A stretch of 26,895 nucleotides of DNA from a virus. The position numbers were made by a program, and so were the translations under genes. Position 1 is the first letter of the stretch. Each line of letters begins with the position of its first letter. Shown here piece after piece: positions 1 through 26,895 of this stretch. The stretch covers positions 1-26,895 of IMG/VR virus record IMGVR_UViG_3300022223_000020. One strand, written 5' to 3'. Under the pieces are notes generated by a model. It was not told the DNA's origin, ran no database searches, and saw nothing but the letters and a program-made list of their open reading frames with translations.

Positions 1-2070
1 CGACGTGCCCAGAGCGTGGGAGCCCACGCTGGCGTCCGCGAACTGGAATCCAGCGCTCGTGGTCTTGAGGATCTTGTCCGCTGCGCCCGGATGCGTGACG
101 GCGGAGAGCACGGATCCGTCCGGTGCGCCGACGATGAGATCCTGCTTCGTCGTGGAGAGGGAGAGCGCAGCACCGGTGCCGCCCCGAACGAGCGGCAGGA
201 TCCCGTCGGTGATCGATGCGGCGCTGAGGTTGGTAGACGCGGTGCCGACCGTATGCCCCGCGATCTCAACCCACTCGCTCGGCACGCCAAGGGAGTTCAC
301 GGCCCGGAGCCGGATGTCGTAGTCGTCCCCGGCAGTGACCCCGCCGACGAACACCTCGAGGTCGTCCCTCAGCGGGTCCGGAGCCGCCGAGCGATATGTT
401 CCCGTCGTGGCCTCCCGGACCTGCACCTCGTAGTACGCCAGGAACGCATGGTCCGCCCGAGTCCAGGACAGGTGGATCCGGGGTTGAACCTGGCCCTCCT
501 GGGTCACGAGGGCGGTCGTCGCATCCGAGAGCGCCGCCACGCCGGTGGGCACCGCCACATTCCTGACGTCCGGCAGCCCGTCGGCTGGTATGGTGTCCTT
601 GGTGTTCTGGGCGTCGAGGTTATAGGCCGCGCTGTCGTACTCGCGGAGCAGGAGGCGAACGTTCCCGTCCGGCGCGAGGCCCATGGCCATCACCCAGAAC
701 GACTTCTGGTTCCACCCCGGCCGGGAATGAGTCACGGGAACGACGTCGCCAACCTGGAGCTTGAGCGCTTCCTGGTTCGCGGTCATCGTCAGCGTGAGGT
801 CCTCCCGCGACTCGCGGAGCATGACCATCGCGATCTTCTGGGCGCGGTAGTAGTTCTCCGTGAACGGAAGCTGGATCTCGAGGATGCTCTCGAAGCTCGA
901 GTCGTTGGTGAGGAACGCGTTCGTCTGGTTGGCCTCAGGCCACGTCACCTGCTGCGGAGACCAGTTGTTGTCCTCGTCGATGAAGTGGGCGATGACGCGG
1001 TTGGGGACCTGCTCGATCCCGGCCCGGAAGTACTCGAACTCGCCGACGATGTTGTCCTCCGTGAGTGCGAAGGTCGTCGGGGTAGTCGGCTGGCGGATGA
1101 ACAGTCGGAACTTCCCGCCTTGGTATACGATCTCGCCGCGGCAGGCCGCGAGCAGGTCCTCGAGGTTGTCGACTTTCGAACGACCGGTGTCGAGGCGCCC
1201 GTTGCACGTGAACCGGGCATGGTTCCCGCCGGGGGACGTGAGGCTCGTGTCGCAGTAGTTCGCAGCCGACTTGAAGCTGTCCTCGTCGATCTCCGAACGA
1301 CTCCCGCCGTCCCGCTCAGAGTACAGCGCCCCCATCCCGTACCGCTTCGACGTGAGGTAGTCGAGCACGCAGAGGGCCGGATTGTCGCTCCACCCCCAGG
1401 TCGACGTGCGCGGGTCGTACACCTTTTGCCCCTTCACGATGGCCGTCACCTCGGGGATCCCCGTGGGATAGACCGACTCGTGATGAGTGAGCTGGAGCGC
1501 CACGTAGGCGATGCCTTTCCCGACGACGGCGGTGTTGTAGGCACTGCTGAACGCCGTGTTCAGCATGGCATCGACGGTCTGGGTGTTCGCGCCGGCGTGG
1601 AGTCCGTACCGGAGGAAGAACACTTCGAACGGGGCCGTCCCGATCTTGAACGGACTCTGGATCCCGGTCTCGTTCGGCTCGGATTCGAACGCTGGCGAGG
1701 ACACGGCCAGGCGGTCGTCCAGGTAGATCGACTCCACCGCCTCGATCCCCCCGCCGTTCTCTGAGGCGAGCCCGAAGCATCCCACGAGGTAGAGGACCTT
1801 GTTGTCCACGCTGGCCGGGTCGACACGGACGTCCGAGATCTGGATCCCCACCTTCGTGCGTCCGTAGATCACGCCCAGGCCTGCCTCGTTGGACATCACG
1901 TTGGCCCGGACGCCGTGCTCCTGCTTCCCGGCCATCCCTCGCCCGCGGAGGTACCCTCCGAGGAGTTGCGTGCCGATGAAGACGCCCGCCTTGATGTACC
2001 ACCCCAGCGGAGAGAAGCTGGCTACGATCCCGCCGATCTGGATGATCCGCCCGATGGTGCCGCTACTCAC
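1..2070 (-). CDS. Tail-tip / host-specificity protein (lambda gpJ-like), 3' end cut by window edge
   Basis: A reading frame of 690 codons runs open from a GTG at 2070 to the left edge of the window, so the C terminus is missing. A GGAGG ribosome site lies 5 nt before the GTG, which overlaps the stop of the upstream gene (GTGA). The first roughly 480 residues look like a central tail-tip protein: an N-terminal hydrophobic, glycine-rich stretch, then a segment reading WGWSDNPALCVLDYLTS, typical of J-type proteins where the chain wraps the tip. Residues about 500-600 form a fibronectin type III-like domain (PRIHLSWTRAD to YDIRLRAVNSLG). A GGTGA motif near residue 630 resembles the start of tail-fibre segments. 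By family role it sits at the distal tail and contacts the host surface. It follows hub and peptidase genes in lambda-like order. The reading is confident; the receptor-binding part is outside the window. Confidence 0.88.
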   Translation of the reverse strand, partial: MSSGTIGRIIQIGGIVASFSPLGWYIKAGVFIGTQLLGGYLRGRGMAGKQEHGVRANVMSNEAGLGVIYGRTKVGIQISDVRVDPASVDNKVLYLVGCFGLASENGGGIEAVESIYLDDRLAVSSPAFESEPNETGIQSPFKIGTAPFEVFFLRYGLHAGANTQTVDAMLNTAFSSAYNTAVVGKGIAYVALQLTHHESVYPTGIPEVTAIVKGQKVYDPRTSTWGWSDNPALCVLDYLTSKRYGMGALYSERDGGSRSEIDEDSFKSAANYCDTSLTSPGGNHARFTCNGRLDTGRSKVDNLEDLLAACRGEIVYQGGKFRLFIRQPTTPTTFALTEDNIVGEFEYFRAGIEQVPNRVIAHFIDEDNNWSPQQVTWPEANQTNAFLTNDSSFESILEIQLPFTENYYRAQKIAMVMLRESREDLTLTMTANQEALKLQVGDVVPVTHSRPGWNQKSFWVMAMGLAPDGNVRLLLREYDSAAYNLDAQNTKDTIPADGLPDVRNVAVPTGVAALSDATTALVTQEGQVQPRIHLSWTRADHAFLAYYEVQVREATTGTYRSAAPDPLRDDLEVFVGGVTAGDDYDIRLRAVNSLGVPSEWVEIAGHTVGTASTNLSAASITDGILPLVRGGTGAALSLSTTKQDLIVGAPDGSVLSAVTHPGAADKILKTTSAGFQFADASVGSHALGTS

Positions 2071-2510
2071 GGGAGCCTCCAGAACCGGGTGCCCCCGGGC
2101 AGCACGGACGACCACACTACCTCCACGCCGCGTTCCCGGTGCACGGTGAGGATCCGGGCGCCGATGCACACTACGAGCCGCGGGAGGCCGTCAACATCCT
2201 CCCCGGGGAACACGCCCACGTCCCCGGCCTGCACGAACGCTCCGGGCACTTCCACGGCCTTCAGGGCGCCCAGGACGCTCTGGACGGACCCGACAGCCCG
2301 CCATGCCCCCGCTGCGCCCCTCAAGGACGTCCACGGGGCGCCGAGGGCAGCCTCGAGTACGTCGTGGTCGTACAGGACCGTCAGGGCCCCTCGGACGAGC
2401 GTCCCGCAGTCGGTGACGCCCCACTCGAACGCTTCCCCCTGAAGGCGGCCGGCGTACTGCACGAGGCGCACGTCCCAATTGAGGACGCGGGTGAGGTCAC
2501 TTCTCGCCAC
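2067..2510 (-). CDS. NlpC/P60-like tail-tip protein (DUF6950-like)
   Basis: 147 residues. I chose the GTG at 2510 because a GGGGAGGG site precedes it by about 6 nt; an earlier in-frame GTG at 2552 lacks one. The start overlaps the upstream stop by 14 nt. The N terminus (LNWDVRLVQYAGRLQGEAFEWGV) followed by TDCGTL matches the pattern of DUF6950-type phage proteins, which occupy the place of lambda gpK-like NlpC/P60 peptidases. Cys35 in the TDC motif is the candidate nucleophile. Further on, AGDVGVF resembles the GDV/GDL strand of NlpC folds, and a single His is seen in TVHRE. Whether it cleaves peptidoglycan during DNA entry or only fills a structural role at the tip cannot be settled from sequence. 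Position between the hub-like gene and the J-like gene supports a tail-tip assignment. Confidence 0.7.
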   Translation of the reverse strand: MARSDLTRVLNWDVRLVQYAGRLQGEAFEWGVTDCGTLVRGALTVLYDHDVLEAALGAPWTSLRGAAGAWRAVGSVQSVLGALKAVEVPGAFVQAGDVGVFPGEDVDGLPRLVVCIGARILTVHRERGVEVVWSSVLPGGTRFWRLP

Positions 2511-3186
2511 GACCGCCCTCCCCCCGTCCGACGTAGATGCTGTCCCCGCCACCCGGGACCCGTGCAGGACTGGCCGTGCCCCAGTAGATCGGCTTGTTCA
2601 CGAGAGCGGGCAGGAACTTGAAGAACGCGTCGGTGAGGTCCGTTCCGGTGAGCCCTCCCCGGCGGAGCATGTCCCGATGGCTGTGGAGGTTGGTGAGCAC
2701 CGGCCCTCCCTGCTGGAACGCAGCGAGGCGCGAGACCCACCGGGTCTTCACGCTGACGGACCCGCCCCCCATCGATTCCGCCTGCTGGTCGTCCGTGACT
2801 GTGTAGGCGGTGTTCTGATAGCCTCGGAACTCCTCGAGGGGATCGGCGACGATGGTCCCCGCGGCGGAGTTCAGCAGCGCCCGGTAGACGATGACCTCGT
2901 AGCCGCGGAAGAAGTTGTTCAGCACGAGCGAGACGATGGATCCGTCGACGCCCGACAGCGCGACGGGGACGCCCTGGGCCTTGAGGTCCCCCGTCTCCTG
3001 GCTGCCCCCGTACTGGAGGTGTCCACCCACAGCCGCCCAGGTCTGACCGGACCAGCTGATGTCCTGGGCCGACGTCGCGATACGAAGCGTTCCCCCGGAG
3101 CTCTCCATCTGGATCAGGTGGATGATGTCGTAGCCCCGTTCCGCGGCCACGGCCGTCTGCATCCCGGAGGTGAGCGTGCGGGTCAT
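2497..3186 (-). CDS. Tail hub / baseplate-like protein (DUF2163-like)
   Basis: 229 residues from the ATG at 3186, which overlaps the stop of the distal-tail gene as ATGA and follows a GGAGGTTCC ribosome site. The protein opens with MTRTLTSGMQTAVAA and continues with beta-rich sequence (GGTLRIATSAQDISWSG). Its length, position and C-terminal pattern of a His-rich turn (LHSHRDMLRR) followed by FKFLPALVNKPIYWG resemble the DUF2163 / gene-transfer-agent hub family and lambda gpL-like proteins. These join the distal tail ring to the central tip. No enzymatic motif is visible. The assignment rests on order (tape measure, distal tail, this gene, NlpC-like, J) and on weak family resemblance, so the structural class is firmer than the exact family. 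Confidence 0.65.
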   Translation of the reverse strand: MTRTLTSGMQTAVAAERGYDIIHLIQMESSGGTLRIATSAQDISWSGQTWAAVGGHLQYGGSQETGDLKAQGVPVALSGVDGSIVSLVLNNFFRGYEVIVYRALLNSAAGTIVADPLEEFRGYQNTAYTVTDDQQAESMGGGSVSVKTRWVSRLAAFQQGGPVLTNLHSHRDMLRRGGLTGTDLTDAFFKFLPALVNKPIYWGTASPARVPGGGDSIYVGRGEGGRGEK

Positions 3187-3803
3187 GGAACCTCCCGGAA
3201 CGTCACCCGCAGGCCGGAGATGAACTGGCCGGGGCGTCCGGCCGGGGCGTTGTAGTCCCAGACCATCGCCCGGATGACGCATCCCGTACGCGTGATGGCC
3301 GCGTTGTCGGCCGGCGACGATCCCGCGGGGATCGGCGGGTTGATCTTGATGGTGGCGGCCCCGAGGCCATTCGACGAGGCGTCTTCCACCACTCGGAAAA
3401 GTGGGGTCAGGCCCGCGATCTTCAGCACGTCACCAGCCCGCACGACGTTCGTCACCGACGCGGACCATCCGTCCGTGTTCAGGCTCTCCCCGGTCTGGCT
3501 GGCTCCGGCCACGAGCGGGGTGCCGCCCCCGGCGCCCAGAGGCGCCTTCCCGGATCCGGGGAGCGCACTGTGGGTCACATCGAAGATCTGACTGGTGTGG
3601 AACGCCCACTCGACCCACGTGAGGAGCGCTTCCACGTCCGCCCGTCCCAGCCGGAGGTCGGCCCACGTCGCCTCCCACATGCGGCCGATCTGCTGAGACC
3701 CGAGCAGCTGGACACCACCGGAGCCGCCGACGGATCGCAGGCCGGTGGGAACCCTGGGGATGGTCTCCTGGCGGGGAAGAATCGTGCTGGGGAACGTGGC
3801 CAT
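3183..3803 (-). CDS. Distal tail / minor tail protein carrying a recurrent GTPLV beta domain
   Basis: 206 residues. The ATG at 3803 overlaps the tape-measure stop as TGATG and is preceded by GGAGGCGC. Residues about 1-90 and 175-206 look like a distal-tail protein (a short ring-forming protein at the end of the tube). They flank a region at about 94-172 that opens with GTPLVAGA and contains VVRAGD, IAG and PADNAAIT. The same pattern appears inside the second tail-tube protein (GTPLVQGA, VVRPGD, VAG, WADNSAVT) and, more weakly, in the coat protein (VKGD, FAGDSQTY). The module therefore looks like an accessory beta domain inserted into a virion protein. No enzymatic residues are evident. Location directly after the tape measure is the classical place for a distal tail protein. 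Confidence 0.7.
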   Translation of the reverse strand: MATFPSTILPRQETIPRVPTGLRSVGGSGGVQLLGSQQIGRMWEATWADLRLGRADVEALLTWVEWAFHTSQIFDVTHSALPGSGKAPLGAGGGTPLVAGASQTGESLNTDGWSASVTNVVRAGDVLKIAGLTPLFRVVEDASSNGLGAATIKINPPIPAGSSPADNAAITRTGCVIRAMVWDYNAPAGRPGQFISGLRVTFREVP

Positions 3804-5845
3804 CAGCGCCTCCCGCCCATCAGCTGCTGCAGCGTCGTGCTCTCCTGGATCCCCTCGGCCATCATCTGGAGGATCTCGCCCTTCTGTTCGCGGATGACCT
3901 GGGTTGCGCCCCTCGTATCGATGGCCGAGACGTTCAGGTTCTGATTGAGGTTGACCACGACGGCCTTGTTCGGACCCCCGATCGAGAAGGCGGACGACGG
4001 GGAGCCCTTGGGGCCTGTGTTCCAGATCGGTGAGCCCTTGGCCATCGCGCCACCGCCGTCCGAGACCGCCCCCCCATCGTCGAAGATCGATCCGATGAGG
4101 GGCTCGAGGATCGCCCGCTGGAACGCGAGTCGGATCAGGTCCGCGATGATGCTGTCGACCATGCGGTCGAAGGCCTCGGCGACGCTCTCGGTGCGGTTGA
4201 TCACCGCGAGGAAGCTGTCTTCGATGGCCCCGCCAGCGGACCGCACCATGTCCTCGAGCTCCCGCATGTTCTGCTCGTGGAGCTCCGCCTGCTCGATGAG
4301 CTGCTGGTTCGCGTCGTACAGACGCGCCGCCAGTTCGAGCTGCTCCTTGCTGGCGCCCCGTGCAGAGAGCCCCCAAAGGAGCAGGGCGCGCTCCCCCTGG
4401 GCGAGCTCCATGTTCTGGGTGTGGAGCGAGTCGAGCGTACCGTCGATGGCCTGCTGGTTCTGCTCCAGCTGGCGCTCGGCGTCCTTGCGCGCCTCCGCCT
4501 CCGCCTCGAGGGCCTCCACCTGCTTCCACTTCTCGACGATCTCGTCCTGAGCGGCGCCCACGATGCCGTCCTGGGCGAGCTTGAATCGGTACGCAGCCTC
4601 CTCACCCTCGCTGTAGAGCTTGATCTGCTCGTCGAGGGCGGTGTTGATGCCGGAGATCTTGTCGGCGAGAGCCTCGCCGATGCCGGCGGAGGGTGCGCTG
4701 GAAGAGGGGGTCGTCCCCGGACCGGCCTTCAGCGTGTCGAGCCGCTCCTGGATGAAGAGCAGGATGTTGTCGACATCGCGACCCGTGAGTCCGGCCTCCT
4801 TGAGGAGCCGATCATTCTCGTCGATGGAGCGGTTCGGGTCCGGCATGAGATTCACGAACTCGAGCATCCGCTGCTCGAGGACCCTGGGGTCCTTGATCTT
4901 CGAAAGAGATGCCTTGATCCCCACGGCAGTGGAGCTCTCGCCCCCGAGTTCCCCGAAGATCAGCGCCCACTCGGTGAGGAGTTCGCCCGATTGTCGGATA
5001 GCCCAGGACAGCCCGCCCCCGAGCGACACCGCCAGGCCGTCGCTGTTCTGGATGGCTTGGTCGAGGAGCCTCACCATGTTGGTGAGTTCCTTGTTCACTC
5101 CCTGGTCGCCGATGTCCTTCGCGAAGAGGGAGGCCGTGTCGGACAGGTTGGAGATCGAACCGTCGAGCGTGTCCATCTGCCGCGACATCCCGTCACCGAA
5201 GTTCTCCCGGGCGATCTCGCGGAAGAGCTCAACGACCGACCCGAAGTCCTTGTTCACCTCCTGGGTGACACCACGGAACGTGACCTTCAGCTTGTCGCCC
5301 TCGGCGCGTGCGACGACGCCGAAACTCTTGAGCGCCTCGGTCTCACCGGCACCGGCGCGGATCACTGCACTAGCGAACTCGGTGATGTCCCGGCCCATGG
5401 CGGCCGCGAAGTTTCCGAGGTCCTCGAGGTGCCCTACCGTAGGCGTGATGCCCACGGCGCTCAGTTGGGTGAACGCCTCGGTGAGGTTCTGGATCTCGAA
5501 CGGCGTGGAGCTCGCGAAGGCGGTGATCAGGTCGAAGGCCTGAGACGCGGCGTCCGTCGACCCCGTGATGGAGATGAGGCGGGCCTCGAGCTGCTCGAAC
5601 TCGCGGTTCGTGTCGAAGATGAAGCGTCCAGCGGTCTCCAGGACCCTGAACCCGCCGTACGCCGCCACGAGCCCGATGACGGCTTTGCCGGTCTTCAGGA
5701 ACTGGCCTTCCGCCCGATCCGCGGCCTTGCCGGACCGATCGATGGAGTCCTCGAGGTCATCCAGGCGCCGTTCGGCGCGCCGGATGGCGTTCTCGAAGTC
5801 TCTGGTATCGAATTCGAGGCCTACGACCTCGAGGTTGTCTCCCAC
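3803..5845 (-). CDS. Tail tape measure protein
   Basis: 680 residues from a GTG at 5845, with GAGGGGGCGG upstream; it starts 24 nt after the frameshifted chaperone stop. The N terminus (GLEFDTRDFENAIRRAERRLDDLED) is a coiled coil typical of tape measure proteins. It is followed by a hydrophobic segment near residues 53-70 (GKAVIGLVAAYGGFRVL). A region with STPFEIQNLTEAF and VGITP matches the conserved tape-measure domain (TIGR01541/PF10145-like). A long, charged coiled coil spans about 400-545 (VEKWKQVEALEAEAEARKD), and the C terminus is glycine/serine-rich. Such proteins set tail length and pass through the host envelope during DNA entry. It is the longest gene completely contained in the window and lies exactly downstream of gpG/gpGT-like chaperones, as expected. 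A tail of this tape length would be fairly short for a siphovirus. Confidence 0.93.
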   Translation of the reverse strand: MGDNLEVVGLEFDTRDFENAIRRAERRLDDLEDSIDRSGKAADRAEGQFLKTGKAVIGLVAAYGGFRVLETAGRFIFDTNREFEQLEARLISITGSTDAASQAFDLITAFASSTPFEIQNLTEAFTQLSAVGITPTVGHLEDLGNFAAAMGRDITEFASAVIRAGAGETEALKSFGVVARAEGDKLKVTFRGVTQEVNKDFGSVVELFREIARENFGDGMSRQMDTLDGSISNLSDTASLFAKDIGDQGVNKELTNMVRLLDQAIQNSDGLAVSLGGGLSWAIRQSGELLTEWALIFGELGGESSTAVGIKASLSKIKDPRVLEQRMLEFVNLMPDPNRSIDENDRLLKEAGLTGRDVDNILLFIQERLDTLKAGPGTTPSSSAPSAGIGEALADKISGINTALDEQIKLYSEGEEAAYRFKLAQDGIVGAAQDEIVEKWKQVEALEAEAEARKDAERQLEQNQQAIDGTLDSLHTQNMELAQGERALLLWGLSARGASKEQLELAARLYDANQQLIEQAELHEQNMRELEDMVRSAGGAIEDSFLAVINRTESVAEAFDRMVDSIIADLIRLAFQRAILEPLIGSIFDDGGAVSDGGGAMAKGSPIWNTGPKGSPSSAFSIGGPNKAVVVNLNQNLNVSAIDTRGATQVIREQKGEILQMMAEGIQESTTLQQLMGGRR

Positions 5846-5869
5846 GTCCGCCCCCTCATCATCACCGCA

Positions 5870-6366
5870 TCATCCCACGGGCTCGTTCCTCATCTCCATC
5901 CACGCCTGCCAGAGGAGCGGCTCCCCCAGCGGCATCAACTCCACTTCCTCCAGGCTCTTGCCTAGGAGCTCTCCGACGAGGAGTCGTCGCTGGAGGGCTC
6001 CGTCTTCTCGGACTTTTTTTTTGCGTCCTCCAGGGTCCCCGGGCCGCTGACCGAGGATGCGTACATGAACGCGATGACCCGCTGCAGCACGGCCCACTCC
6101 GCGCTCTCCAGGAGTTCGATACGGTCCCCCCACGTGAACGCCCGGGAGCCGTCCTCGAGCTCGGCCTTCTGGATGAGGAGGTAGACCCGCTTCTCGAGCT
6201 GGTTCTTGTTGGGATCCTTCCCGTCCTCCTCGCTCATCCGCTCTTCGACGGCCAGGATGTCGTTCGTTGTGAGGGGCGTGAAGTAGAGCGTCACCCCCCA
6301 CTCCGACACCTCGACGGAGCGGCGATTGTTGTGCCGAGCCTTCTTGATCAGGTCGATCGGTCTCAT
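5870..6366 (-). CDS. Tail assembly chaperone, long form made by -1 frameshift (gpGT-like)
   Basis: This is the frameshifted extension of the short chaperone. The shared first 118 residues end in the A9 run. If the ribosome slips back one base there, translation continues as VREDGALQRRLLVGELLG and ends at a TGA at 5870, giving 165 residues. The extension is amphipathic and tryptophan-containing (PLLWQAWMEM), as in lambda gpT-like tails that contact the tape measure. The phase works out: short-form codons begin at positions divisible by 3, and the downstream frame is offset by one in the direction produced by a -1 slip. The stop is 25 nt before the tape-measure start. By analogy with lambda, the long form would be made at low level and recruit tube subunits to the tape measure. 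Confidence 0.85.
5962..6366 (-). CDS. Tail assembly chaperone, short form (gpG-like)
   Basis: 134 residues from the ATG at 6366, 6 nt after the tail-tube stop. The N terminus (MRPIDLIKKARHNNRR) and the following beta/helical core (LYFTPLTTNDILAVEERM) resemble gpG-type tail chaperones. The C terminus after the lysine run is a disordered, serine-rich tail ending in SSDDSSSESS, the usual look of a zero-frame product ending shortly after a slip site. It lies between tail tube and tape measure, the standard place. It coats the tape measure during assembly and is absent from the mature virion in characterised phages. Only the frameshift makes the fused product, so both entries are needed. Confidence 0.85.
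   Translation of the reverse strand: MRPIDLIKKARHNNRRSVEVSEWGVTLYFTPLTTNDILAVEERMSEEDGKDPNKNQLEKRVYLLIQKAELEDGSRAFTWGDRIELLESAEWAVLQRVIAFMYASSVSGPGTLEDAKKKSEKTEPSSDDSSSESS
6014..6022 (-). promoter_or_regulatory. A9 slippery sequence for -1 programmed frameshift
   Basis: On the minus strand the codons GCA AAA AAA AAG contain nine consecutive A residues, the only such run seen in this GC-rich window. It lies 53-61 nt before the short-form stop, inside the chaperone gene. Slippage by -1 re-pairs lysine tRNAs without mismatch and opens the frame that ends just before the tape measure. No downstream pseudoknot was worked out by hand. Confidence 0.85.
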
Positions 6367-6372
6367 GTCACC

Positions 6373-7023
6373 TCAGTTCCAGTTGGGTGTGAGAGCGCCC
6401 TCGCCCTGGAAGTCGAATTCGACCTCGAAGAGCGCTCCGCGCTGAGCACGGATCCGGGCGTTCAGGGGCAGCAGGTCCCCCCAGAAGAGCTTCCCGTCGG
6501 CTGCTACCAGAGCCACGGCCAGGGCCGTCGGGTCGTCGTTGGTGTTCACCGCGTCGATGAACGCCTGCTGCTTCGCGTCCCCGTAGTCGAGGAGCGCCAT
6601 GATCCGGCCCTTCCAGTCCGGCGTGTCGAGCGTGATGCTCCGCGCCTCGTCGCCCATCGTGGTGACCTCGAGGACCGGCCGAGACACGGTGGCCTGCCAG
6701 TCCTTCACCTGGGCCACGGAATTCGACGCGAACGTCACCGCCGAGTTGTCCGCCCAGCCGCCACCCGGGACGACGCCCGGCGTGAACGTGACGGCCACCT
6801 GGTTCGGCGTGGGATCCCCCACGACGCCCCCTGTCTGCACCGTGTAGACCTGAGCGTCGCCTGCCACGGTGAACGTGTCGCCCGGGCGCACGACCCCGTT
6901 GAACCCGGCCCCGTCGATCGTGGCCGAAGTCGCGCTCTGGGCGACGGCGCCCTGGACGAGTGGCGTGCCCACCACCACGCCGCCCAAGACCGCCTTGCCT
7001 TTGATCCCCCGGTACTTGGCCAT
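6373..7023 (-). CDS. Major tail tube protein, paralogue with inserted GTPLV domain
   Basis: 216 residues from the ATG at 7023, separated by 3 nt from the preceding tube gene. The first 15 residues (MAKYRGIKG to GG) and everything from residue 101 on (NSVAQVKDWQATVSRP) align with the neighbouring 133-aa tube protein (NSVANVSAWDLTVSRP). Shared later blocks include MGD, LDY and NDDPT. Residues about 16-100 are an extra segment containing GTPLVQGA, VVRPGDTFTVAG and ADNSAVTF, placed precisely between GG and NSVA. Both proteins are expected to adopt the tail-tube beta barrel. The insertion would project from the tube surface, so this copy may form a decorated tube or be a minor variant. Which of the two forms the bulk of the tube is not clear. 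Confidence 0.8.
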   Translation of the reverse strand: MAKYRGIKGKAVLGGVVVGTPLVQGAVAQSATSATIDGAGFNGVVRPGDTFTVAGDAQVYTVQTGGVVGDPTPNQVAVTFTPGVVPGGGWADNSAVTFASNSVAQVKDWQATVSRPVLEVTTMGDEARSITLDTPDWKGRIMALLDYGDAKQQAFIDAVNTNDDPTALAVALVAADGKLFWGDLLPLNARIRAQRGALFEVEFDFQGEGALTPNWN

Positions 7024-7026
7024 GGC

Positions 7027-7428
7027 CTAGATCCAGCTGACCGTGACGGCGCCGTCGGTCTCGAACGGGAAGCTCACCTCGACGTGGTTCCCGACCCGCG
7101 CACCGATGGACGCCGACGTGGGCAGGATGTTGCAGCTGACCTGCTTCGGGCCGGTGCTGCTCACGGTGCCGACGAACGCCAACGGCGTCGGATCGTCGTT
7201 GGAGACCAGCATGTCGATGAGCGCCTTCTGGGCCAGGTCCGCGTAGTCGAGCCGGGCCGTGATGTTTCCGCGGCCGCCGGGGTAGTCCAGGTCCCCCGTC
7301 TTCGCGGCGTCACCCATGGACGTCCCCTCGATGTACGGACGGCTGACCGTGAGGTCCCAGGCCGAAACGTTGGCCACCGAGTTCCCGCCGATGGTGACGG
7401 ATCCCTTTACGCCTCTGTACTTCGCCAT
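7027..7428 (-). CDS. Tail tube protein, short paralogue
   Basis: 133 residues from the ATG at 7428; GGAGGGGAAG lies just upstream, a strong ribosome site. It begins MAKYRGVKGSVTIGG and carries TVSRP, SMGD, LDY and SNDDPTPLAF, matching the core of the longer paralogue encoded directly downstream. Predicted structure is beta-rich with one helix (LAQKALIDMLV), typical of small tail tube proteins. It follows the tail terminator and precedes the chaperones, as expected. The strong ribosome site and the short, uninterrupted domain make it the likelier bulk tube subunit, but this is inference. Confidence 0.8.
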   Translation of the reverse strand: MAKYRGVKGSVTIGGNSVANVSAWDLTVSRPYIEGTSMGDAAKTGDLDYPGGRGNITARLDYADLAQKALIDMLVSNDDPTPLAFVGTVSSTGPKQVSCNILPTSASIGARVGNHVEVSFPFETDGAVTVSWI

Positions 7429-7464
7429 CTTCCCCTCCTCCCGTTCCGCCGCCCCGTGCGGCTG

Positions 7465-7911
7465 TTAGACCGTCTCTCGCACCTCGAACGGAGCCGTGAT
7501 ATCCACGCGAGCTCCGCGTCCTTCGTCCGCACGTCCACCCGTCTGGCTGGAGATCGTCTCCGTGCGGGGCGCCGGTGGGCTCACTGCCCCGAACTCGATG
7601 CCGCCGCCCAGGTCCTTCAGGTTGAACGTGTCCCGCACGACATTCGCGTGGCCGTTCAGCGTCCCCAGGCCTCCCCCTGGAGGGCCGAAGATCGAGACCA
7701 TGACCACGCCGACGATGACGTTCTCCATCACTCCGTCGCCGCCCATGGAATCCTCGAAGGCGTCGCCCCAGAGGATGCTGAAGCGTGCCCATTCGGCGTC
7801 GTCCGGTGGATCGAAGTCCACGTTCGCCCACGCGATGGGGGTGCGGTCCGCCCATTGCGTGTTGAAGTGGGCCTCGATGGCCTGCCGGTACGCATCGATC
7901 GAACTAGCCAC
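7465..7911 (-). CDS. Tail terminator-like protein (DUF4128-like)
   Basis: 148 residues starting at GTG 7911, with GAGGATC 6-7 nt upstream and an 8-nt overlap with the previous stop. The N terminus (SSIDAYRQAIEAHFNTQW) is a helix followed by WANVDFDPP and WARFSILWGD. That layout (helix, short strand with PP, then strands) is the pattern of gpU / DUF4128 tail terminators, which cap the tube at the head-proximal end. The C terminus (ITAPFEVRETV) is a terminal beta strand as in that family. It lies between the HK97 gp10-like gene and the tube genes, the canonical position. No motif proves the function; order and fold pattern carry the call. Confidence 0.7.
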   Translation of the reverse strand: MASSIDAYRQAIEAHFNTQWADRTPIAWANVDFDPPDDAEWARFSILWGDAFEDSMGGDGVMENVIVGVVMVSIFGPPGGGLGTLNGHANVVRDTFNLKDLGGGIEFGAVSPPAPRTETISSQTGGRADEGRGARVDITAPFEVRETV

Positions 7912-8350
7912 GGGCGATCCTCGCGAGCACTCTCGAGATCAGCGGCTTCATCTCCGCCTTCGTGACGGCCACCATGCCCTGGGGCGCCTGCTTCGAGGAG
8001 CCCTTCTCCAGGTCGGGAACGTAGGGCAGGGCATTCGTGATGAAGAGGCGATCCCCAGCCTGGAAGTCGCCCAGGATCTTGCCCTGCCCGCCCTGAATGG
8101 ATTTCTGCGCTGCGCCGGAAGCCCGCCTCTTCGTCTTCCCACCCTTCTTCCTGCTGGAGTCCTTGGTCTCGCCGTCGACCGACCGATCGATGGCGTTCAC
8201 GCCGATGTTCCAGTTCCCGCGGGCCCGACCGGTGTCGACCGGGGTGCGCCGGATGATGCGCCCATGCGCCTCGAGGGCCACGCCGCGGACGAGCTTGTCG
8301 GAGCGGTCATGAAGGCGCTTCTTGAGCGATTCCTTCCCCTTCAGCGGCAT
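7904..8350 (-). CDS. HK97 gp10-like tail completion protein
   Basis: 148 residues from the ATG at 8350, preceded by GAGGAGGTCCC and overlapping the upstream stop by 10 nt. The hallmark is RRTPVDTGRARGNWNI (residues about 33-48), the conserved PVDTGxxRxxW signature of HK97 gp10-type proteins. A basic stretch (SRKKGGKTKRR) follows, then NALPYVPDLEKGSS, also conserved in the family (a Y followed by a glycine-containing loop). Members act at the head-tail interface or in tail completion. Its place before the tail terminator fits. Confidence 0.85.
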   Translation of the reverse strand: MPLKGKESLKKRLHDRSDKLVRGVALEAHGRIIRRTPVDTGRARGNWNIGVNAIDRSVDGETKDSSRKKGGKTKRRASGAAQKSIQGGQGKILGDFQAGDRLFITNALPYVPDLEKGSSKQAPQGMVAVTKAEMKPLISRVLARIARG

Positions 8351-8613
8351 GGGACCTCCTCGAGAACGAGGCCTCGCATCCACTGGAGAGCCCGCGCCAG
8401 GCGATCGCGCCACGTGATCGGCGCCTGCACCACGAGCGTTTCGAGCTCGCCGTCCAGGTCCAGCTGGGCGTGCAGCGTGATGGTCGCCGTGCACCGCTCG
8501 CCCATCTCCGCCTTCACATCGAAGGCGACGACGCCGTAGAGCGGACGGTCGTCCAGCTCGAGCATGAAGCTCTGGGCCGCCGGCCCGCCCCGGATCTTCA
8601 GCCTGTGGCGCAT
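8341..8613 (-). CDS. Small connector-region protein, unrecognised
   Basis: 90 residues. The ATG at 8613 shares its A with the stop of the head-closure gene (TGATG) and follows GAGGCGG. The protein is beta-rich and acidic in the middle, with FMLELDDRPLYGVVAFDVKAE, then ATITLHAQLDLDG, and a tryptophan-containing helix near the C terminus. I do not recognise the family. It lies between head-closure and gp10-like genes and overlaps both neighbours. That translational coupling suggests a role in neck assembly or a small virion component. It contains two Cys and no metal-binding pattern. Confidence 0.7.
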   Translation of the reverse strand: MRHRLKIRGGPAAQSFMLELDDRPLYGVVAFDVKAEMGERCTATITLHAQLDLDGELETLVVQAPITWRDRLARALQWMRGLVLEEVPCR

Positions 8614-8969
8614 CACCGCCTCGCCTGGATCTGGTAGAGCACCGGTGCCGTCACGGACCCGATGGGCTCCACGTGCACGACCTGGTACTCGTCCGTCCCG
8701 TCCCGCAGGCGGTCGTCGCTCTGGGGCTCGGTGAGTCCCTCGGCCGGGATCGTGATCTTCACGTCCCCGGCCTGAACGACGCCGCCGATCTCGCTCTGGC
8801 TGTACTCCTCGACGATGCCCTTCACGGACTTCGTGGTCTCGGTCGCCGCAGCGGTCCCTGTTGCCGGGTCGTAGGCCCCCCGCGTCGAGTACACGAGGGT
8901 GAAGCTCTTCCCGAATCGCTGGATGACCTTCAGCGCCACCGGCCGGATCGCGTTGAGTACCTGGCTCAT
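8613..8969 (-). CDS. Head-closure / neck protein
   Basis: 118 residues from the ATG at 8969, overlapping the preceding stop as ATGA. The sequence has the short beta-barrel pattern of head-closure proteins (SPP1 gp16 / HK97 gp9 class): FTLVYSTRGAYDPATGT, GIVEEY, GGVVQAGDVKITIPAEGL and DEYQVVHVEPI ending in a strand YQIQARR. The QAGDVK and DEYQVV blocks are typical. The whole protein aligns almost end to end with the C-terminal 111 residues of the upstream 586-aa protein (RGSYDPATGTA, GGTIQAGDLKVIVPA, TYQVVNVKP, YQLQVRR). It is therefore one of two copies of this domain. It sits between the connector proteins and gp10-like gene, fitting a neck role. Confidence 0.78.
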   Translation of the reverse strand: MSQVLNAIRPVALKVIQRFGKSFTLVYSTRGAYDPATGTAAATETTKSVKGIVEEYSQSEIGGVVQAGDVKITIPAEGLTEPQSDDRLRDGTDEYQVVHVEPIGSVTAPVLYQIQARR

Positions 8970-10726
8970 CGGCGGACCTGCAGCTGGTAGATGGCCACGA
9001 GCTCGCCGGAGTAAACCGGCTTCACATTCACGACCTGGTACGTCCGGGACCCAATCGTGAAACGGTCGTCGGTCTCGGGCTTCGTCAGGTCCTTGGCCGG
9101 GACGATGACCTTCAGGTCCCCCGCCTGGATCGTCCCGCCGAGTTCATGGGTGCGGTAGTGCTCCACGAGCGCGGAGACCTCGACAGCGGAGCTCGTCTTC
9201 GTCGCCGTTCCGGTCGCCGGGTCGTAGCTCCCGCGGGTCACGTAGGTGAGTGTGGCAGGCTCCCCGAACTGCCTGATGAGCTGCAGTGCCAGGGCAGGGA
9301 GGGGGCCGTCGAGCGGAGTCGGCGTGACGACGGTGACGGACGGATCGTAGAGGTACGCATCCAGCATCACCGACTTCGTGAGTCCCATCCGCAGGATCGC
9401 GGCGTCCACGCCGACGGTCAGTGCGTTGCGGGCGATGAGCGCTGCGTCGAGGCTCGCGGAGACCGAGCCCGTCACCATGATGGCCGCGCTCATGAGCACG
9501 GTCAGCGAGGCGCCCACCTGCTGAATCGCCGCGTCGAAGTCGACGGTGCGGACCATCGTGCCCGTGCCCGAGATGATGGACGCGTCGAGGCTCAGGCTCT
9601 TCGTGAGCACGGCCTGGATGGCGGCATCGAGGCTCGTGGTCTTCGTGAGGCCCAGCACCTGGAGCGCCGCGTCGAGGTTCGCCGTGACGGAGTTCCGGGA
9701 CTGGACCGCGGCGTCGAGGTCCAGCGTCTTCGTCAGGCCTTCCTGGCGGATCGCGCCGTCGAGGCTGACCAGGGCGCTCAGCGTCGCACGGATCGCCGCC
9801 TCAAGGCTGACCGTCTTCTGGATCGTGGCCTGGACGGCTGCGTCCAGCGAGGCGGACTTCTGGAGGCGCTTCTGCACCGCGGCATCGAAGCTGGCGGACT
9901 TCGAGAGCGTCGCCTGGATCGCTGCGTCGAGGGAGGTGGTCTTGGTGTAGGTGGCGGTAGCGCTCGCTACCCCGTAGGCTTCCACTCCCACCAACCTGAA
10001 CGGCCCCCATGGGTCCGCGGTGAGTTGGCGGACTTGGGCGTCGGTGAGCGCGTAGCCCTTGAAGATGTAGATGCCCTGATAATCCCCGAGCACCTGGTCG
10101 TTGCCGCCGGCGGAGAACGACCCGACGTTGAGGCCGTGCCCGCCCGCCGCCGACACGGAACCGAGGTCGGTATCCGTCGGGAGCGCCTTCCCGTTGAACC
10201 AACATTCCCCGAAGCCGCCCGCGTGACGCACCTCCGCGAGACGGACCTGCCCGGTGGGGAACGCGCCAACGTTGTGGTTCAGAGTCCGGAAACCACCATC
10301 GTACCACGCGAACTGAATCTGGTTGCTATACCAGTAGAGTTGCCAGAAGCCGTTCGACAGAGTGTCACGCGCATTCAGGTATCCCGGGTACCCGCCAGCG
10401 CCCACGTAGGAGTCGACGTCCACGGCGACGAATACGGAGAAGTCGATGTCCCCTTCCAGTTGCCATGCGTCGCGAGCCGGGTAACGCGCCACCTCACTCG
10501 TGGCGGCCGTGCGGTACGCCCGACCCACGGTAGTGATCACCGGCGAGCCCGTGTCCTCAACAGTCGGGCGAATGATCTCGTTGCGCGTATAGACGTGGTG
10601 GTCCCCCATGAACGGGATCCAGGCGGTGACGTGCTCCCAGAACCAAGCCCACTCCTTTCCCACCATCCCCGGGTCGATGACCCAGGGGAACGGCTTGATA
10701 GTCCCGGAGTCCGGCGCCTTGAGCAT
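8966..10726 (-). CDS. LamG-type domain + fourteen 14-residue repeats + second head-closure domain, fusion protein
   Basis: 586 residues from the ATG at 10726; the nearest ribosome site, GGAGG, is about 13 nt upstream. Residues about 60-245 form a concanavalin/LamG-like jelly roll: DFSVFVAVDV, FWQLYWYSNQIQFAW, GECWFNGK and the closing strand DYQGIYIFKGYALTDAQVRQL. Residues 261-459 are about fourteen tandem units of roughly 14 residues with consensus TKTxSLDAAIQxxL. Residues 476-586 copy the head-closure protein of the next gene, sharing RGxYDPATGT, GGxxQAGDxK and TDDRF/SDDRL positions. If the closure domain is incorporated in the neck, the repeats and LamG domain would stand out as a collar fibre or sugar-binding appendage. 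That role is inference; the three-part architecture is read directly. It may instead be a minor decoration protein. Confidence 0.85.
   Translation of the reverse strand: MLKAPDSGTIKPFPWVIDPGMVGKEWAWFWEHVTAWIPFMGDHHVYTRNEIIRPTVEDTGSPVITTVGRAYRTAATSEVARYPARDAWQLEGDIDFSVFVAVDVDSYVGAGGYPGYLNARDTLSNGFWQLYWYSNQIQFAWYDGGFRTLNHNVGAFPTGQVRLAEVRHAGGFGECWFNGKALPTDTDLGSVSAAGGHGLNVGSFSAGGNDQVLGDYQGIYIFKGYALTDAQVRQLTADPWGPFRLVGVEAYGVASATATYTKTTSLDAAIQATLSKSASFDAAVQKRLQKSASLDAAVQATIQKTVSLEAAIRATLSALVSLDGAIRQEGLTKTLDLDAAVQSRNSVTANLDAALQVLGLTKTTSLDAAIQAVLTKSLSLDASIISGTGTMVRTVDFDAAIQQVGASLTVLMSAAIMVTGSVSASLDAALIARNALTVGVDAAILRMGLTKSVMLDAYLYDPSVTVVTPTPLDGPLPALALQLIRQFGEPATLTYVTRGSYDPATGTATKTSSAVEVSALVEHYRTHELGGTIQAGDLKVIVPAKDLTKPETDDRFTIGSRTYQVVNVKPVYSGELVAIYQLQVRR
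9350..9946 (-). repeat. Array of about fourteen 42-bp units encoding 14-residue repeats
   Basis: On the coding strand the units encode TKTTSLDAAIQATL, SKSASFDAAVQKRL, QKSASLDAAVQATI, QKTVSLEAAIRATL and further diverging copies, up to TKSVMLDAYLY. Most are 14 residues; a few are 15 to 17. The L-D-A-A core is almost invariant, while the last units are the most divergent. DNA copies differ by many synonymous changes, so the array is old or protein-selected rather than a fresh slippage product. Confidence 0.9.
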
Positions 10727-10729
10727 CGG

Positions 10730-11119
10730 TTACGCCGTACCTCCGACCACCTGACGGGTCCGCACTGTGGCTGTCACGGAAGCGCCGGAGTCGTTGGTCA
10801 CAAGGACTTTGAAGCTGGAGATCGACGGGGGTACGGTGATCGCACGCCGGCGGGTCGCACTCACCGCGCTCGGCATCTCGAACCCCCACGGCCCGTCCAC
10901 TTCGGCCTCGTAGTTCGTGGCGTCCACGTCTCGCAGGATGTAGACCTTCGCGCCCTCGTTGACGGTGGCTCCGTAGGCGATCTCGACGGACACCTCAGTG
11001 CCCAGCTTGCCATCATTGGAGATGGCCGCAGTGGTGGCGTCAGCCGCATTCGCGATGGCCGACGAGTTGATTGACGTGGCGCTCCACGCGGCGTCGTGGT
11101 CGTAGTAGTACTGGCCCAT
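10730..11119 (-). CDS. Probable virion protein, beta-rich, unrecognised
   Basis: 129 residues from the ATG at 11119 with GAGGTGACCC just upstream. The sequence is low in charge, rich in Ala, Thr, Ser and Val, and starts MGQYYYDHDAAWSATSINS. Alternating hydrophobic strands (VSVEIAYGATVNEGAKVYIL, ISSFKVLVTNDSGASVTATV) suggest a beta sandwich. It has no cysteine, no signal peptide and no enzymatic motif. It immediately precedes the LamG-repeat gene and follows another small unknown, so it may be a decoration protein or a partner of the appendage. The family is not recognised. Confidence 0.75.
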   Translation of the reverse strand: MGQYYYDHDAAWSATSINSSAIANAADATTAAISNDGKLGTEVSVEIAYGATVNEGAKVYILRDVDATNYEAEVDGPWGFEMPSAVSATRRRAITVPPSISSFKVLVTNDSGASVTATVRTRQVVGGTA

Positions 11120-11127
11120 GGGTCACC

Positions 11128-11490
11128 TCATGCCGGAGCGTCGAATGTGCGCCCGATGTGGGCGTAGGTCGCCTGGTACCGGGCCGCCATCTTGGTCTTC
11201 TCGGCAGCGTACATCGCCTGGAGGGCAGCGACGTGTCCAGCCTGGTCGCGGGAAGGGTCCGGGCCGTACCGCGCCACGAGCCATGCCAGCGTCCCGGCGT
11301 CACACTGGGCCTTCTCGGAAGCCGAGAGGGCCGCGGCGACGTCTCCTTCCGTGGGCGCCGGTGTTGGGACCACGGTGACAGTCTGGCCATCGCCCCCGGT
11401 GTACGTCTTCGGGGTGGGGATCGGGAAGAGGAACAGCACCCCATAGGTGCCATCCCTCGTCCCGCCGAGCGCCCGGATCTCCTTGGCCAT
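11128..11490 (-). CDS. Small protein of connector cassette, unrecognised
   Basis: 120 residues from the ATG at 11490, 3 nt after the lipoprotein stop; there is no convincing ribosome site, so translation may depend on coupling. The N-terminal part has FLFPIPTPKTYTGGDGQTV and a proline-rich stretch (VVPTPAPTEGDV). The C-terminal half is helical and alanine-rich (LSASEKAQCDAGTLAW, AALQAMYAAEKTKMAARYQ) and could be a short coiled coil. There is no signal peptide. I do not recognise it. Its place between a lipoprotein and virion-type proteins says only that it is late-expressed. Confidence 0.68.
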   Translation of the reverse strand: MAKEIRALGGTRDGTYGVLFLFPIPTPKTYTGGDGQTVTVVPTPAPTEGDVAAALSASEKAQCDAGTLAWLVARYGPDPSRDQAGHVAALQAMYAAEKTKMAARYQATYAHIGRTFDAPA

Positions 11491-11493
11491 GAG

Positions 11494-11871
11494 TCAGTAC
11501 GTCGTGATCGTAGTGGACGCACTGGAGCCGTTGAGCAGACTCGTGGCGGTGATCGTCGCGGTCCCAACCTGGCTTTCGGCGCGCACGAGCCCGCTTTCCA
11601 ACACCACCGACACCACGCTCGGGTTTGACGATTTCCAGTAGACCAGCGCGACCTGCGCCTCCTTGTTCGCGGTCCAGGCGCGGCATACGTCCTGTTCATG
11701 CGTGGCGACGGCAAGCGAGGCCCCACACAGTACTTCGGCTACCACGCTCGCTGCGTCTGCGCGGTCCACGGCGTCGTTGAGTTTCTCGATGCCGCTGATG
11801 CTGTTGAGGTCGCACGCCCCCACCCCCACCAGCACCGCTACCAGCACGAGAATCCGAGTCCAGATCTTCAT
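11494..11871 (-). CDS. Lipoprotein with bacterial Ig-like (Big_2-type) domain
   Basis: 125 residues from the ATG at 11871, preceded by GGGGGG with 1 nt between the upstream stop and this start codon. The N terminus is a textbook lipoprotein signal: MKIWTR, a hydrophobic stretch (ILVLVAVLVGV), then lipobox VGAC with Cys20 as the lipidated residue. A short helical linker (ISGIEKLNDAVDRADAASVV) and two further cysteines follow. From about residue 75 (VALVYWKSSNPSVVSVVLESG, VGTATITATSLLNG) the sequence matches the bacterial Ig-like Big_2 pattern. It would sit in the host envelope rather than the particle, although it is embedded in virion genes. Possible roles are superinfection exclusion or alteration of the host surface; neither is shown. 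A second possibility is a cell-wall or envelope component used at lysis. Confidence 0.85.
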   Translation of the reverse strand: MKIWTRILVLVAVLVGVGACDLNSISGIEKLNDAVDRADAASVVAEVLCGASLAVATHEQDVCRAWTANKEAQVALVYWKSSNPSVVSVVLESGLVRAESQVGTATITATSLLNGSSASTTITTY

Positions 11872-11872
11872 G

Positions 11873-12235
11873 TCATCCCCCCGGGGCGAGTTGCCCCACG
11901 TTGAAGCGTTCTCGGGCGACCACCACATGGTCACCCAGGATGTGGACGAAGACGCCATCGACCTCGATGACGAGCATCGTCCGGTAGATCTCGTCCGAGA
12001 CCCACGGCTTGCGCTGCCGGTTCTGCACGACGCGGGTGCCCCCACCGATGACCGTGACCTTCAGGCCAGCGGAGACGGCCGAGACCGACGAATGCGGGCG
12101 CGTGAACACCTGCTCCCCCGGGATCTCCTCAGATCCGTCGAGGTAGGCGATCTCGAACTCCGCGCCTCGAGGAGGCAGCACGAGATCGCGCACCATCTGC
12201 AGCGTCGCGTCGTCCATTCCGGCCAGTGCCTGCAT
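11873..12235 (-). CDS. Connector/neck-region protein, unrecognised
   Basis: 120 residues from the ATG at 12235, 2 nt after the upstream stop with a weak GAGATC ribosome site. The N terminus is helical (MQALAGMDDATLQMVRDLVL). The rest is beta-rich, with IPGEQVFTRP, LKVTVIGGGTRVVQNRQRKPW and MLVIEVDGVFVHILGDHVVV. The layout of a short helix followed by a beta barrel is compatible with a small neck or head-tail joining protein. I cannot name the family. Longer frames that start far upstream overlap the 177-aa gene and are discarded. Confidence 0.7.
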   Translation of the reverse strand: MQALAGMDDATLQMVRDLVLPPRGAEFEIAYLDGSEEIPGEQVFTRPHSSVSAVSAGLKVTVIGGGTRVVQNRQRKPWVSDEIYRTMLVIEVDGVFVHILGDHVVVARERFNVGQLAPGG

Positions 12236-12237
12236 GG

Positions 12238-12771
12238 TCAGATCTCGTCGTACTCGAACGTGGCCGTCTCCGCGGCGAGGAGCGCCGGAGATGACCCGGG
12301 CTCGACCTCCATCACGGCGATGAGGTAGCTGCCCATGTCGGTGGAGGTGGCGGTGTACGGGCCCGCACCCAGTGAGAGGGGCGCGGCGGACGTGTACGTG
12401 AACGCGTCCGTCATCGCGGCCGGCGTGCCGTTCACCGGTGCCTGAGGCGGATCGTTCGTCTCGGTGGGCACGCCCGGGGTCGCGTACGCAGCCACGGCCC
12501 GTGCCCAGAGCTTCACGCCGGCGGCCCATCCCTTCGCGCCGTCCATGTAGAAGTTCAGGTTCGTGATCTGGCTCGAGGGGCCCGTGGCGCCGATGAACAT
12601 CCGCAGCCACTTCTCGAAGCTGTACTCCTGTCCGGATGTCGGAACGACGAGCGGGTTGTTCAGGTCGACCGTGGCGTTGTCCGCATTCTTGAAGCGGACG
12701 GTGCTCCCGTCCTTGTTCGTCGCGGTCTCGCCTACGCCGTTCTTCTCGCGGACGTTCACTGTGGCGGCCAT
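12238..12771 (-). CDS. Probable head/decoration protein, unrecognised
   Basis: 177 residues from the ATG at 12771 with AAGGAGATAGCCC upstream. It starts MAATVNVREKNGVGETAT and contains FEKWLRMFIGATGPSSQITNL followed by FYMDGAKGWAAGVKLW. Alternating beta strands and a Pro/Thr-rich middle (VPTETNDPPQAPVNGTP) give a virion-protein look. There is no signal peptide and no Cys. It lies between the DnaT-like connector gene and a small neck protein. A capsid decoration or head-completion role is plausible by position only. Confidence 0.75.
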   Translation of the reverse strand: MAATVNVREKNGVGETATNKDGSTVRFKNADNATVDLNNPLVVPTSGQEYSFEKWLRMFIGATGPSSQITNLNFYMDGAKGWAAGVKLWARAVAAYATPGVPTETNDPPQAPVNGTPAAMTDAFTYTSAAPLSLGAGPYTATSTDMGSYLIAVMEVEPGSSPALLAAETATFEYDEI

Positions 12772-12783
12772 GGGCTATCTCCT

Positions 12784-13311
12784 TCAGGACCTCGAGATCG
12801 GGAACGTGAGTGAGCTCGGGGTGGTCAGAAGGGGCCGCAGATACCGCAGCACCTGAGCGGGCAGCGTGCCCGCTTTGCGCTCGTGGCGGGGGGTCACGGA
12901 TAGGGGCCCCACCTTCACATCCTCGAACCCCTCCAACCCGCTATCCGTGAGAGATACCCCCCCGCCAAGCACTTCCAACGCGAGCTCCAGCGTGGCCTTC
13001 TTGACCCGCTCCGGAATCACGTCGGACTCGTACGTCCAGCCTTCGTCGTCCTGGGCGCTGTAGCGCGGCCACTTCAGGGCCTGCGTGGTGCCCGAGGACG
13101 TGCCGCTCAGAGGGCTCACCGGGCTCCCGACGAACTCCTCCTGGTCGATGCGTTCGGTTGCGAGGATCAGCGCCCGGCCCTTCTCGTCCGCCGACGCACC
13201 CGTCCACGCGGTGACGCCGGAGCGACCCTCGAAGAAGGCATCTCCTTCGACGACGGACGCATACGCGTTCGCGTCCGATGCGCCGACGGTCGGGGTGACG
13301 GTCACGGCCAT
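12784..13311 (-). CDS. Head-tail connector protein, DnaT-like (DnaT_2) family
   Basis: 175 residues from the ATG at 13311 with GAGGAGCTGACCT upstream. The N-terminal block, DANAYASVVEGDAFFEGRSGVTAW, then KGRALILATERID, then LKWPRYS and a helix ERVKKATLELALEVL, is the pattern usually annotated as DnaT-like ssDNA-binding protein in phages. In virion cassettes these proteins act as head-tail adaptors (gp6-like), and the DnaT name is probably misleading here. It follows the coat protein and the 114-aa protein and precedes small neck proteins, which supports the connector reading. The C terminus carries a basic strand-turn region (SVTPRHERKAGTLPAQVLRYL). Confidence 0.78.
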   Translation of the reverse strand: MAVTVTPTVGASDANAYASVVEGDAFFEGRSGVTAWTGASADEKGRALILATERIDQEEFVGSPVSPLSGTSSGTTQALKWPRYSAQDDEGWTYESDVIPERVKKATLELALEVLGGGVSLTDSGLEGFEDVKVGPLSVTPRHERKAGTLPAQVLRYLRPLLTTPSSLTFPISRS

Positions 13312-13329
13312 AGGTCAGCTCCTCGCTCG

Positions 13330-13394
13330 AGCTCCCGGGGAGCTGGGGGCCAGGCACGTGGCCCGGACCCCGTAGCGCTCCCCCCGGGCGCTAC
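13330..13394 (-). other. Cluster of three perfect inverted repeats between virion genes
   Basis: Within the 79-nt gap lie three stems. AGCTCCC/GGGAGCT is at 13330-13344, GGGCCA/TGGCCC is at 13347-13364, and GTAGCGC/GCGCTAC is at 13372-13394, which includes the stop codon of the 114-aa gene. None is followed by a U-run on the minus strand. They may reduce read-through, or act as mRNA-processing or stability elements between highly and moderately expressed virion genes. Confidence 0.6.
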
Positions 13395-13735
13395 TCCCCG
13401 CCCGCGGCGTGGCTGGCGTGATCGATGGCCGCCGCGATGGCGGCGTCGCGCCCCTGCCACTTCCCGTTGGACGGCCCCTCGATCGCCTGACCGTCGGGCC
13501 CCATGAGGAAGAAGTAGCCCGCCCCGGCGTGCTCGACCTCGTAGCCCTCGGGCAACGTGGGCGTGTCGTCGCCGGTGTTGGGTGTGGGCTCCGTGGATGC
13601 GCCGGATCCGGATTCCTCCGGCTCCTCGCCCTCCCAGAGCTTGTGCACATCGGGGTTGAAGTCCGACTCGTTGATGATCATGAAGTCGTCGGGTGCGTCC
13701 GGGTTGACGACCTTCTTGGTGGGGATCTTCGCCAT
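13391..13735 (-). CDS. Small protein following coat gene, unrecognised (possible head protein)
   Basis: 114 residues from the ATG at 13735, preceded by AAGGAG with 7 nt spacing. The N terminus is basic then acidic (MAKIPTKKVVNPDAPDDFMI, INESDFNPDVHKLWEGEE). A disordered Ser/Thr/Glu/Pro stretch follows (EESGSGASTEPTPNTGDD). The C-terminal half looks folded: EGYEVEHAGAGYFFLMG, then GKWQGRDAAIAAAIDHASHA. Proteins with this opening are common just after coat genes, but I cannot assign a function. The terminator-like UUCG hairpin lies directly upstream, so it may be expressed below coat level. Confidence 0.72.
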   Translation of the reverse strand: MAKIPTKKVVNPDAPDDFMIINESDFNPDVHKLWEGEEPEESGSGASTEPTPNTGDDTPTLPEGYEVEHAGAGYFFLMGPDGQAIEGPSNGKWQGRDAAIAAAIDHASHAAGGE

Positions 13736-13771
13736 CTCGCTGCTCCTTCAGGGGTTCTGTCTTGGCTGGAT

Positions 13772-13797
13772 GGGTGGGGCCCCGAAGGACCCCACCC
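13772..13797 (-). terminator. UUCG-capped stem-loop after the coat protein gene
   Basis: On the minus strand GGGTGGGG, U, CC, UUCG, GG, G, CCCCACCC pairs as an 11-bp stem (one U-G wobble) closed by the very stable UUCG tetraloop. It starts 29 nt after the coat stop and ends 37 nt before the next start. No U-tract follows, so it may be a weak terminator or a 3'-end stabiliser that raises coat mRNA relative to downstream genes. Confidence 0.6.
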
Positions 13798-13825
13798 GTC
13801 ACAAGCCGCTCAGCGGATCAGGCCG

Positions 13826-14974
13826 CTACCCGGCGAGCCGGGTGGCCAGCTCCGGACGGACCAGCTTCACGCCCCAGAGCGCGTCGATGGACCACCGAGT
13901 CCGCTTGTGCTGCCGGGAGACCTCCAGCCGGAGGGTCATGCCGGTCAGCGGGTCGACCATCGCCCGCACGATGTTCCCGCCAGTGAACCCGTCGGGCACC
14001 GCGAGAGGCCGCATGGCCAGGGCGAACGCATCGCGGTGGAACGCGAGGTTCACCACATGGCTGGCCTTGAGGGTCATCGCCTCTCCGCCGCTCTTCGCGA
14101 CCTGGAGCGCCGGGCTGATGGCCACATTCGTGTTTCCCACCGCGAGGGTGACGTTCGCCGTGACCACGTAGGTCTGCGAGTCACCGGCGAAGGTGATGAT
14201 GTCGCCCTTCACCAGGTTGGACGGATTGGTCGCCTTCGCGATGGAGACCGTGCTCACGCCCGCGGCATGGGCACCGTTGACCGTGGCGGCGCCGGCACTG
14301 AGCGCCGTGGAGGCGTGCGTGGGTACCGCCTGGTCCTCGTACCAGTCGAACCCGAACTTCCGGCCGATCTGGCCCTCGCGGATGCCCTCGGCATCGCCGC
14401 GGTACGAGGCGTCCTGGAAGGCGCGGAGCCCCAGGGCCGCCGCGGCCGCGTCCACGTCCAGCACGGCGCGCCGATCGTTCAGCGGCGCTTTCTGGGCGTT
14501 CAGACGCTTCCGGATCGCGGTCGCCGAACCCGTCTCGACGCCGGTACCGAAGGGGGTGGTTCCCGCGGTGCCCTCGAGCCCGTACACCCCGGTGTACTCG
14601 CCGAAGAGCGAGACGTTGATCTTGTCCGCGATGGACTTCACCGCCTCGTTGAGCTGCATGGGAGCGGTCCCACGCATGGCGTCCGCGATGTCCTTGTCGG
14701 ACAGGAAGAAGGGCGCCTCCCACCACTGATCCAGGGGGATCTGGACCTTCGTGGGGATCACGCCGGCGTCATCGGGCGGCGTGTTGGAATGAGACACCTG
14801 CTGGGCCGTGATCGCCGAGGGGATCGGCACGTCGACGGTGTCTCCGTGCTCCTTGGCGTCTCGCCCGTAGTCGAGATTGACCAGCGAGGGCATCACCGTG
14901 AATCCGCGGAGCGCCAGAAGCGCCTGCGCCATGATCTGCGGGATGACCTGGGTCAGCGTGTTGGTGTTGGCCAT
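13826..14974 (-). CDS. Major capsid (coat) protein, P22-type
   Basis: 382 residues from the ATG at 14974, with AAGGAG 8 nt upstream. It starts MANTNTLTQVIPQIMAQALL. P22-coat family signs include TVDVPIP near residue 47, a segment with LDQWWEAPFFLSDKD, HRDAFALAMRPLAVP near 313, and a C-terminal strand pair RTRWSIDALWGVKLVRPE. The family shares the HK97 fold. Residues about 217-304 contain VKGDIITFAGDSQTYVV and AISPAL, a beta module resembling inserts in two tail proteins of this window. It is encoded right after the scaffold protein, as expected, and is likely expressed at high level from a leader with a perfect 7-bp stem. Confidence 0.92.
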   Translation of the reverse strand: MANTNTLTQVIPQIMAQALLALRGFTVMPSLVNLDYGRDAKEHGDTVDVPIPSAITAQQVSHSNTPPDDAGVIPTKVQIPLDQWWEAPFFLSDKDIADAMRGTAPMQLNEAVKSIADKINVSLFGEYTGVYGLEGTAGTTPFGTGVETGSATAIRKRLNAQKAPLNDRRAVLDVDAAAAALGLRAFQDASYRGDAEGIREGQIGRKFGFDWYEDQAVPTHASTALSAGAATVNGAHAAGVSTVSIAKATNPSNLVKGDIITFAGDSQTYVVTANVTLAVGNTNVAISPALQVAKSGGEAMTLKASHVVNLAFHRDAFALAMRPLAVPDGFTGGNIVRAMVDPLTGMTLRLEVSRQHKRTRWSIDALWGVKLVRPELATRLAG

Positions 14975-14997
14975 GAGGTCAGCTCCTTAGCCGTTGA

Positions 14998-15022
14998 GCC
15001 CTCCGGCATGGAGCTGGAGGGC
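14998..15022 (-). other. Stem-loop in coat-gene leader
   Basis: On the minus strand GCCCTCC and GGAGGGC form a perfect 7-bp stem with an 11-nt loop, ending 23 nt before the coat ATG and just upstream of its AAGGAG site. The 130-nt gap between scaffold and coat genes contains no supportable ORF. A role in coat mRNA stability or translation control is possible. Confidence 0.5.
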
Positions 15023-15104
15023 GTAGGTCAGACGTGTGATCCGGTGTGCCCTCGGCACGTCCGCCTCGCCCTCGGCTGGCGGTCATGTGTGGTGGAGCGC
15101 GGAG

Positions 15105-15884
15105 TTACCCCCCGACGACCTCCACCTGGCCCTTCGCCAGGGCCTCCAGGTCGAAGGTGCCTTCGGCCAGGTCCTGCTCGGTGACGAACTTCCCGTCGCC
15201 TCCCGCCGGCCGCTTGTTGCCGTCTGCGCCCGAGCCGGTCCGGCCCGTGGGTGCGATGTAGGCAGCGGCGTCGTCGGTCTTCGACCACTGGTCGACGAAG
15301 TCACCGATCGAGTGATCCCCGGGAATCCCGGAGAGGTCCGTCTTGAAGACTCCGACGAAGTTCCCGTCGTCGTCCTCGACCATCGTGGGCTTCCGCTCCT
15401 TGAGCAGAGCCCGTACTGCGGGACGGAGGTCCTCCTTGAAGCCCTTGGCCGCGATGGCACGATCCAGCTCGCCGTCGACCACCCGGCTTTCCAGCGCCTT
15501 CTGGAGCGCTTCGATCCTGGACGTGAGCTTCTCGGACTCCTTCGTGTGCTTGCCTTCCAGCTTCTCCTTCAGCTGCTGAAGTTGGGCCGCGACGTCGTCG
15601 CTCTTGCCTCCTCCCCCTCCGCCACCCGCTGCCTGAGCCTCTCGGAACTCGACGAGCTCCTGGAGTTCCTCAGCCGTCATGTCCCCGAAGGCGTCGAGCT
15701 TCTCGCGGAGCTTGGTGCGCTGGCTCTTCGACGTCTCGAGTGCGGCCTTCAGGCCTCGGACCGCCGGGTGGCTGTCCACTCCATCGAGATCCAGCACGAA
15801 CTCCCCGTGCTCGTTCTTGGAGTAGAGACCCTTCAGGCTCTCGTCCAACCCGTCGAGCGACTCGAGTACGGCCTTCAGCTTCAT
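15105..15884 (-). CDS. Scaffold protein
   Basis: 259 residues from the ATG at 15884; GAGGGAG lies 5 nt upstream, while the GTG two codons earlier would sit on the ribosome site itself. The protein is highly charged and helical, with an N-terminal KLKAVLESLDGLDESLKGLY. A heptad-rich region, KSQRTKLREKLDAFGDM, is followed by a glycine linker (AAGGGGGGGK) and a coiled coil (AAQLQQLKEKLEGKHTKESE). The C-terminal part (GDHSIGDFVDQWSKTDDAAAY) is acidic, with a short FDLEAL end. Scaffolds of this type assemble coat subunits into procapsids and leave or are cleaved afterwards. No protease motif is visible. A terminator-like hairpin lies just upstream, suggesting regulated entry into the coat module. 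Confidence 0.85.
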   Translation of the reverse strand: MKLKAVLESLDGLDESLKGLYSKNEHGEFVLDLDGVDSHPAVRGLKAALETSKSQRTKLREKLDAFGDMTAEELQELVEFREAQAAGGGGGGGKSDDVAAQLQQLKEKLEGKHTKESEKLTSRIEALQKALESRVVDGELDRAIAAKGFKEDLRPAVRALLKERKPTMVEDDDGNFVGVFKTDLSGIPGDHSIGDFVDQWSKTDDAAAYIAPTGRTGSGADGNKRPAGGDGKFVTEQDLAEGTFDLEALAKGQVEVVGG

Positions 15885-15917
15885 ATCCACTCCCTCGGAG
15901 GTGCTGAAACGACGAAA

Positions 15918-15956
15918 GGGCGGCCCCCGGCTATTCCGGAGACCGCCCCACGGCGG
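15918..15956 (-). terminator. Terminator/attenuator-like stem-loop before scaffold gene
   Basis: On the minus strand GGGCGG-U-CUCCGG, loop AATAG, CCGGGG-G-CCGCCC forms a 13-bp stem with two U-G wobbles, followed by TTTCGTCGTTTC. The sequence CCGCC just before it can instead pair with part of the stem (CCGCC-GTGG-GGCGG), an antiterminator-like alternative. A related element with the same CCGCC block lies at 23597-23649. Confidence 0.65.
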
Positions 15957-16020
15957 ATTCTAGGCGCGGCCCGTCGGGCCGCTATTTCAGCCTGAAGCTA
16001 TGTTCGGGGCAGATTCGGTG

Positions 16021-16560
16021 TCAAGCGTTTCGTGCGTCGTCGAGAAGCCCCTTAATCTCACTTGATACTGCGCCAACGTCGTCGAGAGACCGTGCGTACG
16101 TCGTATTCCAGTCGAGGATATAGCGAACCGAGGGTACAGCTTTGATCGGGATCGCGTGCCGTGACCACGCTTCAAAGTAGGGGATGATAACCTTGCGGTA
16201 TCCTGTCTCCGCGTTCGCCTGACGCCATGAAATGAGCGACTCAGGGAGCTGGTCTACAGATACCTCGAGCACGACCTGGTCGGGACAAAAGTAATTGCTC
16301 CATTTGAAATGCTCTCGTTCGATAAGCGATGGGTCGGCGTCTCTGAAGTCGAACAGGGCCACGTACCCCTTGTGAAGCGCATAACTGTTCGCGGTCTGGG
16401 GCATCCGGAAGGGGCGATCCGGACGAGACGGGAGGATGACTCCGGAGTCTAGGATGGCTGAAGCATTCGCTAACGTGGTGGAGTGCCACACAGCCCCTAT
16501 CCACACATCCCACTCTGATTCGCCTGGCTCCACCCTTTCCCACAATGCGGGGTCGCGCAT
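16021..16560 (-). CDS. Accessory protein of lower GC, unrecognised (moron-like; possible ADP-ribosyltransferase-type fold)
   Basis: 179 residues from the ATG at 16560 with GGAAAGG 8 nt upstream. By eye it is markedly less GC-rich than its neighbours (mid-fifties percent), which suggests separate acquisition. The N-terminal third reads VWHSTTLANASAILDSGVILPS. An H-T/S-T...A..IL..G pattern is seen at the start of several ADP-ribosyltransferase-type toxin folds such as DarT and Tpt1. A YALHKGYVALFDFRD block follows, then WSNYFCPDQVVLEV and a C-terminal helix. No complete active site can be shown, so this is only a hint. It sits between head genes and before a terminator-like hairpin, the typical place of a moron or of an injected or virion-associated accessory protein. 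Confidence 0.8.
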   Translation of the reverse strand: MRDPALWERVEPGESEWDVWIGAVWHSTTLANASAILDSGVILPSRPDRPFRMPQTANSYALHKGYVALFDFRDADPSLIEREHFKWSNYFCPDQVVLEVSVDQLPESLISWRQANAETGYRKVIIPYFEAWSRHAIPIKAVPSVRYILDWNTTYARSLDDVGAVSSEIKGLLDDARNA

Positions 16561-16564
16561 CGGA

Positions 16565-16996
16565 CTACCTTTCCTGCTGCATTGAGCGCCCCCGAGTGAA
16601 CGCCTGACGGATCTCGGCCTGACTCATCGGTGACCGCCCAGCCAGCTTCACGCACTGATCGAACGTGATGTCCGGGATCCGCACCCCAGCGTTCATCATG
16701 TAGCGCACAGCCGCCTCGGCCGTGGGACCCTGGGCGAATGCGAGCTGGAGATCCACTGCCGCGACGAAGAGGGCTTCGATGTCCTCCCAGGGAGAGGGCT
16801 GCAGCTGCGCGGCGGCGCCATCGAACACGGGCCCCAGGAGACGCTCTTCCATGCGCTGCGCCATCGCCCAGGCCTCGTTCCGGTCCATGCCCTGGTCCTC
16901 GAGCTGCTTCCGGTAGCCCGCAACGATCTCTGCCACCTCGTGCACGACATCCTGCACGTGGTCCATGAGGGCGCGGTCGAAGGGGGTGAGGCTCAT
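16565..16996 (-). CDS. Unrecognised helical protein of head module
   Basis: 143 residues from the ATG at 16996, overlapping the 39-aa ORF stop as ATGA; no good ribosome site is seen, so coupling is likely. The sequence is mainly helical: MSLTPFDRALMDHVQDVVHE, YRKQLEDQGMDRNEAWAMA, WEDIEALFVAAVDLQLAFAQ. The C-terminal part contains IPDITFDQCVKLAGRSPMSQ and a basic tail. There is no signal peptide or metal site. It lies 4 nt upstream of the accessory gene and could be a chaperone or small head component; I cannot name it. Confidence 0.7.
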   Translation of the reverse strand: MSLTPFDRALMDHVQDVVHEVAEIVAGYRKQLEDQGMDRNEAWAMAQRMEERLLGPVFDGAAAQLQPSPWEDIEALFVAAVDLQLAFAQGPTAEAAVRYMMNAGVRIPDITFDQCVKLAGRSPMSQAEIRQAFTRGRSMQQER

Positions 16997-17112
16997 CCCA
17001 GCATCCGGGAGAGGAATCGCACGATGGGGCCGACGATGGGCTCCATGGCCTCGATGAGGGCCTCTTTGAGGCCTTCGAGGGCTTCGCGGAAGCGAATCTG
17101 CTCAGGGCTCAT
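16993..17112 (-). CDS. Predicted 39-residue protein, unrecognised
   Basis: An ORF of 39 codons from the ATG at 17112 to a TGA that overlaps the next ATG (ATGA). It encodes MSPEQIRFREALEGLKEALI followed by EAMEPIVGPIVRFLSRMLG, an amphipathic helix with a hydrophobic second half. It fills the otherwise empty gap between two genes, and its start context (CTGGGATGAGCC) is identical to that of the gene it is coupled to. Neither has a strong ribosome site. The coupling and lack of other coding support the call; function is unknown. Confidence 0.55.
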   Translation of the reverse strand: MSPEQIRFREALEGLKEALIEAMEPIVGPIVRFLSRMLG

Positions 17113-17168
17113 CCCAGAAAGCTACACCGCGGGGAGGCTCTGCGCACTGAACGGGGGAGGGAAGTGGG

Positions 17169-17366
17169 TCAGGAGCCGGCGGCGGCGACCCTCTTCGCAC
17201 GGTCCAGCCATGCCCGTGCTTCCACGAGCGCCCGATCGATGGCCGGGAGGGCGTCTTCGTCGTCCTCATGACGCACACGCATCTCCTCCAGGTCGTCCAC
17301 CCACCCGGAGAGGTCTTCGATGGAGTGGTAGGGACCGACGGGCGGGTCGATGATGATCGTGCTCAT
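17169..17366 (-). CDS. Small acidic protein, unrecognised
   Basis: 65 residues from the ATG at 17366, overlapping the preceding stop as ATGA and with GGAAGAAAC upstream. It starts MSTIIIDPPVGPYHSIEDLS and has two acidic helices (GWVDDLEEMRVRHEDDED, AIDRALVEARAWLDRAKRVA). There are no cysteines and no membrane segment. It lies directly downstream of the MuF-JAMM gene. An immunity or chaperone role for that gene's C-terminal domain is one thought, but it rests on position alone. Confidence 0.65.
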   Translation of the reverse strand: MSTIIIDPPVGPYHSIEDLSGWVDDLEEMRVRHEDDEDALPAIDRALVEARAWLDRAKRVAAAGS

Positions 17367-18976
17367 GGTTGTTTCTTCCGCCTGTAGGCCGAAGTCAACT
17401 TCAGCTGCTTGAAGACAATACTCCAGAGCTCGTGCGAGTGTTCACGCGCTGCTTCAAGCGGCGACATCTGCCCGGAGAATATCAGTGGATCGTATTTCGA
17501 GTACAGGTCCTGAACTGTGGGATAGTAGAGGGTCGTCACGTCTGATAGCTCCGGCCATCCGCGCTTGGGCCGGCGGAGCGTGTAGAGATAGAGTTCGCTC
17601 GTTGCCCTCATCTCCCTGAGATCATGTGCGATCGCGAAACTCACGTCCTCGATCGAAAACGACGAGCTGCTGGGATGGTTGTGCGTGAAGATCTTGTCCT
17701 TGAGCTTCTTCGTTTCCGCTTTGGTGAAGGTGACCTCGTCCTTCTGGCCCGTCGTCTTGTCGAGGACCACCTTCCCGGTCTTCGGATCCCACGCTGTCGC
17801 GTACTCGATCTGCTCTCCGGAGATCTGCGCCTCCCGCGCAGCGACCAGCTTCTGCAAGAACGAGTCGGAAACATGGGACGGCGGGAACTTCGCCCGGAGC
17901 TCCGCCACGCTGACCACCGAATGGTCCGACCGGATCAGGTCGCGGAGGCTCATCTTCCCTTCCCGAAAGATGTCAGCCGTGTAGCGCCCGAGCACATCGT
18001 TCTGGACCGCCGGTGACTGGCGCTTCAGCCAGTCCTCGTACTTCTGAGACGCCGGTACCGGGCCGTCCTGGGAGGCCCTCATGCCCTCGTCCGGGGGCTC
18101 GACCCCCAAGCCCTCCCAGTCGACTATCGGTGTGAGGATCGTCCGGCAGTTGTAGTGAAACGGAGGGATCATCTTCGCGTCAGGATCCTCCACGGCCACG
18201 ATCTTCCCGTCGAGCGCCATGCAGATCTTCGACGTCCGGCTGTCCAGTGTCGCGGTGATCTCCATCCCGGCGAGGATGTCCGCGTTCTCCTGGTAGGTCG
18301 CGAGGTGTCCGCGGTTGGCGATGAAGTTCACCCCGGTCCGGACGATCGCCTCCGTCTGGCGGGTCGTGGTCTGCAGGATCCCGCCGGAGAAGATGCCTTG
18401 GCGCCGTGTCGTGCCGTCCGTGAGCGTGACTGTCCGGAAGCGCCCGGTATGCCGTCCGCGGATCCGGCGGACCATGTCGTCGATGCTCTCGTTCTCGGCC
18501 ATCCCGATGCGGAGCTGCCGATGCACGTTGCGGACGACAGCCTCCTTCTGAGTGTCGACCCAGCCCTTGAGCGTCTCTCCCTCGAAAGGATTCTCGCGGA
18601 GGATCGAGCGCATGAGGTTCTGGCCGACGCGTCCGCTCCGGATGTCCACCGCCACAGACCCGATGGAACGCTGCAGTTGGGTCTCGGCCCACTCGGCCTG
18701 CTGCACGCCGACCCGGGCGAGGCGCTGCTCGAGCGTGCTCCGAATCTCTTTGAAGCTCTGGCCGGCCATCGACTCGACTTCCCCGAGGAGCGTCTCGAGG
18801 CGTTCTCGGCGGTACCGCTGGCGGGCCGGCGCCGTCGGATCCAGCTTCGCGATCTGCGCGGCCAAGTCATCGAAGAGTTCGGCGATGAGCGGCTGGACCT
18901 CACGTGAGATCCCAGTGCCGAGGCGCTGGAGCGCCAACAGGTTCCGGATGACCCCACCGATCGGATCCTCGGGCAT
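17363..18976 (-). CDS. Minor head protein, Mu gpF-like, fused to RadC/JAMM-like C-terminal domain
   Basis: 537 residues from the ATG at 18976, with GGAG 9 nt upstream. Residues about 130-285 match the Mu gpF / SPP1 gp7 family: TRQTEAIVRTGVNF, then TLDSRTSKICMALDGKIV and PPFHYNCRTILTPI. Such proteins sit on the portal and can enter the host. Beyond about 385 a second domain begins (EQIEYATAWDPKTGKVVLD). It continues to IFTHNHPSSSSFSIEDVSFA, with His432, His434, Ser441 and Asp444 spaced as in the JAMM motif of RadC/JAB proteins, and Glu391 as a candidate catalytic acid. The sequence encoding this region looks less GC-rich than the MuF part. The C terminus may be an injected effector, comparable in layout to MuF polymorphic toxins; activity is not shown. 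Confidence 0.85.
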   Translation of the reverse strand: MPEDPIGGVIRNLLALQRLGTGISREVQPLIAELFDDLAAQIAKLDPTAPARQRYRRERLETLLGEVESMAGQSFKEIRSTLEQRLARVGVQQAEWAETQLQRSIGSVAVDIRSGRVGQNLMRSILRENPFEGETLKGWVDTQKEAVVRNVHRQLRIGMAENESIDDMVRRIRGRHTGRFRTVTLTDGTTRRQGIFSGGILQTTTRQTEAIVRTGVNFIANRGHLATYQENADILAGMEITATLDSRTSKICMALDGKIVAVEDPDAKMIPPFHYNCRTILTPIVDWEGLGVEPPDEGMRASQDGPVPASQKYEDWLKRQSPAVQNDVLGRYTADIFREGKMSLRDLIRSDHSVVSVAELRAKFPPSHVSDSFLQKLVAAREAQISGEQIEYATAWDPKTGKVVLDKTTGQKDEVTFTKAETKKLKDKIFTHNHPSSSSFSIEDVSFAIAHDLREMRATSELYLYTLRRPKRGWPELSDVTTLYYPTVQDLYSKYDPLIFSGQMSPLEAAREHSHELWSIVFKQLKLTSAYRRKKQP

Positions 18977-18980
18977 GGCG

Positions 18981-19232
18981 TCAGACTCCCACGGCCCGGG
19001 TCCATCGAGTGCCCGCAGCCGCGGCCTTCGCCTTGGCCACCAGGTCCCGATCCTTCACACGGCGGAGCGTGGTCTCTTCGGTGCGGAACGTCTCCGACAG
19101 CTTCGAGATCTGGCGGAGGCGAGTGTGCGTGACGACCCGCCGATAGACCTTCCCGTCTGCGTGGACCTCGAACGTCCCTTCGTCCAGCTCCACCACGAAC
19201 GGGAGGAACTCGCGGCGGCTACTCCTCGCCAT
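18981..19232 (-). CDS. Small basic protein between portal and MuF genes, unrecognised
   Basis: 83 residues from the ATG at 19232; AGGAAGA lies upstream and the start overlaps the portal stop by 14 nt. The longer frame from 19277 would start inside the portal's glycine-rich end and has no ribosome site. Sequence: MARSSRREFLPFVVELDEGT, FEVHADGKVYRRVVTHTRLRQISK, then a basic helix. The first half is beta-like, the second helical. It has no known motif. Small proteins at this place are often needed for connector assembly, but no function can be assigned. Confidence 0.65.
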   Translation of the reverse strand: MARSSRREFLPFVVELDEGTFEVHADGKVYRRVVTHTRLRQISKLSETFRTEETTLRRVKDRDLVAKAKAAAAGTRWTRAVGV

Positions 19233-20715
19233 CGTCGTCTTCCTGTCCGCCGTTCCCCCCGCCGTTCCCCCCACCACTCCTCATCGCGTCCAGTTCGGCC
19301 ATCCCCTCCTCGGCGAGCCGGACTCGTTCGAGCTCCGGATCGAAGTCCTCGGACAGAACCTCCCCGCGCTTCGCTGCGTCCCAGAAGGTCTCCAGCGAGA
19401 TCCGCCCGCGGTCCACAGCGTCGAGCAGTGCGGCGAACATCTGCGGGTCGAGGAGCTTCTTCTCGAAGTCGCGATTCACCTCGACCGTGCCTCCGCTATT
19501 CAGGCCTTCCCACTTCGCGGTGAGCCGAAGCGCCTCGTTCAGGGCCTGCTGCATGTTCCGGGCAGCGAGGATCAACTGGGCGTCGGATTCGGACTTGTCG
19601 ATGCGCTTCGACGTCGCCGTCTCAGCCGAGCGCGTCTCGCTCATGAGCATCGAGAGGCCGAGGATGGCCATGCGGTGCTCGATGTCCTTCAGGCTCAGAC
19701 GCGAGGCCTCCAGGCCGGAGCCCTGGATCTCGGCGAACTTCGCGTCCCCACCCTTGGGCAGCATCAAGCCCACCGTGGGCCCGACGGAGAACGCACCGGG
19801 CTTCTCCTCTTCCACCCCGATGAGGGTGAGGATAGGCACGCACGCGACGTGCTCGACGTTGTCCTTGTCGGAGCGCTTCTGCCAGTGCTTGATGTTCTCG
19901 AGCGCGAGGTCGAGGAGCGGAGGCTCGGACTCGAGGTATCCCGTGCGGTTCGTGTACGCCGTGGCGAGGGGGATCTCGTCCATCCCCTCGAACGTGCCGC
20001 TACTCCTCAGCAGCCACTTCTTCTTCCCAGGGCCGTCCTTCACCTCCTCGTACACGGACCACTGAACCGCGATGTACGGGTCGCCCGACTCGTTCTGGGC
20101 GCGCACCAGGCGGTATTCCCGGATGCGCGTGACGCTCCGTTCCCCCCAGCGCCCATCGTCCTCTTCACCGGACTCCTTCCACCGGAGAAGCGAGAGGACG
20201 CGCCGACCGTTCACCTTGATGGTCGAGAACTTCAGGACGTCCTGCTTCCTGAGTGGGATCCAGTAGGGCCGCAGCCCGGCCTGGCGCTCCTGGGCGAGCG
20301 ATTCGATGGAGCCCTGGGCCACCTCCTGGAAGTCCACGAAGATGCCGGCATGCCCATCCAGGAACCCATCCTCGAAGACGTCGCGGGAGAAGCTGTCGAT
20401 GTCCCGCCCCTCGAGATCCACGTTCTCCAGGTATTCCACGATGCCGGGAGGCACGTCGTCACCGATCTTCGTCTCGTTCGAGAAGACCAACCCCACGAGC
20501 CCCTTCACGGTGCGCCTGAAGGCGTTGAAGAGGACCGCTTGCTGCAGGCGATCTGAGTAGGATTCGGGCGTCTCCTTTGCGAACACGGGCAGGTACTTCG
20601 CCGCCTGCTTCCGCATGTGGAGCGTGCCCTGAAAGACATCACGAACGACCTGTACTGCTTTGGCCTGACGCTCGTGCGCCAGCCCCGGTGTATCCGGCCC
20701 CTGCTTCTCCATCAT
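19219..20715 (-). CDS. Portal protein (DUF4055-like)
   Basis: 498 residues from tandem ATGs at 20715 and 20712; GAGGAGG lies upstream and fits the second ATG best. Helical N-terminal region (RQAKAVQVVRDVFQGTLHMR, YLPVFAKETPESYSDRLQQA) leads to AFRRTVKGLVGLVF. Then comes a beta core (VLSLLRWKES), and LENIKHWQKRSDKDNVEHVACVP resembles the crown/stem helices of DUF4055 portal proteins. Downstream, SETRSAETATSKRIDKSESD and LNEALRLTAKWEGL are conserved in that family. The C terminus is Gly/Asn-rich and acidic. It forms the DNA-entry ring at a capsid vertex, and lies between terminase and MuF genes as usual. Confidence 0.88.
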   Translation of the reverse strand: MMEKQGPDTPGLAHERQAKAVQVVRDVFQGTLHMRKQAAKYLPVFAKETPESYSDRLQQAVLFNAFRRTVKGLVGLVFSNETKIGDDVPPGIVEYLENVDLEGRDIDSFSRDVFEDGFLDGHAGIFVDFQEVAQGSIESLAQERQAGLRPYWIPLRKQDVLKFSTIKVNGRRVLSLLRWKESGEEDDGRWGERSVTRIREYRLVRAQNESGDPYIAVQWSVYEEVKDGPGKKKWLLRSSGTFEGMDEIPLATAYTNRTGYLESEPPLLDLALENIKHWQKRSDKDNVEHVACVPILTLIGVEEEKPGAFSVGPTVGLMLPKGGDAKFAEIQGSGLEASRLSLKDIEHRMAILGLSMLMSETRSAETATSKRIDKSESDAQLILAARNMQQALNEALRLTAKWEGLNSGGTVEVNRDFEKKLLDPQMFAALLDAVDRGRISLETFWDAAKRGEVLSEDFDPELERVRLAEEGMAELDAMRSGGGNGGGNGGQEDDDGEE

Positions 20716-20750
20716 CCCCCTCCTCGTCCCCGGCTGAGAGGCCCTCGGCC

Positions 20751-22172
20751 CTACACCCTGTGTTCGAATTCCTCCATCTCAGATTTCCGGGCAGTCACCC
20801 GGTACCGCACTTCGTCTCCGATGTGGTCCTCAGCTGCGGTGTCCACGTCGTCCGGATCCCGTTTGTCGCGGGGCAGCGTCGGCAGGCACCTCACGAACTG
20901 CCGGCACGTCTCGAACGCCAGCAGCCACGGTGCTTCCCGGTCCCCGTCGCGCCGGGCCTTCAGCATGTCCCAGACCCGCTTCCATCCGGTGTTCCTCGAC
21001 CCCGGCCTCTTGTCGGCCTCGATGAAGCGGACGCCGTGCGTCGCCATCGTGCCGGCGATCGACTTCCCGTCCCCGTCCATCTGGAAGATTGAGGAGTCGG
21101 CCGGCCCGGGTTTCACACGGCTCCGGATCCCGAGTTGCTCCTCTCGAGTCACGATGCCGAGCGCGATCTCCTTGTCGCTCATCCGCAGCCCAACGTTCGG
21201 CGTCCGCTCGTCCCAGCCGTACCACTCGGAGATGCGGACCAGCGTCCCACGGGGGTAGATCTTCCCGTCCGGGGCCACCGTTCCGTCCGACTCGGCCCAC
21301 CAGCCGACGGAGAACGGCTTGGAGTGCCCCCAGTCGTAGGAGCGATCGATGCGCCAGGACTTCGGGATGTTCAGCGTGCCGTCCTCGTTGAGCCACGGCT
21401 CGATGAGGTGCAGCCGCCGGTCCCACACGTCGTCGAAGCGTCCACCGGCGATGACGTCCCAGTCCCCCCCGAGCCACGCCTTTTTCTGCGCCTCGGACGA
21501 CGCGGACGCGGAGATGAACTGCGGGTAGTCGGGCTGGGCGCGGAGCAGCGCTTTGTTCTCGGACCAGTGCCCCCGAATCCGGACGCGCCGGAGCCCTGTC
21601 TCCCGGCTCTCGATGACCACGCCTGCAGGTGCAGGGTCGATGAAGTAACCCTTCACCGCGTTGTGACCCACACCCCACGGGTTCGCCGTGGACCGGATCC
21701 GCCGCGGCACGCCGGGATAGCTCGACCGGCAGCACGACTTCATCCGGTGATAACACTCGAGGTCCGGCCAGTTGGTGAGCTCCTCCCAGCCCTGCCACGG
21801 GACTTCCCAGCCATGGTAGTTCCAGTAGTCCTCGGGATCGTCCATGTACCGGAAGAGCAGAGTCTCGCCGTCCGGCCACTCCCAGCGATAGTCGCCCTTG
21901 CTCCACTTCGCCTCGGGGAAGATCTGCCGAAACCAGCGGTTGCTCTTGCGGACCACGTCCTCGAGCTGCTTGTACGTCTGGCGGAAGATGATCCCGAACC
22001 ACGCCTCGCCGTATCCGCGCCCTACGTCCCGGGCGAAGTCGATCAGGAGAGCATCCGTCTTCCCTGGACCCCGCGTGCCCTCGTACAGCGTCTCGAGGAC
22101 AGGACTCGTGAGGAACAGACTCTGCGAGCCTGGGTGCGGGCTCCAGATGACCCGGGGCGCGTCCACGCTCAT
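20751..22172 (-). CDS. terL: Terminase large subunit
   Basis: 473 residues from the ATG at 22172, overlapping the small-subunit stop as ATGA. Walker A is GTRGPGKT (residues 32-39), preceded by TSPVLETLYE. A candidate acidic catalytic pair lies in WQGWEELTNW (about 127-135). STANPWG near 161 is the coupling motif position. The nuclease domain starts around 275 with RSYDWGHSKPFS (Asp280 candidate) and continues with KPGPADSSIF (Asp359), then TAAEDHIGDEVRY near 445-457, the usual third acidic motif. The enzyme cuts concatemeric DNA and drives packaging with the portal. Its length is usual for the class. Confidence 0.93.
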   Translation of the reverse strand: MSVDAPRVIWSPHPGSQSLFLTSPVLETLYEGTRGPGKTDALLIDFARDVGRGYGEAWFGIIFRQTYKQLEDVVRKSNRWFRQIFPEAKWSKGDYRWEWPDGETLLFRYMDDPEDYWNYHGWEVPWQGWEELTNWPDLECYHRMKSCCRSSYPGVPRRIRSTANPWGVGHNAVKGYFIDPAPAGVVIESRETGLRRVRIRGHWSENKALLRAQPDYPQFISASASSEAQKKAWLGGDWDVIAGGRFDDVWDRRLHLIEPWLNEDGTLNIPKSWRIDRSYDWGHSKPFSVGWWAESDGTVAPDGKIYPRGTLVRISEWYGWDERTPNVGLRMSDKEIALGIVTREEQLGIRSRVKPGPADSSIFQMDGDGKSIAGTMATHGVRFIEADKRPGSRNTGWKRVWDMLKARRDGDREAPWLLAFETCRQFVRCLPTLPRDKRDPDDVDTAAEDHIGDEVRYRVTARKSEMEEFEHRV

Positions 22173-22705
22173 GAGCCGGCGCCAACGGTCGCCTCCGTGG
22201 CCTTCGCGGCCTCCTCGGCCAAGGCCTTCTGTTGTGCCCTCGCGGTCTTCGTCCAGTCGCTGAGGTCCGGGCCCGCTGGCACGAGGAGCACGCCGCTCGT
22301 CTTCACCTGGCCGGAGTGCTCGAGGACGCGGTGGTTCGTGTAGTGGCCGCCCTTCTCCTTCGCGGCCTGCTCCAGGAGACTCTGGGCCAAGGGGATGTTG
22401 CCCTGCTTCCCCATGGACTTCGCCCGCTCGTACATCCGCTGGAGCTCCTCGAGGCGATAGCGCTCGTACGCCACGCCGACTTCCGCCTCGCCCTTCAGGT
22501 ACTCCTTCCGCGTCGCTTCGAAGAGCGCCGCCCACTTCTTCGGTGTGCGGTTCGACGGGACCGTGGGGTCGTAGTAGTGCACCTGCTGGCGGGGGAGCTC
22601 GAGACCGAACACGTCTTTGACTTCCTCGCACACTTCGGTAGGCGTGCGGAAACACGCCAACCTCATGACGACGAACGACTTGTGCTGTTCAGTCAGCTTG
22701 GCCAC
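22169..22705 (-). CDS. Terminase small subunit (DUF2280-like)
   Basis: 178 residues from the GTG at 22705, spaced 5 nt from AAGGAG; an in-frame GTG two codons earlier would overlap the ribosome site. The protein starts MAKLTEQHKSFVVMRLACFR, then TPTEVCEEVKDVFGLELPRQQVHYYDP. This matches the N-terminal helix-turn-helix of DUF2280 proteins found next to large terminases. The C-terminal half is helical and charged (EELQRMYERAKSMGKQGN, SLLEQAAKEKGGHYTNHRV) and could form the oligomerisation region. It recognises phage DNA and stimulates the large subunit. Position immediately before terL supports the call. Confidence 0.85.
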   Translation of the reverse strand: MAKLTEQHKSFVVMRLACFRTPTEVCEEVKDVFGLELPRQQVHYYDPTVPSNRTPKKWAALFEATRKEYLKGEAEVGVAYERYRLEELQRMYERAKSMGKQGNIPLAQSLLEQAAKEKGGHYTNHRVLEHSGQVKTSGVLLVPAGPDLSDWTKTARAQQKALAEEAAKATEATVGAGS

Positions 22706-22740
22706 GTCCACTCCTTCCGGTCACACTGAGGTCCAGCGCC

Positions 22741-23361
22741 CTACGCTGCCTTCAGGCAGACGCCACACGCCGCCGACATCTGCGCCTCGGCCACCTCTGG
22801 CCTCTTCCTGGCCGCGGCCACCAGGAGCTCCGTGGCCCCAGCCGCCGCACCCGCACCGTACCGCCGCACCACTCCCACGAATTCCTCCACGTCGTGGCCC
22901 CGGATCGCATACTTCGGGCTCCCATCCCGGTGAAACTTCGGCATCCCCCAGCGGTCGATCTCCTGGGCGCAGTGGTAGAGTTCATGCTCGACCAGCGCAC
23001 ACCAGGTGGCGTGATCCACCGCGTTCGCGTACGGGGCGTAGAACGTGAGCACGAAGTCCGGGACGGCCTCGAACCACTCCCTGAGCTGGAACTCCTGGCG
23101 GGCCTTCACCCAGGCGGAGCCTCGGAAGAACGGGATCTCCGCGGTCGCTGCGATATCGAGCTGCTTGCTCCGGGCCGGCTCACTCGTCCAGAGCACACCG
23201 ATCTGCGCGCCGATGAGGTGAGCGTGGTCTGAATTCACGAGCGGGCCACCTGGATCGATGAACGTCTCAGCGATCCACGCGGCAAGCTCCGGGGCCGGGA
23301 GGAACTCGCCGAAGGCCGCGGGCTCGAGGAGAAGGGCGGGGGGGCGTGGGCGCTCGGTCAT
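22741..23361 (-). CDS. Putative phage metallopeptidase (HELxH)
   Basis: 206 residues from the ATG at 23361, overlapping the previous stop as ATGA; the longer open frame upstream is not coding-like. The active-site motif is CALVEHELYHCAQE (about residues 118-131), with a HELxH zinc-binding core and possible Glu/His ligands in nearby GHDVEEF. Upstream are FIDPGGPLVNSDHAHLIGAQ and SKQLDIAATAEIPFFRG. These match the PhageMetallopep-type family of small phage peptidases (PF18894 as I recall). The C terminus contains two Cys (ACGVCLKAA). The substrate is unknown. It is transcribed just before the terminase genes, so it may be an early-late accessory protein. Confidence 0.8.
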   Translation of the reverse strand: MTERPRPPALLLEPAAFGEFLPAPELAAWIAETFIDPGGPLVNSDHAHLIGAQIGVLWTSEPARSKQLDIAATAEIPFFRGSAWVKARQEFQLREWFEAVPDFVLTFYAPYANAVDHATWCALVEHELYHCAQEIDRWGMPKFHRDGSPKYAIRGHDVEEFVGVVRRYGAGAAAGATELLVAAARKRPEVAEAQMSAACGVCLKAA

Positions 23362-23573
23362 GACGCCTTCCGAATCGCTTCGCGAAGGGCTCGCTCGAGC
23401 GAGATGTGATGCGGCACCTCGATCACGGCACTCTCCGATGGGAACACGATGAGTCTGGCGTTCCGGTGCTTGGAGTGGCGGTGGATGAATACCTGAGGCC
23501 CGCCGTTCGGATTGAACGGCTCTTCGATCTGCCTCGCGCAGACCGGGCAGTCGACGTAGACCAGGTCCTCCAC
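23358..23573 (-). CDS. Small CxxC/His zinc-binding protein, unrecognised
   Basis: 71 residues if the GTG at 23573 is used; an alternative GTG lies at 23588. The open frame extends further up through the stem-loop at 23597, which is unlikely to be translated. Sequence: DCPVC near the start (Cys9, Cys12) and IHRHSKHR (His31, His33, His36) could bind zinc as CxxC-HxH. The C-terminal helix is ISLERALREAIRKAS. It has a DNA- or RNA-binding look, but the family is not recognised. It overlaps the metallopeptidase start as ATGA, so the two are likely co-translated. The start is the weakest point of this call. Confidence 0.6.
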   Translation of the reverse strand: MEDLVYVDCPVCARQIEEPFNPNGGPQVFIHRHSKHRNARLIVFPSESAVIEVPHHISLERALREAIRKAS

Positions 23574-23596
23574 ACATCCACCCCCCACACGCAAGA

Positions 23597-23649
23597 GGGG
23601 CGGTGTCCCCCGGATTCGCCTGATCCTGAGAGACACCGCCCCACGGCGG
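23597..23649 (-). other. Attenuator-like stem-loop at replication/packaging boundary
   Basis: On the minus strand GGGGCGGTGTC pairs with GACACCGCCCC over 11 bp, with an inner GGAT/ATCC pairing. The 5' CCGCC can pair with GGCGG instead. The 15-nt block ACCGCCCCACGGCGG (plus strand) is identical to one in the element before the scaffold gene. U-richness after the stem is weak (CTCTTG), so termination is less certain than at 15918. Confidence 0.55.
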
Positions 23650-23671
23650 TCGCCCGTCTTTTGCTGCTCCA

Positions 23672-23701
23672 AACGTACCCTCCTCACGTCCGAAAGGTCA
23701 A
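23672..23701 (-). promoter_or_regulatory. Candidate promoter for packaging/head module
   Basis: On the minus strand TTGACC (5 of 6 bases of the -35 consensus, at 23696-23701) is followed after 18 bp by TACGTT (weak -10, at 23672-23677). It overlaps the stop codon of the Cys-rich gene and lies just before the stem-loop leader. A host sigma-70 promoter is plausible, not proven. Confidence 0.35.
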
Positions 23702-24063
23702 CGAAGTCGTGGTGAAGCGTCCAACAGGCGCCGGCACGGATCGTCTCCGACGCAGGTCCCCGGGAGGCAGCTGCAGGGGTCTTGGTTCGATGCGGAGTAC
23801 TTGTCGGCGTGCGGGCACGAGTAGGCCGAGAGTGGAATACCGGACGCTGCGGGACAGTCGATCAGGTTTCCCGCACACGTCCTGCAGTCGGGTCGGGGAA
23901 GCGCCACCGTCTCCCTATCTCGCTGGAGTAGGGTGAGGAGATTGTTTTCAACTTGCCGGAACTTGGCGTTGTGCTCCGGGTCGTGCAGGTCCATCTCGCC
24001 GTGGCGAAGCGCATAGGCCACGAGGTCCGCCATCAATGCCGCTACTTGCTCCCGGTCACTCAT
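23698..24063 (-). CDS. Cysteine-rich protein, unrecognised
   Basis: 121 residues from the ATG at 24063 with GAGGAACG upstream; it overlaps the 60-aa gene's stop. The N-terminal half is helical (MSDREQVAALMADLVAYALR, FRQVENNLLTLLQRD). The second half has eight cysteines (60, 63, 70, 83, 97, 99, 104, 110) in DCRTC, IDC, YSCP, PCSC, GTC and PC, enough for two metal sites or a small zinc domain. There is no signal peptide, so disulphide export is unlikely. It is at the end of the replication group. A regulatory or DNA-binding role is possible but unproven. Confidence 0.72.
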   Translation of the reverse strand: MSDREQVAALMADLVAYALRHGEMDLHDPEHNAKFRQVENNLLTLLQRDRETVALPRPDCRTCAGNLIDCPAASGIPLSAYSCPHADKYSASNQDPCSCLPGTCVGDDPCRRLLDASPRLR

Positions 24064-24238
24064 TCGTTCCTCGCTGCGTGAGCTGGATCTTCCCGGCGAT
24101 CTCATAGCGCTTCCGGACCGCAATCACTTCTCCCTGTGGCACCACCTCGAAGAGGACTCGGGAGCAGAGCCACACCTCGTCTTCCGGCACGTCGTCTGAC
24201 GCCATGACGTTCATCCCCAGGATCTTCATCTCGGCCAT
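24056..24238 (-). CDS. Small protein after DnaC-like gene, unrecognised
   Basis: 60 residues from the ATG at 24238; AGGGG lies 3-5 nt upstream and the DnaC-like stop is 6 nt earlier. Sequence: MAEMKILGMNVMASDDVPED, then EVWLCSRVLFEVVPQGEVIA and a basic end (VRKRYEIAGKIQLTQRG). It has a single Cys and looks like a small beta-rich protein. Tight spacing places it in the replication operon. No family is recognised. Confidence 0.65.
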   Translation of the reverse strand: MAEMKILGMNVMASDDVPEDEVWLCSRVLFEVVPQGEVIAVRKRYEIAGKIQLTQRGTNE

Positions 24239-24244
24239 TTCCCC

Positions 24245-25180
24245 TCACCCGAACCGGTGATCGCGGTCGACGACGTGGACGACCCGGAAACACTCAGGAC
24301 CGAGGCGTGAGGCGATGCGCTCGAACCCGGGACGCTTCTCAAGGACGTCCGGCGGATAGTTGCTGGTCGTGATGGTCGGCCGGAGCACGCGGGCGTTCAG
24401 GATCTCGTACAGAATCCGGGCCGGGTCCTCCCGGGGCCGCTCGGTACCCAGGTCGTCGATGCCGAGGATCCGGGTATCCTGCCGGGGCTTCTTCACCTCT
24501 CGATCGTCCCGGCCCGTGGAGTAGCAGCTCTGCACCTCGGAGATGAGCGAAGTGGCGTTGTCGAACCGGATCCAATCGGACTGCCAGTCCGGATCCCGGA
24601 GGAGCTCGCGGATCGTCGCCACGAGGATCTGGGTTTTCCCGCTACCCGTCTCCCCCCACAGGTAGAGCCCGCGGACCGGGTCGTGTCTCCCAGCCTCACG
24701 GACACGCCGAACCCACGTCCGGGCCTCCTCCAGTGGCTCCGCGGGGCATCCCACGGCCTCGAGGTTGTCGAGCGTGGCAGGGAGCAGGCCATTCGGCGTC
24801 CGGAGCCACCCGTGCTCCGCCGTGTTCACGCCGAGGGCCGCGAGGATGTCGAGCATGCGCTCTTCGCGGTCCTGGATCCGCTGCCTCCGCTCGGAAGCGA
24901 TGATCTCCGCCTGCTGTGCCTCGCGGGAGAGCTCGCGTGCGGCCGCACAGTCGCTGCACTCGTCCGGCGCCGGCGGGATCTTCGTCCCCTTCCGGGTCTC
25001 GTGGTAGGTCCACGTGACTTCCCCCCCGCACCCGCCAGGGCAGGGGACCGTCCGCTCAACCTGCTCCATAGCCACGGAGTCGGCGGTCGGCTTGGGGGCT
25101 CGGGTTCGTGCCGCTGCCCGATTCGACTCCAGCCGCTGCTGGAGCTCGGCGGCTTGGGGCTCTGCTGTCGTCGTGTTCAT
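24245..25180 (-). CDS. DnaC-like helicase-loader ATPase with N-terminal zinc finger
   Basis: 311 residues from the ATG at 25180 with AGAAGG upstream. A downstream ATG at 25069 also exists, but its ribosome site is poor. The C-terminal AAA+ domain has Walker A GETGSGKT (176-183), Walker B ILGIDDLGTE (238-247), and sensor-1-like TITTSNYP (269-276). These are DnaC/IstB-type features of loaders that place the replicative helicase at the origin. The N-terminal part carries CPGGC (47-51) and CSDC (75-78), a zinc finger as in some phage loaders. A helical linker with ERRQRIQDREERML joins them. It follows the initiator gene, forming the usual initiator-loader pair. The start overlaps the initiator by 125 nt. 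Confidence 0.9.
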   Translation of the reverse strand: MNTTTAEPQAAELQQRLESNRAAARTRAPKPTADSVAMEQVERTVPCPGGCGGEVTWTYHETRKGTKIPPAPDECSDCAAARELSREAQQAEIIASERRQRIQDREERMLDILAALGVNTAEHGWLRTPNGLLPATLDNLEAVGCPAEPLEEARTWVRRVREAGRHDPVRGLYLWGETGSGKTQILVATIRELLRDPDWQSDWIRFDNATSLISEVQSCYSTGRDDREVKKPRQDTRILGIDDLGTERPREDPARILYEILNARVLRPTITTSNYPPDVLEKRPGFERIASRLGPECFRVVHVVDRDHRFG

Positions 25181-25976
25181 GGTTTGCCTTCTGCCGTGCG
25201 AGGATTTCGACCTTGGTGCGGAGGTTCCGGATGTCGCCCACCCGGTTCTTCATGCTTTGCTCGTCCTGGGCAGCGAGCTCGTTCAGAGCCGTGGCCAGGA
25301 GCTTGGTTGGTCGGGGGTGTTGGATCAGCCCGCGGGGAGGGAGGCCGCCATCCAGCCAGCTGGCGATCGTCTGGACGTACCCGAGTTGGCTGGCGGGGGG
25401 GACCCGGGTGACGAGGTAGTCCCTCAGGGCCCCGCGGCACCCGGCGAGCCTCGTGGCGTGCTGTGCGAGTGCCGCCTCGGCTTTCGGGTCGAACTCCGTG
25501 GGGGGATTTAGGGGGGTACTACTACCTTCGTCGTCTACTACTACTACTGCAGCTTTAGACCCCCCCTGGAGGGTACCCCTAAACGGTTTAGGGGGGGTGG
25601 TTTCGGTACCCCTATCATTTTTACCCCCCCCGGTTTCGGTATCTCTATATATAGAGGGGGTGATTTCACCCACCCTATCGAAGAGGGCTGCGCGGAACGC
25701 GTCACGGATAGCCTGGGTGGTTTCGGGTACCCTATCCGACTCGATGACGCTGAATGTGTCCCCGTGGCCACGGCCTCCAGGACGGCGTTCAGACCACCCG
25801 CTGTCCTCCAGCTCGAGAGCTGCCCGCTTCACCCGATCGGCACCGACACGCAGGAACCCGCGGAGCTCCGCGTAGGGGAGTTCGATCCCTTCGGTGAGCG
25901 ATAGGAGGAGACCCATCACGCGGGCCTCAGGGGACAGGCGGGTGTCCGCCAGCAGGGCGATCTGGTCAGGAGTCAT
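25056..25976 (-). CDS. Replication initiator-like protein with N-terminal winged helix
   Basis: 306 residues from the ATG at 25976, the best start although its ribosome site is poor; a TTG ten codons earlier is possible. Residues about 1-65 (LSPEARVMGLLLSLTEGIEL, YAELRGFLRVGADRVKRAAL, LEDSGWSERR) form a helix-turn-helix with a wing, as in phage replisome organisers. A low-complexity middle (KAAVVVVDDEGSSTPLNPP) covers the DNA repeats. The C terminus (LLATALNELAAQDEQS) is helical, then disordered. It probably binds the repeats in its own gene and recruits the DnaC-like loader encoded next. This parallels lambda O, with which it need not be homologous. Confidence 0.75.
   Translation of the reverse strand: MTPDQIALLADTRLSPEARVMGLLLSLTEGIELPYAELRGFLRVGADRVKRAALELEDSGWSERRPGGRGHGDTFSVIESDRVPETTQAIRDAFRAALFDRVGEITPSIYRDTETGGGKNDRGTETTPPKPFRGTLQGGSKAAVVVVDDEGSSTPLNPPTEFDPKAEAALAQHATRLAGCRGALRDYLVTRVPPASQLGYVQTIASWLDGGLPPRGLIQHPRPTKLLATALNELAAQDEQSMKNRVGDIRNLRTKVEILARQKANHEHDDSRAPSRRAPAAAGVESGSGTNPSPQADRRLRGYGAG
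25572..25735 (-). other. Probable replication origin: iterons and AT-rich palindrome inside initiator gene
   Basis: Cores GGTACCCCTA (25572, 25605) and GGTATCTCTA (25638) start exactly 33 bp apart. The latter two extend to 17-bp GGTTTCGGTAnCnCTAT sequences. A third full copy, GGTTTCGGGTACCCTAT, is at 25719-25735. A perfect palindrome, CTCTATATATAGAG, is at 25643-25656, and a near-palindrome CCCCTAAAC-G-GTTTAGGGG at 25576-25594. The AT-rich centre in a GC-rich genome could be the unwinding element. Confidence 0.65.
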
Positions 25977-26209
25977 GGGTGTTGCCTGGCGGCGTATTGG
26001 CGCCAACGAAAACCGAAGAAACCACGAATATTCCGGGTGGAATGGCCGAAACGCAGTGCTGCGATTGAATTTTCCGGGAGGTGCCCGTAATTCAGGAGTG
26101 CAGGGGGCGTTGATCTGGTCGGAAATCGCAGTACCTTTGCGCCGCCTAGAACCGGGGTGGTGGGAGGATCGACCGAGTCTGGGTGCTGCCAGGAGGCAGG
26201 AATAGACGA

Positions 26210-26248
26210 CCCCCGTACCCGGATCCGGAACGCGGACGGGTACGGGGG
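26210..26248 (+). repeat. Perfect 12-bp inverted repeat
   Basis: CCCCCGTACCCG (26210-26221) and CGGGTACGGGGG (26237-26248) are exact reverse complements around a 15-nt loop. No U-run follows on either strand. It may be part of the plus-strand RNA or a protein-binding site upstream of the replication genes. Confidence 0.8.
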
Positions 26249-26345
26249 CCAGGCCCGAAAACAGACGGAGGGTACCAGTGAGAAGACCCTGAGGGGTTCA
26301 GCTCTTTCGCGGCCACTATGTGGTGCAGTTGGGCCCCGCCCGTGG

Positions 26346-26385
26346 CCCGGAGTCGGGATTGCGCCCCGGCTCCGGGTCCTTTTTT
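26346..26385 (+). terminator. Rho-independent terminator, plus strand
   Basis: CCCGGAGTCGGG (26346-26357), a 7-nt loop and CCCGGCTCCGGG (26365-26376) form a 12-bp stem with one U-G pair. It is followed by TCC and six T residues (26380-26385). The T-tract is only on the plus-strand side, so it ends a rightward transcript even though all neighbouring genes run leftward. Confidence 0.8.
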
Positions 26386-26433
26386 CAAAGGTCGGATAAC
26401 GTACACCGGATCCAGCATCCGAGGCAACCGGTC

Positions 26434-26628
26434 TCATCCCCTCTCCTCCCTGACACCTGATGCGGCCTCGGGGATCTCGTGGCTCTCCCACACGTGCCCG
26501 CACTTGGTGCAGACCCCGATGGCATGGGGCCCACCGTCGTACTTCTCGACCGCCATGTATCCGCAGTCATTCGGACACACCACCGACCGGCTCCACACCG
26601 TGACGGCCGTCCATTCACTCGGTTCCAT
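26434..26628 (-). CDS. Zinc-ribbon protein
   Basis: 64 residues from the ATG at 26628, preceded by AGAGAGG; a GTG 12 codons earlier would overlap the previous gene and has no better site. The protein has Cys18 and Cys22 (CPNDC) and Cys40 and Cys43 (CTKC), a typical zinc ribbon. GGPHAIGVCTKCGHVWESHE resembles ribbons that bind nucleic acid or transcription factors. It lies upstream of the intergenic region that precedes the replication operon, so a regulatory role is conceivable. The exact function is not known. Confidence 0.72.
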   Translation of the reverse strand: MEPSEWTAVTVWSRSVVCPNDCGYMAVEKYDGGPHAIGVCTKCGHVWESHEIPEAASGVREERG

Positions 26629-26638
26629 GAGCCCTCTC

Positions 26639-26895
26639 TTATGCGTGTCTTCGAAGATGTGCACACTCCCCCCTCACCATCCCCCACACCTCATCCCTGC
26701 GTCTGTAGTTGCGGACCTGATGCCACTCGCCGTCGATGTCCTGGAGGTATTCCAGCTCGAAGGCCCATCGAGGCGCGGCGGTCCGGCCCTCCTGGTCGTC
26801 CGCCAGTCGCTCGGGCCAGAGCCTCCAGCGATACAGGCGTCCGGAGGGCAGGCGGATCTCGTGCCAGGCGGGGGTGGCTGGGGCCGGGGGGGCGA
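26639..26895 (-). CDS. Partial small protein, 5' end cut by window edge
   Basis: The frame is open from the right edge for 84 codons and stops at the TAA at 26639-26641, 10 nt before the zinc-ribbon ATG. It reads WHEIRLPSGRLYRWRLWPER, LADDQEGRTAAPRWAFELEY and LQDIDGEWHQVRNYRRRDEV. The sequence is rich in Trp and Arg with beta-like strands and ends in a basic tail. The start is outside the window and no family is recognised. It continues the leftward operon. Confidence 0.55.
   Translation of the reverse strand, partial: APPAPATPAWHEIRLPSGRLYRWRLWPERLADDQEGRTAAPRWAFELEYLQDIDGEWHQVRNYRRRDEVWGMVRGECAHLRRHA

Follow-up and report, generated by a model that had tools for sequence, protein, structure and literature searches.

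Why should a virus that encodes an ordinary head-closure protein (Hc1, the stopper) also encode, immediately upstream, a much longer protein that ends in a second Hc1 domain? The locus considered here raises this question. The window, that is, the whole stretch of 26,895 nucleotides that was analysed, is a 26.9-kb viral record (IMGVR_UViG_3300022223_000020) from an uncultured long-tailed phage, in which Pfam and PHROGs identify a minus-strand siphophage structural module. Its genes include a large terminase, a DUF4055 portal, a Mu F-like head protein, a scaffold, a P22-like coat, the head-tail adaptor Ad1, Hc1 and Neck1, as well as a tail terminator, tail-tube-like proteins, a chaperone, a tape measure, and Dit-like and central fibre-like genes, the central fibre-like identity of positions 1-2169 having been assigned by eye from the sequence. 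Elsewhere in the window, the annotations of 22741-23577 conflict, PHROG_513 giving 'transposase' and Pfam the PhageMetallopep family (PF18894). The features around the two Hc1 domains are as follows.

8613-8969, minus strand: free Hc1, 118 aa; its own Shine-Dalgarno sequence is not clear.
8966-10726, minus strand: 586-aa fusion gene with a LamG-like N-terminal part, a 14-residue repeat spacer and a C-terminal Hc1 (from the open reading frame, family matches and coding-frame composition).
8969-9304, minus strand: fused Hc1 (stopper) domain, residues 475-586, with its N-terminal helix at 476-487 (from PHROG_161, a family HMM, AlphaFold and the PDB).
9356-9955, minus strand: repeat spacer, residues about 258-457, about 13 units of 14-15 residues with the consensus LTKTxSLDAAIQAx.
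9992-10549, minus strand: putative, probable LamG/concanavalin-like jelly roll, residues 60-245 (from the profile-profile score).
10730-11119, minus strand: 129-aa partner gene, upstream of the fusion gene (both of its viral relatives directly precede a LamG gene).
8970-12783, minus strand: inserted segment of about 3.8 kb between Ad1 and the free Hc1, the largest of about 125 loci compared.
12784-13311, minus strand: head-tail adaptor Ad1, to which Hc1 is expected to dock (PHROG_477, E 1.2e-31).

The 586-aa protein described in the sequence-only reading is an intact open reading frame with exactly the end coordinates given there, running on the minus strand from 10726 to 8966. Its start is preceded by GGAGGT, and the whole frame looks coding because the third-codon-position GC, read in rotated sub-frames, stays at 83-93% in all three parts. 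The stop codon of the fusion gene and the start codon of the free Hc1 overlap as ATGA, which suggests that the free Hc1 is translationally coupled to the fusion gene. The 200-residue repeat spacer noted in the same reading is real, its self-identity at lag 14 being 0.30, where the 99% limit from shuffles is 0.17; a tblastn search found no phage relatives of it. Antisense to the fusion gene, the plus strand has an open frame of 642 aa (9146-11074), which high GC content most likely explains.

By family and by predicted fold, the C-terminal domain is a head-closure Hc1. PHROG_161 (head closure Hc1) matches residues 478-586 with an E-value of 3.1e-21, covering positions 9-119 of the 120 in the profile. 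Structure prediction of residues 476-586, proposed beforehand as a check, returned the stopper fold: the AlphaFold model, based on 56 aligned sequences, has a pLDDT of 90.4 and consists of an N-terminal helix and a beta barrel, and its top PDB matches are phage necks and stoppers (T1, FCWL1, SPP1 gp16, R4C and a gene transfer agent), with a TM of about 0.6 to the T1 stopper. The domain had been taken for a complete copy of the adjacent head-closure protein. It is complete, aligning end to end with the 118-aa Hc1 (E 2e-30), but at 49% identity it is a paralogue and not a copy. A tree of 65 sequences pairs the two domains as sisters (support 99/76, and in all 200 bootstrap trees), so that a lineage-specific duplication is the simplest history. 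Against a family HMM of 63 relatives, the score is 129 bits for the fused domain and 120 for the free one, and the motif YDPATG and other family-conserved residues are kept in the fused domain, which argues that it is not decaying. With the stopper fold and these residues retained, its incorporation into the neck is credible.

For the N-terminal part, a LamG-like fold had been claimed at residues 60-245, to be checked by structure prediction of residues 1-260. Neither a Pfam search, which gave no LamG match (PF13385) even up to an E-value of 10, nor AlphaFold, whose model from three sequences was unusable (pLDDT 38) and matched nothing in the PDB, bore this out. What speaks for the fold is a profile of 47 LamG domains drawn from bacterial genomes, against which the N-terminal part reaches a profile-profile score of 24.7 (E 0.0013 for one comparison), the C-terminal half being aligned in the correct register. 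Sixty shuffles of the same part scored at most 16.8, and 269 of 270 phage ORF decoys scored lower than the real sequence; the sole higher decoy is CPKG_00053 of KBS-S-2A, a gene directly before Hc1 that is annotated as a virion structural protein. A whole-protein alignment was left unused for folding, its LamG rows being misplaced onto Hc1. Close relatives of the N-terminal part were not found in viral contigs (three queries), in 50,697 phage records or in 274 genomes, the patterns of one search having been loosened by adding artificial variant rows to its alignment. The lone weak match to an N-terminal query was rejected, since it falls in an unrelated dehydrogenase-like gene.

The setting of the gene also bears on the fold. 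Searches of viral contigs turned up two relatives of the 129-aa partner gene (38%), and directly after each comes a gene for a protein in which Pfam recognises a LamG domain (E-values 2.7e-21 and 9.8e-14). These two LamG proteins are those of loci L158 and L159. Given the profile score and this synteny, we consider the N-terminal part to be probably a LamG domain, whose carbohydrate binding would be expected from the type of fold only. The alternative that survives best retains the anchoring in the neck and makes the N-terminal part another beta-sandwich, or a structural appendage (a collar or whisker, or an assembly aid) that binds no sugar. It gains from the poor model and missing Pfam match of residues 1-260, and from the carbohydrate-binding module on the neck fibres of phage A-1(L), which did not bind the host (PMC10966104); it is possible, if rather unlikely, in view of the profile match, in register and above the shuffles and nearly all decoys, and of the true LamG genes beside the partner-gene relatives.

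The relatives of the partner gene offered further candidates. In the LamG protein of L159, the LamG domain is followed by a Ser-rich spacer, which at 7094-7846 continues in another frame into a domain of about 105 aa, the frame changing inside the repeat array. This domain, seen by eye as a possible second head-closure fusion, was rejected: its Hc1-profile score was 11.1, with shuffles reaching up to 15.0, and it had no library or PDB match. On the same record, locus L165 carries LamG inside a gpL-like minor tail protein (1003-2334) and a gpJ-like central fibre (2686-6582). Fusions of tail terminator and LamG, hinted at by a match of PHROG_347 (tail terminator, 394 positions) to LamG in L165, were dropped; the matches of PHROG_347 in genomes cover the terminator part alone, and the one long frame inspected is an ordinary 118-aa gene.

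The explanation that we favour, with about even confidence, is that an Hc1 duplicate fused to a LamG-plus-spacer protein joins the plain Hc1 in a mixed closure ring. The head-closure gene would have been duplicated in tandem in this phage lineage, as the tree supports, and one copy would have become the C-terminus of a LamG-like, repeat-spacer virion protein, as the layout of the sequence indicates. In solved structures, the stopper is a hexamer that sits beneath a 12-fold adaptor ring and touches it with the N-terminal segment of its subunits (PMC9701221, PMC10276861). Because both copies keep the stopper fold, both could dock on the adaptor ring after packaging; because the fused domain retains the adaptor-contact helix, directly preceded by the spacer, the likeliest design appears to be a ring, presumably a hexamer, in which plain and decorated subunits are mixed. 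The spacer would depart from the stopper at this helix and make the LamG domains project outward from the head-tail joint, where the arms, judging by their type of fold only, may act as weak, auxiliary binders of glycans, whether extracellular or on the host surface. The jelly-roll-type genes between Ad1 and Hc1 in some relatives, the LamG domains inside other tail proteins of L165, a plain and decorated pair of tail-tube genes in the same window and the precedent of carbohydrate-binding modules at the neck (PMC6669499) count for this explanation; against it, an N-terminal addition of 475 residues at the adaptor-docking helix could hinder assembly.

The position of this long addition would also suit a fusion lying outside the closure ring, with the free Hc1 forming the ring alone and the fusion attached to the capsid or the tail, or being an assembly dead end. 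The window does contain a free full-length Hc1 that could make the ring without the fusion, and the LamG-type proteins of relatives are separate genes that need no Hc1, which is compatible with attachment elsewhere. We nevertheless regard this as unlikely, given that neither the stopper fold nor the residues conserved in the family are less well preserved in the fused domain than in the free Hc1.

To gauge how unusual the fusion is among Hc1 loci, our survey included at least about 150 loci on viral contigs (in overlapping lists), three on genome contigs and 16 matches in 398 bacterial genomes. Among the roughly 150 viral loci listed, the three on genome contigs and the 16 bacterial matches, there was no Hc1 fused to a long protein and no second intact Hc1; locus L069 has a partial second Hc1 on the other strand (3832-3972), and some long stop-to-stop frames at Hc1 loci were dismissed as fusions, since in our judgement their upstream parts do not look coding. 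That no standard gene has this three-part layout thus holds among the surveyed loci, where no other such gene was found, and a limited literature collection contained no paper on a LamG-stopper fusion. Most of the loci have Ad1 and Hc1 separated by 59-96 or about 540 bases; at 3.5-3.9 kb, the window has the widest gap of about 125 loci. The next largest intervals, in L091 and L055, hold a protein of 186-187 aa and a PHROG_5939 'tail protein' of 411-600 aa whose C-terminal motif looks jelly-roll-like by our reading, with no Pfam LamG match; together with CPKG_00053 of KBS-S-2A, they make up the few relatives in which jelly-roll-type proteins adjoin Hc1 as separate genes. Within the interval of the window, the product of 11494-11871 is a small protein that matches Big_2 (Ig-like) and has at its N-terminus, judged by eye, a lipobox-like sequence (LVGVGAC); it is possibly a phage-encoded lipoprotein. 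As the fusion is unique among the loci compared, conservation gives no proof that it is under selection as a fusion. That two genes were joined by an error of assembly or sequencing is most improbable: although the fusion is known from a single metagenomic record and no second copy was found, its frame is open with an even coding composition throughout, the sole in-frame start near the Hc1 part is an ATG about 20-25 codons upstream without a clear Shine-Dalgarno sequence, and the paralogue is too diverged for a collapsed repeat.

A second pair of tandem paralogues lies among the tail genes of the window.

6373-7428, minus strand: two tail-tube-like paralogues, a plain one (7027-7428) and one with an insert of about 80 aa (6373-7023), with 45% identity over 123 aa.

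A counterpart of the insert lies in the Dit-like protein (within 3183-4529; E 2.6e-8), and residues 220-324 of the coat resemble it more weakly. We tentatively propose that the stopper and the tail tube, successive rings of the virion, are each built from tandem plain and decorated paralogues that arose by duplication and decoration. If this were true, the stopper hexamer would serve as both DNA gate and anchor for lectin-like arms. For a decorated stopper as such, an essential DNA gate duplicated and made the anchor of a likely adhesive arm, we know of no earlier case. The closure ring, which keeps the DNA sealed in, might then also bear adhesive appendages; this would single out the neck as a place for phages to add domains for binding, and would provide a searchable sequence signature, namely a second Hc1 domain ending a long virion protein.

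In fold, conserved residues and position before the tail genes, the fused domain resembles the known stoppers (SPP1 gp16, lambda gpFII, PHROG_161); these are normally a single protein of about 118 aa, whereas the window has two copies, one of them longer by 475 residues. The LamG proteins of L158 and L159 share the upstream partner gene with the fusion, that of L159 also has a repetitive spacer, and L165, with LamG built into core tail proteins, is comparable to LamG in a stopper fusion; unlike the fusion, the LamG proteins of these three loci have no recognisable head-closure domain attached. Anabaena phage A-1(L) bears neck fibres with a distal carbohydrate-binding module at the head-tail joint (PMC10966104), but these are three separate fibre proteins on a 15-mer neck ring, with no stopper fusion, and since its module showed no host binding, a role in adhesion is not to be assumed for the fusion. 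In the 936 lactococcal phages, neck appendages carry carbohydrate-binding modules, and two modules, one of them neck-derived, bound host cells (PMC6669499). The neck passage structure of the 936 and P335 phages thus places such modules at the neck (PMC6669499), as proposed for the fusion, but it is anchored by a separate ring whose N-terminal domain is BppU-like, a type that neither Pfam nor PHROGs reported in the window protein, and its module is C-terminal. In the fusion, the anchor would be a C-terminal stopper paralogue and the module N-terminal. Neck-borne sugar-binding appendages are already known; building them on the stopper itself would be a new way of anchoring them.
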